This document shows positions 1 through 64,000 of a DNA stretch of 64,000 nucleotides, piece after piece. The stretch covers positions 1 to 64,000 of the forward strand of contig NZ_QBKT01000006.1 in the NCBI RefSeq assembly GCF_003054265.1, in the 5' to 3' direction. Source of the DNA: Kordia periserrulae. Lineage in GTDB: Bacteria > Bacteroidota > Bacteroidia > Flavobacteriales > Flavobacteriaceae. The notes beneath the pieces were generated by a model. That model ran no database searches. It was not told the DNA's origin and worked only from the letters and a program-made list of their open reading frames with translations. Both the position numbers and the translations under genes were made by a program. Position 1 is the first letter of the stretch, and each line of letters begins with the position of its first letter.

Positions 1-210
1 ATAAATCGTATTCTAATCATTATAAATAGTAAAATAACGCATCAAAATAGTTCATCAACACTTATAAAGCTCTTTTCATAGGTACTACCCCTTACAGTAA
101 TGGGGTGATGATTATCGTTAAACTTTATTGCAAATACAACTGTGTATCCCTAAAAACAGTCGTGGAAACCGAAAAACGTACGAGTAGGAAAATTTTTAAT
201 TATTATCTTT

Positions 211-930
211 ATGAAAACATTCAAAATTATTACAATTCTTTTCATTACTTGTCTAATTTTAAGCTGTACAAGTGAGAATAATGAATTAGAGACAACAACA
301 GAAATGGAAACAATTACTCCAAAAAGTATTAATACTATTCAAAATAGGCAGCTTATTTTGGATTTTTTGAGTGATAAAAAAGAGCAAGAAAGAGTCTTCA
401 ACGAATGGGGTATTGATCCTGAATCAAATAATACGGAGATTGAACCTTTCACTCAGAAAGATTTAGATGACTATATGCAGTGTGCTGAGTGTCCTAGCGA
501 GTATAAAAATTTCTTTTATCCTATGTTTCAAGAGTTTTTAACATTAGAGGATAATCAAGTTATTGAAAGAATTGATTACTATGAATCTCAAGTTGGTTCA
601 TATAATTCTGATAATTTAACAAAAGACAATATCCGTTTTGTATTATTTACTTTTAAGGCTGTAGCGCAATATAAACTTGAAAGTAAAAATTCTGAAAAGA
701 GTATTTCAACAAACATAGCAAAAGATGACTGCTGTGGTAGAGCCATAGCACAAGGCTTGGTAAGCGGATTCATTGCAGGATGTGCACAAGGTGCGTATGT
801 TGGAGCTACTGCAGGTTCCGTTACTGTTCCAGTATTAGGTACTGCTGTTGGAGCTGTTGGAGGATGTATTTTTAGCGGAGCTGTAGGAGCCGTAATCTCT
901 GCAGTTGCAAATGGGTTTTGGGCATGGTGA
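211..930 (+). CDS. Lipoprotein with C-terminal glycine-zipper tail
   Basis: Unrecognised 239-residue protein. Residues 1-19 form a lipoprotein signal ending in the lipobox LILSC (Cys19), so the mature protein should be membrane-anchored. The middle part is acidic and helical, with a CAEC pair near 91-94. From about residue 173 (DDCCGRA) to the end the sequence is almost entirely Gly/Ala/Val/Ser with small-residue spacing (AGCAQGAYVGATAGS, GTAVGAVGG) and finishes NGFWAW. This looks like a glycine-zipper membrane domain and resembles the composition of class II bacteriocins. Two tiny membrane-protein genes follow within 21 bp. A toxin role is inference only; it could also be a structural envelope lipoprotein. 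Start is the only ATG before the signal. Confidence 0.75.
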   Translation: MKTFKIITILFITCLILSCTSENNELETTTEMETITPKSINTIQNRQLILDFLSDKKEQERVFNEWGIDPESNNTEIEPFTQKDLDDYMQCAECPSEYKNFFYPMFQEFLTLEDNQVIERIDYYESQVGSYNSDNLTKDNIRFVLFTFKAVAQYKLESKNSEKSISTNIAKDDCCGRAIAQGLVSGFIAGCAQGAYVGATAGSVTVPVLGTAVGAVGGCIFSGAVGAVISAVANGFWAW

Positions 931-950
931 AATAGCTAATGATATAAAAC

Positions 951-1145
951 ATGAAAATAAAAACTAAAATATTTCTAGTAGTAATTATTACTTTAGTTCA
1001 TTATTCAGCACTGGAATTTGTAAGTGATGGAAATTATTTTGATTTTTCTGATAGAAAAACTTTTGAAAAATTAATAATGTCAATCATTGTAGCTACTGCT
1101 TTACAACTTTTAGTTAAGCCAAGGAATAAGAAAAATGAAAACTAA
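951..1145 (+). CDS. Small two-helix membrane protein
   Basis: 64 residues with two hydrophobic stretches (about 6-22 and 42-56) separated by an acidic, aromatic loop (SDGNYFDFSDRKTFEK) and ending in a basic tail (KPRNKKNEN). No family was recognised. The gene starts 20 bp after the glycine-zipper lipoprotein and overlaps the next small ORF, so the three are probably co-transcribed. Size, topology and position fit an immunity or accessory membrane peptide, but that is inference. Confidence 0.6.
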   Translation: MKIKTKIFLVVIITLVHYSALEFVSDGNYFDFSDRKTFEKLIMSIIVATALQLLVKPRNKKNEN

Positions 1146-1278
1146 ATATAGTGTATTCTTATTAATAAGCATTGTAATTGTATTGGGACTGGTAGATACA
1201 TATTATCCCAATGATTTATATTTCTATATACAACTTTCTATACTAGCCATATTAATAGGAATGTTTATAAAAAGATAA
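1135..1278 (+). CDS. Mini membrane protein (47 aa)
   Basis: The ORF begins ATG-AAA-ACT-AAA at 1135, inside the last codons of the previous gene (11-bp overlap), and ends at TAA 1276-1278. The 47-residue product is nearly all hydrophobic, with two predicted membrane helices (about 6-20 and 31-44) around a short DTYYPND turn and a C-terminal KR. The translational overlap and the same two-helix plan as its upstream neighbour suggest a real coupled gene rather than a chance ORF. Function is unknown. Confidence 0.5.
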   Translation: MKTKYSVFLLISIVIVLGLVDTYYPNDLYFYIQLSILAILIGMFIKR

Positions 1279-1427
1279 TCTATCGAAAAAAGGGAATAGA
1301 TAGTTCATTAATAATTAAATAACCAACACCTTAAAAAAACCTAAAAAAGCCATGCTCATACATAGCATAGCCAGCCCAACGCATGCTTTTATTAAAAATA
1401 TAAACTATAAATAAAAACCGAATTATC

Positions 1428-2165
1428 ATGAAATGTATTGCAAATCATTTAGTAATTATTTGTGTATTGCTCCTTAGTCTGAGTGTGGCGTATGGAAGTG
1501 AACGTGTTGTAAATTTTAAAAATATTCAAGAATTGTCAGCGTCTAAAAGCAGTAATCAAATTGACAGTATAACGCTGATGCAACAACAGGAAAAACTCAT
1601 CAAAACCTTGATAGCAAAACAAGAAGCTTTTGAGCTTAAATATTACTTGCTGATTGGTATTATCCTCTTTTTAGTACTTCTTTTTGGACTGTTGTGCTTT
1701 TTTAATAAACGAGGCAATCAGCGGCTTCATAAAATTATGAGGTTGTTGGAAAATTCAAAGCCAACTCGTACAAATGATACTGATACAAATACATCTAATG
1801 AATTCGCTATTGATCCTGCTATTGTCAACACCATTCTTGAAAATTTAAACGCTTTTGAGAAAGAACTTGGGTTTTTAAATCCCAAAATTACATTACACAC
1901 CTTTGCCAAAAAATTGCAAACCAATACCAAATATTTGTCAAAAGTGATCAATACACATAAACTCAAATCGTTTCGAAATTACATCAACGATTTGCGCATA
2001 CAATACAGTATTGAAGAGTTAAAAAAGAATGTAAACTTTAGAAAGTATACGGTAAAAGCCATGGCAAAAGAAACAGGATTCAGCAATAGAGAATCGTTCA
2101 CCAAAGCATTTCAAAAAAATACAGGAACTACGGTTTCCGAATTTGTAAAACATATCTCAACATAA
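1428..2165 (+). CDS. Membrane-anchored AraC-family regulator, short form
   Basis: 245 residues: signal-like helix at 1-22, a short extracytoplasmic stretch with a coiled-coil feel (MQQQEKLIKTLIAKQEAFE), a membrane helix at about 72-91, then a cytoplasmic AraC-type helix-turn-helix domain over the last 100 residues (LHTFAKKLQTNTKYLSKVINTH; FRKYTVKAMAKETGFSNRESFTKAFQKNTGTTVSEF). The DNA-binding end closely matches that of the 566-residue TPR-membrane-AraC protein at 33853-35553, but the periplasmic TPR sensor is missing. It may respond to another partner or be a degenerate paralogue. Target genes are unknown; a hairpin terminator follows. Confidence 0.85.
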   Translation: MKCIANHLVIICVLLLSLSVAYGSERVVNFKNIQELSASKSSNQIDSITLMQQQEKLIKTLIAKQEAFELKYYLLIGIILFLVLLFGLLCFFNKRGNQRLHKIMRLLENSKPTRTNDTDTNTSNEFAIDPAIVNTILENLNAFEKELGFLNPKITLHTFAKKLQTNTKYLSKVINTHKLKSFRNYINDLRIQYSIEELKKNVNFRKYTVKAMAKETGFSNRESFTKAFQKNTGTTVSEFVKHIST

Positions 2166-2265
2166 TTTAGTTGGTTAGTTTGATTATGAAGCTAAAAACA
2201 GCTGTTGGTAGTTAAGTATCACGTTGGATTGGGGAATCTTTAAGGTACGCTGTTTTTAGTGAAGC

Positions 2266-2303
2266 AAAGCGAGACTTGCAAAATTTTGTAAGTCCGCTTT
2301 TGT
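2266..2303 (+). terminator. Hairpin terminator after AraC regulator
   Basis: AAAGCG-A-GACTTGCAAAA is followed directly by TTTTGTAAGTC-CGCTTT, a near-perfect long stem with one bulge, then a T-containing stretch. It lies 100 bp downstream of the AraC gene on the plus strand. Confidence 0.5.
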
Positions 2304-2365
2304 TATTTAATTGATTTTGAAAATTTCACATATAATTTGTGCTATAGAAATCACATTAACATAAA

Positions 2366-2398
2366 AAAACTCCCAAGCATTGATAACTTGGGAGTTTT
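2366..2398 (-). terminator. Hairpin terminator of the M43 protease gene
   Basis: Twelve-base perfect stem AAAACTCCCAAG / CTTGGGAGTTTT with a 9-nt loop, starting 31 bp past the protease stop. Read on the minus strand it ends in a run of T. Confidence 0.8.
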
Positions 2399-2428
2399 CC
2401 ATCTATAAATCTATTTAGAAGTAAACGC

Positions 2429-4654
2429 TTATTGCTTTACAAATTTCTGAATAATGGTTTCTTCTTCATCTTGCACTTCTAACATATATACGCCTGCTTT
2501 CAGTTCGCTTACATTTAATCTTCCATCTTTCAAGTTTCCTTCTTTTACTGTTTGACCTAGTAAATTCAAGATTCTATAAGACGATTTCAGATTGAAGCTC
2601 GCTAAATTCACTGTAATGTCACCACGTGTAAGTGTCGGAGTGATTAGTGTATCACCGTTTGTAGCACTTGGCGGTCCTGTACGTAATAATTGTACTCCGT
2701 CAGCTTTGGTTCTTGTCGTTCCTGCAATTCCCGTAATGGTTACTTGATCAATATAAACTTGATCCGAATTGTTACTTGCATCACACTGTACTCTGAATCG
2801 AGCATTCGATGCAAAGTTTACTTGCGAACTGCTTAAAGTTACCGTTGCTGTGTAGAAGTTTCCATTCGTAAAGCTACTTCCACTTGCATAACTAGCAATC
2901 GTACTCCAAGAAGAACCGTCAAAGTATCTGATAAAGAAATCTTCACCTGTTTCCATAGAGTTTGGATAGAAGAAGAAGTTAAATTCTACTTGATCAAATC
3001 CGCGTAAGTCAAAGGCTTCAGAAGTCATCGCAGAAGCAGTTCCTGAATTGTCACGTAAACGAATTGAGTATATACCTTCAAACGAGAATGAACCGTTGTA
3101 ACGGAAACAATCGCTTCCTCCATCTTGCCAGCCGTCTAAGCCAGTTTCAAAGTATCCTTCGTGTAATACCGTAGTTCCTGTTTGACATGGCGCACAAAAA
3201 GTTCCTCCACAGTCAACTCCTGTTTCATCACCATTTTGAATTCCATCATCACACGTTGGTCCTGGTGGTGGTGTGCTTCCTAAGCAGAAATCAGTAGTTT
3301 CAGAGTTTCCAAAGCTTCCTCCAGATTTGATTACTCCGTCTGGTCCTGTAAGTGTGTACGAACCGTTTCCATACGAACAGCAAATTCCATCACCATACGC
3401 ATCATTGATAACAAATGTATAGCAATCGTTTGGTAAACATAAGGTTTCTGTAACTGTTGAACCATCAGGGTTTGCTGCAGAATATCCGTTTGAAGCTACT
3501 GTGGTTCCTCCATCAGTTACTAACGACCAAGAAGTTTCTTCTGGGTAGTTGTCAAAAGTAATTGTCAATGTTACTTCATTTTCTGAACAACTAGATTGAC
3601 ATGGCGCACATGAAGTACCTCCACAGTCAACTCCTGTTTCATCACCATTTTGAATTCCGTCATCACATGTTGGTGGCGGTGGTGGCGTTCCACTACATTT
3701 GTCAGACAATGCTAAACTTCTACGAATTCCTCCAGCATCTAACACTGCACGCATACGCGCTTTTTGTCCCGCTGTGAATAAGTTCATACATCCATCATCT
3801 GAGTAGTCCATATAGTTTTGTACCATATCTGTGCTTGAGCACGATACGTGCGTTGGGTTACATCCGTAGTTTGGTGCATCAGAAGTTGGTGTATCTGCTA
3901 CGAAATCGTCTACATTACAGTTTCCATCTCCCCAAATATGACGTAAGTTTAAGTAGTGACCTACTTCGTGTGTTGTGGTTCTTCCTAAATCGAAAGGCGC
4001 AGATAAGTAAAAGCCAGAACCTTTAGCACTGCTTCCAAAATACTGTGGACTCATCACAACTCCATCAGTAGAAGCATTTCCTCCTGGAAATTGTGCATAC
4101 CCTAAAATTCCACTTCCAATGTTTCCTACCCACATGTTTAGGTATTGTGAAGTATCCCATGCGTCTACTCCACCTTGTGAAGCACTTTTAATCGCGTCAT
4201 TAGTTCCCCAAGACGTACGTGTGGTTGATTTTCTAGTGATTCCCGTTGTCGCGTTTCCATTTGGATCAATAGAAGCTAAACAGAACTGAATTTCAGTATC
4301 TACTGCTTGCGACCATCGGTTGTCTGCATCGGCATTTGTTCTTCTAAAGTCTTCGTTTAAGACATCCAATTGTGATTGAATTTGTGCATCACTGATGTTT
4401 TCTTGACTTGTTCTATACACAACGTGTACTACCACTGGAATGGTAATAACATTTCCAGAAATACTTTTCGGTGTACCGTTTTGTAGAATATATTGTCTAG
4501 TTTGGTTCTCAATTTCCTGCATGCGTGCATCTAACTGAGGATTTTGCTGTTTTCTGTATTCCAAGTTATCCATTGTAGAACAGTTTCGGTCTTGCGCCGA
4601 CAACATGCCCACAAAAAGAAAACTCAATAAGAGTAGCGTAATTTGTTTTTTCAT
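2429..4654 (-). CDS. Secreted M43 (cytophagalysin) zinc metalloprotease with type IX sorting domain
   Basis: 741 residues from the ATG at 4654, chosen because it begins the signal peptide MKKQITLLLLSFLFVGMLSAQ; a longer reading to 4681 adds only nine residues. The catalytic domain carries HEVGHYLNLRH (His229, Glu230, His233, His239) and a Met-turn NYMDY (Met282), as in M43 pappalysin/cytophagalysin peptidases. After a proline linker there are two copies of a Cys-containing DDGIQNGDETGVDCGG motif around a beta-sandwich region, then a carbohydrate/jelly-roll-like segment (LHEGYFETGLDGW onward). The last 80 residues (ILNLLGQTVKEGNL, GVYMLEV, IIQKFVKQ) are a type IX secretion C-terminal sorting domain. 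Likely exported and cell-surface bound or released; substrate unknown. Confidence 0.93.
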   Translation of the reverse strand: MKKQITLLLLSFLFVGMLSAQDRNCSTMDNLEYRKQQNPQLDARMQEIENQTRQYILQNGTPKSISGNVITIPVVVHVVYRTSQENISDAQIQSQLDVLNEDFRRTNADADNRWSQAVDTEIQFCLASIDPNGNATTGITRKSTTRTSWGTNDAIKSASQGGVDAWDTSQYLNMWVGNIGSGILGYAQFPGGNASTDGVVMSPQYFGSSAKGSGFYLSAPFDLGRTTTHEVGHYLNLRHIWGDGNCNVDDFVADTPTSDAPNYGCNPTHVSCSSTDMVQNYMDYSDDGCMNLFTAGQKARMRAVLDAGGIRRSLALSDKCSGTPPPPPTCDDGIQNGDETGVDCGGTSCAPCQSSCSENEVTLTITFDNYPEETSWSLVTDGGTTVASNGYSAANPDGSTVTETLCLPNDCYTFVINDAYGDGICCSYGNGSYTLTGPDGVIKSGGSFGNSETTDFCLGSTPPPGPTCDDGIQNGDETGVDCGGTFCAPCQTGTTVLHEGYFETGLDGWQDGGSDCFRYNGSFSFEGIYSIRLRDNSGTASAMTSEAFDLRGFDQVEFNFFFYPNSMETGEDFFIRYFDGSSWSTIASYASGSSFTNGNFYTATVTLSSSQVNFASNARFRVQCDASNNSDQVYIDQVTITGIAGTTRTKADGVQLLRTGPPSATNGDTLITPTLTRGDITVNLASFNLKSSYRILNLLGQTVKEGNLKDGRLNVSELKAGVYMLEVQDEEETIIQKFVKQ

Positions 4655-4889
4655 AAAAAAAGTATTTAGGTTGATTAGCAATTTTTGCTTTTAACAGTAT
4701 TGTCAGAAGCGTAACAAATATGTTAATTTTTTGCCAATAATCCGACGAAGTACTTATTTTTTCGATAAAACGCACGAAAACTTTCGACGAGCTGTAGGAA
4801 TTATCTTTGTTAGAAGTTTGATTATCTGATAGTTATCTGTAAAATAAACAAATAAAATTATTTATATAAATTTTAATAAATCACATAAA

Positions 4890-4925
4890 AAAAGCGCCAT
4901 ATTCATGAGAGTATGACACTTTTTT
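4890..4925 (-). terminator. Terminator of the CoA-transferase genes
   Basis: Arms AAAAGCGCCATA and TATGACACTTTT pair fully only when read as minus-strand RNA, where the two differences become G-U pairs, and end in a T run. Lies just after the scoB stop, so orientation is clear. Confidence 0.65.
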
Positions 4926-4951
4926 AAGAGTATTGATATTTTTTTTTAAAA

Positions 4952-5608
4952 TCAGTCCAATTGCATTTCTGGAATGTCTCCTTCAATGAGTAATGTTCCT
5001 TCTGTAGCATTTTTAATTTCGTCAATAGTAACACCTGGTGCTCTTTCTAAAAGCTTGAATCCTTTTGGAGTGATTTCCAACACTGCCAAATTTGTGACTA
5101 CTTTTTTGACACATCCCACGCCCGTAAGTGGCAAGGAACATTTTTTAAGCAATTTAGATTCGCCGCGTTTGTTGGTATGCATCATGGCAACAATGATGTT
5201 TTCTGCGGAAGCAACCAAATCCATAGCACCGCCCATTCCTTTGACCATTTTCTCTGGAATTTTCCAATTGGCAATATCTCCATTTTCGGCAACTTCCATC
5301 GCCCCTAAAATGGTTAAGTGCACGTGTTGCCCGCGAATCATGGCAAAGCTGGTAGCTGAGTCAAAAAAACTAGCGCCAGGCAAAGTCGTAATGGTTTGTT
5401 TTCCTGCGTTGATAATATCGGCATCTTCTTCGCCTTCAAAGGGAAATGGTCCCATGCCTAACACGCCGTTTTCGCTCTGAAATTCGACTTCAATATCGTC
5501 TCTCACAAAATTGGCAACCAACGTAGGAATTCCAATTCCTAAATTGACATAATATCCATCTTTCACCTCTTTCGCGATTCGTTTTGCTATTCCGTTTTTG
5601 TCTAACAT
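4952..5608 (-). CDS. scoB: 3-oxoacid CoA-transferase, subunit B
   Basis: 218 residues, the usual length of the beta subunit of the succinyl-CoA:3-ketoacid/acetoacetate CoA-transferase family. It has the glycine-rich GIGIPTL segment (24-30) and the active-site loop SENGVLGMG, whose Glu46 is the expected nucleophile that carries CoA as a thioester. The enzyme exchanges CoA between succinyl-CoA and acetoacetate or similar 3-oxoacids in ketone-body and branched-chain amino-acid breakdown. Its partner subunit A lies upstream on the same strand but about 500 bp away, because a four-helix-bundle gene sits between them, whereas the pair is normally adjacent. Confidence 0.93.
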   Translation of the reverse strand: MLDKNGIAKRIAKEVKDGYYVNLGIGIPTLVANFVRDDIEVEFQSENGVLGMGPFPFEGEEDADIINAGKQTITTLPGASFFDSATSFAMIRGQHVHLTILGAMEVAENGDIANWKIPEKMVKGMGGAMDLVASAENIIVAMMHTNKRGESKLLKKCSLPLTGVGCVKKVVTNLAVLEITPKGFKLLERAPGVTIDEIKNATEGTLLIEGDIPEMQLD

Positions 5609-5710
5609 TTTTCTAATTTGTTAATGTGTTGATTTGATAATTTGAAAATGTCTTTCAAACTAAATTTTTTGATTTTAAAAGGCGCATTTTTCAATCATTT
5701 CAAACCCGTT

Positions 5711-6064
5711 TTATCTTCTTTTTGATGATGAAATTATTTTACTTATCACCTTTATAATAGCTTCCAATTCAGAAAATAACTTCTTTTCTGGGTTTGGATA
5801 AAACCCTGATTTCTCACACAATAAAAGCCAATATTCAACTTCATCTGCTTCCTTTGCAGCTATTTTGAATTTATGAATAAAATCAGCTTTACTTTCTGCG
5901 TTTTGAGCTTCTCTTATATTTGCTCCAATCGAAGTTCCGCTTCTAAATATCTGAGAAGACATTTCATATTTTTGCAGTTTTCTTAATTCTTCAGAGAACT
6001 TTATAATTTCAATTGAAAAATCAAAAGTTAATTCAACAATTATATTTTTAGTATCGTTCCGCAT
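5711..6064 (-). CDS. Four-helix-bundle protein (S23/IVP family) inside the CoA-transferase operon
   Basis: 117 residues with the hallmarks of the four helix bundle family first seen in 23S rRNA intervening sequences: SSQIFRSGTSIGANIREAQNAESKADFIHKFKIAAKEADEVEYWLLL. All four helices appear intact. Biochemical function is not established. The gene separates scoA and scoB, with about 50 and 100 bp of AT-rich spacer on either side. A relative at 36795-37130 likewise splits the ATP synthase operon. Related in fold to the Avd protein of diversity-generating retroelements, but no reverse transcriptase is present here. Confidence 0.88.
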   Translation of the reverse strand: MRNDTKNIIVELTFDFSIEIIKFSEELRKLQKYEMSSQIFRSGTSIGANIREAQNAESKADFIHKFKIAAKEADEVEYWLLLCEKSGFYPNPEKKLFSELEAIIKVISKIISSSKRR

Positions 6065-6115
6065 TAGGCTGTAAAAGCAAGAATTTTCAAATTAAAGAAT
6101 TTTCAAATTTTCAAA

Positions 6116-6814
6116 TCAACGTGTGCGCACAGTACGTTGTTCAATGCGTTTTTCGTAATGGTTTCCTTGAAAAATTCGTTGTACAAAAATGCCAGGAATG
6201 TGAATTTCATTTGGATTTAACTCGCCTGCTGGCACTAATTCTTCTACTTCTGCGACTGTAATTTTTGCCGCGCCACACATACATGGATTGAAATTTCGAG
6301 CAGTTCCTTTGAAGATTAGGTTTCCGGCTTCGTCTCCTTTCCAAGCTTTTACAAAGGCAAAATCAGCTTCGTAGGCTTTTTCAAGGATGTACATTTTTCC
6401 GTTAAATTCTCTGGATTCTTTTCCTTCCGCGACTTCTGTTCCGTAGCCTGCTGGTGTGTAAAATGCGGGAAATCCTGCTTGCGCAGCTCTGCATTTTTCG
6501 GCAAGTGTTCCTTGTGGTGTGAGTTCAACTTCCAATTCGCCAGACAACATTTGACGTTCAAATTCGTCATTTTCACCCACATACGAGGATATCATTTTTT
6601 TTATTTGTCGTCCTTGCAAAAGTAAGCCAAGTCCAAAATCGTCCACACCTGCGTTGTTAGAAATACAGGTGAGATTTTTAACGCCGAGTTGTACCAATTC
6701 GGCAATGGCATTTTCTGGAATTCCGCACAATCCGAAGCCGCCGAGCATTAACGTCATATTGTCGGTAACGCCTGCAACTGCTTCTTGTACAGAGTGTATC
6801 TTTTTGTTAATCAT
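6116..6814 (-). CDS. scoA: 3-oxoacid CoA-transferase, subunit A
   Basis: 232 residues from ATG at 6814 (a TTG codon just upstream could extend it by one residue). The N-terminal glycine-rich loop [13 protein letters not shown] (25-37) is typical of the alpha subunit, which shapes the CoA site next to the catalytic Glu on subunit B. Length and sequence match ScoA/AtoD proteins. First gene of the interrupted scoA - four-helix-bundle - scoB unit. The tail RTVRTR is basic. Confidence 0.93.
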
Positions 6815-6876
6815 CAATCAAAATTTTGATTGAAAATTACGAAATTTTTAAAAGATGTGTTTGTTTTTTCAGAATA

Positions 6877-7038
6877 ATACCAATTTAACTTTAAGATTCG
6901 ACTTTAGAAGCGAAGTTGCTTTGGTAGCTAAGAACGCTGTGAATGGTTTGCATAGCCTAAGCTACGGAAAATTTTCACAAGGAACTTAGCTACCAAATGA
7001 ACAAGCTTATATGTCGCATTTTAGGGTTGAATTGGTAT
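6877..7038. repeat. MITE-like nested palindrome
   Basis: A 162-bp segment begins ATACCAATTTAAC (6877-6889) and ends GTTGAATTGGTAT (7026-7038), inverted repeats with one mismatch. Inside is a second, perfect 12-base pair TTGGTAGCTAAG (6921-6932) / CTTAGCTACCAA (6985-6996), and a further short TGTGAA/TTCACA pair. It fills most of the gap between scoA and the PBP gene and has no coding potential of note. The whole unit can fold into one long hairpin, as non-autonomous mobile elements do. Confidence 0.6.
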
Positions 7039-7047
7039 CTTTAAGCT

Positions 7048-9426
7048 TTAATCGAAGTCAATTCCGTCTAGTTTATCATCTGGATCGTCTTCGTTTGTAT
7101 TTCCTTTGGAAGGATCTGCTTTGTCACAATCCACTCGGATGGTCATGTCTTCTTCATCAGGTTTTGGGAATTTATCTTGAGAGACTGATAAACCATCGTC
7201 TGCATAACATTTTTTCATAAATAATCCCCAAATTGGCAATGCCATCGAAGCTCCTTGCCCATAGGTTGTAGAAGCAAAACGAATTTGACGATCTTCTCCG
7301 CCAACCCACGCACCAGAAATTAAGTTTGGTACCATTCCGATAAACCAACCATCACTGTTGTTTTGGGTAGTTCCTGTTTTTCCTGCAATTGGATTTTTGA
7401 ATTCGTACGGATAGCCCGTCATGATTTCATCATACATTTTATTCCATTTGTTGGCTCCTTTTGTACGGAGTCTTCTTCCCGAACCACTTTGGGTGACACC
7501 TTCCATTAAATTGACAACGGTGTATGCGACTTCTTCGCTCAGCACGTCTTTGGTTTCTGGGACGAATTCATAAAGAATCGTTCCGTTTTTGTCTTCAATC
7601 CGAGTCACAATCACAGGTTTTACATACACGCCTTTGTTCACAAAAGTTCCGTACGCACCTAACATTTCATACAAAGAAATATCGGGTGTACCCAAAGCAA
7701 TTGATGGAACTTCTTCTATTTCAGCTTCTACACCTAAACGCTGCGCTAACGAACGAACATTGGCAGGGCCAACTTTGTCCATCAAACGTGCAGTAACGGT
7801 ATTTACAGAGTTTGCCAATGCACCTTTGAGTGTGCGCATCCCTTCGTATTCTCCATCAGAGTTTTTTGGACACCAAGGTTCTAGCAAACCATATTTTCCT
7901 TCTTCTATACAAAATGGTCCGTTTGGCATGGAATCGCACGGTGACAAGTGTAATTGGTCAATCGCGGTAGCATATACAAAAGGCTTAAAGGTAGAACCTA
8001 TTTGGCGCTTTCCTTGCTTTACCATATCGTATTTAAAGTTTCGATAATTGATGCCTCCAACCCACGCTTTTACTTTACCAGATTGTGGTTCGAGTGACAT
8101 AAAACTCGCGCGTAGAAAGAATTTTGAGTAGATGATGGAATCGCGCGGTGTCATGATGGTATCGACGCGATTGTTTTTGTGCGTCCACGAGAATAAGGTC
8201 ATTGGAAGTTTTACATCAAACGACGCTAAGATTTCTTTTTCCGATTTTCCTTCTTCTTTCATCACACGCCAACGCTCCGATTGACGAATGGCTCTGTCCA
8301 TGGCTAAATCAATGGATTTTTGCTCCACATCTTTTGCAAACGGTGCATTTTTGTTACGCTTTTTGGTATTTTGATGATAGAATTCTGCTTGCAGCTTTTT
8401 CATGTGTTCTTCCACGGCTTCTTCAGCGTATTGCTGCATGCGTGAATCAATCGTTGTATAAATTTTTAATCCGTCGAGATAAATATTGTATTTATCACCA
8501 TTTTCGTTTTTAGGGTTTTCATTTACCCATTTTTTTAAGAATCCTTTGAGGTGTTCTCTAAAATACGTTCCCAAACCTTCGTTGTGCGATTCTGGCGTAT
8601 AGTTGAGCGCTAATGGAAGTTTTTGTAATGAGTCTTTAACCTCTTCAGTAATGTATTCATATTTGTGCATTTGCGCTAATACGACATTTCTTCGAGTTTT
8701 TACTGTTTCAGGACGTCTTCTAGGATCAAAATAAGATGAGTTTTTAAACATTCCGACCAACATTGCCGATTCTTCTATTTGAAGATCTTGTGGCTCTTTA
8801 CCGAAATAGATACGCGCTGCTGAGCGAATTCCGTCTGCATTATTACCAAAATCATAGATGTTGAAATACATCGCAATGATTTCTTCTTTGGTGTATTGAC
8901 GCTCCAAACGTGTGGCAATCACCCATTCTTTGATTTTTTGAATTCCAGCTTGAAACATATTTCTAGAGCGTACTCCCACAAATAACTGACGTGCCAATTG
9001 CTGCGAAATGGTACTCGCGCCTCCTCTAGTTCCTAAAAAGGCAAACGCTCTTATCGTTCCGCGTACGTCAATTCCTGAATGGTCATAGAACCGTGCATCT
9101 TCAGTTGCAATTAAGGCGTTCACTAAGTCTTTCGGTAATTTATTGTAATCAACAGGAGTTCTGTTGTCTTTGAGATAGTATTTACCCAGCACTTTTCCGT
9201 CGGAAGAGATGACTTGCGTTGCTAAGTTAGTTTGCGGATTTTCTAAGATTTCAAAAGATGGCATTTCTCCTAAAAATCCCCAAGAAGCTAATAAGAATAA
9301 TAAGAATATACCTGCAATTCCACTTGCAAAAGTAATCCAAAACCACTTGATGTATTTTTTAAAAGAGGAAGGGTTTTGGGTAGGTTTGTTCGTTTTTTTT
9401 GTAACGTTCTTTTTTGCCATTTCCAT
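7048..9426 (-). CDS. Class A penicillin-binding protein (PBP1A type)
   Basis: 792-residue bifunctional peptidoglycan synthase. One N-terminal membrane helix (about 29-49) anchors it. The GT51 transglycosylase domain has the catalytic ATEDARFYDHSG block (Glu109) and GGASTISQQLARQL. The transpeptidase domain has SxxK (Ser478-Lys481), SVN (540-542) and KTG (683-685), so both activities look intact. The C-terminus is acidic (EDDPDDKLDGIDFD). Start at 9426 or at the second ATG, 9420, makes little difference. It follows gldH after 12 bp, an arrangement I recall as common in Flavobacteriia. Confidence 0.95.
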   Translation of the reverse strand: MEMAKKNVTKKTNKPTQNPSSFKKYIKWFWITFASGIAGIFLLFLLASWGFLGEMPSFEILENPQTNLATQVISSDGKVLGKYYLKDNRTPVDYNKLPKDLVNALIATEDARFYDHSGIDVRGTIRAFAFLGTRGGASTISQQLARQLFVGVRSRNMFQAGIQKIKEWVIATRLERQYTKEEIIAMYFNIYDFGNNADGIRSAARIYFGKEPQDLQIEESAMLVGMFKNSSYFDPRRRPETVKTRRNVVLAQMHKYEYITEEVKDSLQKLPLALNYTPESHNEGLGTYFREHLKGFLKKWVNENPKNENGDKYNIYLDGLKIYTTIDSRMQQYAEEAVEEHMKKLQAEFYHQNTKKRNKNAPFAKDVEQKSIDLAMDRAIRQSERWRVMKEEGKSEKEILASFDVKLPMTLFSWTHKNNRVDTIMTPRDSIIYSKFFLRASFMSLEPQSGKVKAWVGGINYRNFKYDMVKQGKRQIGSTFKPFVYATAIDQLHLSPCDSMPNGPFCIEEGKYGLLEPWCPKNSDGEYEGMRTLKGALANSVNTVTARLMDKVGPANVRSLAQRLGVEAEIEEVPSIALGTPDISLYEMLGAYGTFVNKGVYVKPVIVTRIEDKNGTILYEFVPETKDVLSEEVAYTVVNLMEGVTQSGSGRRLRTKGANKWNKMYDEIMTGYPYEFKNPIAGKTGTTQNNSDGWFIGMVPNLISGAWVGGEDRQIRFASTTYGQGASMALPIWGLFMKKCYADDGLSVSQDKFPKPDEEDMTIRVDCDKADPSKGNTNEDDPDDKLDGIDFD

Positions 9427-9438
9427 TCGTTGTTTGCA

Positions 9439-9924
9439 CTAATTTTTTTCGATTCTAAAGCCAACCTCAGAGATTCCTTGTAAATTTTGGATTCCTTGAG
9501 GATCATTTATTTTTCGCATGGCTTGTTGTATATTGACTTCATACATTCCTTCATACGGAAAACGCACATTTTCTTTGTACCAAAGTTTATTTTCTTTAGT
9601 AGTCATTCCTGTGCCAAGCCATTTTCCTTCGGGAGTTGCCATTTCGTACTCTAGGGTATCTGAAATCACATTTCCATTAGGAAAGTTCATGTGTACGATG
9701 AGAAACAGATTACTATATTCATAATCATTTGTATTTCTCACATTGACAAACAAGTTGTAATTGTTTGTACTATCAGGCTGTTGGAATTTGAAAGTTAGAG
9801 GCGTGTTTTTGTTCCACGATTTCTCTATAGAAATGTATTGGTCATATACACGATTGCCATCACAAGAACTACATAGAATGCTAAGAATAGCAATAAAAAA
9901 TGCGCTTTTAGTTAGGCTTTGCAT
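9439..9924 (-). CDS. gldH: Gliding motility lipoprotein GldH
   Basis: 161 residues from ATG 9924. The open frame runs further upstream, but that part is only the shifted reading of the lysine-rich tail of the neighbouring gene, whereas MQSLTKSAFFIAILSILCSSC is a clear lipoprotein signal (Cys21). The remaining sequence (YDQYISIEKSWNKNTPLTF..., ending GIQNLQGISEVGFRIEKN) matches GldH, an outer-envelope lipoprotein needed for gliding and type IX secretion in flavobacteria. It overlaps the PSP1-domain gene by 17 bp and precedes the PBP gene, so the three are likely one operon. Confidence 0.85.
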   Translation of the reverse strand: MQSLTKSAFFIAILSILCSSCDGNRVYDQYISIEKSWNKNTPLTFKFQQPDSTNNYNLFVNVRNTNDYEYSNLFLIVHMNFPNGNVISDTLEYEMATPEGKWLGTGMTTKENKLWYKENVRFPYEGMYEVNIQQAMRKINDPQGIQNLQGISEVGFRIEKN

Positions 9925-11266
9925 TTTTGTTCGATTTTTTACGTCTGTTGTTATTCTTGTTTCCAGTGTTTTTTGGTCCTCTAGTATTTTCGGCATTGGG
10001 TTTTGCATTATTGCCTTTTTGACGAGGATTGTTTTTTGCACTGTTGCCTTTTTGGGGAGCGTTTCCTGCTTTTGGGTTGTTGTTATTTTTTGCAGGAGCG
10101 TTCGCTTTGGCATTGTTGTTTCTACGTCTTTTTTTGTTTTGAGCGCCTCTTCTTTTTCGGTTTCGAGTGGGTTTTTTGTCAAAACGCGTAAGGCTGTCTT
10201 GTCCTACAACGTTTTCAAAGTTTGTTTTAGTATCTTCTTCTATAAGATCGAGTGCATATTCTTCTAGACTTATGACTTTTTCTTTTTTCTTATTGAGTTC
10301 GATGATTTCATTGGCTTGATCAGTTGTGAGTTTGTGCCAGTTCATCCATTCGCCTTCATACGCATACCAAATGTATCCTTTAAAGATATCTGTTTTTTGG
10401 CAAACTGCAGTCCCTTTTTCGGTATACAGTTTTACGTCACTTTTTGGAAATTGTTGTAACGCTTCTAAATAGGCGTCTAATTCAAAGTTTAAACAGCATT
10501 TTAATTTTCCGCATTGTCCTGCTAGTTTTTGAGGATTTAGCGAAAGTTGCTGATATCTAGCTGCAGCTGTATTTACTGAGCGAAAATCCGTTAGCCAAGT
10601 AGAGCAACACAGTTCGCGTCCGCAAGAGCCAATTCCGCCCAAGCGTGCTGCTTCTTGTCGAAAACCTATTTGGCGCATTTCAATGCGAATGTTAAACGCT
10701 TTTGCCATGTCTTTAATCAACTGACGAAAGTCCACACGATCTTCTGCTGTGTAGTAAAATGTCGCTTTAGAGGCATCTCCTTGAAATTCTACATCGGAGA
10801 TTTTCATTTGCAATCCTAATGCTATTGCCAATTCGCGAGAACGCTTTTTGATGCCTTCTTCTCTATCGCGCGCACGCGACCAAACATCAATATCTTTTTG
10901 CGATGCTTTTCGGTACACTTTTTTGATTTCCTCACTTTCAGTATTGATTTTCTTTTTACGCATTTGCACACGCACCAATTCTCCCGTAAGGGTTACAATA
11001 CCAACATCGTGACCAGGCGAAGCTTCTGTTGCTACAATATCGCCGATACTTAGCGATAGGTTTTCTGTATTTCTATAAAAATGTTTTCTACTGTTTTTAA
11101 AGCGCACTTCCACACAATCAAAGGGTTTTTGATTGCTTGGCAGCGACATGTTTGATAACCAATTGAAAACCGTTAGCTTGTTACAGCTATCAGTACCACA
11201 AGTTCCATTGTTTTTGCAGCCTCTTGGTTGACCATCTTTACTAGTTGAACAACTGTTACAACTCAT
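9908..11266 (-). CDS. PSP1-domain protein (RicT/YaaT-like)
   Basis: 452 residues. The core (about 40-300) is a PSP1 domain with the Cys cluster GIGSCGRELCCSTWL and QCGKLKCCLNFEL, which in RicT/YaaT binds iron-sulfur clusters. The N-terminus adds a further Cys-rich stretch, MSCNSCSTSKDGQPRGCKNNGTCGTDSC. The last 100 residues are a low-complexity Lys/Asn/Arg tail (RNRKRRGAQNKKRRRNNN...), likely disordered and perhaps RNA-binding. Bacillus RicT works in RNA maturation with RicA/RicF, but whether that holds in Bacteroidota is not shown by sequence. Confidence 0.88.
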   Translation of the reverse strand: MSCNSCSTSKDGQPRGCKNNGTCGTDSCNKLTVFNWLSNMSLPSNQKPFDCVEVRFKNSRKHFYRNTENLSLSIGDIVATEASPGHDVGIVTLTGELVRVQMRKKKINTESEEIKKVYRKASQKDIDVWSRARDREEGIKKRSRELAIALGLQMKISDVEFQGDASKATFYYTAEDRVDFRQLIKDMAKAFNIRIEMRQIGFRQEAARLGGIGSCGRELCCSTWLTDFRSVNTAAARYQQLSLNPQKLAGQCGKLKCCLNFELDAYLEALQQFPKSDVKLYTEKGTAVCQKTDIFKGYIWYAYEGEWMNWHKLTTDQANEIIELNKKKEKVISLEEYALDLIEEDTKTNFENVVGQDSLTRFDKKPTRNRKRRGAQNKKRRRNNNAKANAPAKNNNNPKAGNAPQKGNSAKNNPRQKGNNAKPNAENTRGPKNTGNKNNNRRKKSNKNAKPN

Positions 11267-11365
11267 ATTTTTATATATAGAATCTGCGTTTCGGGAATGC
11301 AGATGTAGGGTTCGTATTCTTTTCTAAAAATGTAAAGATAGGATTATTTCTGTAGCATCGAAAAT

Positions 11366-12397
11366 CTACTTTTTATACTTCAATACTTCTGAGCGACCTT
11401 TTTTGAAGATTTTGTTGCTAACTTCTTTCCCTTTGCGCAATTCTTTTTGTACATCTGCAGGCAAGCTGTGTACTTCTTTACACGCATCAGAACAACAATC
11501 ATTCATTTTTTCGGCACATTCTTCACATTGAATAAAGAGTAAATGACAGGCTTCGTTGGCACAGTTTACATGCGTATCACATGGTTTTCCGCATTGGTGA
11601 CAATTGGCAATGATGTCTTCCGAAATACGCTCACCTCTTCGATGGTCAAACACAAAGTTTTTTCCGATGAATTTATTTTCTAAATTCTGTTCTTCAACTT
11701 GTCGTGCATAATTGATAATGCCACCTTCTAGCTGAAAAACGTTTTTAAAACCTTTATGTTTAAAGTACGCACTCGCTTTTTCACAACGAATTCCACCCGT
11801 ACAGTACATCACCAAGTTTTTGTCTTCTTTGTGGTCTTTCAAATCGTCTTCGATGATGGGCAACGATTCTCTAAACGTATCTACATCAGGTGTAATGGCA
11901 CCTTGAAAATGCCCAATTTCACTTTCGTAGTGATTGCGCATATCTACCAAAATGGTATTTTCGTCGTCTAACAATGTGTTAAATTGCTCAGCGGCAACGT
12001 GTACACCTTTGTTGGTAACATCAAAACTCTCGTCATTTAATCCGTCAGCTACAATCTTATCTCTTACTTTCACTTTGAGCTTTAGGAAGGACATATTATC
12101 TTGTTCAATAGCCACATTTAAGCGTACGTTTTCTAAAAAAGAAATCGTGTCTAAATGTTCTTTAAAAGCATTGAAGTTTTCTGCCGGCACAGAAAGTTGC
12201 GCATTGATTCCTTCGTACGACACATAAATTCGACCTAAAACGTCCAATTGGTCCCAGTTGATAAATAAGTGATTTCGTAAAATTTCGGGGTTTCCGATGT
12301 GTGCGTATTTATAGAAAGAAATCGTCATGCGATCCTTACCAGCTTTTTCGATAAGTTCGGCTCTTTCCTTCGCACTTAATTTATTGTACAGTTGCAT
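11366..12397 (-). CDS. trhO: tRNA U34 hydroxylase TrhO (rhodanese family, YceA)
   Basis: 343 residues, matching the length of E. coli TrhO/YceA, which forms 5-hydroxyuridine at the tRNA wobble position. An N-terminal acylphosphatase-like domain (about 1-115) precedes a rhodanese domain with the active-site loop YCTGGIRCEKA (Cys199). The C-terminus has a cysteine-rich, probably metal-binding region (CHQCGKPCDTHVNC, CHLLFIQCEEC, CCSDAC). Single gene with its own upstream region; a TAGTTTTG box on the minus strand (12436-12443) could be its -7 promoter element. Confidence 0.92.
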   Translation of the reverse strand: MQLYNKLSAKERAELIEKAGKDRMTISFYKYAHIGNPEILRNHLFINWDQLDVLGRIYVSYEGINAQLSVPAENFNAFKEHLDTISFLENVRLNVAIEQDNMSFLKLKVKVRDKIVADGLNDESFDVTNKGVHVAAEQFNTLLDDENTILVDMRNHYESEIGHFQGAITPDVDTFRESLPIIEDDLKDHKEDKNLVMYCTGGIRCEKASAYFKHKGFKNVFQLEGGIINYARQVEEQNLENKFIGKNFVFDHRRGERISEDIIANCHQCGKPCDTHVNCANEACHLLFIQCEECAEKMNDCCSDACKEVHSLPADVQKELRKGKEVSNKIFKKGRSEVLKYKK

Positions 12398-12435
12398 GCT
12401 ATATCAATTTTTAAGTTTAAAGTGAATATTTTCGG

Positions 12436-12443
12436 CAAAACTA
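12436..12443 (-). promoter_or_regulatory. Possible -7 promoter box of trhO
   Basis: TAGTTTTG on the minus strand fits the Bacteroidota -7 consensus TAnnTTTG, 39 bp upstream of the trhO start. No clear -33 TTG at the expected distance, so support is modest. Confidence 0.3.
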
Positions 12444-12678
12444 CATTTTTTTTACTAACTATCGTGGTTTAAGCGAAAAAACAACGCTTATAAAGAAGTT
12501 TCTACGCTTGCAAACTTAATTTTCAATAATGTACTATAAATGAATTACTTTAGTGAAGAGGTGAAGAATTTTGTTCAGAAAATAAATTTTACATGGCAAG
12601 AACGTTTAAAAAAGAGGAGAAAATCGTCCGTTTTGGGTGTGGAAAAAAACTTTTTACTGCAACTACGGGAAAAATAAA

Positions 12679-12704
12679 AGTGCTTCTATGTGGACAGAAG
12701 CACT
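12679..12704 (-). terminator. Orphan minus-strand terminator-like hairpin
   Basis: AGTGCTTCT / AGAAGCACT, perfect 9-base stem and 8-nt loop. Only the minus-strand reading is followed by a U-rich tail (CTTTTATTTTTC). No minus-strand gene lies between it and recA. Confidence 0.4.
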
Positions 12705-12957
12705 CTTACTAGCTAATTCATTGTTAATATTACTTTTCTTTTGTAAAGAATATAGTTAACAATGAAGCTAGCCACCGTCTAGCTTGCAATTCCCGAATAT
12801 TGGGAACGAAGCGTTGTCTTGTGTTTGGTAAATAAATTTATGAAATACTCTCATTTTGTTGATTCCTAATTTTACTAATTAGATACACGTTTATGAAAAA
12901 GGTTGCGTCTGAGAGTGAAATTTTTGAGTGGATTTGTCCAAAATGAGAAATGACGAA

Positions 12958-12988
12958 TTGGTTTCAGCAAAAAGAAATAGTAATTTAG
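12958..12988 (+). promoter_or_regulatory. Possible recA promoter
   Basis: TTG at 12958-12960, a 20-base spacer, then TAATTTAG (12981-12988), one base off the Bacteroidota TAnnTTTG box; 32 bp before the recA start. No SOS-like operator was recognised. Confidence 0.35.
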
Positions 12989-13020
12989 CAACGTTCAAAT
13001 TAACATAGAAAATTGACATA

Positions 13021-14028
13021 ATGAGTTCAGATAAAGAAAAAGAAGCAAAATTAAAAGCATTAAAATTAACCCTCGATAAGCTCGACAAAACTTACGGAAA
13101 AGGTTCTGTGATGAAATTGGGTGATTCGGTTGTAGAAGATGTAGAAACCATTTCATCGGGTTCATTAGGATTGGACATCGCGTTGGGCGTTGGCGGATAT
13201 CCTAGAGGAAGAGTGATTGAAATATTTGGTCCAGAATCATCTGGTAAAACAACATTGACATTGCACGCCATTGCAGAAGCTCAGAAAAAAGGAGGGATTG
13301 CTGCTTTTATTGATGCAGAACACGCGTTTGACCGTTTTTATGCAGAAAAATTAGGGGTTGACATTGACAACTTAATCATTTCACAACCTGACCACGGAGA
13401 GCAAGCATTGGAAATTGCGGATAATTTGATTCGCTCAGGTGCCATTGATATTGTGATTATTGACTCGGTGGCTGCTTTGACGCCAAAAAGTGAAATTGAA
13501 GGTGAAATGGGTGATTCCAAAATGGGATTGCACGCGCGCTTAATGTCGCAAGCCTTACGTAAATTGACAGCTTCGATTAGCAAAACCAATTGTACGGTGA
13601 TTTTCATTAACCAATTACGTGAAAAAATTGGAGTGATGTTCGGGAATCCAGAAACAACCACTGGTGGAAATGCCTTAAAATTCTATGCTTCTGTTCGTTT
13701 AGATATCAGACGTTCTACTCAAATCAAAGGAACTGATGGCGATGTAAAAGGGAACAAAACACGTGTAAAAGTGGTGAAAAATAAAGTAGCTCCACCATTT
13801 AAAACAGTTGAGTTTGACATTATGTATGGTGAAGGAATTTCTAAAGTTGGAGAAATTTTGGATATCGGTGTGAACTATGAAATCATCAAAAAGAGCGGTT
13901 CGTGGTTTAGTTATGGCGATTCCAAACTTGGACAAGGACGCGATGCTGTGAAAACTTTATTAGAAGACAATCCAGAATTATTAGAAGAATTGGAAGTGAA
14001 AATCAAAGAGGCAATTACCAACAGCTAA
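13021..14028 (+). CDS. recA: Recombinase RecA
   Basis: 335 residues, full length. Walker A GPESSGKT (70-77), the conserved [23 protein letters not shown] stretch with the Walker B Asp and loop L1, and the L2 region ([24 protein letters not shown]) are all present. RecA forms ATP-dependent filaments on single-stranded DNA for strand exchange, repair and SOS signalling. Transcribed alone and followed by a strong terminator. Confidence 0.98.
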
Positions 14029-14067
14029 ACTGCCTTTAAAAATAATATTTCATTAATAATTATGATA

Positions 14068-14096
14068 AAAAAATCCCGTGAAGGGATTTTTTTTAT
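14068..14096 (+). terminator. recA terminator
   Basis: AAAAATCCC-GTGAA-GGGATTTTTTTT, short GC stem followed by eight T, 40 bp after the recA stop. Confidence 0.85.
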
Positions 14097-14158
14097 TTTT
14101 AGACGCAACCTTTTTGCTTTTTCTACATCTACTTGAAAAGTAGTTTATAAATTTGATT

Positions 14159-14587
14159 ATGAAGAAGATATTATTTTTAGCGTTGATAATGAGTTTGATG
14201 GTTTTCAATTCATGCTCTGTTGAGGATAATGTATCAGATATTCAATTTCAATTTGAATTTATCCCAATCGATAGTGTAGAAATACCTACAACTTTTAACT
14301 ATGGAGATACACATACCATTAGCGTAACGTACAAGCGTCCGTCAACGTGCCACACGTTTAGCAACTTTGAATACGAGCAGAGTACAGGAAATTTGAGAAC
14401 TGTTGCCGTTGTTAATTTTGTAACGTTTGGAAATGGCTGTGAACCGTTAGAAGAAGAATTTGAAACCAAAACCTTTAGCTTTAATGCATTGAGTATTGAG
14501 CCATATACATTCCGTTTTTGGCAAGGAAAAGATGATGATGGACAAGACACGTACTTGATATATGAAGTACCTGTAAACAATAATTAA
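14159..14587 (+). CDS. Small lipoprotein, unknown
   Basis: 142 residues from ATG 14159 (a TTG two codons upstream is in frame but unlikely). Residues 1-20 are a lipoprotein signal (MSLMVFNSC; Cys at about 20). The rest looks like an all-beta domain with a Cys pair (RPSTCHTF, FGNGCEPLEEEF) and ends ...DTYLIYEVPVNNN. No family recognised. It sits 28 bp before an ECF sigma factor and may belong to that transcription unit. Confidence 0.75.
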   Translation: MKKILFLALIMSLMVFNSCSVEDNVSDIQFQFEFIPIDSVEIPTTFNYGDTHTISVTYKRPSTCHTFSNFEYEQSTGNLRTVAVVNFVTFGNGCEPLEEEFETKTFSFNALSIEPYTFRFWQGKDDDGQDTYLIYEVPVNNN

Positions 14588-14615
14588 AGATAGGCTACTA
14601 AAACCAACAAAACGA

Positions 14616-15155
14616 GTGAGTTTAGAACAACTCATACATAATTGCAAGAACAATGACCGCGATGCACAAGCACAATTGTATAGAGAATTCTCAAAAAAAC
14701 TATACGCTACAAGCTTAAAGTATTCACGGAACAAGCTTGAAGCGGAAGACAATCTGCAAGATAGCTTTATGGTTATTTTTGAAAAAATTGGTCAGTACAA
14801 TTTTAAAGGCTCGTTTGAAGGTTGGTTGCGAAGAATTACCGTAAATACGGTGCTTCAAAAGTATCGAAACAAAGGTATTTTTGAGGTTGTGAATGAACGT
14901 GTGCTCAAAGAAGAGTCCGTAACTATATACGAAGAAGATGTTTCTTTAGATTATTTATTAAACATCGTTCAAGAATTGCCCGATCGATATCGATTGGTTT
15001 TTAATTTATATGTGCTTGATGATTATTCGCATCAAGAAATTGCTGAAATGTTAGGAATTTCAGTAGGAACTTCAAAGTCAAATTTGGCACGCGCACGAAT
15101 GATTTTGAAGCAAAAAGTAGAATCGTTTAAAAAAAAAATCGCCATAAATGAGTGA
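14616..15155 (+). CDS. ECF RNA polymerase sigma factor
   Basis: 179 residues starting at GTG 14616 (no nearby in-frame ATG). Region 2 (AQLYREFSKKLYATSLKYSRNKLEAEDNLQDSFMVIFEKI) and region 4 (LPDRYRLVFNLYVLDDYSHQEIAEMLGISVGTSKSNLARARMILKQ) are clear; no extra domains. Its stop overlaps the next gene by 8 bp, so the downstream envelope protein is translationally coupled and a likely regulator. Confidence 0.92.
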   Translation: MSLEQLIHNCKNNDRDAQAQLYREFSKKLYATSLKYSRNKLEAEDNLQDSFMVIFEKIGQYNFKGSFEGWLRRITVNTVLQKYRNKGIFEVVNERVLKEESVTIYEEDVSLDYLLNIVQELPDRYRLVFNLYVLDDYSHQEIAEMLGISVGTSKSNLARARMILKQKVESFKKKIAINE

Positions 15156-16890
15156 TCAACATAATATAGATAATTTCTTTCGAAATCGTTTCAAAGATTT
15201 TGAGGCTACACCCGACCCCGAACTTTGGAATAAAATTTCAGATAAGTTAGACGAAAAAGAAGCTGAGAAAGACGAAAAAGGTATCGTATTTTTACCTTGG
15301 TTGTACAGAATTGCAGGAATCGCAGCCGCAATTGCGCTGTTATTTGTTGTTGGAAATAGTATTTTTAACAATGATGATTCAAGCATTAACGACAACAAAA
15401 ACACCATTACCAAAACGGAAAAGAAAAATTCTTCTGATGAAAATACTACCGGAATCAAAAACGATACTCAGCTAACAAAAACCGACAACAATGTACCGCA
15501 ACATTCATCTCAAGAGGAAAATACTACAATTCCAGAAAATGAGTTGCTAAACAAAGAGCAAATTGCTGACGATAATTCAGTTAGAAATAATAAAAACTCG
15601 ATTCAAAAACAACAAAACAGCACAACGACTCAAGGAAATGCTTTGCAAAATGGTGTGGCTCAGCAAGATAATTCTAGTAGCAATTCGCAAAATTCTGTAA
15701 CTAATCGTGATAACAATGCCAATTTAACACAACAGAAAACGCTGAAAAACACTGAAAATGCAGTTACGAATGCAACCAATGATGCCAATAAAATTCGTGA
15801 AAAAAGAAAGCGTTATAACGGTGAGAATTATAAGATAAACGGCAAAGGCGATTATGTGTCTGGCGAAATAGAGTTGAAAAATGCTGTTGCCGACAATCAA
15901 AAAAATAGTGAACACAAAGAGCTTTCAAATACAGAAAACAAGAATTCTTCTAACGTAAATGCCAATACAAACGCAGTTACAAATACTACAGAATCTGCCA
16001 TTGCTCAAAATATTACGGAGAAAAATGAAACATCAGAAACTACAGAAACAGCCGTTGCAGAAGTAAAAAAAGACGAAAAAATAGGAAAATCTATTTTAGA
16101 AGTCATCAACGACTTACATGATTTGGAAAACGAAAAAACGGATGTTGCTGAAGTGCCATTTAGCCGTTGGACAGTTTCGCCAAATGCGTCGCCTGTATAT
16201 TACAATACCTTTGGAAACGGTTCGCCAATTCATGAAACATTTGAAGACAATACCAAAACTGGAGATATTAATTTGAGTTATGGTGTAAATGTTGGGTACG
16301 ATGTGTCAAAACGATTGACGGTTCGCTCAGGAATTCACCGTGTGGATTATAGCTATAGCACTAAAGATATTGCCGTTGTACCTTCTATTGATGGTCCTGC
16401 GGTGACAACCATTCAGTTTCGCACCAACAATGCGTCGTTTGATATTAAAGACAGAGAAGCGCCGACGAGTGAAGCATTTTCGCAATACCAATTGCCAACA
16501 ACAGAATCGTCTATATTTCAAAAACAAATTGAAGGCGATTTACGTCAGCGCATGAGTTTTGTGGAAGTTCCCGTAGAAGTGAAGTACGCAGTTGTAGACA
16601 AAAAAATAGGAATTAATGTGATTGGCGGTGTAAGTACACTGCTCTTAACAGATAACAGTATCATATTAGATTCTCCTGAATTATTAACAGAACTGGGAGA
16701 AGCTACCAATGTAAATGACATAAGTTTTAGCACAAACATTGGTTTGGGAATAGATTACAAATTCTCTGACCAATTGGAGTTCAACGTAGAACCGATGTTA
16801 AAATATCAGTTAAATACATTTTCAGGAAATTCTGGCAACTTTAATCCTTACTCAGTAGGCGTTTATACAGGAGTCAGTTTTAGGTTTTAG
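15148..16890 (+). CDS. Candidate trans-envelope anti-sigma-like protein with C-terminal beta-barrel
   Basis: 580 residues. Residues 1-48 are soluble and charged (DNFFRNRFKDFEATPDPELWNKISDKLDEKEAE), followed by one membrane helix (WLYRIAGIAAAIALLFVVGNSIF, about 50-72). Then come some 250 residues of Asn/Gln/Thr/Lys low-complexity linker. The last 210 residues look like a small outer-membrane beta-barrel (LSYGVNVGYDVSKRLTVRSGIHRVDYSYS... ending YSVGVYTGVSFRF with a terminal Phe). There is no cleavable signal. The layout fits one chain from cytoplasm through the periplasm to the outer membrane, next to its sigma factor. The anti-sigma role is inferred from position and topology. Confidence 0.75.
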   Translation: MSDQHNIDNFFRNRFKDFEATPDPELWNKISDKLDEKEAEKDEKGIVFLPWLYRIAGIAAAIALLFVVGNSIFNNDDSSINDNKNTITKTEKKNSSDENTTGIKNDTQLTKTDNNVPQHSSQEENTTIPENELLNKEQIADDNSVRNNKNSIQKQQNSTTTQGNALQNGVAQQDNSSSNSQNSVTNRDNNANLTQQKTLKNTENAVTNATNDANKIREKRKRYNGENYKINGKGDYVSGEIELKNAVADNQKNSEHKELSNTENKNSSNVNANTNAVTNTTESAIAQNITEKNETSETTETAVAEVKKDEKIGKSILEVINDLHDLENEKTDVAEVPFSRWTVSPNASPVYYNTFGNGSPIHETFEDNTKTGDINLSYGVNVGYDVSKRLTVRSGIHRVDYSYSTKDIAVVPSIDGPAVTTIQFRTNNASFDIKDREAPTSEAFSQYQLPTTESSIFQKQIEGDLRQRMSFVEVPVEVKYAVVDKKIGINVIGGVSTLLLTDNSIILDSPELLTELGEATNVNDISFSTNIGLGIDYKFSDQLEFNVEPMLKYQLNTFSGNSGNFNPYSVGVYTGVSFRF

Positions 16891-16943
16891 TTTTTTAGTT
16901 GGTTGGGTATGCCATCATACCTTTAAAAGCAGTGATGTTTATC

Positions 16944-16983
16944 AAAAGCCGTTTTCTTAGTGGTTTAGGAAAGCGGTTTTTTT
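16944..16983. terminator. Bidirectional terminator
   Basis: Stem AAAAGCCG-TTTTC / GGAAA-GCGGTTTTTT lies between convergent genes, with T runs in both readings. Its right arm overlaps the last bases of the acyltransferase gene. Confidence 0.65.
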
Positions 16984-17764
16984 ATGAAATCCCATACGCC
17001 GTCAATTCCTTAAAAATCAACTCACGAGCGACTTCACTCATTTCTTTTTTATCTGCAACTTCTTTGTCTTCTGTGTTCATAAATGGATGAATAGTAACGC
17101 GCATGCGACCTGGAGAACCTTTAAAAACGTCATACGGGAAACGTTGTTTGTTATCCGCAAAGGTCATCGGAACAATCGGGATTTGATGCTCTATTGCTAG
17201 GCGAAATGCACCATCTTTAAAATTGTCTAACACAATATCTTCTTTTGGAACGCCACCTTCTGGAAAAATACAAATGCTCATACCTTGTTTCAAACGCTCT
17301 TGCGCACTGTCGTACACCGCTTTTCGGCTTCGCGCGCTTCCTCTATCTACCAAAATACAAGTTCGCTTGTAGAAAAAACCAAAAATTGGCAGTTTAGAGA
17401 GCTCTTTTTTTCCCACAAACACAAACGGATTTTTAGAAGCGACCAGCATCAACATAATATCTGTCATACTCGTGTGATTGGCAATCAGCATATAGCTTTT
17501 TCCTTTTACAATATTGGCTTCTCGTTTGAACTTTGGGAAAAAGCCCATTCCGAATAAAATTGGACGTGCCCACAGATTTCTGGCAATCCAAAAAAACTGC
17601 GGATAGGTCTTTTCACTCATGGTAAAAAGCAACAAAATTGGGAAAAATATAAGTATAGGAATCAGCACTAAAAGGTAGAACCAAGCGCGCCAAAAAATTC
17701 TTCCAATATTTTTAATAAAAGCTAACATCGACGCCAAAAATACACTAATCTTTCGAAAATGCAT
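16982..17764 (-). CDS. plsC: Lysophospholipid acyltransferase (PlsC family)
   Basis: 260 residues. One or two N-terminal hydrophobic helices (about 8-50) anchor it to the inner membrane. The acyltransferase motifs NHTSMTD (HX4D catalytic pair) and FPEGG are present, as in 1-acylglycerol-3-phosphate acyltransferases that add the second acyl chain to make phosphatidic acid. Acceptor specificity cannot be read from the sequence. Divergent from trpS, sharing a 95-bp upstream region. Confidence 0.9.
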   Translation of the reverse strand: MHFRKISVFLASMLAFIKNIGRIFWRAWFYLLVLIPILIFFPILLLFTMSEKTYPQFFWIARNLWARPILFGMGFFPKFKREANIVKGKSYMLIANHTSMTDIMLMLVASKNPFVFVGKKELSKLPIFGFFYKRTCILVDRGSARSRKAVYDSAQERLKQGMSICIFPEGGVPKEDIVLDNFKDGAFRLAIEHQIPIVPMTFADNKQRFPYDVFKGSPGRMRVTIHPFMNTEDKEVADKKEMSEVARELIFKELTAYGIS

Positions 17765-17824
17765 TCAAAAAATATTTTTATGAATGTAGTCCCGTAATTT
17801 TTAAAAAATTCTTGATAAATGAAG

Positions 17825-17832
17825 TACATTTG
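17825..17832 (+). promoter_or_regulatory. -7 promoter box of trpS
   Basis: TACATTTG matches TAnnTTTG exactly, 27 bp before the trpS ATG. The nearest TTG (17812-17814) is closer than the usual -33 spacing. Confidence 0.45.
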
Positions 17833-17859
17833 TCAAAATTTCATAATTAGACACGACAA

Positions 17860-18828
17860 ATGGCACGAATACTTACAGGAATTCAAAGCACAGGAACGCC
17901 ACATTTAGGAAATATTTTAGGAGCCATTGTTCCTGCTATCGAAATGGCTCAAAATGCAGCGAATGATTCTTTCCTGTTTATTGCAGACATGCATTCGCTT
18001 ACGCAGATTAAAGATGGAGAAACGTTACGAGAAAACACCTATAGAACTGCAGCCGCTTGGTTAGCGTTTGGATTAGACATCAATAAAACTGTTTTTTACC
18101 GTCAAAGTGATGTGCCACAAGTAACCGAACTTTCTTGGTATTTGAATTGCTTTTTTCCATACAATCGTTTGAAATTGGCACATAGTTTTAAAGATAAAGC
18201 CGATCGTTTGGAAGATGTCAATGCTGGTTTGTTTACCTATCCAATGTTGATGGCGGCAGATATTTTGTTGTATGATGCAGAGATTGTTCCTGTAGGAAAA
18301 GACCAAGAACAACACCTAGAAATTACACGTGATGTTGCTTCGCGTTTTCACGAAAAACTAGGAGAAACGTTTGTATTACCTCAAGCCAAAATTCAAGAAG
18401 ATACCATGCTAATTCCTGGAACGGATGGTTCTAAGATGAGCAAAAGTAAAAATAACGTGATTGATATTTTTCAAACCGATAAAAAATTGCGTAAGCAAAT
18501 TATGGGCATCAAAACGGATAGCACGCCGATGGAAGACCCAAAAGATCCTGATACAGATAATGTATTTGCGCTGTACAAGTTGCTAGCAAACGAAGCGCAA
18601 ATTGCTACCATGCGTCAAAACTATTTGGGTGGAAATTATGGTTACGGACATGCCAAGCAAGCCTTATTTGAATTGATTGTTGAAAAATTTGCTACACAAC
18701 GCGAGCGTTTCAATCATTACATAGAAAACAAAAACGAAATAGACAAAGCTTTGGCGATTGGTGCCGAAAAAGCACATAAAATTGCCAACGAAGTACTCGC
18801 TAGAGTTCGAAAGAAAGTTGGGTATTAG
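17860..18828 (+). CDS. trpS: Tryptophan--tRNA ligase
   Basis: 322 residues, the normal size of bacterial class Ic TrpRS. The HIGH-type signature is TGTPHLGN (11-18) and the second signature is KMSKS (192-196). Charges tRNA-Trp in the cytoplasm. Its TAG stop lies inside a short heptamer tract (TTAGATT-TTAGAAT-CTAGAAT). Confidence 0.97.
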   Translation: MARILTGIQSTGTPHLGNILGAIVPAIEMAQNAANDSFLFIADMHSLTQIKDGETLRENTYRTAAAWLAFGLDINKTVFYRQSDVPQVTELSWYLNCFFPYNRLKLAHSFKDKADRLEDVNAGLFTYPMLMAADILLYDAEIVPVGKDQEQHLEITRDVASRFHEKLGETFVLPQAKIQEDTMLIPGTDGSKMSKSKNNVIDIFQTDKKLRKQIMGIKTDSTPMEDPKDPDTDNVFALYKLLANEAQIATMRQNYLGGNYGYGHAKQALFELIVEKFATQRERFNHYIENKNEIDKALAIGAEKAHKIANEVLARVRKKVGY

Positions 18829-18852
18829 ATTTTAGAATCTAGAATCTGGATC
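18825..18852. repeat. Degenerate heptamer tract at the trpS stop
   Basis: TTAGATT, TTAGAAT, CTAGAAT, CTGGATC in a row, step exactly 7. One of the intergenic heptamer tracts of this window. Confidence 0.5.
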
Positions 18853-19135
18853 GCTTTGCTTTTAGATACGCTGTCGCTTTGGGCTTGTTAGTTTCTTACA
18901 AATGAATAGTGTCTAGTGTGGTCAATTAAACCTATGTTCGATTTAAAATTTGATCTATGATTCTAATTTTTATTAACTTACGCTAATGTCACATCGAGCA
19001 TTATCGTAGATACCGAGCGAAGCTACCGAGATGCCTATGATTTCAAAGTGTTTTGGACTGCGATTGAAATGACAATCGTTTGTTTTTCATATAATTAAAA
19101 GCAACAAGACACTTTCCATTCATCGAACTAGGTAA
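18829..19135. other. Intergenic region after trpS
   Basis: 307 bp between convergent genes. No gene seen. Besides the heptamer start it contains a palindromic element-like segment around 18987-19077 (TGTCACATCGAGC... ACCGAGCGAAGCTACCGAGATG ...AATGACA), in the style of the CGAG-rich hairpins elsewhere in the window. Confidence 0.4.
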
Positions 19136-20077
19136 TTACTTTGCAAAAGTCACGCGCTTAAAAACCAAAGCTTCGTAGGCAAATATTTCGTGGTAATCGA
19201 AACTGATGCGTTCGTAACCGAAATAACGCCAATCGGCTCCCCAAGAATTTTTGATGATGAATCCTTCTGCATCGTAACCAACAATAGTCACCACATGACC
19301 GCCATACGGATTGTAGGTTGGAGTTGGTTTTACTGTTCTTAAAAACGTAACAGTTCTATTATTGATGCGTGTGTTCAAATCAGGCAATTGCTTTTTTATT
19401 TCTGAATATTTTTGAAAGCTTCCGTCTTTCATCAAAATTCCATAACCCGCATCAGGCGTAATGGTGTTGTATTTGGTGTCTTGAAACTTATTCCAACCTG
19501 GAACATACAATTCGTAAGAAACAGGAATTGCTTTTACGCCATTGTCTAATAAATACTTTAAATGTGCTACATTTTTACTTTCTACTTGTCCCAAATATTC
19601 GTACGCGTGTAACGTCAACAATTTAGCTTTCGATTTGTATTTGTAAATAAACGAAACTGGTCCTGTGGTCGATTCTTTTAAAGCTTTGACAACATCCGAA
19701 TCGTTATCATTCCACTTGCCTGCAGGAATGTCTGGATACGGCAATTCTGCTTCGGTTAAAATTCCATACTTCGGCAGCGACATGATGTACGACTTGAGAA
19801 AACTTCCTCTTGTCACACCCGTTTCCGCTTCAAACTGTTCGTACTTTTGTGACGAATACAAGAAATTTTCACTAATGTCTTTGGGCATATTGGGCAGAGT
19901 TTCTAAAGCTGCAGCAATACCAAAAGCACTACAGGTATTTCCATTTCCTTGATCTTTTACAGGCGTTTGCGCACTAATGTGAATGGTGGTTTTAGGCGTG
20001 TTGAGTCCTTTCAATTGTATTTGACTCCACACACAACTCATACTAAATAAAGCAATGCAAAAAGAGAGCGTTTTCAT
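19136..20077 (-). CDS. Secreted C1-family (papain-like) cysteine peptidase
   Basis: 313 residues with a signal peptide (MKTLSFCIALFSMSCVWSQ). The papain triad is visible: the oxyanion Gln43 and nucleophile Cys49 in PVKDQGNGNTCSAFG, His261 in GGHVVTIVGYD, and Asn277 in KNSWG. There is no long inhibitory pro-region before Cys49 and no sorting domain at the C-terminus, so it is probably periplasmic or exported by another route. Single gene. Natural substrates unknown. Confidence 0.9.
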   Translation of the reverse strand: MKTLSFCIALFSMSCVWSQIQLKGLNTPKTTIHISAQTPVKDQGNGNTCSAFGIAAALETLPNMPKDISENFLYSSQKYEQFEAETGVTRGSFLKSYIMSLPKYGILTEAELPYPDIPAGKWNDNDSDVVKALKESTTGPVSFIYKYKSKAKLLTLHAYEYLGQVESKNVAHLKYLLDNGVKAIPVSYELYVPGWNKFQDTKYNTITPDAGYGILMKDGSFQKYSEIKKQLPDLNTRINNRTVTFLRTVKPTPTYNPYGGHVVTIVGYDAEGFIIKNSWGADWRYFGYERISFDYHEIFAYEALVFKRVTFAK

Positions 20078-20134
20078 AACTAAAGTAATTGGTGATTCTT
20101 TTATAAATATAGTTTTTTTAAGTCAACTTCAATT

Positions 20135-21247
20135 TTATACCGCTTCAAACAATTTTCCAGGCAAAGGTTTTACAGCACCTTTCATTTCTAATTGTAACAA
20201 TATGGGCGTGATTTGATGAATCGGAAATTGACATTCAAGCGCAATACTGTCTAGCAAACTTTGTCCTTTTTCTTGTAAATACGAATGAATGATGGTTTCT
20301 TCGGGAGTTAAATCGACAAATAACTGTTTTTGCACAGGTAGATGCGTTTCTGCTTCCAATTCCCAACCTAATAAATATACAATATCAGCCGGCGAAGTTA
20401 AAATATGCGCGCGTTGCTGTTTGATGAGATTGTTACAACCAATACTTTGCGAATCGCCTACTCTTCCTGGCACTGCAAAAACATCTCTATTGTACGAATT
20501 GGCAATATGTGCTGTTACCAAGCTTCCACCTTTTTCGGCAGATTCAATTACAATAGTCGCTTGCGACATTCCAGCAATAAGTCGATTTCGCTTTAAAAAA
20601 TTTTCTCTATCAGGATTGGACGAACTCCAAAAATCGGTCACAAAAGCACCATTTTTTTCTACCGATTTCATATAACGTGCATGCGCTTTGGGATATATTT
20701 GATTCAAACCGTGCGCCAAACAACCAATCGTCGGTATGTTATTTTGAATCGCGGCTCGTTGCGCTACAATATCAATTCCATACGCAAAACCTGAGACAAT
20801 TGTCGGTTGCAACGGCGATAAACTCGCAATCAATTCTTCACAAAATTCCTTTCCGTAATTCGTGGCTTTTCGCGTGCCTACAATGCTAATCATTTTAGAA
20901 GCATTCAAATTGGCATTTCCTTTTTGAAATAATACTATCGGACTATCCACACAATGTTGCAAACGCGCGGGATACGTTTCATCCAAAAAATAATGCGCGT
21001 GTATGTTTTCTTTTTGAATAAATTTCAATTCACTTTCGGCGGCTTTTAGATTTGACGTGTTTTTTAAATCCGCCAAAATATTCGTGCCAATTCCGTCTAT
21101 TTTGAGTAACTGTGCTTTCTTTTCGTGCAAAACCGCTTTCGCACTTCCGCAATATTTTATCAGTCGTTTCGCAATAATGTCACCAACTTTCGCCGTTTTT
21201 TGTAAGGCAAGCGCATACAGTAGTTCTTCTTCCGAAATCATAGTCAT
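20135..21247 (-). CDS. dprA: DNA-processing protein DprA
   Basis: 370 residues. N-terminal helix-hairpin-helix-like region (VGDIIAKRLIKYCGS, LLKIDGIGTNILADL), central Rossmann-type DprA domain with SIVGTRKATNYG, GFAYGIDIVAQRAA, NRLIAGMSQATIVIESAEKGGSLVTA and FAVPG, and a C-terminal winged-helix segment. DprA protects incoming single strands and loads RecA during natural transformation. Start 21247 or the ATG at 21241. Divergent from the HU/SPOR gene. Confidence 0.95.
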   Translation of the reverse strand: MTMISEEELLYALALQKTAKVGDIIAKRLIKYCGSAKAVLHEKKAQLLKIDGIGTNILADLKNTSNLKAAESELKFIQKENIHAHYFLDETYPARLQHCVDSPIVLFQKGNANLNASKMISIVGTRKATNYGKEFCEELIASLSPLQPTIVSGFAYGIDIVAQRAAIQNNIPTIGCLAHGLNQIYPKAHARYMKSVEKNGAFVTDFWSSSNPDRENFLKRNRLIAGMSQATIVIESAEKGGSLVTAHIANSYNRDVFAVPGRVGDSQSIGCNNLIKQQRAHILTSPADIVYLLGWELEAETHLPVQKQLFVDLTPEETIIHSYLQEKGQSLLDSIALECQFPIHQITPILLQLEMKGAVKPLPGKLFEAV

Positions 21248-21330
21248 TTCATTTTAAGCTACTAAAGTTAATAGATTTTTGAATGTTAATAAAAACTTCC
21301 GCAGATATTTTATTGGCTTCAATTTTTTTC

Positions 21331-21338
21331 TAAATTTG
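21331..21338 (+). promoter_or_regulatory. -7-like box only 5 bp before a start codon
   Basis: TAAATTTG fits TAnnTTTG but ends just 5 bp before the ATG at 21344. If used, transcription would start at or near the start codon (leaderless mRNA). Could be chance in AT-rich DNA. Confidence 0.25.
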
Positions 21339-21343
21339 TTTAG

Positions 21344-22294
21344 ATGAGATTAGAACTGTACATAAGCGACCTTTTATATAGATATGAATGTGTGACGATT
21401 CCTGACTTCGGAGCTTTTTTAACGCAACGAAAAGGAGCGCAAGTACATCATACTACCAATGCCTTTTATCCGCCAACCAAAGAAGTATCGTTCAACGCAC
21501 AATTAGCTTCTAATGATGGTTTGTTGGTAAAATATATTGCCGATGTAACGAAAGAAGAGTACGAAACAACACTGCAAAAAGTAAAAGCAGCCGTGGATAC
21601 TTGGAAAAAGCGTTTGAACAATTCTGAAATTATTTCGCTCGAAAATATTGGCGATTTGTATTTGAATGCAGAAGGCAAAATGCAGTTTGAACCATCGTAC
21701 CAACTGAATTATTTGACCTCATCTTTTGGATTGTCATCATTTGTTTCTTCCGAAATTGAACGTATTATAGAAGATATGACACCTGCCGTATTGGAAGAAG
21801 AAGTTGCTGAGGCAATTCCATTACCGATAGTGGAAGAAAGACGTCGTAAGCGTTTTCCATGGACGTATGCAGCCGCAGCCGCTATTATTTTGAGTGCTGG
21901 TGTTTTCGGATTTAACGAATACAGTAAAAATCAACAAGAACAACAACAAGTTGTTGAACACGAAAAGGCAAAGAAATCCATTGATAAATACATTCAGCAA
22001 GCAACTTTTTTCAATACAAATCCTGTAGAATTACCATCAATTACGATGAAAGTTGCCAAAGAAGTTCAAAATTATCACGTAGTCGCTGGCGCGTTTCGAA
22101 TTGAAGAAAATGCACACGAAAAAGTCGCTCAATTGCAAGCAGCAGGTTTTGATGCAGAGTTGTTAGGAAAAAACCGCTACGGATTGCATCAAGTATCGTA
22201 CGCAAGTTTTTCTACACGAGCGGAAGCAATTACCGCCTTGGCAAAAATTAAACGAGAAACGGCACCAGAAGCTTGGTTGCTTGTTACGAAATAA
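21344..22294 (+). CDS. HU-CCDC81/SPOR domain protein
   Basis: 316 residues. Residues 1-140 contain the two bacterial HU-like CCDC81 domains (LYISDLLYRYECVTIPDFGAFLTQRKGAQVHHTTNAFYPP; VSFNAQLASNDGLLVKYIA). A membrane helix follows at about 172-190 (FPWTYAAAAAIILSAGVFGF), then a short coiled linker and a C-terminal SPOR domain (YHVVAGAFRIEENAHEKVAQLQAAGFDAELLG) that in other proteins binds denuded septal glycan. So it likely links a cytoplasmic HU-type module to the division site. Role inferred from domains. Confidence 0.88.
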   Translation: MRLELYISDLLYRYECVTIPDFGAFLTQRKGAQVHHTTNAFYPPTKEVSFNAQLASNDGLLVKYIADVTKEEYETTLQKVKAAVDTWKKRLNNSEIISLENIGDLYLNAEGKMQFEPSYQLNYLTSSFGLSSFVSSEIERIIEDMTPAVLEEEVAEAIPLPIVEERRRKRFPWTYAAAAAIILSAGVFGFNEYSKNQQEQQQVVEHEKAKKSIDKYIQQATFFNTNPVELPSITMKVAKEVQNYHVVAGAFRIEENAHEKVAQLQAAGFDAELLGKNRYGLHQVSYASFSTRAEAITALAKIKRETAPEAWLLVTK

Positions 22295-22300
22295 AAAATT

Positions 22301-22352
22301 CTACTTTTAAAGATATTTGATTAAGACTGTTTGTAAAAGTAGTCTTTTTTTT
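22301..22352 (+). terminator. Terminator of the SPOR gene
   Basis: Two alternative stems, CTACTTTTA / TAAAAGTAG and AAGACT / AGTCTT, the second followed by eight T. Confidence 0.65.
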
Positions 22353-22402
22353 AAGTCAACTACTTCGGAGTAAGTCTACGAAGTATTCTATAGAAACTAT
22401 TA

Positions 22403-22596
22403 AACGTGAGTTCGATATAACTATTCTATTATGTAGCTGATTACTAATAGATTATGCTCAATGTCAAATCGAGCGCAGTCGAGATTCCTTTGAAATTATC
22501 AATTCTTAGCTGTTCTCGACTGCGCTCGAACGGACAATTAGTTATTTATCAGTGAATTATGAATTGCATAGTGATTTCTTAAGTCGAACTCACGTT
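22403..22596. repeat. Outer inverted repeat around the 75-bp palindrome
   Basis: AACGTGAGTTCGA (22403-22415) pairs perfectly with TCGAACTCACGTT (22584-22596). The 75-bp hairpin element lies in the middle, and partial pairing continues inside (CTGATTACTAA against TTAGTTATTTATCAG). Confidence 0.55.
22462..22536. repeat. 75-bp palindromic element, copy 1
   Basis: TGTC...GACA ends enclose perfect 16-base arms TCGAGCGCAGTCGAGA (22469-22484) and TCTCGACTGCGCTCGA (22514-22529) with a 29-bp AT-rich centre. A second copy in opposite orientation lies at 45289-45364. Confidence 0.75.
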
Positions 22597-22716
22597 ATTA
22601 AAACTTTTCGACGCAAACGTTGGAGCATTATAAACCTCGATTATCGAGTAAAAATACGGTTTCTTTTCCTTTTTGTGATGCATTGAATATTCGCTAGAAT
22701 TCTTCTTATTTTTTGC

Positions 22717-22745
22717 TTGCCACCAAACGAATCTGTGTACCTTTG
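22717..22745 (+). promoter_or_regulatory. Promoter of the thioesterase gene
   Basis: TTG (22717-22719), an 18-base spacer, then TACCTTTG (22738-22745), a full match to the Bacteroidota -33/-7 pattern; ATG follows 14 bp later. Best promoter call in the window. Confidence 0.65.
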
Positions 22746-22759
22746 CAAAAACTTTTTTC

Positions 22760-23272
22760 ATGGAAGCAAAAAATCCAAAATCGTCGAAAACCATTATGAC
22801 CGACTTGGTATTACCAAGCGAAACAAATCCGTTGAATAATTTATTTGGTGGCGAATTGTTGGCTCGTATGGACAGAGCTGCCAGTATTGCAGCACGTAGA
22901 CATTCGCGACGTATTGTGGTAACGGCTTCTGTGAATCACGTAGCGTTCAATCGTTCTATTCCTGTGGGAAGTGTGGTGACAGTAGAAGCAACGATTTCTA
23001 GAGCATTTACTTCATCAATGGAAATTTATATCGATGTTTGGATTGAAGATCGCGAATCTGGTTTGCGCGACAAAGCGAATGAAGCTATTTATACCTTTGT
23101 TGCTGTGGATGACACAGGACGACCAGTACGCATTCCAGAATTGATTCCAGAAACCGATTTAGAAAAAGAACGTTTTGAAGGTGCTTTGCGAAGACGCCAA
23201 TTAAGTTTGGTGTTGGCTGGAAAGATGAAACCTGCGGAAGCTACAGAATTGAAAGCCTTGTTTGAGCAATAG
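22760..23272 (+). CDS. Hotdog-fold acyl-CoA thioesterase
   Basis: 170 residues, single hotdog domain of the YciA/BFIT-like acyl-CoA thioesterase family: LPSETNPLNNLFGGELLARMDRAASIAARRHS (conserved Asn and Gly-Gly with Asp), VTASVNHVAFNRSIPVGSVVTVEATI. Hydrolyses acyl-CoA to free acid and CoA in the cytoplasm; chain-length preference unknown. Single gene. Confidence 0.92.
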   Translation: MEAKNPKSSKTIMTDLVLPSETNPLNNLFGGELLARMDRAASIAARRHSRRIVVTASVNHVAFNRSIPVGSVVTVEATISRAFTSSMEIYIDVWIEDRESGLRDKANEAIYTFVAVDDTGRPVRIPELIPETDLEKERFEGALRRRQLSLVLAGKMKPAEATELKALFEQ

Positions 23273-23314
23273 GAGTTCGCTTTGCTCACAGACTTTTAGA
23301 CGCGCCTTTGGCTG

Positions 23315-23328
23315 TTAGATATTAGACC
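23315..23328. repeat. Short heptamer pair
   Basis: TTAGATA-TTAGACC, two 7-base steps just after the thioesterase gene; a minimal member of the heptamer tracts. Confidence 0.3.
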
Positions 23329-23356
23329 TTTTTTTATTTTATCGCTTTATTTTCTC

Positions 23357-23408
23357 AAAAATCATCCATTTTGTACGAGTTGATGCTTTGTTTTAAGTTT
23401 TAATATTG
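23357..23408 (+). promoter_or_regulatory. Promoter region of precursor gene 1 with shared box
   Basis: AAAATCATCCATTTTGTACG plus AGT (23358-23380), then TAATATTG (23401-23408), a near match to the -7 box. The same box and spacing recur before precursor gene 2, so the two genes are probably regulated together. Confidence 0.6.
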
Positions 23409-23435
23409 AATGTATTAATATTAAAACATTCTATT

Positions 23436-23639
23436 ATGAAAAAACAAAAATTTAAAGGTCTAGAACTCAACAAGAAAAGTATTTCCAATTTGAGCTATAA
23501 AAAATTGGGGGGACGCGAAGGTGTTGAAACTTTTGATGGTTTATTAAGCACTATGGGACCATGTCAAAACGGAACGAAATGTTGTGACGACAGCTACGGA
23601 TTGTATTGTTCATTGGTCATGGAACATTGTCCACATTAA
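23436..23639 (+). CDS. GG-leader RiPP (class I lanthipeptide-like) precursor 1
   Basis: 67 residues from ATG 23436; the ten extra codons upstream are not shared with its paralogue. Leader MKKQKFKGLELNKKSISNLS...GG (1-26) has the LxLxKxxIxxL motif and double-Gly end typical of Bacteroidota natural-product precursors. The core (27-67) holds Cys43, 49, 50, 58, 65 and several Ser/Thr, able in principle to form thioether rings. A shared core block, STM-PCQ-GT-CC, links it to the next gene. No LanB/LanC, protease or transporter gene is visible here, so the modifying enzymes must lie elsewhere if they exist. Confidence 0.75.
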   Translation: MKKQKFKGLELNKKSISNLSYKKLGGREGVETFDGLLSTMGPCQNGTKCCDDSYGLYCSLVMEHCPH

Positions 23640-23677
23640 AATTCAGTGAACGGCTTAAAAATCTCAAAATTAATTGT

Positions 23678-23728
23678 AAAATCATCCATTTTGTACGAGT
23701 CATCGTTTTATTGTAAAAGGTAAGTTTG
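23678..23728 (+). promoter_or_regulatory. Promoter region of precursor gene 2 with shared box
   Basis: Same 23-base box at 23678-23700, followed after 20 bp by TAAGTTTG (23721-23728), an exact TAnnTTTG. The box ends 54 bp before the ATG at 23755, against 55 bp for gene 1. Confidence 0.65.
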
Positions 23729-23754
23729 AGATAGATAACTTACACAATGAAATT

Positions 23755-23970
23755 ATGAAAAAACAACATTTGAAAGGCTTGCAGCTTAATAAGAAAAACA
23801 TTTCTAATTTAAGCCATGAAGTTCTTGGAGGAAAGACGTACGAAACTATTTTATCCTATGATGGCACATTAAGCACTATGGCTCCGTGTCAAGGAGGCAC
23901 TAGCTGTTGCAACAACACTGATACTTGGGAACCTGCACCTATTGGCAGCGGTCCTATGTGTACAGCTTAG
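23755..23970 (+). CDS. GG-leader RiPP (class I lanthipeptide-like) precursor 2
   Basis: 71 residues. Leader MKKQHLKGLQLNKKNISNLSHEVLGG is nearly the same as in precursor 1. The core after Gly26 has Cys45, 51, 52, 69 and Ser/Thr-rich segments (YDGTLSTMAPCQGGTSCC), ending GSGPMCTA. The core tail has diverged while leader and promoter are kept, as in RiPP families that share one processing system. A strong palindromic terminator follows. The product, if any, is unknown. Confidence 0.75.
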   Translation: MKKQHLKGLQLNKKNISNLSHEVLGGKTYETILSYDGTLSTMAPCQGGTSCCNNTDTWEPAPIGSGPMCTA

Positions 23971-23984
23971 AATTAACGTGAGAG

Positions 23985-24008
23985 CGGACTTTATAAAGTC
24001 CGTTTTTT
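23985..24008 (+). terminator. Terminator after the precursor genes
   Basis: Perfect 18-base palindrome CGGACTTTA/TAAAGTCCG followed by six T. Confidence 0.85.
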
Positions 24009-24063
24009 ATGTTCTTCTTTAAGTAAAAAATTGCCTGCTCAGAACAAAACTACTTCACAGAGA

Positions 24064-24084
24064 GATACTGAATCAAGTTCAGCA
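24064..24084. repeat. 21-nt mini-palindrome, copy 1
   Basis: GATACTGAATCAAGTTCAGC plus A, with CTGAA/TTCAG arms; the identical 21-mer occurs at 30878-30898. Intergenic. Confidence 0.5.
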
Positions 24085-24099
24085 TGACGTACGAGCGCA

Positions 24100-25335
24100 T
24101 CACATTCGATACAACCAACTCTCAGGATTGAGTCGTGTAGTATTTTTAAACACTGTAAACTTTAACTCGGTTTTTCCTGTGCTTTTGTTGGTGTACATCT
24201 TTCCGATTTCTTGTTTTTTAGAGACTTTATCGCCTGTCATTACCGAAACCGTTTTGAGTCCGAAGTAAGTGGTAAAGTAACTTCCGTGACGAATTAGGAT
24301 ACATTTTACGCCTTCGTTTGTGGTGAAAATTCGCGTAACTTCTCCGTCATACACTGCTCGTACTGCTTCGCCTTCGTTGGTAGCAATAATGACTCCATTA
24401 CTAACTCTCGTTACATTCGGATTTACCACATCGCGGTAGTTTCCATACCCGCGCACTTTGGTGCCTTCGGAAACTGGCCATATATGTTTGCCTTTGTTGG
24501 CAGCAAAACTGTTTCCAATAGCTTTGGCTTCTGGAGTAAGCGCATATGTTTTGCTCGTTGATGTGTTTCCTGCTTTTTTGTTGGAACTGGCAATTGCATC
24601 ACGGATGATTTTATCGATTTGACGATCAATTTCGTCCGCTTGTTGTTGCTTTTTCTTGACTTGTGCGGCGTATTTATTTTTGTCTTTTCGCAAGGAAGCC
24701 AACATTTCGTTTTGAAGCTTTTTTTCTTTTTCCAATTCTTGTTGCACTTTGCGATTTTCAGCAATTAGCACGTCTTTTTCTTTTTTCTGTTCGGAGAATT
24801 TTTTATTGAGTTCTTGCAATTCGTTGGTTCGCGCCACAATTGCTTCTCCCTGACTTTTACGATAGTTCGCGTATTGTTTCATGTATTGCACACGTTTGTA
24901 CGCTTGCAAGAAACTTTCTGACGACAGTAAAAACATCAATCTGCTTTGCTGAGAGCGACTTTTATAGGTTTTACGAATCATTTCAGCATAGTCTTCTTTT
25001 AGCTTCGTTAAATCGCTTCGTAATTGTCCTATTTTTTTAATATTGTCGTTGATTTGACTCGTGAGTAAGTTCGTTTCACGATTCATTATTTTGATTAAAT
25101 CGCGCTTGACGCGAATTTTATGATTGATACTTTGCACATCTTCCACAATGAATTTTGTTTTGGACGTGTTTTTGCGAATCAGTTTGTTGATGAGTTGAAT
25201 TTCTTTTTGCAAACGCAGTCGCATGGCTTCCAGTTCCTTCTTTTTTTCTTCCTGCGCCATGCTTGCAGTACTTACCAATAATAGGAAGACTACAATGACT
25301 TTTTGATAGAGATGTTTGCTAATTTTTAACTTCAC
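24100..25335 (-). CDS. EnvC-like murein hydrolase activator (degenerate M23 domain)
   Basis: 411 residues, start GTG 25335 immediately after the upstream stop; it gives a clean signal peptide (KVIVVFLLLVSTASMAQ). About residues 28-250 are long coiled coil (EEKKKELEAMRLRLQKEI... KKKQQQADEIDRQI). The C-terminal LytM/M23 domain lacks zinc ligands: NGVIIAT stands where HxGxD is expected and ELKFTVF where HxH is expected. This is like E. coli EnvC, which activates amidases rather than cutting itself. Last gene of the flippase-to-EnvC minus-strand cluster. Confidence 0.9.
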   Translation of the reverse strand: MKLKISKHLYQKVIVVFLLLVSTASMAQEEKKKELEAMRLRLQKEIQLINKLIRKNTSKTKFIVEDVQSINHKIRVKRDLIKIMNRETNLLTSQINDNIKKIGQLRSDLTKLKEDYAEMIRKTYKSRSQQSRLMFLLSSESFLQAYKRVQYMKQYANYRKSQGEAIVARTNELQELNKKFSEQKKEKDVLIAENRKVQQELEKEKKLQNEMLASLRKDKNKYAAQVKKKQQQADEIDRQIDKIIRDAIASSNKKAGNTSTSKTYALTPEAKAIGNSFAANKGKHIWPVSEGTKVRGYGNYRDVVNPNVTRVSNGVIIATNEGEAVRAVYDGEVTRIFTTNEGVKCILIRHGSYFTTYFGLKTVSVMTGDKVSKKQEIGKMYTNKSTGKTELKFTVFKNTTRLNPESWLYRM

Positions 25336-26115
25336 TTATATTTTTATTTCGCGATATCCGCTTGGAATTTTAAATGGAAAACGCACATTTTCGTTGAACG
25401 TTACTTTTTTATATTCTACCGCAATAGTCGTTGTTTTTTCTGTTTCTTTGGCTTTTATTTCTAGGTTTTGTGGAAATGGTTGCCCTGTAATTTCTTGATA
25501 TGCAGGATATTCAATCGTAAGCAATCGGTTTTCTTCTTCTTGCGCGAGTTGTTGTTTTTTTACTTTGAAATGAAACGCATCTAAAAAGAACAAACGCTTG
25601 AATAATTCAATATCGCGTTTTGGCGTTAATGCATAGGTTTTATCAACGATTTGCGAGTTGAATCGCTCATTTTTCAGATTGAACAACGCTTCACCAACCA
25701 ACAAATTTTGTATTTTGTCAAAATCGAGTTGTGTGCCGAGAAATTTACTGATGATAGCAAAATCACCTTCAAAATACGTATTATCTAACTTGTTGTAGAA
25801 GCTTACTTTTTTTGGTGTGATGAGAATTTTAACGACACCCAATTTTGCGCTTATCCAAATGTTTTTGTCTTTTTCCATGCGAAGATTCAGCGTAAAATTG
25901 TCCTGCTCTTTTCCGTTATCAAAATCCACTTTTAGTTTGCCGCGAATCGTATTAAAATTTACAGCATTTCTATAATGATTTTTGATAATATTTTTTGCAG
26001 ATAAATTTGCCACTTCACCAGAAGACACCAACGTTTGCGACGATTTACATCCAACGATAAAAAGAAGTACAAAACTTGTAATAAAGATGTGAAAGCTGTT
26101 TTTCAAGTGTTTCAA
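25336..26115 (-). CDS. DUF4292 lipoprotein
   Basis: The open frame reaches an ATG at 26196, but that would overlap the upstream TPR gene by 62 bp and put 27 basic residues before the signal. A TTG at 26115 gives a normal lipoprotein start (LKHLKNSFHIFITSFVLLFIVGC), and I prefer it (259 residues; the longer version has 286). The mature part (ANLSAKNIIKNHYRNAVNFNTIRGKLKVDF... WISAKLGVVKILITPKKVSFYNKL) fits DUF4292, a LolA/LolB-like beta fold. Neighbouring genes act in the envelope. Function unproven. Confidence 0.8.
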   Translation of the reverse strand: MKHLKNSFHIFITSFVLLFIVGCKSSQTLVSSGEVANLSAKNIIKNHYRNAVNFNTIRGKLKVDFDNGKEQDNFTLNLRMEKDKNIWISAKLGVVKILITPKKVSFYNKLDNTYFEGDFAIISKFLGTQLDFDKIQNLLVGEALFNLKNERFNSQIVDKTYALTPKRDIELFKRLFFLDAFHFKVKKQQLAQEEENRLLTIEYPAYQEITGQPFPQNLEIKAKETEKTTTIAVEYKKVTFNENVRFPFKIPSGYREIKI

Positions 26116-26134
26116 TTTTTGTTCTTGTGACTGT

Positions 26135-27064
26135 TTATTGAATTTTTTTACGATAGAATTTTTCCTTTTTGGCGTTGCCCATTTTTTTATAGGCATCTAC
26201 AAAAGTTTGATAAAATTCTTTTTCGAGCGCAACATCATCAATGATATAATCCAACCCAATTTCTAGCATTTCTATCGCCTGTTTATATTTCTTTAATTCA
26301 GTTAATGCTTGCGCATTGTACAAATACAATTTCGGCTGCGAAGGAAAGTCTGCCAAGCCTTGCATTGCCAATCGATTGGCTGCTTCGTACGATTCGGTTT
26401 GCAGTGCATCTTTTACTTGGTCTATAATTTTTCCGTCGCCACGTACTCTAGGTTTTGGTGTTTGTTTGATGACATCCGCAACTTCTTCATCAGATTTTTT
26501 CTTAGGATTTACCTGAATTTCTAGCATCTCTTTCATGCTAGCCGCTGTAAAGGATAATCCGCCGTTTTTTTCAAGTTCTTTGAGCAGTTTGAGTGCTTTT
26601 TTATACTCTTGCATGCCCACATATACTTTGGCAACTTCTTCTCTAAATTGCGGATTTAACAATATGACTTTTTTTCCTGTGTCAATCGCTTCTTCACGTT
26701 CTCCAATTTTCACTTGCACATTGAATAATCCTGTGAGATACCATTGATTTTGTGGCTTTTTGTTGACTGCTTTTTGAAAAGACTCTTTGGCTTTTTCATA
26801 CTCTTTTAATGAAAAATAGTTTTTTCCCAATTCGAAAGCAATCGTGGCATTGTCGTCAATTTTTTCACATTTTAACAATGCATCTACGGCGCGGTCGTAG
26901 TTTTCAATACCGCGTTGTTTCAAGGCTTCAAAGAAATGTTCTTGAAATTCGTCAATGTTTTCTTCTAACGAAATTTCAGCACTTTCTTCTTCTTGCGCAT
27001 GTACATACACAGGAATGAATGTAAACATTCCTGAGAGTAAAAGTATGTACATGTATTTTTTCAT
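26135..27064 (-). CDS. Exported TPR-repeat protein
   Basis: 309 residues with an N-terminal signal (MKKYMYILLLSGMFTFIPVYVHAQ). Repeated TPR helices follow (ATIAFELGKNYFSLKEYEKAKESFQKAVNKKPQNQWYLTGLFNVQ; SQPKLYLYNAQALTELKKYKQAIEMLEIGLDYI). Probably a periplasmic or outer-membrane-linked scaffold. Lies between the nucleotidyltransferase gene (20 bp) and DUF4292 gene, in one operon. Confidence 0.85.
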   Translation of the reverse strand: MKKYMYILLLSGMFTFIPVYVHAQEEESAEISLEENIDEFQEHFFEALKQRGIENYDRAVDALLKCEKIDDNATIAFELGKNYFSLKEYEKAKESFQKAVNKKPQNQWYLTGLFNVQVKIGEREEAIDTGKKVILLNPQFREEVAKVYVGMQEYKKALKLLKELEKNGGLSFTAASMKEMLEIQVNPKKKSDEEVADVIKQTPKPRVRGDGKIIDQVKDALQTESYEAANRLAMQGLADFPSQPKLYLYNAQALTELKKYKQAIEMLEIGLDYIIDDVALEKEFYQTFVDAYKKMGNAKKEKFYRKKIQ

Positions 27065-27084
27065 CTATTATTTTCTTTCAATTA

Positions 27085-28101
27085 TTATTCCAAGGTTGAA
27101 TAGTCACCAATACTGATTTTGGTAAAGCTTCCGTCAAATTTGGCGTGATTTCCAATCATAGCTTCGTCTAAATTAGCATTTTTTACGCTAGAATTCGTCT
27201 GTATTAAGCTATTTTTAAGAGTTACGTTTTCTAGTTGTGTATGATTTCCCACAGAAACATTTGGTCCTACGGTTGAATTTTTAATCACCACATTTTCGCC
27301 AATATAACACGGCGCAATGATTTCTGAGTTGATGATTTGTGCAGAATCTGCTACTAGTTTTTCGCCATCCGCTTGTAAAAAACCTAACATTTTTCCGTTC
27401 GTTTCTATCGTAACGTTTTTATTTCCGCAGTCCATCCACTCGTCTACTTTTCCTGTGACAAAACGACGTCCTTTTGCCATCATTCCTTTAATTCCGTCGT
27501 TGATTTGATATTCGCCTCCGTGAATGATATTGTTGTCCAACACATATTGTAACTCTTCTTTTAAAACGCCTACATCTTTGAAATAGTATATTCCGATAAC
27601 CGCCAAGTCAGAAACAAATTCCGCAGGTTTCTCTACCAATTCCACAATTTCATTGTTGTCATTTAGTTTTACAACTCCATACGCTTCTGGATGTTCTACT
27701 TGCTTTACCCAAATGGCTGCGTCGGCATCTTTATCCAAATTAAAATCTGCTCGAATTAAGGTATCTGCATACGCAATTACAGCTGGACCAGATAGTGAAT
27801 CTTTCGCACACATGATAGCATGTCCTGTTCCCAACGGCTGATCTTGACGATAGATACTTGCTTTCGCGCCCAAGCTTTCCGCCAATTCCGTTAAACTTTC
27901 CACAACATCATTGCCAAAAAATGCTGGATCACCTAATACGAATGCTACTTCTTCTATCGGCTCGCCTAATACTTTTGCTATGTCAGATACCAATCGGTGT
28001 ACAATTGGTTTTCCTGCAATTGGGATTAATGGTTTCGGTACGGTCAATGTATGTGGGCGAAGGCGTGAACCTCTTCCTGCCATGGGTACTATTATTTTCA
28101 T
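27085..28101 (-). CDS. Sugar-1-phosphate nucleotidyltransferase with hexapeptide tail
   Basis: 338 residues. N-terminal nucleotidyltransferase domain with the signature MKIIVPMAGRGSRLRPHTLTVPKPLIPIAGKP (residues 1-32) and GTGHAI. The C-terminal part has left-handed beta-helix hexapeptide repeats (AQIINSEIIAPCYIGENVVIKNSTVGPNVSVGNHTQLENVTL). It makes an NDP-sugar from a sugar-1-phosphate; the exact sugar is not readable. The flippase two genes upstream suggests surface polysaccharide supply. Confidence 0.88.
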   Translation of the reverse strand: MKIIVPMAGRGSRLRPHTLTVPKPLIPIAGKPIVHRLVSDIAKVLGEPIEEVAFVLGDPAFFGNDVVESLTELAESLGAKASIYRQDQPLGTGHAIMCAKDSLSGPAVIAYADTLIRADFNLDKDADAAIWVKQVEHPEAYGVVKLNDNNEIVELVEKPAEFVSDLAVIGIYYFKDVGVLKEELQYVLDNNIIHGGEYQINDGIKGMMAKGRRFVTGKVDEWMDCGNKNVTIETNGKMLGFLQADGEKLVADSAQIINSEIIAPCYIGENVVIKNSTVGPNVSVGNHTQLENVTLKNSLIQTNSSVKNANLDEAMIGNHAKFDGSFTKISIGDYSTLE

Positions 28102-28463
28102 TTTTTTGTTCTTTGTTGTTTGTAATTCGTTGTTTGTGGATTTGTTAATTTGTGTATTCGTCTTAACTCATCACTTTTAACTTTTTTGGCTCTTGGCTCT
28201 TGGCTCTTGGCTCTTGGCTCTTGGCTCTTGGCTCTTGGCTCTTGGCTCTTGGCTCTTGGCTCTTAAAAGTTGTTTTTTTGTTGTTTGTTATTCGTTTTTT
28301 GTGGTTTCTTTTTTAAATATACTTTTACATTTTGAGTTTTGAGCTTCATAGTACTTCTCGATACAAAATTGCTTCATTTCGACAGGCTCAATGAGCCGCA
28401 AATTCACTCGAAGTGACGTTTGGGTTTCTCAATACTCAATTCTCATATCTCACTACTAAAAAT
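28102..28463. repeat. Long heptamer tract and repeat copy A, left of dut
   Basis: Non-coding. From 28102: TTCTTTG-type, TTGTTTG, TAATTCG words, then CTTAACT words, then eleven perfect TTGGCTC units (28186-28262), then TTGTTTG-TTATTCG-TTTTTTG. A 78-bp block at 28349-28426 is identical to 29101-29178 and contains GGCTCAATGAGCC. The tract ends with CTCAATA-CTCAATT-CTCATAT-CTCACTA (28428-28455). The word changes but the step stays 7. Nearly the whole order of blocks is repeated on the other side of dut. Confidence 0.85.
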
Positions 28464-28898
28464 CTATTTCGTTCCTGTGCTTCCAAATCCGCCTTCGCCT
28501 CTTGCTGTTGACGAGAGTTCTTTTACTTCTTGCCATTCTGCACGTTCATGTTTTGCGATGACTAGTTGCGCGATGCGTTCTCCATTTTCAATGGTAAATG
28601 CTTCTTTGGAGAGATTGACCAATATCACTCCGATTTCACCTCTGTAATCTGCATCAATAGTTCCTGGCGCGTTGAGTACCGTGATTCCTTTTTTGGCAGC
28701 CAAACCACTTCGTGGACGCACTTGCGCTTCGTAACCTATAGGCAATTCAATGAACAATCCTGTTTTGATGATGGCTCTGTCCATTGGTTCCAACGTGACA
28801 GATTCTGCAAGATTTGCTCGTAAGTCCATTCCGGCAGAAGCCAAGGTTTCGTAATGCGGTAATGCGTGTTGTGATTTGTTGATGATGTTTATGGTCAT
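28464..28898 (-). CDS. dut: dUTP diphosphatase
   Basis: 144 residues with the trimeric dUTPase motifs: AGMDLRA (motif 1), [12 protein letters not shown] (2), [17 protein letters not shown] (3), [10 protein letters not shown] (4) and [12 protein letters not shown] (5). Removes dUTP and supplies dUMP. It lies between the flippase and nucleotidyltransferase genes but is isolated from both by large related repeats, so it probably has its own transcript. Confidence 0.97.
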
Positions 28899-29205
28899 TT
28901 TTTTATTGGGTGTTTGGTGTTGGGTTTTAGGTGTTCGGTTTTTTGTTTTTTGTGTATTCGTCTTAACTCTTAACTCATCACTTTTTAACTTTTTTGGCTC
29001 TTGGCTCTTGGCTCTTAAAAATTGTTTTTTTGTTGTTTGTTATTCGTTTTTTGTGGTTTCTTATTGAAATATATTTTTAGATTTTACATTTTGAGTTTCA
29101 TAGTACTTCTCGATACAAAATTGCTTCATTTCGACAGGCTCAATGAGCCGCAAATTCACTCGAAGTGACGTTTGGGTTCATCTCTCACTACTAAAATCTT
29201 CCAAG
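28899..29205. repeat. Heptamer tract and repeat copy B, right of dut
   Basis: Same order of blocks as at 28102-28463: CTTAACT words, three TTGGCTC units (28994-29014) instead of eleven, TTGTTTG-TTATTCG-TTTTTTG-TGGTTTC, then the identical 78-bp block at 29101-29178. The region before the block differs from copy A by small indels. Non-coding. Confidence 0.85.
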
Positions 29206-30669
29206 TTATGGACCTTTTCGCAATAATCGTTTTAGTTCTTTTTGTTCTACGATGTATACAACTGTCAAAAATACTAAAACTAATGCAGTTGCAATGATAT
29301 AATTTCCTCGAAAACCATCATAGAATGATACTAGCGATAGTATTGCCGCTAAAATGATATATCCTGCAATTTGTTTGATGTTGTACGGTACTTTGTAATG
29401 TTTTTGTCCGATGATATACGAAATGACCATCATGCTTCCATACGCGACTAACGTTGCCCACGCAGAAGCCATGAATCCGATTTTATCAATCATAATGATG
29501 TTGAATAGAATTGTCACAATCGCACCAAAGATAGAGATATACATGCCGTATTTGGTTTTGTCCGTAAGTTTGTACCAGATGGATAGATTGTTATAGATTC
29601 CCAAACAGAGATTTGCTAAGAGAATAATTGGCACAATGGCTAAAGCATCTAAGTATTCTTCTTGTCGTATGAGCACGCTCGCAAAGAGATCTACGTATGC
29701 GACAACCACGAGCATGAATACCGCACCCAAAATTGTAAACCATTTTAGAATGGTTGCATAGTTGTTTTTGGCGTTTTTTTCTTTGGCATGATTGAAAAAG
29801 AACGGTTCTGCACCCAATCGGAATGCGGTAATGTAAAGCGTCATAAACACTCCGAGTTTGTAACAAGCAGCGTATTTTCCCATTTCCGATTTTCCAATCA
29901 TATCGCCCAAAAAGAGCTTGTCAATGTTTTCGTTGGTTACATACGCCAAACTTCCAATCATGATTGGTATTCCGTAGATGAGCAGTTTTCGAAGTACTTG
30001 TTTATCAAATGTCCATTTGATTTTGAGAATATTCGGTAATAGTAATAATAGCGTTAATACACTCGCAAAGACATTCGCTAAAAATATGTAAATAACTTGC
30101 GGTTCACCTTTTATATAGAAATTAAGTGCATCGGGCAAAATTCCTTTAGAAATGATTCCGTTGGGAATCGCCCATAGAAATAGAATATTTAAGATTGCCA
30201 AAAATACAATATTGGCTATTTTGATTCCCGCAAAACGAATAGGACGATTCGTGACACGCAAATAGGCAAACGGAATGACCACTATAGTGTCTAAAAATAC
30301 CGTCCAAACTAAGATGTTAACATAGATTTCTTTTTCAAAGCCAAAGAAATGTGTGATTTGAGATGAAAAACTTAACCCTAAGGTTAGGAAAATTAGCGTG
30401 GTAAATAGCAAACTTATAAACGACGTAGAAATGATTTTTCCTTTTTCTTGTTCTTTACTGAAGAAGCGAAAAAATGCCGTTTCCATTCCATACGTCAAAA
30501 GTGCATTTAAGTACGCGGCATATACATAATATTCTGTGTTGACCGCGTATCGCTCAGAACCAAAGGCATCTGTATGCAATCTCACCAAACCAATATTGAT
30601 AGCTCGCGGCAAAATCGCGGCGATTCCATAAATGATCGTGTCTTTAAAGAACTTTTTTAGTGCGCTCAA
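29206..30669 (-). CDS. Polysaccharide flippase (Wzx/MATE-like)
   Basis: 487 residues with about 12-14 hydrophobic helices and no soluble domain. The start MSALKKFFKDTIIYGIAAILPRAINIGLVRLHTDAFG is typical of oligosaccharide flippases of the MOP superfamily. Start codon appears to be TTG (30669), since a stop lies just upstream and the next ATG would delete a helix. Expected to move lipid-linked oligosaccharides across the inner membrane. Upstream member of the cluster with dut and the nucleotidyltransferase. Confidence 0.88.
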   Translation of the reverse strand: MSALKKFFKDTIIYGIAAILPRAINIGLVRLHTDAFGSERYAVNTEYYVYAAYLNALLTYGMETAFFRFFSKEQEKGKIISTSFISLLFTTLIFLTLGLSFSSQITHFFGFEKEIYVNILVWTVFLDTIVVIPFAYLRVTNRPIRFAGIKIANIVFLAILNILFLWAIPNGIISKGILPDALNFYIKGEPQVIYIFLANVFASVLTLLLLLPNILKIKWTFDKQVLRKLLIYGIPIMIGSLAYVTNENIDKLFLGDMIGKSEMGKYAACYKLGVFMTLYITAFRLGAEPFFFNHAKEKNAKNNYATILKWFTILGAVFMLVVVAYVDLFASVLIRQEEYLDALAIVPIILLANLCLGIYNNLSIWYKLTDKTKYGMYISIFGAIVTILFNIIMIDKIGFMASAWATLVAYGSMMVISYIIGQKHYKVPYNIKQIAGYIILAAILSLVSFYDGFRGNYIIATALVLVFLTVVYIVEQKELKRLLRKGP

Positions 30670-30877
30670 GGAATGAATTGTTTACGCCTTAAATGTATTG
30701 ATTTCTTTGGGTAATGCCAAAAGGATTTTTATTGTTCTAAAGCTTAATTCTAATAAAATTTACTTTTCCTTTTAAAGATTGAAAAAATACCAAAATTTAG
30801 ATTTCTACTTTCATTTTAGTTCATGTCATTTTTATTTTAAAGGTATTCATGAATCTTCGATTTCTTTGTTCGCCAAA

Positions 30878-30898
30878 GATACTGAATCAAGTTCAGCA
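30878..30898. repeat. 21-nt mini-palindrome, copy 2
   Basis: Identical 21 bases to 24064-24084 with CTGAA/TTCAG arms, in the 284-bp gap 30670-30953, which otherwise shows no gene. Confidence 0.5.
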
Positions 30899-30953
30899 CA
30901 GGCTTCACAAAAGAAAGTGCATTTTATTAAAAGGCTCAATAATGAAAGGCTAA

Positions 30954-31463
30954 TTACTGCTTATGCTGTGGCGCACTTGGGTAAAAGTTTGGAAATTTTT
31001 CGAGGATATTTTCAAGTTTGTAATACTTGATGATTCCGTTTTCGATATAACTAATCACTCCTTCGTTATCTTTAAGTTGAAACGGAAGTGTTGGTTGTAA
31101 TGTTGGTGGTTCGTTTTGGGCTTCTTTTTGAGAATCTTTATGTAAAACGACCTCTTTTTCGGCTTGTTTGAGGTAACGCGCAATGTATAAACCGTTGTTG
31201 TTGGTTGAAATGTCTTCCAGTTTGGTTTGGTTTCCTCTGAAATAGAAATCGAGTAGCTGAATGTCTTTTTTGTTAAGATTTTGAATGGTCATTTGCACAT
31301 TGATTCCGCTTCCGCTATCAGGTTGTCCGCCTGTCCACGGTTGTGCGAAAGCAGAAACGATAGTGAACGGTGCTTTTTCTTGCAGTTTCATAGGTGTTTG
31401 CTGTTGCGAAGAACAGCTTAGAAAACTTATTGTTAATACTATGTAGAGAATGTTTTTTGTCAA
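30954..31463 (-). CDS. Lipoprotein, unknown
   Basis: 169 residues with lipoprotein signal MTKNILYIVLTISFLSCSS (Cys at 17). Mature part has an immunoglobulin-like beta feel (INVQMTIQNLNKKDIQLLDFYFRGNQTKL) and a Glu/Gln-rich segment; no family recognised. The start is TTG 31463, with no ATG before the signal, directly at the edge of a heptamer tract. Likely a late member of the sigma-factor cluster upstream. Confidence 0.7.
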   Translation of the reverse strand: MTKNILYIVLTISFLSCSSQQQTPMKLQEKAPFTIVSAFAQPWTGGQPDSGSGINVQMTIQNLNKKDIQLLDFYFRGNQTKLEDISTNNNGLYIARYLKQAEKEVVLHKDSQKEAQNEPPTLQPTLPFQLKDNEGVISYIENGIIKYYKLENILEKFPNFYPSAPQHKQ

Positions 31464-31560
31464 TTTGTTGTTTGTTTTTCGTTATTTGTCGATTTGTTTT
31501 TTGCTATTCGCTCATAGTTCTTGAATCTTGAATCCTGACTCTTGACTCTCAAATCATCTC
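31464..31560. repeat. Heptamer tract upstream of the lipoprotein gene
   Basis: TTGTTTG-TTTTTCG-TTATTTG, then after one 8-base step TTTTTTG-CTATTCG-CTCATAG, then TTGAATC-TTGAATC-CTGACTC-TTGACTC-TCAAATC (31521-31555). Non-coding. Confidence 0.75.
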
Positions 31561-31612
31561 AAGCAAAATTATTTTTCATGACAATTCCAAAGTACTAAAA
31601 AGTTCACTGAAT

Positions 31613-32164
31613 TTAAGCTTCTTGCAAACTTTTTAAGGTTTTTAATTCTTGTAATACTTGCTTTCGGATGAAATAAAATAAAACTACAAATGAAACCGCA
31701 TACGAGATGACGATGTAATAGAAAAATCCTCTGGAAATATATTGATAAAAGTAATACATCATGATTCCGACACCAATATTGTACACAATTAACAAGATTG
31801 GAATGGTTGTAAAGGCTAATTTTTTGCGGTTTTCATAGTAAGATATGAGCTGCGCTTTGAAGTCTTCTAACGAAAGTAGTACATTGATTTTTCGCAGCGT
31901 TTGACGACTTTTAACTTCAATCCAAACACGAATGATAATTACGCCAATAAGCAACGACATTCCTAAAAGCGTTCCGCTAAATTTGTAGGCGGAAATATAA
32001 AAGAAAAAGGCGATTAAGACGATTCCTGTAATGCCAAGAATGAATTGTGTGATTCGTTGTTCTTTACGGATTTTTTGTAGTTTTTGTTGTGTTGGCGTAA
32101 AGTCGGGAATGTTTGTTTGTTCCGATTGTTGTTGCCAGGTGTTTTGTATGTCTTTAAATTCCAT
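31613..32164 (-). CDS. Membrane protein next to ECF sigma factor
   Basis: 183 residues: about 40 soluble N-terminal residues (MEFKDIQNTWQQQSEQTNIPDFTPTQQKLQKIRKEQR), then four hydrophobic helices in two pairs (about 40-80 and 115-170) with a charged loop between them. Overlaps the sigma-factor gene by 11 bp. By position and topology it may be a membrane partner or anti-sigma factor, but it has no recognised anti-sigma domain. Confidence 0.75.
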   Translation of the reverse strand: MEFKDIQNTWQQQSEQTNIPDFTPTQQKLQKIRKEQRITQFILGITGIVLIAFFFYISAYKFSGTLLGMSLLIGVIIIRVWIEVKSRQTLRKINVLLSLEDFKAQLISYYENRKKLAFTTIPILLIVYNIGVGIMMYYFYQYISRGFFYYIVISYAVSFVVLFYFIRKQVLQELKTLKSLQEA

Positions 32165-32642
32165 GAGTGACGCATTTTGTGAGTTTTTCTTTGATTCTGT
32201 GTACCATCACGCGAACGTTTTGGTGTGAATGTCCTGTGATGTCTGCAATTTCTTTTTGTGCCAAACCTTCCAGCACCAATAAAATAACGATTCGTTCGGT
32301 TTCTTTTAGCTCTTGGATGCACGCATACATTTGTTGTAAGCGCGTTTGGTGTGCTTTTTCAACTTCTACTACGTTTGTATCATCTTCCCGTATTTCGGGT
32401 AAACTGTAACTTCCTTTTTTATTTTTTCGAATGAATAGTAAGCATGTATTTACCGTAATTCTATAAATCCACGTTCCAATACTCGATTTGTTTTTGAATT
32501 GATCCAAATGCTCCCAAACTTTCACGAAGGTGTCTTGTGCTAAGTCTTTGGCAAGTGCCTCGTCGCCATTGACGTATCCGAGACACAGCCTGTAGACTTT
32601 TTCGTAATGATTTTGGTATATGTTGTTGAATTGGGTTTTCAA
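32154..32642 (-). CDS. ECF RNA polymerase sigma factor
   Basis: 162 residues from TTG 32642. The frame stays open to another TTG at 32699, but those 19 codons are simply the heptamer repeat read through (KQIHKSTKNKEQKTKN). Regions 2 (YQNHYEKVYRLCLGYVNGDEALAKDLAQDTFVKVWEHLDQF) and 4 (KETERIVILLVLEGLAQKEIADITGHSHQNVRVMVHRIKEKL) are intact. No in-frame ATG exists near the start. Coupled to the downstream membrane protein. Confidence 0.88.
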   Translation of the reverse strand: MKTQFNNIYQNHYEKVYRLCLGYVNGDEALAKDLAQDTFVKVWEHLDQFKNKSSIGTWIYRITVNTCLLFIRKNKKGSYSLPEIREDDTNVVEVEKAHQTRLQQMYACIQELKETERIVILLVLEGLAQKEIADITGHSHQNVRVMVHRIKEKLTKCVTHGI

Positions 32643-32706
32643 GTTCTTTGTTTTTTGTTCTTTGTTTTTCGTCGATTTGTGTATTTGTTTAACTGACAAC
32701 TGACAA
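32641..32706. repeat. Heptamer tract at the sigma-factor start
   Basis: TTCTTTG-TTTTTTG-TTCTTTG-TTTTTCG (32644-32671), two 8-base steps, then AACTGAC-AACTGAC. It fills the space between the hydrolase stop and the sigma-factor start. Confidence 0.75.
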
Positions 32707-33549
32707 CTACTTCACTAGCTTCAAAACTTCTTTCAGAAACCAATCTGCTTGATCAAACATAATAAAGTGTGCCGAATTTTCAACGTATAGTATGTTTTTA
32801 TTGGCTAATTTTTGATATTGCTCTGTGTATAATTTTTCAACTTGTGGTTTTGGATAGAAATTTACGGATGCCATAATGGTTACAGGAATTTTTATACTTT
32901 GAATGTCCTTGCGTAAATCTAACTTCATGAGATCAATATACCCATTTACGTAGGTTTTTCGGTCTGCTTGCTCCATCCACGAAACGAGTTGTGGTTGTTT
33001 CTCTTTCGTCATGGTCATTCCGGCTGCCATTTGTGTTGCCATTTTGTGAAAAGCTTCGGCATCCATGGCAAGTTGTTGTTTGGCAAACGGATTGTCATAA
33101 CTTACTTTTTCCGGAGAGAAATCGGGAATCATCAACGCACCAATACTTGCCAATCCGTCCACAATAATGAGTTGTTTGTAGGTTTCTGGATTGTCTGAAG
33201 CCAACCACAATGCCAACGATCCGCCCATACTGTGTCCAATAATCGTAGGTTTTTGCAAATCTTTACGTTTCACGTAGTTCGCAATATCGTTTTTGATGGT
33301 TTTTAGCCAAGGCGATTCAATTGCGGGAACGTTTCCGAATCCTGCAAAGGTAAACACATGACATTCGTGCGTTTTGGAAAGTTCTTTTACCGTTGCTTCC
33401 CAAACTTCGCCTGTACAGCTAAAGCCAGGAAATAGTAATACAGGATTTCCTTTTCCCGATACTTCTACTTGAAAAGCGGTTTCTTGTGATTGCATGGTGC
33501 AACTCACAAAAACGGCGAATAAAACGATTAATTTTCTAAAGGTTTTCAT
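32707..33549 (-). CDS. Exported alpha/beta hydrolase
   Basis: 280 residues with a signal-like N-terminus (MKTFRKLIVLFAVFVSCTMQSQ). Alpha/beta-hydrolase fold: oxyanion segment LLFPGFSC, nucleophile elbow GHSMGG (Ser107), C-terminal catalytic His261 in ENSAHFIMFDQ. Substrate unknown. First in line with the ECF sigma factor on the minus strand, separated by a 60-bp heptamer tract. Confidence 0.88.
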   Translation of the reverse strand: MKTFRKLIVLFAVFVSCTMQSQETAFQVEVSGKGNPVLLFPGFSCTGEVWEATVKELSKTHECHVFTFAGFGNVPAIESPWLKTIKNDIANYVKRKDLQKPTIIGHSMGGSLALWLASDNPETYKQLIIVDGLASIGALMIPDFSPEKVSYDNPFAKQQLAMDAEAFHKMATQMAAGMTMTKEKQPQLVSWMEQADRKTYVNGYIDLMKLDLRKDIQSIKIPVTIMASVNFYPKPQVEKLYTEQYQKLANKNILYVENSAHFIMFDQADWFLKEVLKLVK

Positions 33550-33852
33550 ACTGTTTGTTTTTTTGATTTTCCCTTTAGATACCGTTTTTTGAAAATGTTA
33601 CAGGTTGATGTACGATTTTTTGATTGACGATTGTAGATTTGGATCTTGGATCTTGGGTCTTGGGTTTTTGGTGTTGGGTTTTTGGTTATTTTTGGATTTG
33701 TCTTAACTCTTAACTCATCACTTTTAACTTTTTTGGCTCTTGGCTCTTGGCTCTTGGCTCTTGGCTCTTGGCTCTTAAAAAGTAATTTTTTTACTGTACG
33801 TTTCCTTAGTATTCCTTGCAACTTCTCAATCCTCAATACTAACATCTCAAAA
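33550..33852. repeat. Heptamer tract upstream of the hydrolase gene
   Basis: Non-coding. TTGGATC-TTGGATC-TTGGGTC-TTGGGTT (33639-33666), more TTGGGTT words, CTTAACT words, then six TTGGCTC units (33733-33774). Third locus for the TTGGCTC word, with yet another copy number, and ending in CTCAATC-CTCAATA steps. Confidence 0.8.
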
Positions 33853-35553
33853 CTAACTACTCTCCAACCGTTTCTGCAATTGATTGATAAAATACGAAGG
33901 CTTGATTCCTGTGGTTTTGTGAAATGCTTTGGAGAAGGATTCTGTATTGCCGAAACCTGCTTCTTGCGCGATGGCTTTGATAGTGTAATTTCTGAATTTG
34001 GAGTCTTCTTTTAGTTTGGAAATGACATATTCGATGCGTAAATCGTTGATATAGCTGCTGAAATTCTTTTGATAGTGTCCGTTAATGACTTTCGACAGAT
34101 ATTTTGGATTGGTGCCTAGTTTTTTGGCAAGTTCCGTTAATGAAATTTGTTTGGTAAATTTTTGAGATGCTTCAAATGCTTCTAATTGTTGTAAAATGGT
34201 TTCTACGATTTCTTCGGGAACGTCAATGTCTTTCTTTTTAGACGTTTCTTTTTCTTTTGTTTGATTGAGCGTATTTCGATTCCGCTCAATGCTCATAATA
34301 TTTTCAAAACGTCTTTTATAGTATTTTTGACGACGAAATGCCGCGACCAACACACCTAAAATGACCAACAGAATAGCACTGATCGCAGCAAAACTATATT
34401 TCCAAGAACTTTCCTTGGCTTTGGCTTCTTCTACCAAACGATTGCGTTCGGCAATGGCTTGTGGTGTATCGAATTTTTTGTTGATAGTTTCTGTAACATA
34501 CGTATAGGTAGAATCAATAATCTTATCTGTTTCTATTAAGCGGTCATAATATTTTATTTGATTTTGAACGTCATTTTTACTTTTATAATATTCGATAATA
34601 TGCTCATAAGCATCTCGCATTTCAGGGAAAATGTCTTTGGTTACTTGGTAGATAGAATCTGTTTTTAGGAAATGAAAGTGTGCTTTTTCAGGTTGGTTGA
34701 GTTTTCCGTAGCTTTTGCCTAGATAGTAATTACTCATTGCTTTTCCGTGATCATTCCTGTATGGTAAAGCTTTTTGAAGGCTATCAATAGCTGCTTGGTA
34801 GTTTTTAAGAAAATATTGAGCTTGTCCTGTCATGGAAATAAAATCATAATAGCTAAGAGTATCAAGTGTATTAATTGTTTCTTTTATCCCTTTTTTAGAA
34901 TTTAATAAGCTTTTAATATGGTCATTAGTGTTAATATATGCTGATGACAAATTTTTTAGGGCATTTAAATATCTATTTCTATAGTGGATATTTTTATCTT
35001 TTAAAGAATATAAAAAATCCACAATTTCTATTTGATATTTTAAAATATTCTCACTGTCTTTCCAATTTGAATTTAAACTAACTATAGCATTACGAACATC
35101 TAATTCTAACCTTATATTTTTTGTCTGTTTTAAATACTTTAAAGCAATCAATAAATTATCAAGTGATTTTTGATTTTCTCCAAATATATATAAGCAATAT
35201 CCCTTAAAATAATAACCTATAGCTGGGAATTTTTTGTGTCCTTTTATATTCTTAGTAATATTAATTATACTGTCAGAATATCTTATTGCAATGCTATCAC
35301 TACTATAAACTGCTTTTAAAAAATAAGCTTCAGCTATTTTAAGAGTATCTTTATCATTATTTGCTCGACTTAAAAATTCATCAATAAATAAATCTCTTCT
35401 TTGAATATTAGAACTTTGATTTTTAAAAATGATTTTATCTAACTCTTCATAACTATACTTCGCCAAAGAATCATTTTCAGTTTGCGCATTTAAAAAGGTA
35501 TTCAAACTAAAACAACAAAAAAGAAAGAGGATAAAAGGGGATTTTGGGTTCAT
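33853..35553 (-). CDS. TPR-membrane-AraC hybrid regulator
   Basis: 566 residues: signal peptide (to NAQ, about 24), a periplasmic array of tetratricopeptide repeats (about 30-350), one membrane helix (YSFAAISAILLVILGVLVAAF, near 390-410) and a cytoplasmic AraC-type DNA-binding domain at the C-terminus (LTELAKKLGTNPKYLSKVINGHYQKNFSSYINDLRIEYV; IKAIAQEAGFGNTESFSKAFHKTTGIKPSYFINQL). A one-component transmembrane regulator type common in Flavobacteriia. Signal and targets unknown. Its DNA-binding end is closely related to the short regulator at 1428-2165. Confidence 0.9.
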   Translation of the reverse strand: MNPKSPFILFLFCCFSLNTFLNAQTENDSLAKYSYEELDKIIFKNQSSNIQRRDLFIDEFLSRANNDKDTLKIAEAYFLKAVYSSDSIAIRYSDSIINITKNIKGHKKFPAIGYYFKGYCLYIFGENQKSLDNLLIALKYLKQTKNIRLELDVRNAIVSLNSNWKDSENILKYQIEIVDFLYSLKDKNIHYRNRYLNALKNLSSAYINTNDHIKSLLNSKKGIKETINTLDTLSYYDFISMTGQAQYFLKNYQAAIDSLQKALPYRNDHGKAMSNYYLGKSYGKLNQPEKAHFHFLKTDSIYQVTKDIFPEMRDAYEHIIEYYKSKNDVQNQIKYYDRLIETDKIIDSTYTYVTETINKKFDTPQAIAERNRLVEEAKAKESSWKYSFAAISAILLVILGVLVAAFRRQKYYKRRFENIMSIERNRNTLNQTKEKETSKKKDIDVPEEIVETILQQLEAFEASQKFTKQISLTELAKKLGTNPKYLSKVINGHYQKNFSSYINDLRIEYVISKLKEDSKFRNYTIKAIAQEAGFGNTESFSKAFHKTTGIKPSYFINQLQKRLESS

Positions 35554-35903
35554 GAAGTTTGTATCGGTTTTTGTAAAGATAGGAAATGATGGTTTACAAA
35601 AGTTTGTTTAGTTCTTTAACGTGTTTTTTTCGATGAAAATTGCATTTCGACTCCGCTCAATGCTCTAGAATATCACTTGATTTGACGGTTAGGAAACTAT
35701 TTGAAACATCGTGGCAAGAATTTTATGGAAATTTGTGGCAATCTGTTGGTTTCAAATACGAGTCTGAAATGTGATTTTGGCAGATTATTTCGTCGTTCCT
35801 CCTGGTAATGACGAATCATAGACGATGAAAACAAAAAACCTCATGTTTCCATGAGGTTTTGTATATTATTTGTGAGTACACTGAGGCACTCGAAGTGTAT
35901 GTC
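35554..35903. other. 350-bp intergenic region before the ATP synthase end
   Basis: No gene. It contains a CGACTCCGCTCAATGCTC fragment near 35648-35665, in the style of the CG-rich intergenic repeats, a short CGTCG...TGACGAA motif near 35792-35815, and the atpG terminator. Confidence 0.4.
35835..35860 (-). terminator. Terminator of the ATP synthase operon
   Basis: AAAACCTCAT / ATGAGGTTTT, perfect 10-base stem with 6-nt loop and T-rich tail on the minus strand, 44 bp after the atpG stop. Confidence 0.8.
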
Positions 35904-36764
35904 TTAGCCATTCAACGCTTCCGCTCCACCAACGATTTCTAAGATTTCGTTTGTGATGGCTGCCTGACGTGCTTTGTTGTACGTCAACGTTAAAGAATCT
36001 CTTAGTTCGGCAGCGTTGTCTGTTGCTTTGTGCATCGCTGTCATACGCGCTCCATGCTCACTTGCAAAAGAGTCTCTAATAGCTTTGAATAGTTGTGTTT
36101 TTAATGACTTTGGAATTAACTCTTCTACAATTTTTTCTTTTGATGGCTCAAAAATATAATCCAATTGAACATTCTCATCCGATTCCATTGGTACAATTGG
36201 TAAAAATTGTTCCGTCATGACAATTTGTGTTGCTGCATTTTTGAATTTGTTGTATACAATCTCAATTTTATCGTACGAACCTGCTTCAAACAAATCCATT
36301 AGTTTTTGTGCAATTTCTGCGACATTATCAAACGTTAAATCATCAAATACCTCACTGTGATTGTCAATGATGGTGTTAGATTTTGATAAAATATCATTTC
36401 CTTTTTTACCAATGGTCAACACGTCTACTTGCTTTCCAGCGTACACATTATTGATAAGGTTGTTTGATTGCTTGATAATATTCGTGTTAAACGCACCACA
36501 CAATCCTCTGTTAGATGTAATAGCTACAAGTAATACTTTGTTTACGTCGCGCTGTGCAGCAAATTTACTTCCGCTATCTGCATCCAACGTTGCGCTTAAG
36601 CTTTGTAGTAGTTCTGTTAGTTTGTTAGCATACGGACGCATCGCAGTGATAGCGTCTTGTGCTTTTTTCAACTTTGCAGCCGATACCATTTTCATGGCAC
36701 TTGTAATCTGCATGGTTGATTTTACAGAACTAATTCTATTACGTATTTCTTTTAAGTTTGCCAT
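35904..36764 (-). CDS. atpG: F1 ATP synthase gamma subunit
   Basis: 286 residues. N-terminal coiled-coil MANLKEIRNRISSVKSTMQITSAMKMVSAAKLKKAQ and C-terminal helix LTLTYNKARQAAITNEILEIVGGAEAL are the family hallmarks that form the rotor shaft; ITSNRGLCGAFNTNI is the conserved middle motif. Last gene of the operon; separated from atpA by a four-helix-bundle gene. Confidence 0.97.
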   Translation of the reverse strand: MANLKEIRNRISSVKSTMQITSAMKMVSAAKLKKAQDAITAMRPYANKLTELLQSLSATLDADSGSKFAAQRDVNKVLLVAITSNRGLCGAFNTNIIKQSNNLINNVYAGKQVDVLTIGKKGNDILSKSNTIIDNHSEVFDDLTFDNVAEIAQKLMDLFEAGSYDKIEIVYNKFKNAATQIVMTEQFLPIVPMESDENVQLDYIFEPSKEKIVEELIPKSLKTQLFKAIRDSFASEHGARMTAMHKATDNAAELRDSLTLTYNKARQAAITNEILEIVGGAEALNG

Positions 36765-36770
36765 CTTTTC

Positions 36771-36804
36771 AAGTTATGAGTTAAAAGTGCTGAGTTATGA
36801 GTTT
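36771..36804. repeat. Short heptamer tract before atpG
   Basis: ATGAGTT, an 8-base step, TGAGTTA-TGAGTTT. It sits between the four-helix-bundle gene and atpG and runs into the end of the former. Confidence 0.45.
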
Positions 36805-37130
36805 TTTAGTATTGCTACTAGTATTCTAATTAACTCTTCACATTTATTCATCATTTCTTCTGGTATTTGCCTTCCTGTAGCTTGTAGTATCTCTAACCAA
36901 TACTTTGTTTCGTCAGCTTCTTTGAGAGCAATCCCAAATTTGTGTTTAAAATCTTTTTTACTAACTCCTCTTTGCGCTTCTCTTGTATTGGCTCCAATAC
37001 TAGTTCCGCTTCTGAGTAGTTGTGAGGCTAGTTCGTAGTCTTTAGTTACTTTTAATTGGTCGCAAAATTTTACAATTTCACAAGCAAATTCAAAGCTTTT
37101 TCTTCGTATCGGACTATCCTCTAATGACAT
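36795..37130 (-). CDS. Four-helix-bundle protein (S23/IVP family) inside the ATP synthase operon
   Basis: 111 residues, same family as 5711-6064: LASQLLRSGTSIGANTREAQRGVSKKDFKHKFGIALKEADETKYWLEIL. The frame is intact. It lies on the operon strand between atpA and atpG, which are normally neighbours, with about 30 and 80 bp spacers that are themselves heptamer tracts. So it looks like an inserted cargo gene tolerated in an essential operon. Function unknown. Confidence 0.88.
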   Translation of the reverse strand: MSLEDSPIRRKSFEFACEIVKFCDQLKVTKDYELASQLLRSGTSIGANTREAQRGVSKKDFKHKFGIALKEADETKYWLEILQATGRQIPEEMMNKCEELIRILVAILKNS

Positions 37131-37178
37131 TTATTTCGTTATCAGTTTTAGAATTTAGAGCTTGCGTTTGAAACAAAC

Positions 37179-37207
37179 TCTAAACTCATAACTTCTTAAC
37201 TTCTAAC
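37179..37207. repeat. Short heptamer tract between atpA and the inserted gene
   Basis: TCTAAAC-TCATAAC, one extra T, TCTTAAC-TTCTAAC. Lies right behind the atpA stop on the minus strand. Confidence 0.5.
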
Positions 37208-37211
37208 TAAA

Positions 37212-38789
37212 TTAGTTATATTTCGCAGACATCTCTTTACAAACTTTTGTTAAGGTGTCTGTAACTTCGTCTGTTAGTTTTCCTGCTTTTAGCGTGTCTA
37301 ATACGTCTCTGTGCTTAGCGTTTAGGAATTCGATGTAATCTCTTTCGAATTCTTTTACTTTTTCTACAGGAACGTCTCTTAATAAGTTTTTAGAACCTGC
37401 GTAGATAATTGCAACCTGATCTTCTACCGTATACGGATCGTTTTGTGCTTGCTTTAAGATTTCTACGTTACGCTTTCCTTTTTCAATTACGTTTAACGTC
37501 GCTGCATCTAAGTCAGAACCAAATTTCGCAAAGGCTTCTAATTCACGGAACTGCGCTTGGTCAAGCTTTAAGGTACCTGCAACTTTTTTCATTGATTTAA
37601 TCTGAGCCGAACCTCCTACACGCGATACCGAGATACCTACGTTAATCGCTGGACGCACACCAGAGTTAAATAAGTCAGACTCTAAGAAAATTTGTCCATC
37701 TGTAATCGAAATTACGTTTGTTGGAATATAGGCTGATACGTCTCCCGCTTGTGTTTCAATGATTGGTAACGCTGTTAACGATCCACCACCTTTTACGATT
37801 GGCTTTAATGATTCTGGTAAATCATTCATGTTTTTCGCGATATCATCATCCGCAATTACTTTTGCAGCACGCTCTAATAAACGAGAGTGCAAGTAGAAAA
37901 CGTCTCCAGGATACGCCTCACGTCCTGGTGGACGACGTAATAATAACGATACCTCACGATACGCAACCGCTTGTTTTGACAAATCATCATACACGATTAA
38001 TGCAGGACGACCTGTATCACGGAAATACTCTCCGATTGCTGCACCGGCAAATGGTGCATATACCTGCATTGGCGCAGGGTCTGATGCGTTAGCCGCTACA
38101 ATTACTGTATACGCTAAAGCGCCTTTATCTTCTAATGTTTTTGCAATGTTTGCAACGGTAGATGCTTTTTGCCCTACAGCTACATAAATACAGAATACTG
38201 GCTCACCTGCATCGTAGAATTCTTTTTGATTCAAAATCGTATCGATACAAACGGTAGTTTTTCCTGTTTGACGGTCACCAATTACCAACTCACGTTGTCC
38301 TCTACCTACTGGAATCATCGCGTCGATTGACTTGATTCCTGTTTGTAATGGTTCGTTTACAGGTTGACGGAAGATTACTCCTGGTGCTTTACGCTCTAAA
38401 GGCATTTCGTATAACTTACCTCCGATAGGTCCTTTACCGTCGATTGGGTTTCCTAAGGTATCCACTACACGTCCTACCATTTCTTCTCCTACCTTAATTG
38501 AAGCAATACGTTGTGTACGCTTTACCGTAGCACCTTCACTAATTCCTCTAGAAGGTCCTAATAATACCACACCAACGTTATCTTCTTCAAGGTTCAATAC
38601 GATACCTTCCATGCCTGTTTCGAATTCTACTAATTCTCCGTATTGAGCGTTAGCTAATCCGTAAACACGAGCGATACCATCACCTACTTGTAGTACAGTT
38701 CCAACCTCATCCAATGAAGCTGTAGCTTCAAATCCTGAAAGTTGTTTTTTTAATATTGCTGATACCTCAGCAGCTTTAACTTCTGCCAT
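37212..38789 (-). CDS. atpA: F1 ATP synthase alpha subunit
   Basis: 525 residues, full length. Walker A GDRQTGKT, the [43 protein letters not shown] block and SDLDAATL are all conserved. Non-catalytic nucleotide-binding subunit of the F1 hexamer. The catalytic beta subunit (atpD) and epsilon (atpC) are not in the window; in Bacteroidota they usually lie elsewhere. Confidence 0.98.
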
Positions 38790-38803
38790 CTTTATTTGAA
38801 ATT

Positions 38804-38831
38804 TAGATGTTAGCTATTAGATATTAGATAT
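38804..38831. repeat. Heptamer tract between atpH and atpA
   Basis: TAGATGT-TAGCTAT-TAGATAT-TAGATAT, four exact 7-base steps within a 63-bp gap of the operon. Confidence 0.65.
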
Positions 38832-38852
38832 CTGTCCTAACTTTTAGTTTTA

Positions 38853-39389
38853 TTAATTTTGAGAGAAAGTTCGTTTGAGTGTATTTAATTGGTTTGCGAT
38901 GCTTGCATTGTATTGCAAATCGCCCACGCGTAAAATAAATCCACCAATGATACTTTCGTCGATTTTGTTTTCTATGGTTACTTGGTTTCCTGTAAGGTCT
39001 TTTACCTTTTGTAATACTTTATCTCGCAATACATCTGTTAAAGGAACTGCTGTAGTAACTACTGCTTTTTCTTTTCCTTGAGATGCATCGTATAAGATTC
39101 CGTATTGTGCTGCTACATCACCTAATAATTTAACACGCTTGTTATCAATTAGTATGTTAATAAACTCTTCTGTAATGGAGTGTCCATTTTTAAAGATATC
39201 TTGTAATGCTGCTTTTTTTAGTTCTTGCTTTACGATAGGACTATTGAGCACCACTCGTAACTCTTTGCTACCTGCAACAGTTTTCACGATGCCATCCATA
39301 TCTTTAGCCACAGCTTCACCTGCATTCTGCTCCTGTGCAAGCGCCAAGATTGCTTTTGCGTAACGTATTGCTGCTCTAGATCCTGCCAT
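38853..39389 (-). CDS. atpH: F1 ATP synthase delta subunit (OSCP)
   Basis: 178 residues. MAGSRAAIRYAKAILALAQEQ at the start and the C-terminal VTIENKIDESIIGGFILRVGDLQYNASIANQLNTLKRTF are typical of the delta/OSCP subunit, which joins the stator stalk to F1. 11 bp from atpF. Confidence 0.95.
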   Translation of the reverse strand: MAGSRAAIRYAKAILALAQEQNAGEAVAKDMDGIVKTVAGSKELRVVLNSPIVKQELKKAALQDIFKNGHSITEEFINILIDNKRVKLLGDVAAQYGILYDASQGKEKAVVTTAVPLTDVLRDKVLQKVKDLTGNQVTIENKIDESIIGGFILRVGDLQYNASIANQLNTLKRTFSQN

Positions 39390-39400
39390 AGTATTACTAA

Positions 39401-39901
39401 TTAGTTTAATGTAACATCACCAAGCATTTTGTCTACTAGTGATAATTGCTTCTTTTTATCTTCTAATTCACCACGTACAACTTTTTCTGCAATTTCTACA
39501 GAGATTGTTGCTACTTGGTTTTTTAATTCTGCCAAGGCTGCTTGCTTTTCACTGCGGATGCTTTCTTGTGCTTGTGCAATCATTTTGCTAGCCTGTGCTT
39601 GTGCTTCTTCTTTTGCGTCTGCAATCATCTTATCTTTCATTTCACGCGCTTCTTTTAACATTCCTTCTCTTTCTGCACGCGCTTCTTTTAATAACTTTTC
39701 GTTATCAGACTGCAAGTTTTGCATTTCTTTCTTAGCATTTTCAGCAGCATCCAAAGCAGCTTGAATACCAGATTCTCTTTCGTTAAGCGAATTCATAATC
39801 GGCTTCCAAGCAAATTTTACCATTAAGAAGATTAAAATCAACAGAATGAAGGTCTGCATGATGAATAATCCTGGTGAAAAATCGTTAAATAAACTTTCCA
39901 T
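39401..39901 (-). CDS. atpF: F0 ATP synthase subunit b
   Basis: 166 residues: one N-terminal membrane helix (LFIMQTFILLILIFLMVKFAW, about 11-31) followed by a long charged coiled coil (ALDAAENAKKEMQNLQSDNEKLLKEARAEREGMLKEAREMKDKM...). Forms the peripheral stalk as a dimer. Confidence 0.95.
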   Translation of the reverse strand: MESLFNDFSPGLFIMQTFILLILIFLMVKFAWKPIMNSLNERESGIQAALDAAENAKKEMQNLQSDNEKLLKEARAEREGMLKEAREMKDKMIADAKEEAQAQASKMIAQAQESIRSEKQAALAELKNQVATISVEIAEKVVRGELEDKKKQLSLVDKMLGDVTLN

Positions 39902-40002
39902 TTTTATGTATGTATGTTTCTAATTTTTATTCAATTTGTGTAAAATAGCTTCTGCAACCAACCGTTACAGAAAGCTATTTTATTGTTTTAATAGCTTTGT
40001 GA

Positions 40003-40215
<213 letters not shown>

Positions 40216-40230
40216 TTAAACAAACTCTTT

Positions 40231-41364
40231 TTAGTGATGCTCGTGTTCTTCTACTGCCATACCGATAAACAATGCAGATAACATGGTAAAGATATAGGCT
40301 TGTAAGAAGGCAACTAACACCTCAATTAATGCGATTAATATTGATAATACTATTGATAATCCTGTAGAACCGACTGTTCCTAAACTTTCTCTCATCACAA
40401 ACATGATTGCAATCAAACTCATCACAACAATGTGACCTGCTGTAATGTTTGCAAACAAACGTATTAATAAGGAAAAAGGTTTGATAAGGAATGCTCCAGC
40501 TAATTCAATTATTGCCAAAATCGGTTTTACAAATACTGGAATTCCGTCCATCCACAACATGTGTTTCCAGTAATGTTTGTTTCCGCTTGCTGTATAAATG
40601 ATTAATGTAAAGATTGCCAACGCAGCTGTAACCGCAATTTGACCTGTTACGTTAAAACCAAGCGGTGTTAATCCTGCCAAGTTTAATAACCAAATAAAGA
40701 AGAACACCGTTAATAAGTATCCTGTAAATTTTCTATAATGTTTTTCTCCAATGTTTGGACGTGCAATTTCGTCTCGCACATAAATTACCAATGGTTCCAA
40801 TGCGCGACCAAAACCTGTAGGAATACTTTTTTTCTTGTATTGTCTTGCCAATCGAATAAACCAAAACAACATTAAAAAGCCAACCACTAAAATTCCAAAT
40901 ACACTTTTTGTGATTGAAAAATCTAAAACTTTGTGCGCATTAGTTGCATGATGTTCTGCATCAAAATCAACTTTTGACGCACCAGCGTCTAATTCATAAA
41001 TTTTACCGTGAATTTTTGCCAATTTCACATTTCCAGCAGTTACAATTTCTTCACCGTTATCATCGTGATGGAATTTAGAAGACATGAACGTTTTCAAACC
41101 TTCGCTTGTCCATACGATTACTGGCAATGGAAAACCAACATGTTTTCTTTCGCCTGCATCGTTTGTATAAGAAAATAACGTGAAATCGTGTGCATCTTGA
41201 ATGTGGTGTTGAATATATTTATCAACTTCAGACTTGGTATCAACCACACCACCATCATTTTGATTGTTGTCTTTTTTACCAGAATCACTAGCAAAACTTT
41301 GAAAAGAACATAGCGCAATTGCCACTAGTGTTAATAACTTGATAGATTTTTGTACTATCTTCAT
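40231..41364 (-). CDS. atpB: F0 ATP synthase subunit a
   Basis: 377 residues from ATG 41364; a TTG-started version is five residues longer. It begins with a signal-like stretch (MKIVQKSIKLLTLVAIALCSFQSFAS) and has about 130 extra N-terminal residues before the conserved membrane part. The C-terminal helices hold the essential Arg region (KPFSLLIRLFANITAGHIVVMSLIA). The long N-terminus is usual for Bacteroidota AtpB as far as I recall. Confidence 0.95.
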   Translation of the reverse strand: MKIVQKSIKLLTLVAIALCSFQSFASDSGKKDNNQNDGGVVDTKSEVDKYIQHHIQDAHDFTLFSYTNDAGERKHVGFPLPVIVWTSEGLKTFMSSKFHHDDNGEEIVTAGNVKLAKIHGKIYELDAGASKVDFDAEHHATNAHKVLDFSITKSVFGILVVGFLMLFWFIRLARQYKKKSIPTGFGRALEPLVIYVRDEIARPNIGEKHYRKFTGYLLTVFFFIWLLNLAGLTPLGFNVTGQIAVTAALAIFTLIIYTASGNKHYWKHMLWMDGIPVFVKPILAIIELAGAFLIKPFSLLIRLFANITAGHIVVMSLIAIMFVMRESLGTVGSTGLSIVLSILIALIEVLVAFLQAYIFTMLSALFIGMAVEEHEHH

Positions 41365-41403
41365 AATTGATTTATTCAAAAATTACCCTTCGTAAATTCT
41401 GCG

Positions 41404-41411
41404 CAAAATTA
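41404..41411 (-). promoter_or_regulatory. Possible -7 box upstream of atpB
   Basis: TAATTTTG on the minus strand (TAnnTTTG), 40 bp before the atpB ATG, in the 82-bp gap after the AtpI-like gene. No good -33 element at the usual distance. Confidence 0.35.
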
Positions 41412-41446
41412 AACAATTAATTATAAATACAGCCTTTTTTTTAACT

Positions 41447-41845
41447 TTATTTCGGAGAATGGTTTTTGTTTAAGATTTTGATCATAAAATGGACTTCCAA
41501 AATCAGGAAAACCAGCATCGGAATGATGAGTGAAATACGTTGTGTGTTGGAGAGTTTTTGTCCTACAAATAAGATATTATAAAATGCAATGCAAAAGATG
41601 ATAATTTTTAACACAAACGAACCTAAGTAAATGAATCCCAATTGCGGACGTAATTTTTCGTTATTGGACAACAACGCAAAGACTACACAAAGTTGCAGCG
41701 AAAAGAACGCGTGAAATGCATATATTTTTCGCAAGGAAAACCCTAGCGATATTTCCTGTGATTCTATGTAATAATTATGTAGAAAATCACCCAAGAAAAA
41801 CAACAATCCAAACGCTGTGATGTATATGAAAATTTGTCTAATCAT
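41447..41845 (-). CDS. Four-helix membrane protein, AtpI-like position
   Basis: 132 residues with four hydrophobic helices (about 5-22, 45-62, 70-95, 105-125) and few charged residues. No motif recognised with certainty. It overlaps the AtpZ-like gene by 8 bp and precedes atpB, the place where atpI usually lies, so a role in c-ring assembly or Mg2+/Ca2+ handling is a guess from context. Confidence 0.7.
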   Translation of the reverse strand: MIRQIFIYITAFGLLFFLGDFLHNYYIESQEISLGFSLRKIYAFHAFFSLQLCVVFALLSNNEKLRPQLGFIYLGSFVLKIIIFCIAFYNILFVGQKLSNTQRISLIIPMLVFLILEVHFMIKILNKNHSPK

Positions 41846-42059
41846 CTTTGCTAATTTGGATTACTTGGTTGATGATGAAGTATATGGACATAAACACACC
41901 AAAAAGTGTCAAACTTGTTTCCCAAAAACCTTTATCATAAGTAGTATCGAGCCAATTTCCAAGATAATTGCAGCCGTAAATGGTTATACCCATTTGCAAT
42001 CCTGCTCCGCTAAGTCGCAAAGCTTTATTAAGCGGTTTTATCGGCTTTTTTTTCGTCAC
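41838..42059 (-). CDS. AtpZ/AtpI-family protein
   Basis: 73 residues with two membrane helices and the family pattern LSGAGLQMGITIYGCNYLGNWLDTTY...FWETSLTLFGVFMSIYFIINQV. Start codon is GTG 42059, giving a 32-bp overlap with the bactofilin gene; no later start would keep helix 1. AtpZ/AtpI proteins accompany F-ATP synthase operons and are linked to assembly. Confidence 0.8.
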   Translation of the reverse strand: MTKKKPIKPLNKALRLSGAGLQMGITIYGCNYLGNWLDTTYDKGFWETSLTLFGVFMSIYFIINQVIQISKDD

Positions 42060-42438
42060 TTGCTTTCAATTCTTTGATTCCTGACTTCATACTACACGTA
42101 GCATTGAACGTAGCACCTGGCTCCACAGATAATTTGCTTACGGTAACATCACCTTCAATAATTGCCGAACTTTTAAGTGTCAATAATTCGGTAACCACCA
42201 ATTCTCCGTTGAAACGTCCTTCAATATCTGCATTGGTACAAACTACTTTTCCTATAATAACACCTGTAGAACCAATAACGATTTTTCCCGTAGTTTCTAC
42301 GCTTCCTTCCAACTTTCCATCAATGCGGAAGTCTGCTTTGGAGACTACCTCACCTTTAATATTTGTAGATTTTCCTATTCTATTGGATTGTCCGCGTGTA
42401 GCTTCGTTGTTACGTCCTTTTTTTGATTCTGAAAACAT
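42028..42438 (-). CDS. Bactofilin (polymer-forming cytoskeletal protein)
   Basis: 136 residues with a bactofilin beta-helix core (about 20-115) built of repeated V/I-rich turns (GEVVSKADFRIDGKLEGSVETTGKIVIGSTGVIIGKVVCTNADIEGRFNGELVVTELLTLKSSAIIEGDV) and flexible charged ends. Bactofilins form nucleotide-free filaments at the inner membrane that position envelope machinery. Lies between sprE (43-bp gap) and atpZ. Confidence 0.92.
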   Translation of the reverse strand: MFSESKKGRNNEATRGQSNRIGKSTNIKGEVVSKADFRIDGKLEGSVETTGKIVIGSTGVIIGKVVCTNADIEGRFNGELVVTELLTLKSSAIIEGDVTVSKLSVEPGATFNATCSMKSGIKELKASDEKKADKTA

Positions 42439-42481
42439 GGCTTTTGTAGTTTTGAGGGATTAAACTATGCTTAATTTAGAT

Positions 42482-45007
42482 TTATTTTATTTCTTCTAGG
42501 TTTTTGTGAATTTGTATGGTTTGATAATTTTCCGATGACATAATCACATTTTCCTTTTCAACGTTGTATGCTTTGGTCGTTTCCAACATATCTTCTACCG
42601 TAATGGCAGCCAATTTGGTTTTGAAACCGTGTACTACCACAAAATGCTGACTTCTATCATATACATCGCGCGACAAGGAAAGTGAATTGTAATTTTTATC
42701 CTCAATCATTTGATTGATGGTTTTTTCCAAGGCTTCCATCGCTTCGGTTTCATTTTTCTGAAACGCATAAATGATTTTAAAACTGGTCGATTTATCATCA
42801 TTCATAGGAGTTTTATTAGCAATTTTCGGTAATGAAGTCGTGACAAGCTGCTGCGCGCGTTTTCCTTCTTCATCATTAGGATAGTTTAACGCTACATAAT
42901 TTAACGCATCTTTGTAAGCCGTATAACCGTCCAATCGACCAATAATAGTTGCTTTGAGCATTTCAAATTTTGGCACAATTTGCTCACCTGTAAATTGTCG
43001 GATGTATTTTTCAGCATCGTTCAACGCCGCTTCAAACTCTTGCGCCACAAACTTTTTATAGGTTTTTGCATACAGACTTTCAGGACTGTTTTCATCAGAA
43101 GCAATGACTTCTTGCGGATTGCGAAGAATTTGCGCGTAACGACTACTTCCATGATTGTTTAAAATATCGTTTTTCCACTGCTCAGCTTTGTTCGGCTGTT
43201 CTAACAACACATAAATTTTATACAAGTTGTACTTCGATGGTAAAATGAGTTTTTCTTCTGGATTATTTTCCAGCAGTCGCTCCAATCGTTTTGCCGCGAG
43301 TTCGTATTCTTTAAATTTTTCCTTGTAAATCAGTCCTAACTGATAATAGGCAAAATTGCGCTCTTTTCCAATACTATCAATTACTTTTTCGTCTGTCGGA
43401 ATTTTATCTGTATAGAAAGCTACCGCATAGATATCTTTGGTAGCAGCATCTTTTCCAGCAGCACCTGCCACAGCATTGTCCGTTTTTTTAATTGTGTTTT
43501 TATCCGACAAACGCCAATTATCTTCCAACGCGCGGTCGCCCCATTTTTTACGGAATTCATTTTTTCCGTACGCTACCGTAGTTTGATTGTAAAAGTAGAA
43601 TTCGTCACTGCCATTTCTCGGACCTTTGTTGTCGCGGCTTGAAGCAAATTCATTGTCAACAATGGCTTGTTTTTCTTCTTCTAGCTTTTTTTGTTCTTCT
43701 TCAGCAGCTTTTAATTCGTCAATATATTTTTGAAAATACGCCGTGCGTTCTTCTTCTGAAAAATTCACCAATTGCAAAATACTATCGTTTACTTTGGCAA
43801 CATCTTCGTACGCAATCACATCATCGAGATTGGCTCTTTTCTTTTCAATTCTTCGAAACTTTCGCGTGTTTTTCTCCAAATTGAGCAAAGTACTATCGTA
43901 ATATTTTCCAGCAGCTTTGTAATTGGCTTCATCAAAACGTAAGGCGGCAATATTTTCATAATCCAATGATTTTAAATATCTGTCCGTACGTACTTTTCGG
44001 AGCGATTTATTAAAATATTCCTCTGCCAATTCTAACGAATCTTGCGCTAAGTGATATTCTGCCAATTGACGGTAAATTTTATCCAAAAACGGACGATTTT
44101 CACGGTCTTCCGCCAAATCGGTTAATTTTTCAAAAAATTCTTCTTTATTCGCAGTATCCAAATCAACATTTCTTAGTTTTTGAATCTCCGCATTAATCAT
44201 ATACACACGCGGCGATTTTCTATTTAAGTCAATCACTTTGTCAAACGCAATATTGGCACTGTCTTTATAACCTAAATCGTTGAATAACTGTCCAATGATA
44301 TAATTATAGCGACCTTGTTCTTCGCGAATTTTGGTAGACGCTGCGGCACGTTTCATCACTTGTACGGCACTATCTTTGTGTTTTAAATTGATGTATGCTT
44401 GACCTAATACCGCGTTGGCATCTGCATATTCTTGATCTTCTAACTCTTCAAACTTTAGCAAGCGTTTCAAATTGGCAATCGCGAACTCTTCATTTTCTAA
44501 GCGAAGATGCGTTTTTTCACGCCAAATTTTCGCCTGATTGATTTTATCACTATTTGGATATTCGCCAATCGTATAATTAAAGGCTTCCAACGCAGGAATA
44601 AATCGCTGGTCAAAATAACGTGCTTTTCCAAGCAACAAATACGCTTCGTCCATTTGCGGATTGCGCTGACGACCTTTGATATCCATCGAATGCTTTTGAA
44701 TGGCTTTTACGGCTTTTTCTTCCGCTTTTTTAAAGTTCGGATTTTTTCCGCCTTGCCCTGGAAGTGTCAAATCGTCCAAAACTTCCATGCGTTCCACAGG
44801 AAGAATTTCCCAATAATTATCAATATACGCATTCATCAAAGCTTCGCGGCCTTCTTCAAAAGCGACTTTTCCATTAAATAACACGTTGTATTTGGTAGTG
44901 ACCGAATGCCAATTTCGGTTGATAAATGTATCTTTTTTGGTAGAGCAGCTAAACAGTAAAATTCCTAATACTGATAGCGTTACCGATATATAAAGTAGTT
45001 TTTTCAA
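42482..45007 (-). CDS. sprE: SprE/PorW type IX secretion lipoprotein
   Basis: 841 residues. The lipoprotein signal MKKLLYISVTLSVLGILLFSC (Cys21) begins at TTG 45007; no in-frame ATG precedes it. The N-terminal sequence CSTKKDTFINRNWHSVTTKYNVLFNGKVAFEEG is characteristic of SprE/PorW, followed by many TPR-like helical repeats. SprE of Flavobacterium johnsoniae and PorW of Porphyromonas are needed for type IX secretion and gliding. It heads the minus-strand run into bactofilin and the ATP synthase genes. Confidence 0.88.
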   Translation of the reverse strand: MKKLLYISVTLSVLGILLFSCSTKKDTFINRNWHSVTTKYNVLFNGKVAFEEGREALMNAYIDNYWEILPVERMEVLDDLTLPGQGGKNPNFKKAEEKAVKAIQKHSMDIKGRQRNPQMDEAYLLLGKARYFDQRFIPALEAFNYTIGEYPNSDKINQAKIWREKTHLRLENEEFAIANLKRLLKFEELEDQEYADANAVLGQAYINLKHKDSAVQVMKRAAASTKIREEQGRYNYIIGQLFNDLGYKDSANIAFDKVIDLNRKSPRVYMINAEIQKLRNVDLDTANKEEFFEKLTDLAEDRENRPFLDKIYRQLAEYHLAQDSLELAEEYFNKSLRKVRTDRYLKSLDYENIAALRFDEANYKAAGKYYDSTLLNLEKNTRKFRRIEKKRANLDDVIAYEDVAKVNDSILQLVNFSEEERTAYFQKYIDELKAAEEEQKKLEEEKQAIVDNEFASSRDNKGPRNGSDEFYFYNQTTVAYGKNEFRKKWGDRALEDNWRLSDKNTIKKTDNAVAGAAGKDAATKDIYAVAFYTDKIPTDEKVIDSIGKERNFAYYQLGLIYKEKFKEYELAAKRLERLLENNPEEKLILPSKYNLYKIYVLLEQPNKAEQWKNDILNNHGSSRYAQILRNPQEVIASDENSPESLYAKTYKKFVAQEFEAALNDAEKYIRQFTGEQIVPKFEMLKATIIGRLDGYTAYKDALNYVALNYPNDEEGKRAQQLVTTSLPKIANKTPMNDDKSTSFKIIYAFQKNETEAMEALEKTINQMIEDKNYNSLSLSRDVYDRSQHFVVVHGFKTKLAAITVEDMLETTKAYNVEKENVIMSSENYQTIQIHKNLEEIK

Positions 45008-45485
45008 GGTGATGTATTTAGTAATTGTAAAACTAAAATTTGACGTATTTAGTATATAGGAAGGTAAAAATACATTTCTTTTTGAAAAATATGGTAAAAT
45101 CTATAAGAATCTAGCGTTTTTTGGGGTTTGGAAGTGTGAAAAATGTGTAAAATGAAAAATGATTCCTTTCAAAGCGATATTTTCAGTGTTTCATATTGCT
45201 TCGTCTTCATTAGTTTTTAGGCTTTTTTTAAATTATTTAAACTTCAGTTCGACGTTAGAAATCATGATAATAATAATACTAGTAACTTGTCCGTTCGAGC
45301 GCAGTCGAGAACACTTTAGAAAAGCTAAAACTTCAATTGAATCTCGACTGCGCTCGATTTGACATTTTATCTAAGTCTTAAAATCAATCATTTAACAAAT
45401 AGTTATATAGAAATCAAGTTATTGTACTGTTTTCATTTGATAAAATATTCCAAAAAAACAATAGGTTTTCTACCTTTACCCAATC
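45008..45485. other. 478-bp divergent intergenic region with palindromic element
   Basis: Between the divergent sprE and LytTR genes. AT-rich, no gene seen. It holds copy 2 of the 75-bp palindromic element and, 7 bp before the LytTR ATG, TACCTTTA, one base off the -7 consensus. Confidence 0.5.
45289..45364. repeat. 75-bp palindromic element, copy 2 (inverted)
   Basis: TGTC...GACA ends and the same perfect 16-base arms (45295-45310 and 45342-45357) as at 22462-22536. The flanking bases CCGT/TTT show that it is in the opposite orientation; the centre is similar but not identical. Confidence 0.75.
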
Positions 45486-46361
45486 ATGCTGAACTTTCTC
45501 AAAAAACCACATCCGTTTATTTTTAACGCGTACAGCGTTGCGATTCCTGGTGTGGCGAGTTTTTTGATTATTTTGCTATTAGCGCCGCTCGATTTTAAAG
45601 GAATGGAAATCACGCAACGTAGCATCTACGCACTTTGTATTGGCGGTTTTGTTTCCATCATTATTTTTAGCACGGTAAAATTGCTCCAAAAGCTGTTTCC
45701 AACCGTTACACAGGAAGACCGCTGGACCATTGGAAAGGAAATTTCGCTGTTTCTTTTGGTGGTTTTGCTGATTACTTTGGGAATTTTTCTAGGAATTTTT
45801 ATACTGTATGGAACGCATGAATCTGCTTGGCAATTGTTTGTGAAAACAGCTTTTATTTCTATCTGTATTAGCTTTTTCCCGATTGTGATTTTGGTATTGT
45901 TTGAACAGTATTTGCAACAAAAAAAGCAATTTAAATACGCGCAGCAATTAACGCAATCGCTCAAAGCAGAAAATCAAAAACTACAAACCGAAAAGCAACA
46001 CGAAACGACTTCCGACCAACAATTACAGTTAAAAGCTGAAAACGGAAAAGTGGAATTGCAACTATTCGCTTCCGAGCTCATTTGCCTACAATCTGACGGA
46101 AATTATGTAGAAGTTTTTTATGAAATTGACAAAACCGTTCACAAAAAATTACTGCGCAATCGATTAAAAAGTTTGGAAGAATTCTTGCCAAAAACGACTT
46201 TTTTTCGATGTCACAATCGCTTCATCATCAACGGAAATTATATTGTACATGTAACGGGAAACGCCCGAAATTTGGAGCTAACTTTGCGCGGAATGGATGC
46301 TACAATTCCTGTATCGCGCAGCAAAGCCACACAGATTTCTGAGTTTATCCAAACCTTGTAA
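45486..46361 (+). CDS. Membrane-bound LytTR-family transcription regulator
   Basis: 291 residues: four membrane helices (about 17-35, 48-65, 85-108, 120-142), a coiled-coil linker (QYLQQKKQFKYAQQLTQSLKAENQKLQTEKQHE) and a C-terminal LytTR DNA-binding domain (LFASELICLQSDGNYVEVFYEIDKTVHKKLLRNRLKSLEEFLPKTTFFRCHNRFIINGNYIVHV, ending ATIPVSRSKATQISEFI). No receiver domain, so the membrane part is the likely sensor. Probably controls the plus-strand genes that follow. Confidence 0.92.
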   Translation: MLNFLKKPHPFIFNAYSVAIPGVASFLIILLLAPLDFKGMEITQRSIYALCIGGFVSIIIFSTVKLLQKLFPTVTQEDRWTIGKEISLFLLVVLLITLGIFLGIFILYGTHESAWQLFVKTAFISICISFFPIVILVLFEQYLQQKKQFKYAQQLTQSLKAENQKLQTEKQHETTSDQQLQLKAENGKVELQLFASELICLQSDGNYVEVFYEIDKTVHKKLLRNRLKSLEEFLPKTTFFRCHNRFIINGNYIVHVTGNARNLELTLRGMDATIPVSRSKATQISEFIQTL

Positions 46362-46467
46362 TGTCCATTCTTCACACATACGTCCAAACCATACCAAAGC
46401 CTTTGTATTAAAGACTTTTCTAGATTTTTTATCACACTTTTGCGCTGTCAAAAAATTACAAAAACTC

Positions 46468-47139
46468 ATGGAAACTGGTATTCAATACACCTTGTACATA
46501 CACATTATTGTCGGAGCAATTTCGCTCATTTCTGGAGCTATCGCCATTTTTAGCGCAAAAGGGAAAAAATGGCATCGGCAATCAGGAAAAATTTACTTTT
46601 ATGCAATGACGGCGGTTTTTATTACAGGAATCGTTATTGCAGGTTACAAAATGAATCGCTTTCTATTTTTTATCGCGTTTCTGAGTTATTACAGTGTGTT
46701 TTGTGGTGTACGCTTTTTAAAACTGAAAAAACTTCACAAAACACAACAGCCAAAATGGTACGATTGGTTTGCAGGAATTCTCAATACAGTGGCGAATTTG
46801 GCGTTTTTAGGCTTGGGAATGTATTATTTGTTTTCAGATTCAGTAAATATCGGCGGTGTGTTGTTAACGATTGGATTTGGTATTGGCGGTTTGGCAATTT
46901 CGTATGCCAATTTAAAACCGTTTGTCATTCGTCCAAAAGAAGCGTATCACTGGTATTTGGCGCATATCGGAAATATGATGGGCGGTTATATTGCCACATT
47001 TACGGCGTTTTTATCCACCATGGTCACGCGTTTTGATTTGATGAATCCGTTTGTAGCCTTTGCATTGCCTTCTTTAATTGGTATTCCACTTTTGTTGTTT
47101 TGGCAGAAAAAAGTTGAAAAATCATTCACAAAACGATAA
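46468..47139 (+). CDS. DUF2306-like membrane protein
   Basis: 223 residues from ATG 46468; the longer open frame upstream only re-reads the LytTR gene. Six to seven hydrophobic helices with His at HIIVG, KWHRQSGK and EAYHWYLAHIGNMMGG, the pattern of DUF2306-type membrane proteins. Function unknown. 106 bp behind the LytTR gene and 13 bp before the next gene. Confidence 0.8.
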   Translation: METGIQYTLYIHIIVGAISLISGAIAIFSAKGKKWHRQSGKIYFYAMTAVFITGIVIAGYKMNRFLFFIAFLSYYSVFCGVRFLKLKKLHKTQQPKWYDWFAGILNTVANLAFLGLGMYYLFSDSVNIGGVLLTIGFGIGGLAISYANLKPFVIRPKEAYHWYLAHIGNMMGGYIATFTAFLSTMVTRFDLMNPFVAFALPSLIGIPLLLFWQKKVEKSFTKR

Positions 47140-47152
47140 ACTGCCCTTTTTC

Positions 47153-48301
47153 ATGAAACATTTATATCTATTTTTCCTTTTCGGGATAATGCTCGCGTTG
47201 GTACGTTGCAAAGCGTATCAACAATTGCAATTGGAGTCTGAAACGACACATCGCATTCCTTTTGAATATGTAAAAGGATTGATTGTTATAGAAGCCAATG
47301 TACAACAACAAACGACTACAAATCGTTTTATTTTTGACACTGCCGCACATACGAGCAAAATTGAATATGAATTGGCAGAACGTTTACAGCTTCCGACAAC
47401 ATATAAACGTACTAACGGAACGGCACAAGGTATTCGGCGCACGATTGAAATGACCGTCATTGATAGCATTTTTTTAGAGAGTTTACCTTTTTACGGAATC
47501 GCCGCAGGAAAACTCCAATACGATGCCAAATCGTACAGTCCGTGTGTGGCTCCTGATGGCATTATTGGCGCAAACCTCATCAAATTGAGCAATTGGAAGA
47601 TTGATTATCAGCAGCAACTGCTTGAAACTTCTCAAAATAGTTTGTTTCCTGCAGAAAATACGAAAACTCACGAACTAGATTTTAAAACCTCTTTTCGTTC
47701 AGGCATTCCAAAAATAGACATCGAAATTGGCGGAAAACTGATTAAAAATGTACTGTTTGATGTGGGTTACAACGGCGGTTTGGTCGTTCCAAAAAAATAT
47801 GCGTCTTTGTTTCCTGAAACTGCGTCTGAACTTTATATCGATCAATCAACTTCGGGAATTTTTGGAAGCAACCGCGATACCTTGATCGTAAAAGAATTGG
47901 CTGTGAAATTAGACGATTTCAACACCAACATTCCTGTACAGTTTTCATCACTGAACAAAGCGTTGTTAGGAAGTGATTTTTTGGAGCATTTTACTATCTT
48001 TCTCAATTATGACACGAAGAAAATTATACTTCAACCCAAAGAAAAAGTGCAAATCGCTGCCGAACGAAATTTTATTCCTGGCATTCTGAATGATTCCCTT
48101 TGGATAGTAAATAGAACAACGCCCAATTCAATACTACAAATTGGCGACACCTTACAAACGATTAACGGTTTTCGTCCAAAAGAGTTGTTTCGCTCACATT
48201 GCGATTACTTTTTACAGATTTCAACATTGCTCAATCAAGATACATTAGTTATTAAAACACAGCATCAAAAAATTATTCATCTCAATCAATCAAAAAAATG
48301 A
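47153..48301 (+). CDS. Retropepsin-like aspartic protease family protein
   Basis: 382 residues from ATG 47153 (upstream frame belongs to the preceding gene). N-terminal hydrophobic signal ending near Cys19 (LALVRC, an imperfect lipobox). Two aspartyl-protease-type repeats: FIFDTAAHTS (Asp62) and VLFDVGYNGG (Asp203), each followed by the expected hydrophobic GIIGANL and LLGSDFL motifs. A PDZ-like segment may close the C-terminus (LQIGDTLQTINGF). Predicted envelope protease; activity unproven since the first motif is DTA rather than DTG. Confidence 0.8.
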   Translation: MKHLYLFFLFGIMLALVRCKAYQQLQLESETTHRIPFEYVKGLIVIEANVQQQTTTNRFIFDTAAHTSKIEYELAERLQLPTTYKRTNGTAQGIRRTIEMTVIDSIFLESLPFYGIAAGKLQYDAKSYSPCVAPDGIIGANLIKLSNWKIDYQQQLLETSQNSLFPAENTKTHELDFKTSFRSGIPKIDIEIGGKLIKNVLFDVGYNGGLVVPKKYASLFPETASELYIDQSTSGIFGSNRDTLIVKELAVKLDDFNTNIPVQFSSLNKALLGSDFLEHFTIFLNYDTKKIILQPKEKVQIAAERNFIPGILNDSLWIVNRTTPNSILQIGDTLQTINGFRPKELFRSHCDYFLQISTLLNQDTLVIKTQHQKIIHLNQSKK

Positions 48302-49320
48302 AAAAAACAGTTTTTATAACGCTTTTACTCCTAAGTCAGTTCGCATTTTCGCAAAAAGTAAAAGACTTTTTTTATGCAGAACCCGACGACAAAAATTTAC
48401 CGGTTTTTGTACGAGGAAATTTAAAAAACAACACCATTTTGCTATTCGTTCAAGGAAATTATGGTGAAAATGGTATTGATTTCGGTCGCTCCAATTATCC
48501 GCGCTGGAAAAAGTCGTTAGAAGTCAAGGTTGCCATTGCTTATTTTGACCAACGAGGCTTGAACACATCTGTCAAAAAAATTGACACTACACGTATCAAT
48601 CCCACGCAAGTGGCAAAAGACATCATTGCAATTGCTAAAAAATTAAAGGAAAAGTATAATGCGAAAGTTTATGCCTTTGGTCATAGTACTGGTGGACAAG
48701 ATGTGTTGGATTGTTTGGCAAAGTTTCCCAAAGAAGCGCACTATATTGAAGCAGGTATTGTGTTTAATGCGCCCATTACGAGTGATTTTTCTCCAGAACG
48801 TTACAACCAATATCGTCCGCAATTTTTAAAAAATATTGCTACAAATTTTATCGCGCAAAAGAAAAATACTGCGTATTGGCAAGAAGCTTTCGATTGGATG
48901 ACAACAACAGATTCCATTCACACACCCGAAATTTCAAAACGTTGGAATAGGTATGTCGATGCGGCGTTTACGCCAACCAAACGCAAAACAGGATTCGGAA
49001 TGGCGTTGAAAGTTTTGTTTGCGCGCCCGTATAATCCTTTACGATATTTGAACGAAAAAGATAACAAGCTGGTCAGTGATTTATTGTGGGAAGCGCAACG
49101 CGATGTAAACCGTTGGAAATTGCTTCCGCAGATTGAACACCGAGTTTTACTCCTCACAGGACAATTTGACGCGATTGCCGTTCCTGAAGAGTTACAGGAT
49201 GCTAGCAAACTGATTGCCAATTCAACATTGGTAGTGTTGCCTAATAGTGGACATCAATCGTTTTTGGATACGCCTAAATTGTTTGAAAAAGCTGTTTTAG
49301 CGTTTATTGGTATTAACTGA
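48298..49320 (+). CDS. Exported alpha/beta hydrolase
   Basis: 340 residues with a clear signal peptide (MKKTVFITLLLLSQFAFSQ). Nucleophile elbow FGHSTGG (Ser130), acid Asp291 (GQFDAIAVP), His319 (NSGHQSF) complete the triad. Overlaps the aspartic-protease-like gene by 4 bp (ATGA), so they are co-translated. Substrate unknown. Confidence 0.88.
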   Translation: MKKTVFITLLLLSQFAFSQKVKDFFYAEPDDKNLPVFVRGNLKNNTILLFVQGNYGENGIDFGRSNYPRWKKSLEVKVAIAYFDQRGLNTSVKKIDTTRINPTQVAKDIIAIAKKLKEKYNAKVYAFGHSTGGQDVLDCLAKFPKEAHYIEAGIVFNAPITSDFSPERYNQYRPQFLKNIATNFIAQKKNTAYWQEAFDWMTTTDSIHTPEISKRWNRYVDAAFTPTKRKTGFGMALKVLFARPYNPLRYLNEKDNKLVSDLLWEAQRDVNRWKLLPQIEHRVLLLTGQFDAIAVPEELQDASKLIANSTLVVLPNSGHQSFLDTPKLFEKAVLAFIGIN

Positions 49321-49398
49321 CCAATTGTATGTTTTTCACGTAACTAATTGATTTTTAGATTTTTTAACTTATAGCATTAACCAAAAAAACCAAAAGTC

Positions 49399-49872
49399 AT
49401 GAAAAAATTTAGTTACATTTTAATGTTCGCATTGTTTGCTTTTTTTGCCTGTCAGACAGACAATACAAATTTTGAAAATTTAGATACTGAAGCTACTGAA
49501 TTGAAGCGCAGTGCAGCCACAGATGTAGGAGTTTTTAAGCCAATACCTAAAAACGCTGTAAAGAATTTGGATGCCTTTTTGGATACTCAACTTCGAACCA
49601 TTGCCAAAAGTGATCCTGTTCGTTATGGATGCGTAACTTTTGTGGATGGATATGCATTTATTGATGAAGACTGTACAATTACTAGTGGCGTACCAGAACG
49701 TTACAGAGATTGTGACATACAATATGTTCGCTATTTGGAGTGTGCGCCAAATTACTACAATCCATATTGCATTATTTGTGCAGTGATGTTTGTTGTAGAA
49801 TGCGATGATGAACTTTATTGGGGAATAGGCTATGATATTATTTGCGATTATTCGCAGCCTGTGCCGCTATAG
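49399..49872 (+). CDS. Cys-rich small lipoprotein
   Basis: 157 residues. Lipoprotein signal (MKKFSYILMFALFAFFACQ, Cys18), a variable linker, then a C-terminal part with nine Cys (RYGCVTF, DEDCTI, RDCDIQYVRYLECAPNYYNPYCIICAVMFVVECDD, IICDYS), likely disulfide-bonded or metal-binding. No family recognised. Stands alone, followed by two hairpins. Confidence 0.75.
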   Translation: MKKFSYILMFALFAFFACQTDNTNFENLDTEATELKRSAATDVGVFKPIPKNAVKNLDAFLDTQLRTIAKSDPVRYGCVTFVDGYAFIDEDCTITSGVPERYRDCDIQYVRYLECAPNYYNPYCIICAVMFVVECDDELYWGIGYDIICDYSQPVPL

Positions 49873-49877
49873 ATTTT

Positions 49878-49909
49878 TTTGCGATATTAAATATGTTTAG
49901 TATCGCAAA
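49878..49909. other. Hairpin without a T tail
   Basis: TTTGCGATA / TATCGCAAA perfect 9-base stem, 14-nt loop, just after the lipoprotein stop. No U-run on either strand, so it is more likely an mRNA-stabilising or protein-binding structure than a terminator. Confidence 0.45.
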
Positions 49910-49920
49910 TTAAAAAAGAC

Positions 49921-49966
49921 AAAACGTGCATTTTGATACAAAAAACTATTAAAATGCACGTTTTTA
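49921..49966. terminator. Bidirectional terminator
   Basis: AAAACGTGCATTTT / AAAATGCACGTTTT, perfect 14-base stem with 16-nt loop between convergent genes; T-rich on both strands. Confidence 0.85.
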
Positions 49967-49984
49967 TTTTATATATACTCTTAA

Positions 49985-50710
49985 CTATTCTTCTTCCAAC
50001 GCTGCTTCTACGGCTGAACCTGCAAAGAAAGCTTCGAGTTCTTTTAGGGTAGCTTCTGATTTTACAATGTCTTTTACAACCAATCCTTTGTTCAGCACTA
50101 CAATTCTATCTGAAACTTCCGTAACGTGCATTAAGTCGTGACTCGAAACTAAAACCGTTACTTTTTTGTCTTCCGAGAGTTTTTTGATAATACCTTTTAA
50201 GCGAATTTGTGTGGTTGGATCTAAGTTGGCAAACGGCTCATCTAAGATGATGATTTCTGGATTTCCGATGAATGAGGCTACAATTCCTGCTTTTTTCTGG
50301 TTTCCTTTACTTAAATCGCGCAGGTATTTTTTTTGATTGAGAATTTCTCCGTGAAAAAAGTCTTCGAATTGTGCTAACAAAGCATCAACATCCGATTTGT
50401 TTTGTCCGCGCAAATCACCAATAAAGTAAAAGTATTCTTCTGGTGTTAAATAGCCAATTAAGAAGCTTTCGTCAATAAATGAAGACGTAAATGGTTTCCA
50501 CGCTTCACTTTCGTGCACTTTGATGCTTTTACTTTTTATGTAACCTGTTGTTGGCTGAATCAAATCTAGTAGCAAGCTAAATAGTGTTGTTTTTCCTGCT
50601 CCATTGTTTCCCACCAAACCAAAGCTTTGCCCTTTCGGAATGTCTAGTTTATCTATTTGTAAAACTGTATTTTGTCCGTATTTTTTTGAGATATTATTGA
50701 TAGAAATCAT
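49985..50710 (-). CDS. ABC transporter ATP-binding protein
   Basis: 241 residues from ATG 50710; the 15 extra upstream codons overlap the permease gene and are not conserved-looking. Walker A GNNGAGKTT (34-42), signature LSKGNQKK (an LSGGQ variant) and Walker B IIILDEP are present. Ends with an acidic tail (EAALEEE). Partner of the preceding DUF5687 permease, 22 bp away. Confidence 0.92.
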   Translation of the reverse strand: MISINNISKKYGQNTVLQIDKLDIPKGQSFGLVGNNGAGKTTLFSLLLDLIQPTTGYIKSKSIKVHESEAWKPFTSSFIDESFLIGYLTPEEYFYFIGDLRGQNKSDVDALLAQFEDFFHGEILNQKKYLRDLSKGNQKKAGIVASFIGNPEIIILDEPFANLDPTTQIRLKGIIKKLSEDKKVTVLVSSHDLMHVTEVSDRIVVLNKGLVVKDIVKSEATLKELEAFFAGSAVEAALEEE

Positions 50711-50732
50711 TGTTCGTGTTTTTAAAGATTGA

Positions 50733-52211
50733 TTATTTTTCGTCGAAAGCAGCAACTGTTTTGTACTTTCCTTTTTGGTATACGTTTTCTATTTGTGTGA
50801 GGAAATAGTTTCTAAAAACTAGTCCTACAACACCACTAACTGCCAATGTGATAATCCCTGCATTCACATTATAATTGGCAAGATAATAGGGCAACCAAAA
50901 AAGCAATACTGGCAATAATAATTTTGGCAATGCAATCAACAATTGTGTCGGATTGAATCCTTGGGTATTGCTAAATGCTTTGGCCCTTTCGTTGAGTTTG
51001 ATAGGAACTCGGTTCAATGCGCCACCAAATAAGGTAACAAACGAGTTGATTCCGATATTGAACGAGGCACCTGCAGCGATCATGGCGTATTTGTCCCAAC
51101 CGAAGTAAATATAAGGCGTACTTAAAACAAACGAAATCACTACCGCAATCACCATCAAATACCATTTCGATTCTAAGTATTGTCGGTAAGGAATGTTTTG
51201 ACTCATCATCATTTTGTAGTGTTCGCTATCCCATGAAGGAACCAATTGACCAAACGAGAATAAAAATCCTGCCGTGATAAAAATAGATGCGAAGGCTAAA
51301 AATGCAGGCATGTCGTTGTATAGTTTATTGGTAAAAAATAACACGCCATAAAACAAAAATAGAAACGACATAATCACTACTTGTCTTGGACGTTTGTTTC
51401 GCCAAATCATACGCACGTCGTTTTTTAAGAAGGTTGCCATTGAGCCAAAACGGTCGAGCCAAGACAAATCGGATGTATTGACTTCTTTTACTTTTTTAGA
51501 AATCGCGCTATCTAAGTAAAAACGATTGTTTAAATAGTTAAAATTCGCATAATATAATATTGCTAAAATCGCGATAGGAATCACAATATAATACGGATTC
51601 ATGTATAATCCGTAAAAAACCATTCCTGCATGTTGCGCTATATTGTAAATTCCGAAATATTGACATGCTACTATCGAAACTAGCAAAGTTGCTGTGATGT
51701 AAAATACAGTGTTGCTTTTATTTACAAGCACATTGAGGAAATTCAGCGAAAGCGTTATGACAATAATGGACAACAGCCAAAAAAGTATATTCAATAGTGG
51801 ATAATTTCCATTTATATACGCTGTAACACAGTAAGGAATTGCCACCAATAATGGTAATAGATTGAAGAATGAAATGACCGATTTCCCCAGTAAAAAGTGA
51901 ATAACTGTTTTCTGCTTGATAGGAATCGTCATCAGTGGTTTGATGTTCATAACAGGCATTTGCTGCATAAAGTATCGAATAAGCAAATCTGCCATAAACC
52001 AAAAAATGATAAAGCTATTGACAACAAGCATCGGATCTATGCCAGGAATCATTTTTTTAATCCCTAAGTACAATCCTGCTCCAGCAATTATTGCCATTCC
52101 ACCAATATATGCTGCTGCAATAAAAAGCAATACTTTAATGGCGACGCCTTTTTGGAAAGAGGAAGAACGTATAAATTCTTTCCATTGTAGACTGATAAAT
52201 TTTTGAATCAT
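50733..52211 (-). CDS. DUF5687 ABC exporter permease
   Basis: 492 residues with about 12 membrane helices and few soluble parts, starting MIQKFISLQWKEFIRSSSFQKGVAIKVLLF. This is the DUF5687 family found next to an ATP-binding gene in Bacteroidota; it acts as the membrane half of an ABC-2-like exporter. Substrate unknown. Confidence 0.85.
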   Translation of the reverse strand: MIQKFISLQWKEFIRSSSFQKGVAIKVLLFIAAAYIGGMAIIAGAGLYLGIKKMIPGIDPMLVVNSFIIFWFMADLLIRYFMQQMPVMNIKPLMTIPIKQKTVIHFLLGKSVISFFNLLPLLVAIPYCVTAYINGNYPLLNILFWLLSIIVITLSLNFLNVLVNKSNTVFYITATLLVSIVACQYFGIYNIAQHAGMVFYGLYMNPYYIVIPIAILAILYYANFNYLNNRFYLDSAISKKVKEVNTSDLSWLDRFGSMATFLKNDVRMIWRNKRPRQVVIMSFLFLFYGVLFFTNKLYNDMPAFLAFASIFITAGFLFSFGQLVPSWDSEHYKMMMSQNIPYRQYLESKWYLMVIAVVISFVLSTPYIYFGWDKYAMIAAGASFNIGINSFVTLFGGALNRVPIKLNERAKAFSNTQGFNPTQLLIALPKLLLPVLLFWLPYYLANYNVNAGIITLAVSGVVGLVFRNYFLTQIENVYQKGKYKTVAAFDEK

Positions 52212-52360
52212 GGTTTTTATGTGAATTAGTAGTTTTCTTAGTTAGTGTGTATTTTTCTTTTTTGTTACAGATTGTTGTTGTTTGTTTTTTTGTTATTCGT
52301 TATTCGTTATTCGTTATTCGTGTTTTGTGTTTTGTTGATTTGTCGATTTGTTTTTTAAAT
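52212..52360. repeat. Heptamer tract upstream of the ABC permease
   Basis: Four exact GTTATTC units (52292-52319), then TGTTTTG-TGTTTTG and TTGATTT/TCGATTT words with occasional 8-base steps. Non-coding. The remaining bases to the PaaE start (52361-52537) show no gene. Confidence 0.75.
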
Positions 52361-52484
52361 ATTGTATCTTATCAAGTTTTCATAAACGCATAAAACTTCC
52401 TCAATATACTATGTATTTTAAAAATGCATTTCGTTTTAGGTATAATTTCTAACGAAATCGTTTTAAAAGCCTTTGGGTATTGTG

Positions 52485-52492
52485 TATTTTTG
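52485..52492 (+). promoter_or_regulatory. Possible -7 box of the reductase gene
   Basis: TATTTTTG matches TAnnTTTG, 45 bp before the ATG at 52538; spacing to a -33 element unclear. Confidence 0.3.
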
Positions 52493-52537
52493 CGGAGATT
52501 TTCGCAAAACGCGGTTATTTATTTAAAAATTTGCAAA

Positions 52538-53578
52538 ATGTCACAATTTAATTCGTTAGAAGTACGTCATATTCACAGAGAAACCCCAAGCGCAGTAAGC
52601 GTTGAATTTCATGTTCCAGAAGCCTTAGCACCCTCATATTCTTTTAAAGCAGGACAATATATTACCCTTAAAACCAATATAAACGGTGAAGAAGTGCGCA
52701 GAGCCTATTCGTTATGTACCGCGCCTAAAGAAAATAAATTGCGTGTTGCTATTAAAGAAGTAACCGATGGTACATTTTCCAAATATGCCAACCGCGAATT
52801 GACCGAAGGTACAGCGCTAGATGTGCATACGCCAGAAGGAAATTTCATCTATACGCCTTCTTCGCATGCTGGTGCCATTGCGTTGTTTGCCGCAGGAAGC
52901 GGAATTACGCCAATTATGAGCATTTTAAAAACAGCGTTGGATTATGGAAATACAGTAGCGTTGTTGTACGGAAATAAATCTACGGAAGAGACTATTTTTT
53001 ATGAGGAGTTGATTGCCTTAGCGGAGAAATATCCTCACTTTTATTTAAAATTTGTGTACAGTCAGGCACGTGCGGAAAATGCCTTGGCAGGACGTATTGA
53101 TGGCACGTATGTGAATTATGTCGTGAAAAATCAAATGAAGGATATTGATTTTAAGAACTATTATATTTGCGGACCAGAAGCGATGATTCAAACAGTTTCT
53201 GAAACGCTCAAAAACAACGGAGTTTCAGAAGATGCGATTAATTTTGAATTATTTACGTCTTCCGCAGAAACCAATGAAGCCGCTGAAAATGTTTCGGGAA
53301 AAGCAACTGTTACGGTAATGGTTGATGATGAAGAGTTTTCGTTTGAAATGGATGCCAGCGAAACGATTTTAGATGCCGCATTGAAACAAAAAATTGACGC
53401 GCCTTATTCGTGTCAAGGTGGAATTTGTAGTAGTTGTATTGCTCGAATTACGGAAGGAAAAGCGGTGATGGAAAAGAACCAAATTTTAACCGATAGCGAA
53501 ATTGAAGACGGCATGATTCTCACCTGCCAAGCGCATCCTACTACGCCGACTATTGCGGTGGATTATGATGATATTTGA
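52538..53578 (+). CDS. PaaE-like ferredoxin--NAD(P)H oxidoreductase
   Basis: 346 residues from ATG 52538; the upstream frame has no homology-like content. FAD domain (RRAYSLCTAP), NAD(P)-binding domain (LFAAGSGITPIMSIL, YYICGPEAMIQ), and a C-terminal plant-type 2Fe-2S domain with Cys292, 297, 300 and 330. Architecture of the phenylacetyl-CoA epoxidase reductase PaaE and related electron-transfer flavoproteins. No paaABC genes are nearby, so its electron acceptor is open. Confidence 0.92.
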   Translation: MSQFNSLEVRHIHRETPSAVSVEFHVPEALAPSYSFKAGQYITLKTNINGEEVRRAYSLCTAPKENKLRVAIKEVTDGTFSKYANRELTEGTALDVHTPEGNFIYTPSSHAGAIALFAAGSGITPIMSILKTALDYGNTVALLYGNKSTEETIFYEELIALAEKYPHFYLKFVYSQARAENALAGRIDGTYVNYVVKNQMKDIDFKNYYICGPEAMIQTVSETLKNNGVSEDAINFELFTSSAETNEAAENVSGKATVTVMVDDEEFSFEMDASETILDAALKQKIDAPYSCQGGICSSCIARITEGKAVMEKNQILTDSEIEDGMILTCQAHPTTPTIAVDYDDI

Positions 53579-53670
53579 TTTTTTTTGGTGTTGGGTATTG
53601 GGTGTTGGGTTTTTGTTGTTTGTTATTCGTTTATTTGTTTTACTGTCAACTGAAAACTGAGATTGAAAAC
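53579..53670. repeat. Heptamer tract between convergent genes
   Basis: TTGGGTA-TTGGGTG-TTGGGTT (53591-53611), then TTGTTTG-TTATTCG (53616-53629) and CAACTGA/AAACTGA words. This tract lies downstream of genes on both sides, so these tracts are not only 5' leaders. Confidence 0.7.
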
Positions 53671-53716
53671 AGATTTCTCAATAAGTAACTCAAAATGATG
53701 TTTGATATTCCATGGA

Positions 53717-54754
53717 TTATCCGTTACGTAACACTTCCTCAATTTTCTTTACAACCGCTTCTGGAGTGATGGTTTGCATCACGTTTTCGTAGCCTTCTGG
53801 ATATTTGTTTCCGTAGATGGAAGTTGGTACGAGTGGATATTTTTCTTTGTCTGCTAACAGTGCATTTTCTTTGGGTTGCCCGAAGGGATAAAATCCTGCA
53901 AACGGATGCGTTACGCCCCAAATGGTGATTACTTTTCTACCAAACATCGCGGCTAAGTGTGCATTTCCAGAATCCATGGAAAGCATAACGTCTAAATTGG
54001 AAATGAGTTCAAGTTCTTCTTGAAAGGATAGTTTTCCAGCAACGTTAGTTACCGAGTCATACGCTTCTTCCCATGTGGAAAGTTGTGCCACATCTGCTGG
54101 TCCGCCAAAAAGGATGATATGATAGTTTTTGGTGTCTGCCAATTTTGATATGACAGCTTCCATTTGTGCGACTGGATAGGTTTTTCCCGCGAAAGCGGCA
54201 AACGGCGCAATTCCAATGGTTTTTTTAGTGGTTTTGTTGAGAATTGTTTGACTGTTTTCGGTAAGTTGCAACGGTTGTAAAACATCATCTTGTGTGAGTG
54301 ACACATTGTATCCCAAATTTCTAAAAACATCCGCATATCGCTCGTGTGTTGTTTTGAGTTGCTGGAAGATTTTTCCTTGTGTCAAGGCTTTTTTTTCAGC
54401 TCTTCCTTTGTCAATCAACGCGATTTTGTATCCGCCAAGGAAAAAGAAAAAACGCAGTATTTTTGAACGCAACACATTGTGCAAATCGGCAACGACATCA
54501 ATGTGTAGTTTTTTGAGTTCTTTGTAGAGTTTGAAAAGTCCAAAAACGCCTTTGTGCTTGCCTTTTACGTCTGCCGTGTAGAAAGATACATTGGGAATAT
54601 TGGCAAATATCGGTTGAAAGAAACCTCGTGAAACCACCGTAATTTTCACTTCTGGATATTCACGAACCATGGCTTTGATGACAGGAACCGTCATAGCAAC
54701 GTCTCCCATGGCTGAGAGACGTATGACTAGAATGTGTTTGGAAGTCTGTTCCAT
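53717..54754 (-). CDS. Glycosyltransferase family 9 (heptosyltransferase-like)
   Basis: 345 residues, two-domain GT-B fold of the GT9 family: ILVIRLSAMGDVAMTVPVIKAMVREYPEVKITVVSR at the N-terminus, and VAGKLSFQEELELISNLDVMLSMDSGNAHLAAMFGRKVITIWGVTHPFAGF with the conserved SMDSG-HLA nucleotide-sugar site. Such enzymes add heptose or other sugars to the lipopolysaccharide core. 24 bp behind the DUF4254 gene. Confidence 0.92.
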   Translation of the reverse strand: MEQTSKHILVIRLSAMGDVAMTVPVIKAMVREYPEVKITVVSRGFFQPIFANIPNVSFYTADVKGKHKGVFGLFKLYKELKKLHIDVVADLHNVLRSKILRFFFFLGGYKIALIDKGRAEKKALTQGKIFQQLKTTHERYADVFRNLGYNVSLTQDDVLQPLQLTENSQTILNKTTKKTIGIAPFAAFAGKTYPVAQMEAVISKLADTKNYHIILFGGPADVAQLSTWEEAYDSVTNVAGKLSFQEELELISNLDVMLSMDSGNAHLAAMFGRKVITIWGVTHPFAGFYPFGQPKENALLADKEKYPLVPTSIYGNKYPEGYENVMQTITPEAVVKKIEEVLRNG

Positions 54755-54778
54755 GGTTGTGTACCTATGGTGAGACGT

Positions 54779-55384
54779 TTATTTGTTTTTGTTGTACAAT
54801 ACCGGATTTAAGTCATCGTCGTTGTACATTTTCATTTGCTTGTACACTTTCATGTATTTGTCACCGTTTTCAATATCGGCAATCAATTGGTCAATCGCGG
54901 TTGATAAATCGACGCGTTGCTCTAGCAAAATGTTTAATTTGTCTTGACATTTTGCTTTGTGTGCTTCCGAAGCATCTTCACGATCGACTTCTTCTTGCAT
55001 GTGATAGATTTTTAATGCCAAAATAGACAAGCGATCAATAGCCCAAGCAGGACTTTCCGAATTGATAGTCGCCGTTTCTTTTGGTTGAACGTCTTTGTAT
55101 TTTTGCAAAAAGTAGCTGTCTATATATTCCACCGTATCGGTTCTATCTTGGTTAGAAGCATCAATCAAACGTTTTAATTTGAGTGCTGCAACAGGATCGA
55201 TATTTGGATCTCTAATAATGTCTTCATAATGCCATTGAACTGTATCAATCCAATTTTTTCTGTAGAGTAAGTGTTCTATTTTATCTTTTGGATATGGATT
55301 TTCAAAAGGTTGGTCTACACTATCAATGATATGATATTTTTCAATGCTTTCTTGAAATATGGTATTTGCGAGATCACTAAACAT
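54779..55384 (-). CDS. DUF4254 family protein
   Basis: 201 residues from ATG 55384 (the frame extends to a TTG at 55405). All-helical, charged protein: FSDLANTIFQESIEKYHIIDSVDQPFENPYPKDKIEHLLYRKNWIDTVQWHYEDIIRDPNI and SPAWAIDRLSILALKIYHMQEEVDRED fit DUF4254. In Bacteroidota it commonly stands upstream of a GT9 gene, as here, which suggests a role in the same envelope glycan step. No catalytic motif visible. Confidence 0.85.
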   Translation of the reverse strand: MFSDLANTIFQESIEKYHIIDSVDQPFENPYPKDKIEHLLYRKNWIDTVQWHYEDIIRDPNIDPVAALKLKRLIDASNQDRTDTVEYIDSYFLQKYKDVQPKETATINSESPAWAIDRLSILALKIYHMQEEVDREDASEAHKAKCQDKLNILLEQRVDLSTAIDQLIADIENGDKYMKVYKQMKMYNDDDLNPVLYNKNK

Positions 55385-55490
55385 AATGCTATTATTTTGA
55401 TGCAAATATACGTTAATATTTGAGTTTCCTATAAGATTTGAAATCTATTGATTTTTCAGCGTTTTGTGGTTTTGTTAGGTGTATGAACAA

Positions 55491-55520
55491 AAAAAGAGTC
55501 GCTTTGCAGCGACTCTTTTT
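55491..55520 (-). terminator. Terminator of giant repeat gene 1
   Basis: AAAAAGAGTCGCT / AGCGACTCTTTTT, perfect 13-base stem with 4-nt loop, 25 bp past the stop. A near-copy follows the second paralogue. Confidence 0.88.
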
Positions 55521-55545
55521 GAGGTTTGAGGGTTATTGCTATAAA

Positions 55546-58500
55546 TTATTTCTTGATGAATTTTTTGCTAGCAACTTTATTTCTTGAGGTGAATTTTGCA
55601 TAGTACATTCCTGGCGCTAAACGCTGAACGTCTACTTTGTATTCACTTCCGAACGAGCTTACCGTTGTGTTTAGTACTTGATAACCTCTGTCATTATAAA
55701 TTTCTACAGTAACATCACCTGCAAATTCATCTGCATTGATTGCGATTTCTTTTACAGTTGGGTTTGGATATAATCTCAAGTTTTCAGATACATCTTCTAC
55801 AGCAGTGTTGATAGTGCTTCCATCTGTAAATAGTACATCTTCTTCATTTGCAGCTCTTGAGGTAGAGTTTACATCTTCCACTTTAATACCAAAGTTAATG
55901 TCTACTAAGTTCGCGTTCATCACTGTTGGATACACTCCGTCAGGATTTGTGGTTCCAGAATCTGGATCGAATGTTGGTGTGTACGTTGTAAAGATGGTAT
56001 CTTCTGGAATGATAACTACGATGAATACTTGTCCTCCTGGAATATCATCTACTAAGTAGTTAGGATTTAAGAATCCGAATCCGTTGTTTGATGTTTGCGT
56101 AAATGCTACCAACAAGTCTAAGTTCGGATCGAATGTTCCAGACAAGTCAGTATCAGCATAGATTTCTACTGGTAATCCGTCAATAGTTCCTTCTCCGTCA
56201 TCAAATATACCATTTGCGTTTTGGTCATCAAATACAACACCTGTTACTTGGTATAATGTTGAGGCAATTTTGATACCGAAATCAACATCAATTGCGTTGG
56301 TATTGATACTAGAAATAGCTCTACTATCTGGTGTTGTAAATGTTCCGTTTGATGGCAATGTTGGAATTACCAATACGTTTGGAAGGTTTACGTTAGAGAA
56401 TTGATAGAAACCAGTTGCTGATGTCGTAATTGTACTTAATGATCTGTCAGCCGTATCTAAGGTACCGTTAGCATTTGCATCTTCGTATAGTGTTACTGCA
56501 ATTCCTTCCAATCGAGATTCAAATAAATCTTTTTGTTGATCTGAGTTTGCATCGTCCCAAACAAGACCAGAAACATTGTAAAGTACTACCAATTGTCTGT
56601 TGATACCAAAGTCGATTGTTGTAGAAGCACCACCAGTTACTACTACACTTACAGGCGTAGTTGGTGTGTATGTGTATTGAGGAGTGTTTGCTGGTATGAT
56701 TACTTGAACAATTACATTTGTAGCTGTGATACCTGTAAATTGGTAATTTCCACTTCTATCAGAAGTTGTAGTTGCAATTAATGGCTCACCTCTGTCTACT
56801 CTTCCGTTTTGGTTTAAGTCATCAAATAAGTTGATAACCACTCCAGACAATCCTGCTTCCGTTGGAGCATTCATTCCGTCAGCATCACCATCATTGAAAA
56901 CATTTCCAGTTACGTTAAAGCTTAATGCTGTTTTGCTGATTCCAAAGTTAACATCTACTACATCTGTATCTACAGAGCTGATTTCGCGTCTTGCATCCGT
57001 AGTTAATGCGTAGCTATAGCTAGCGTCATTGCTTGGTACTGTAACGGCAACTACCGTATTTTGAACTGTTACATTTAAAAACTCGTACGTTCCATCAGCC
57101 GCAGTTGTTGTAGTTGCGATAACTGTATCATCCGTTCCTACTCTTCCATCAGCGTTTTCATCTACGAATAGTGTGATAGTTACGTTTTCCAATCTTCCTG
57201 CTTCCGCAGTATCTAATGTAGCATTTTCGTTTTCGTCATCGTATACAGTTCCGAAGATATTGTATGCTACGATTAATTCTTTGTTGATTCCGAAATCTGC
57301 GTTGGTAACATCAGTTGTAGCAGAACTTGTATTTACTACATCTGCGGTTGTTAATACATACGTAAATGTTGTTGTACTTAGTGGTACTGTTACAGATACT
57401 AATGTGTTTTGAACTGTTACATTTGAGAAGCTATAAGTTCCGTCAGCCGCAGTTGTTGTTGAAGCGATTACAGTATCTGCAAAAGTTACAGTGCCGTCGT
57501 TATCATTGTCAACATATAATGTTATTGAGATGTTTTCTAGAGCATCTTCTCCTAAATCAGCAACTCCATTAGCGTCGTTATCATCAAAAACATTTCCTGA
57601 AATGTTGTAGTTTACAAGTTGCGTTTCGTTAATTCCAAAGTTAACATCGATGATGTTTTGGTTGAGCATTGTGATTGCTTCTTGCGAATCGGTAGTAGCA
57701 ACATAGTCAAAAGCTGCCGTGTTTCTTGGCTTTACCGCTTCTACAATAACGTGTGTAAACATTACTTGTGTAAATATGTATGCACCGTTAGCGTCTGTTG
57801 TTGTGGTTGATACTAAAATTTCATCTGCTTCAAGCGATCCGTTCGCATTGGCATCGTTGTATAAGTTTACTTCAACACCAGCTAAACCAGCTTCGTTGTC
57901 GTTCATTGCATTTTCGTTGTTGTCATCATATACAACTCCTGAAATGTCGTAAAACTGTATTTGTGTTCTTTTGATACCGAAGTCAATATTTGTAATATCA
58001 CCAGTTGTAACAAACATTGCGTTTGTAAGTGGTGTTGTTGCTTGGTATGTAAAATCAATAGTGTTTGATGGCAATTCTGCTACCACAATTACGTTGATTG
58101 CTGAAGTGTTTGAGAAAATATATCCTCCAACTCCATCAGTGATTTGCGTTTCCAATAATGGCTCACCAGCGTCAACAACGCCATTTCCATTTACATCATC
58201 GTATAAGTTTACTTGAACATTTGGAAGGAATCTTTCAACACCATCTAACACACCGTTAGCATTTGTATCGTTGAATACTGTTCCAGAGATTGAACTTGTT
58301 AATGGATTTGTTGGTCCTAAAATGGTTCCGTGGAATAACTTTCTTCCTGCTTTGTATCCAAAGTCAACTTCTCCAATATCGTATCTTCCATCTAACGTAA
58401 AAGAGAATGTTTTCATTCCTCCATTTTTGTTTACAGAAGAATCCCATTTGATTCCGTAGTATTGAAAGTGTGGATCTACATGTGCTTCCCAAGTATTTGG

Positions 58501-58794
58501 AGAGGCAGAGTTAACCGTGTGATCATCATACAATTTAAGTTTCCAGTGTGATAAACTTCTTCTTGCGCCATTACCTGTAACTTTATACGTCCAAGTTGAG
58601 GTTCCGTCAAGGTTGTACTGTACTCCTAAAAATTCAAAAATAAAACCGTGTAAATCTACCGTTGCAGAAGCGTTTTCTTCTACGTTTGCGGTCGGTAAGG
58701 TTTCGTAAGATTTGTTTGATGAAGTGTTAACTGCGTTCAGCGTAAGGCACGCTAAAAACAGCGCAATTGCGCTTAGAGTAATTTTTGTCTTCAT
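55546..58794 (-). CDS. SdrD-like repeat surface protein with type IX sorting domain (paralogue 1)
   Basis: 1082 residues. Signal peptide (MKTKITLSAIALFLACLTLNA), a unique N-terminal beta domain of about 150 residues (LHGFIFEFLGVQYNLDGTSTWTYKV), then seven SdrD B-like repeats of about 105-125 residues. Each opens like ISGTVFNDTNANGVLDG and carries a second acidic loop (DDVNGNGVVDAGE), typical of Ca2+-binding adhesin stalks. A C-terminal sorting domain (LRLYPNPTVKEIAINADEF...GMYYAKFTSRNKVASKKFIKK) marks export by the type IX system. Probably a cell-surface adhesin or fibre. The C-terminal third is nearly the same as in the next gene. Confidence 0.92.
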   Translation of the reverse strand: MKTKITLSAIALFLACLTLNAVNTSSNKSYETLPTANVEENASATVDLHGFIFEFLGVQYNLDGTSTWTYKVTGNGARRSLSHWKLKLYDDHTVNSASPNTWEAHVDPHFQYYGIKWDSSVNKNGGMKTFSFTLDGRYDIGEVDFGYKAGRKLFHGTILGPTNPLTSSISGTVFNDTNANGVLDGVERFLPNVQVNLYDDVNGNGVVDAGEPLLETQITDGVGGYIFSNTSAINVIVVAELPSNTIDFTYQATTPLTNAMFVTTGDITNIDFGIKRTQIQFYDISGVVYDDNNENAMNDNEAGLAGVEVNLYNDANANGSLEADEILVSTTTTDANGAYIFTQVMFTHVIVEAVKPRNTAAFDYVATTDSQEAITMLNQNIIDVNFGINETQLVNYNISGNVFDDNDANGVADLGEDALENISITLYVDNDNDGTVTFADTVIASTTTAADGTYSFSNVTVQNTLVSVTVPLSTTTFTYVLTTADVVNTSSATTDVTNADFGINKELIVAYNIFGTVYDDENENATLDTAEAGRLENVTITLFVDENADGRVGTDDTVIATTTTAADGTYEFLNVTVQNTVVAVTVPSNDASYSYALTTDARREISSVDTDVVDVNFGISKTALSFNVTGNVFNDGDADGMNAPTEAGLSGVVINLFDDLNQNGRVDRGEPLIATTTSDRSGNYQFTGITATNVIVQVIIPANTPQYTYTPTTPVSVVVTGGASTTIDFGINRQLVVLYNVSGLVWDDANSDQQKDLFESRLEGIAVTLYEDANANGTLDTADRSLSTITTSATGFYQFSNVNLPNVLVIPTLPSNGTFTTPDSRAISSINTNAIDVDFGIKIASTLYQVTGVVFDDQNANGIFDDGEGTIDGLPVEIYADTDLSGTFDPNLDLLVAFTQTSNNGFGFLNPNYLVDDIPGGQVFIVVIIPEDTIFTTYTPTFDPDSGTTNPDGVYPTVMNANLVDINFGIKVEDVNSTSRAANEEDVLFTDGSTINTAVEDVSENLRLYPNPTVKEIAINADEFAGDVTVEIYNDRGYQVLNTTVSSFGSEYKVDVQRLAPGMYYAKFTSRNKVASKKFIKK

Positions 58795-59416
58795 TTTAAT
58801 TGATTCGTGTTTAGCTAGTTGTATGCGGCTTTTTTACATACAACAGAATAATTAATACTAGGTTCGGGATGAGTGGCTTATTTCTCGATGGCGAATTTAT
58901 CTTTTTTGTAAGGAATTGACTGACATTTTTATGTCAATTAGATGAAGTGATTATTTTTAACGACGAAAAGCTATTTTAGTAAACTTATTACTACTTTTTT
59001 TGTAATTTAAAGCAGGTGTTTTTTGCTCTATTTTTTTCTTTTTGTAATGTCTTCGAAAAATATTTTCAGCACGTGTAAGTATATTTTTAACTAATTTTTG
59101 TTAAAAATTCCAAATTCTTATTTTTTTATGCAATTAATGTTTCCTTTTTTGACAGCTATTTCTTTAGTAAAAATGAAAAATATAATTTCTTTTTTTGCAA
59201 AATTGAGATAAATTTTAAGCAAAAATGAACTGTTTAATGGAATTTTTAGAGCGGTTTTGTCATCGTTCTTTTGACTTTTAATACCTATTTGATGGCAATA
59301 TCGTCATATTAAGCTTGAATTTGAGCTTTTCTTACTTTAAATATCAAACGATAAAGCAAAAAAAGAGCCGCTATTAGAGCGACTCTTTTTAAGGTTTAAG
59401 GGTTTCTTGCTATAAA
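58795..59416. other. 622-bp gap between the two repeat-protein genes
   Basis: Very AT-rich, no gene seen. It holds a GTTGTATG / CATACAAC hairpin (58818-58825 / 58837-58844) in the leader of paralogue 1 and the terminator of paralogue 2 (59360-59390). Confidence 0.5.
59360..59390 (-). terminator. Terminator of giant repeat gene 2
   Basis: AAAAAGAGCCGCT / AGAGCGACTCTTTTT with one mismatch, a diverged copy of the terminator at 55491-55520 at nearly the same distance from the stop codon. Confidence 0.8.
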
Positions 59417-62400
59417 TTATTTCTTGATGAATTTCTTGCTAGCAACTTTATTTCTTGAGGTGAATTTTGCATAGTACATTCCTGGCGCTAAACGCTGAAC
59501 GTCTACTTTGTATTCACTTCCGAATGAGCTTACCGTTGTGTTTACTACTTGATAACCTCTGTCGTTGTAGATTTCTACCGTAACATCGCCTGCAAACTCA
59601 TCTGCGTTGATAGCGATATCTCTTACGGTTGGGTTTGGATACAAACGCAATCTTTCAGATACATCTTCTGGAGCTGCGTCAATGCTGCTACCGTTGGTAA
59701 ATAGTACATCATCTTCATTTGCTGCTCTTGATGTAGAGTTTGCATCTTCCACTTTAATACCAAAGTTGATATCAACCAAGTTTGTATTTAAGTTTGTTGG
59801 ATATACACCATCTGGGTTCGCTGTTCCAGAATCTGGATCGAATGTTGGTGTGTACGTTGTAAAGATGGTATCTTCTGGAATGATGACTACGATGAATACT
59901 TGTCCTCCTGGAATATCATCTACTAAGTAGTTAGGATTTAAGAATCCGAATCCACTATTCGATGTTTGTGTAAATGCTACTAACAAGTCTAAGTTAGGAT
60001 CAAATGTTCCAGATAAGTCAGTATCAGCATAGATTTCTACTGGTAATCCGTCAATTGACTCTTCTCCAGCATCAATGATTCCGTTTGCGTTTTGGTCATT
60101 AAATACAACTCCTGTTACTTGGAACAATGTCGATGCGATTTTGATACCAAAATCAACATCAATTGCGTTGGTATTGATACTAGAAATAGCTCTACTATTT
60201 GGTGTTGTAAGTGTTCCGTTTGATGGCACCGTTGGTACTACCAATACATTTTGAAGGTTTACGTTAGAGAATTGATAGAAACCAGTTGCTGAAGTCGTAA
60301 TTGTACTTAATGATCTATCAACCATATCTAAAGCTCCGTTTGCGTTAACATCTTCGTAAAGTGTTACTGCAACTCCTTCCAATCGAGATTCTGTACTATC
60401 TTTTATTTGGTCAGCATCTTGATCGTCCCAAACAATACCAGAAACATTGTACAATACTACTAATTGTCTGTTGATACCAAAGTCAATTGTTGTAGAAGTG
60501 CTTCCTGTTACCACAACACTTACTGGTGTTGTTGGTGTAAATGTAAATTGAGGTGTATTTGCTGGTAATACCATTTGTACAATTACATTTGGAGCCGTAA
60601 TTCCTGTAAAGTTGTAGTTTCCACTTCTATCAGAAGTTGCGGTTGCAATTAATGGTTCACCTCTGTCTACTCTTCCGTTTTGGTTTAAGTCTTCATATAA
60701 GTTGATAACCACACCTGACAATCCTGCTTCTGTTGTAGCATTCACTCCATCAGCGTTTACGTCGTTAAATACATTTCCTGAGATATTGTAGTTTGCTGGT
60801 GCACGATTTACACCAAAATCAACATCCGTAATGTCTGTATCTACAGAGCTTAAGTTAAAGCTACTAGCCGTTGTTAATAAATAAGTGAATCCTCCACCAT
60901 TGTCAGGTACTGTAATTGCTACAATTGTGTTTTGAACTGTAACGTTTAAGAACGAATATGTTCCGTCAGCTGCTGTTGTTGTTGTTGTAATTAGCGTATC
61001 CTCGCTTCCTACTCTTCCATCAGCATCCTCATCTACATACAAGGAAATTGTTACATTTTCTAATCTTCCTGTTTCAGTAGCATCTAAGATTGCATTTTCA
61101 TTGTCATCATCATACACAGTTCCGAAGATACTATAGTCTACGATTAATACTCGATCAATTCCGAAGTCAACATCTGTTACGTTTGTAATTGCTGAACTTA
61201 CTGCTTGTGCGTCTGCTGTAGTTAACGTGTATGTGAAATCTGCTGTATTTGTTGGTACTGTTACCGCAACAATTGTATTTCTTACAGTAACTCCTGTAAA
61301 GCTATAGTCACCAGCTGTTGTGCTTGATGTTGTTGTACTGATTGCAGTATCTCCCGCATCAAGAATTCCATCACCGTTGTTGTCAGCGTATAATGTTACT
61401 GTTACTGCTTCTACAAATCCTTCAGTAGCATCTTTAATTCCGTCACCGTTATCATCGTCAAATACAGTTCCTGAAATATCATATAAGATAACTTCTACTT
61501 CATTGATTCCGAAATCAGCTCCTGTAATATCTGTAATTAAAGAACTCGTATCTATTGAACCCGCTGTAGTTAATGTGTATGTAAAGTTTGCAGTGTTTGC
61601 AGGTACGGTTACTTCCACTACAGTGTTTTCAACCGTTACATTTGAGAAGCTGTAGGAACCGTCGTTTGCAGTTGTAGCCGTTACGATTACTGTATCACCA
61701 GCATCTACTGCTCCGTCTGCATTTGTATCAGCGTATAACGTTACTGTGATATTTTGTAAATCACGCTCTCCAGCATCTGCTGTACCGTTTTCGTTGTCGT
61801 CATCAAATACAGTTCCTGAGATGTTGTAATCAATAACTTGCTCTTTGTTAACTCCGTAATTTACGTCAGTTACATCGTTGATAGTTCCTGAAACCGCTAC
61901 TACATCTGGCGTAGTTGCAACATACGTAAAGTTTGGAGAGTTTGCTGGTACTGTAAATTCTACTAATGTATTTCTTTTAGATACATTTTCAAATTGGTAT
62001 TCCCCGTTTGCTCCAGTAGCTCTGTTTGCTAATTGAACATCGTTTGCATCAAGTGCACCGTCAGCATTAACGTCTTCGTATAATCTAACAACTACGTTTT
62101 CAATTCTTCCTTCTGATGGGTTGATATCTCCACTTTCGTTGTCGTCATCAAACACCACTCCTGAGATGTTGTAGTCAATAACTTCTACTTCGTTGATTCC
62201 GAAGTTTACGCCTGTTACGTCTGTAGTTGTTGAACTTGTATTTACTGAACCTGCAGTTGTTAATGTATACGTGAACGCAGGTGTGTTTCCTGGAACAGTT
62301 ACTGCTACTACTGTATTTTCTACAGTTACGTTTGAGAAACTGTACGTTCCGTCTGCAGCTGTTGTTGCTGTTCCGATTACCGTATCACCAGCGTCTACTG

Positions 62401-64000
62401 CACCGTCTGCATTGTTATCAGCATATAAAGTAACTGTGATAGATTCTAAATTATCCTCGCCAGCATCTTGCGCACCGCTTTCGTCGTTGTCATCATATAC
62501 ATTTCCTGAAATTGCATAGTCAATTACTTGAACTTCGTTGATTCCGAAATCAACTCCTGTTACGTCTGTATTGATAGAATCGATAGCCTGTGTTCCAGCA
62601 GTTGTTAATGTGTATGTAAAATCTCCAGTATTTGTTGGTACTGTTACCGCTACAATTGTATTTTGAACACATACATGTAAGAAACTGTATGTTCCATCGT
62701 TTGCAGATGTAGTTGTTGAAATTACAGTGTCGCCTGAGTCTAACAATCCGTCAGCGTTGTTATCAGCATATAACGTAAGTGTTACATTTTCTAATCCTGC
62801 TTCACCGCCATCTAAGGTTGCATTTTCGTTATTGTCATCGTATACAGTTCCGAAAACATCATAATTTATAGGAATTAATGCTTCATTAATTCCAAAATCA
62901 ACAATTACATCGTTTGTAGAACCTGATATTGCTACTACTTCTGGAGTTGTTGATGTAAATGTAGTTGTTGGAGTATTATTTGGTACAGTCACAGCTACTA
63001 ATGTTTCAGCAACATCGATATTGTTAAATTCGTATGCTCCGTTTGCATCTGTAGTTTGTGAGTTGATTACAGTATCTCCAGAATCCAACATATTATCGTT
63101 GTTGTTGTCAGCATATAATGTTACTGTAATTCCTGATGTAGCAGTTTCTCCTGCATCAATGTTTCCATCTTCGTTGTTATCGTCGTATACGATACCTTTT
63201 ACTTTGTAAGATACAGGTGGCGTTAAGTCTACATAGTCAGACGCGTCTGTAATTTTACCAACATCGTGTGGATCTAATCCTGAGATTTCAATTAAAGAAC
63301 CTAATTGTAAGCTGTTGTACGTTCTTAATTGAGCTGGCGCTGTATATTTTTGTACAAAACTTTTTAATGTACATGTTGTGTGAGGACAACCGTTGTAGTA
63401 TGTTGTAGAACATTGTCTTTTGTTCTTCAATAATTGAAGATTGCTGTACTTATCTTTCGCCATTTGCGCATATACATCTTCATTGTTTGCCCAGTCATAT
63501 CTGTTGCTATTGAAGTTGTATGCTTGTACTTGATACGATGTAGCTGCATACATTTGTCCGTTGTCATCTACTACGATATCTCCTAGTTCTCCTTTGTATA
63601 AGAAGCTAGAGTATCCCCAGTTGTCATATACTGGTCTTCCATTAGCTACAGAAGTTGTTTGACCAGAAGTATCAGCTAATCCATTAAAGCTAATTTCCAA
63701 TAAGTAAATGTTATTGTTGTATGAGCTGTAGTAGTACGTAGTTTCTGTTTGGTACGTGTTTCCTCTTTGTGCTAAGTTGTCATCTGAGGTTCCCGAATCT
63801 GCTTGTGGTAAGTCTTCTTCAGGAATGTAATCACTTACATTATCGTTAATTTGGTTTGCTTCTTCTGCTTCAATAATTACGAAATCCGCAGGAGTTTCTC
63901 CATTTCCATCTCTTCCTCCATTGTCTACAACATCTTCTTCTGTAGAAACGCTAGTTCCTCTTGTACTAAACATTCCTGTAGATGTTGTCGTTGCTGCTCT
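59417..64000 (-). CDS. SdrD-like repeat surface protein with type IX sorting domain (paralogue 2, partial)
   Basis: At least 1527 residues; the frame stays open through the right edge of the window, so the N-terminus is missing. The visible N-terminal part (about 260 residues, with CSTTYYNGCPHTTC and SSYNNNIYLLEISFNGL, GDIVVDDNGQMYAA) looks like a separate beta-propeller or lectin-like module unlike paralogue 1. Ten SdrD B-like repeats follow (VKGIVYDDNNEDGNIDAGE first, VTGVVFNDQNANGIIDAGE last), then the same type IX sorting domain. Likely a longer stalked adhesin from a duplication with different repeat number. Confidence 0.92.
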   Translation of the reverse strand, partial: RAATTTSTGMFSTRGTSVSTEEDVVDNGGRDGNGETPADFVIIEAEEANQINDNVSDYIPEEDLPQADSGTSDDNLAQRGNTYQTETTYYYSSYNNNIYLLEISFNGLADTSGQTTSVANGRPVYDNWGYSSFLYKGELGDIVVDDNGQMYAATSYQVQAYNFNSNRYDWANNEDVYAQMAKDKYSNLQLLKNKRQCSTTYYNGCPHTTCTLKSFVQKYTAPAQLRTYNSLQLGSLIEISGLDPHDVGKITDASDYVDLTPPVSYKVKGIVYDDNNEDGNIDAGETATSGITVTLYADNNNDNMLDSGDTVINSQTTDANGAYEFNNIDVAETLVAVTVPNNTPTTTFTSTTPEVVAISGSTNDVIVDFGINEALIPINYDVFGTVYDDNNENATLDGGEAGLENVTLTLYADNNADGLLDSGDTVISTTTSANDGTYSFLHVCVQNTIVAVTVPTNTGDFTYTLTTAGTQAIDSINTDVTGVDFGINEVQVIDYAISGNVYDDNDESGAQDAGEDNLESITVTLYADNNADGAVDAGDTVIGTATTAADGTYSFSNVTVENTVVAVTVPGNTPAFTYTLTTAGSVNTSSTTTDVTGVNFGINEVEVIDYNISGVVFDDDNESGDINPSEGRIENVVVRLYEDVNADGALDANDVQLANRATGANGEYQFENVSKRNTLVEFTVPANSPNFTYVATTPDVVAVSGTINDVTDVNYGVNKEQVIDYNISGTVFDDDNENGTADAGERDLQNITVTLYADTNADGAVDAGDTVIVTATTANDGSYSFSNVTVENTVVEVTVPANTANFTYTLTTAGSIDTSSLITDITGADFGINEVEVILYDISGTVFDDDNGDGIKDATEGFVEAVTVTLYADNNGDGILDAGDTAISTTTSSTTAGDYSFTGVTVRNTIVAVTVPTNTADFTYTLTTADAQAVSSAITNVTDVDFGIDRVLIVDYSIFGTVYDDDNENAILDATETGRLENVTISLYVDEDADGRVGSEDTLITTTTTAADGTYSFLNVTVQNTIVAITVPDNGGGFTYLLTTASSFNLSSVDTDITDVDFGVNRAPANYNISGNVFNDVNADGVNATTEAGLSGVVINLYEDLNQNGRVDRGEPLIATATSDRSGNYNFTGITAPNVIVQMVLPANTPQFTFTPTTPVSVVVTGSTSTTIDFGINRQLVVLYNVSGIVWDDQDADQIKDSTESRLEGVAVTLYEDVNANGALDMVDRSLSTITTSATGFYQFSNVNLQNVLVVPTVPSNGTLTTPNSRAISSINTNAIDVDFGIKIASTLFQVTGVVFNDQNANGIIDAGEESIDGLPVEIYADTDLSGTFDPNLDLLVAFTQTSNSGFGFLNPNYLVDDIPGGQVFIVVIIPEDTIFTTYTPTFDPDSGTANPDGVYPTNLNTNLVDINFGIKVEDANSTSRAANEDDVLFTNGSSIDAAPEDVSERLRLYPNPTVRDIAINADEFAGDVTVEIYNDRGYQVVNTTVSSFGSEYKVDVQRLAPGMYYAKFTSRNKVASKKFIKK

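Follow-up and report, generated by a model that had tools for sequence, protein, structure and literature searches.

The intergenic gaps of Kordia periserrulae raise the question of why tandem units of seven bases should recur there in changing words while the step itself stays at seven. We examined it in a stretch of 64,000 nucleotides from this species (hereafter the window), in further parts of its genome and in related genomes. Short heptameric tandem repeats (STRR) are carried by cyanobacteria. Across the 41 gaps of the window (8,836 bp), the self-match was 0.337 at lag 7 against 0.309 at lags 6 and 8; the coding DNA of the window had a lag-7 self-match of 0.263 and no peak there. The individual tracts are collected in Table 1.

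Table 1. Seven-base tracts of the window, with positions and strand
Position	Strand	Feature	Score or remark
28102..28314	-	7-base tract 5' of the NTP_transferase gene (Pfam); (GAGCCAA)x11 and drifted words	lag-7 score 84
28186..28264	+	perfect array (TTGGCTC)11.3	tandem repeat finder
28428..28452	-	short drifted tract TGAGATA TGAGAAT TGAGTAT	score 12
28906..29059	-	7-base tract 5' of the dUTPase gene; GAGCCAA x3, GAGTTAA, ACCCAA-type words	lag-7 score 45
31464..31549	-	drifted tract (AGAGTCA, AGATTCA, AGAACTA, ACAAACA)	score 27
32641..32706	-	weak tract, 5' end of a mechanically called ORF (32154-32699)	p 0.025
33622..33776	-	tract with (GAGCCAA)6 and ACCCAA-type words, 155 bp	score 70
38790..38852	-	gap with TATCTAA-type tract, ATP synthase delta (OSCP)/alpha genes (Pfam)	lineage-specific
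52275..52335	-	(ACGAATA)4.3 and ACAAAAC words, divergent gap	score 38
53584..53660	-	ACCCAAC/AACAAAC/CAGTTTT tract, convergent gap	score 24

The K. periserrulae sample comprised 644 kb, made of the window, 20 evenly placed 20-kb stretches and the nine stretches that follow the window, and covered 342 gaps with 69,353 bp of intergenic and 573,773 bp of coding DNA, ORFs being called mechanically. Its intergenic part contained 24 exact runs (at least 12 consecutive matches) with period 7 and none with periods 4-6 or 8-13, so that heptamers outnumber every other unit size from 4 to 13; the window array 33733-33776 was excluded from this total because it sits inside a mechanically called ORF. With three such runs in all the coding DNA, the period is mostly intergenic. 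Tandem seven-base units longer than chance gives, the mark of bacterial heptanucleotide repeats, are thus present here, and the heptamer pattern of the K. periserrulae gaps is confirmed as real. The 20 evenly placed stretches (218 gaps) yielded 21 runs of this length at lag 7, while lags 4-6 and 8-13 gave none; the exact runs were confined to 8 of these 20 stretches. On the contig of the window, the nine stretches beyond it had no exact run and four tolerant tracts, which indicates that heptamer tracts are patchy across the genome. Tolerant tracts at lag 7 numbered 40 in the whole sample, totalled 3,018 bp and occupied 30 of the 342 gaps.

The excess of lag 7 over other lags, expected by a sequence-only reading of the window, was therefore borne out. 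The same reading held that many words share one period, so that a single founder word would be insufficient, and this stands as well, the 24 runs representing 18 words. Its "strict" period was right as to the dominance of 7 and slightly too strong as a description: when the run length was loosened to 10, four lag-8 runs appeared in the 20 evenly placed stretches, and an 8-base family of tracts exists. Of the 12 heptamer places that it had listed, each scored at lag 7 against 400 order-2 Markov resamples, nine reached p<0.05, namely 18825 (0.037), 28102, 28899, 31464, 32641, 33550, 38795, 52212 and 53579, and three failed: 23315 (p 0.83, best lag 13), 36771 (0.45) and 37179, tested as 37160-37211 (0.07). 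Places listed as single points were given chosen ends, 33-52 bp in length. The top scores belonged to the gaps flanking the dUTPase gene and to gap 33550-33852, with p 0.0025 for both 28102-28463 and 33550-33852; place 32641-32706 lies mostly inside a mechanically called ORF that starts with TTG.

The 8-base family consists of drifted intergenic tracts (AATTTGAA, AATGTGTC, AATGTACC) and is represented at L036:6126, L036:6419, L041:3880, L042:1001, L047:1532 and window position 5609. Tolerant tracts of this step numbered 25 (1,029 bp), and for 18 of the 25 no 7-base tract lay within 60 bp.

As to the words themselves, (TTGGCTC)x3 gave 41 overlapping matches at 12 sites of the K. periserrulae genome and none for the reversed control. 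It was found in 6 of the 11 genomes of the genus and in 2 of the 296 genomes of a phylum sample, K. periserrulae being counted in both. A TAACTGA array of eight units occurred once in a 400-kb K. periserrulae sample (L054), and the tracts of the window use other words. Near position 1344 of L210, a higher-order array alternates GAGCCAA and GAATCAA in a 14-base unit beside a GATTNNN-type 7-base series.

Pairs of arrays were compared in K. periserrulae, G006 and G010 (the latter being the nearest congener) and, separately, in 80 of 111 TAACTGA-bearing stretches, 64 of them cyanobacterial, with TAACTGA unmasked. In the former set, a single base separated the words in 31% of the 16 pairs of arrays less than 15 bp apart and in 9% of same-orientation pairs between gaps; in the latter, arrays less than 15 bp apart differed by one base in 61% of 49 pairs versus 6% between gaps. 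Different words of one gap had a mean distance of 2.95 of 7 (56 pairs) and same-orientation words of different gaps one of 2.76. Near arrays are thus more alike than others, an effect that fades over whole gaps, where words are on average no closer than same-orientation words elsewhere; adjoining blocks drift apart, and the genome draws on many words with a common A-rich composition. The single-base differences between adjacent units were scattered rather than contiguous (57 transitions and 52 transversions, n=109), and this lean towards transitions (57/109) is what point mutation would give. Compared with permuted words, the words had slightly lower self-complementarity and CG content. Column concentration within tracts was 974 versus 753 at random, a difference that shared descent of the units can produce. 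A unit rule of four fixed plus three free bases, suspected by eye, was rejected: for adjacent mismatches, two-mismatch pairs stood at 0.27 versus 0.33 expected, and three-mismatch pairs at 1.16 versus 1.00.

The tracts are unevenly distributed among gap types. Over 432 gaps of K. periserrulae, G006 and G010, tracts made up 1.3% of the base pairs of divergent gaps, 4.7% of codirectional and 6.1% of convergent ones (permutation p 0.024), and a tract was present in 5 of 73 divergent, 27 of 292 codirectional and 12 of 67 convergent gaps. A strict orientation of the tracts to genes was discarded as inconsistent (12 versus 8 in the K. periserrulae sample).

Comparison with 10 congeners indicates that the intergenic heptamer tracts change fast between relatives; tract gain, absence and word change were all seen in orthologous gaps, as the sequence-only reading had anticipated. 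Among the 10 congeners, the length of the gap 5' of the NTP-transferase gene varies between 44 and 1707 bp, and the best lag of this gap is 7 in 9 of 11 species (that of the window counted); in G001 (L171, contig G001:C17) this tract-bearing gap holds a tandem duplication of about 145 bp, as estimated by eye. For the gap before the dUTPase gene, the best lag is 7 in 7 of 11 species, with GAGCCAA x3 in the window versus about 11 units in G010. The gap at 38790-38852 is 63 bp long in K. periserrulae and 12 bp in 10 of the 10 congeners compared, so that its 51-bp tract is a gain in the K. periserrulae lineage at a site seen empty in its relatives. This tract has no long match elsewhere in the K. 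periserrulae genome; 26 bp at G000:C7:192858 resemble it with 96% identity, and the gain may represent a copied tract.

The convergent gap 53579-53716 could be read in 10 of 11 species, and the words that occupy one and the same position in it differ: G005 has (AACTCAC)n, G003 (ATTGAAC)n and G009 AAGACCC, the window and G010 have ACCCAAC types, and G004, G006, G007 and G008 have no tract there. The divergent gap at 52275-52335 has a 14-base form in G010, other words in G003 and no tract in G002, G004, G005 and G007, and is 27 bp long in G009. In gap 31464-31612, AGAACCA is repeated about 9-10 times in G010, while the window has a drifted series that includes one AGAACTA; judging from these words, it seems that each species amplified a unit of its own from a single drifted tract. 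The G010 contig compared had matches for 23 of the 52 window genes; gap lengths from that comparison were left aside, as two apparent zero-length gaps came from wrong partner matches, one of them at 31% identity. Density also differs greatly between close species, with 23 lag-7 runs of at least 10 in 42 kb of intergenic DNA in K. periserrulae versus 2 in 32 kb in G010 and 1 or 2 in each of G002, G003, G008 and G009. G006 had 18 such runs in 20 kb, 13 of which lie in L292, a stretch chosen for the dUTPase region.

The size of the step can be read from insertions and deletions between K. periserrulae and G010, aligned over 170,685 bp of which 16,853 bp are intergenic. At 85% likeness, nine tandem-type intergenic indels were 4 bases or longer, with lengths of 7 (four), 14 (two), 42, 6 and 8, seven of the nine being 7, 14 or 42 long; at 100% likeness there were four, of 7 (two), 14 and 6. 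Most of the nine fall within tracts already described, and a distance of 9 bp separates two of them. Unit number thus varies between relatives, as the GAGCCAA counts and these tandem indels (small numbers) both attest. Intergenic indels of every kind in the same comparison had no peak at 7, lengths 4 to 10 being represented 12, 7, 5, 7, 4, 4 and 3 times. With the arrays masked, exact two-copy 7-base duplications exceeded expectation in three array-bearing sets (15/10.8, 19/11.5 and 30/18.8 observed/expected), counts in which the genus set includes one 8-kb stretch twice and to which imperfect masking may add; those of 5 and 6 bases were below expectation in the same sets. No excess of two-copy 7-base duplications was found in the set from other genera and families (2/6.2), and the cyanobacterial set had a larger excess for 9 bases (8/1.5). 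A preferred 7-base step is supported.

Outside the genus, five genomes of other genera and families had 0 to 3 lag-7 runs of at least 8 versus 0.2 to 1.0 in resamples. Three genomes from a distant family of the phylum, chosen for their AACRAAY arrays, had 1, 1 and 4 lag-7 runs and none at other lags, the single runs (G168 and G219) being at chance level, as a G168 resample also gave 1. For the AACRAAY search, the reversed-pattern control lacks independence, since reversing AACAAAC only rotates it. In the 64 cyanobacterial loci, chosen for TAACTGA arrays (masked in the run count) from the 80 listed of 111 stretches, lag 7 accounted for 135 runs of 12 or more, lag 8 for 18, lag 9 for 11 and lag 6 for none. 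These loci, among the matches listed, resemble cyanobacterial STRR in the dominance of period 7, and they differ from K. periserrulae in their words: a shared vocabulary was rejected, with 3 common words versus 2.1 expected (p 0.34). Also among the matches listed, TAACTGA x4 was present in L072, L099, L100, L101, L103, L112 and L120, all seven titled as MAGs (Verrucomicrobia, Pyrinomonadaceae, Chloroflexi, Balneolaceae, Anaerolineaceae, Dehalococcoidia and Gracilibacter), a range wider than the groups given in the abstract of PMC4679880.

Several repeat systems of this kind have been described. According to PMC4692102 and PMC4679880, a 2007 survey found heptamers to be over-represented, or the commonest, among the long simple repeats of many bacterial genomes, and the mechanism suggested was slippage across the 7 bases contacted by the polymerase. 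The K. periserrulae tracts agree with the repeats of that survey, as related there (unit 7 most abundant in most genomes, phylogenetically scattered), and differ in that they often pass through several drifting words per gap and that their turnover among congeners could be followed. PMC4679880 describes TAACTGA repeats of Beggiatoaceae, Cyanobacteria and Bacteroidetes, with heptamer repeats other than TAACTGA in gaps of Gramella, Aequorivita and Elizabethkingia, so that the lack of a described flavobacterial counterpart, of which the sequence-only reading knew none, is not supported; tandem TAACTGA is present once here, as one of the 18 words. The GGGNATC / GGGGA(C/T)T repeats of Xanthomonas and Nostoc are, according to PMC4692102, likewise heptameric, mainly non-coding, rare in divergent gaps (which GGGAATC repeats avoid) and variable between close species; they are of one G-rich word type, unlike the many words of K. 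periserrulae, mostly A/C-rich on one strand. The GGGNATC unit, which marks the GGGNATC quadruplex repeats, does not occur among the 18 words of the K. periserrulae sample. Heptamer-derived bacterial satellites are also mentioned in PMC6749651. The open-licence PubMed Central literature yielded no paper on multi-word tracts in the genus, which is no proof of absence. Since heptamer dominance and the slippage hypothesis are already in print, Bacteroidetes included, we regard the K. periserrulae tracts as a well-documented case of a known kind.

We consider that the tracts are probably heptameric long simple-sequence repeats arising by 7-base-biased tandem duplication or slippage from many founders, the repeats then drifting, expanding again and being copied from gap to gap. 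The arrays would be made by replication slippage and tandem duplication with a strong bias towards a 7-base step, and many founder words would arise independently of one another. Point mutations would make the units drift, later slippage would re-amplify one drifted unit, recombination would copy some tracts between gaps, and selection would clear tracts from genes and thin them in divergent promoter gaps. The period-7 excess, the 7-base tandem indels, the relatedness of neighbouring words, their turnover and the gain at an empty site are direct observations; we infer that the units are copied through replication slippage and that their 7-base length is set by a polymerase or a repair enzyme. 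A special process copying in 7-base steps beyond slippage, on which the sequence-only reading had speculated, is not supported as needed. To our knowledge, no generic model of slippage accounts for so sharp a preference of 7 over 6 and 8. The density contrast between close species counts against the preferred explanation, as a constant enzyme property does not predict it, and so do the 8-base drifted family, the absence of a peak at 7 among indels of all kinds, the larger 9-base excess of two-copy duplications in the cyanobacterial set, the possible copied origin of the 51-bp gain and the mean distance of words within one gap, which is no smaller than that between gaps.

The tracts might also be fragments of composite elements that are dispersed by copying from gap to gap, the period then deriving from one old repeat family and not from repeated births. 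Gaps 28102-28463 and 28899-29205 indeed have a common order and sequence, including an imperfect palindrome that is identical at 28351-28416 and 29103-29168 and recurs in gaps across the genus; parts of these gaps recur elsewhere in the genome and the genus, and by eye the first gap of the window resembles the second gap of G010 on one side of the array. The shared palindrome, the tract order and this resemblance suggest exchange between gaps, and words taken in the same orientation from different gaps resemble each other as closely as those within a gap. A T-run plus AA precedes 6 of 12 printed K. periserrulae GAGCCAA tracts and is missing at the other 6, while TTTT lies at most 12 bases upstream in 30% of 82 arrays versus 11% of control positions. 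A constant left-end motif, AARGTAYTTT, was tried and found weak: it was followed by a 7-base tract in 2 of 4 K. periserrulae and 5 of 20 genus cases, with one place counted twice. Against dispersed elements also stand the ATP synthase gap gain, with no long match elsewhere in the genome, and the TAACTGA-bearing cyanobacterial loci among the matches listed, in which other words keep to this period and T-runs are not in excess. We think that dispersed copying covers part of the pattern and not the period in the words of other phyla, and we hold this reading to be unlikely. Somewhat less likely still, in our view, is a lineage-borne enzymatic ruler that would duplicate 7-base steps from the first copy on, independently of sequence, would be switched between close species, and would drive convergent, fast-changing satellites in Bacteroidota, Cyanobacteria and others.

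Selection of the heptamers as binding sites or leaders, serving for example a cold-shock-like protein or translation initiation, appears improbable. Such a role is proposed for TAACTGA repeats in PMC4679880, some tracts end at a start codon, and in codirectional gaps of the congeners the A-rich strand is the coding strand for 36 versus 5 tracts, orthologous gaps being counted repeatedly; the corresponding count is only 12 versus 8 in the K. periserrulae sample, words and tract presence change at the same genes between close species, and tracts are present in convergent gaps too. We give hardly any credence to a templated, telomerase-like reverse transcriptase adding 7-base units. The period is sharp and the K. 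periserrulae genome has one reverse-transcriptase match (an RVT_1 domain at G000:C4:189481-190044, in an open frame of 347 aa), but the words are many, no contiguous fixed/free rule holds within units, and G002, G004 and G006 carry (TTGGCTC)3 arrays with no RVT_1 match; the enzyme was rejected as driver. A REP-type Y1 transposase was also rejected as driver, no match being found in the K. periserrulae genome.

Why bacterial slippage favours exactly seven bases has been discussed since at least 2007, and we found no answer in the searched literature. The results call for caution in taking each heptamer word, such as TAACTGA or GAGCCAA, for a separate regulatory signal or a sign of horizontal transfer. 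With dense and sparse close species, an empty site at the ATP synthase gap and 7-base tandem indels between two genomes, the genus offers a test system for this question.
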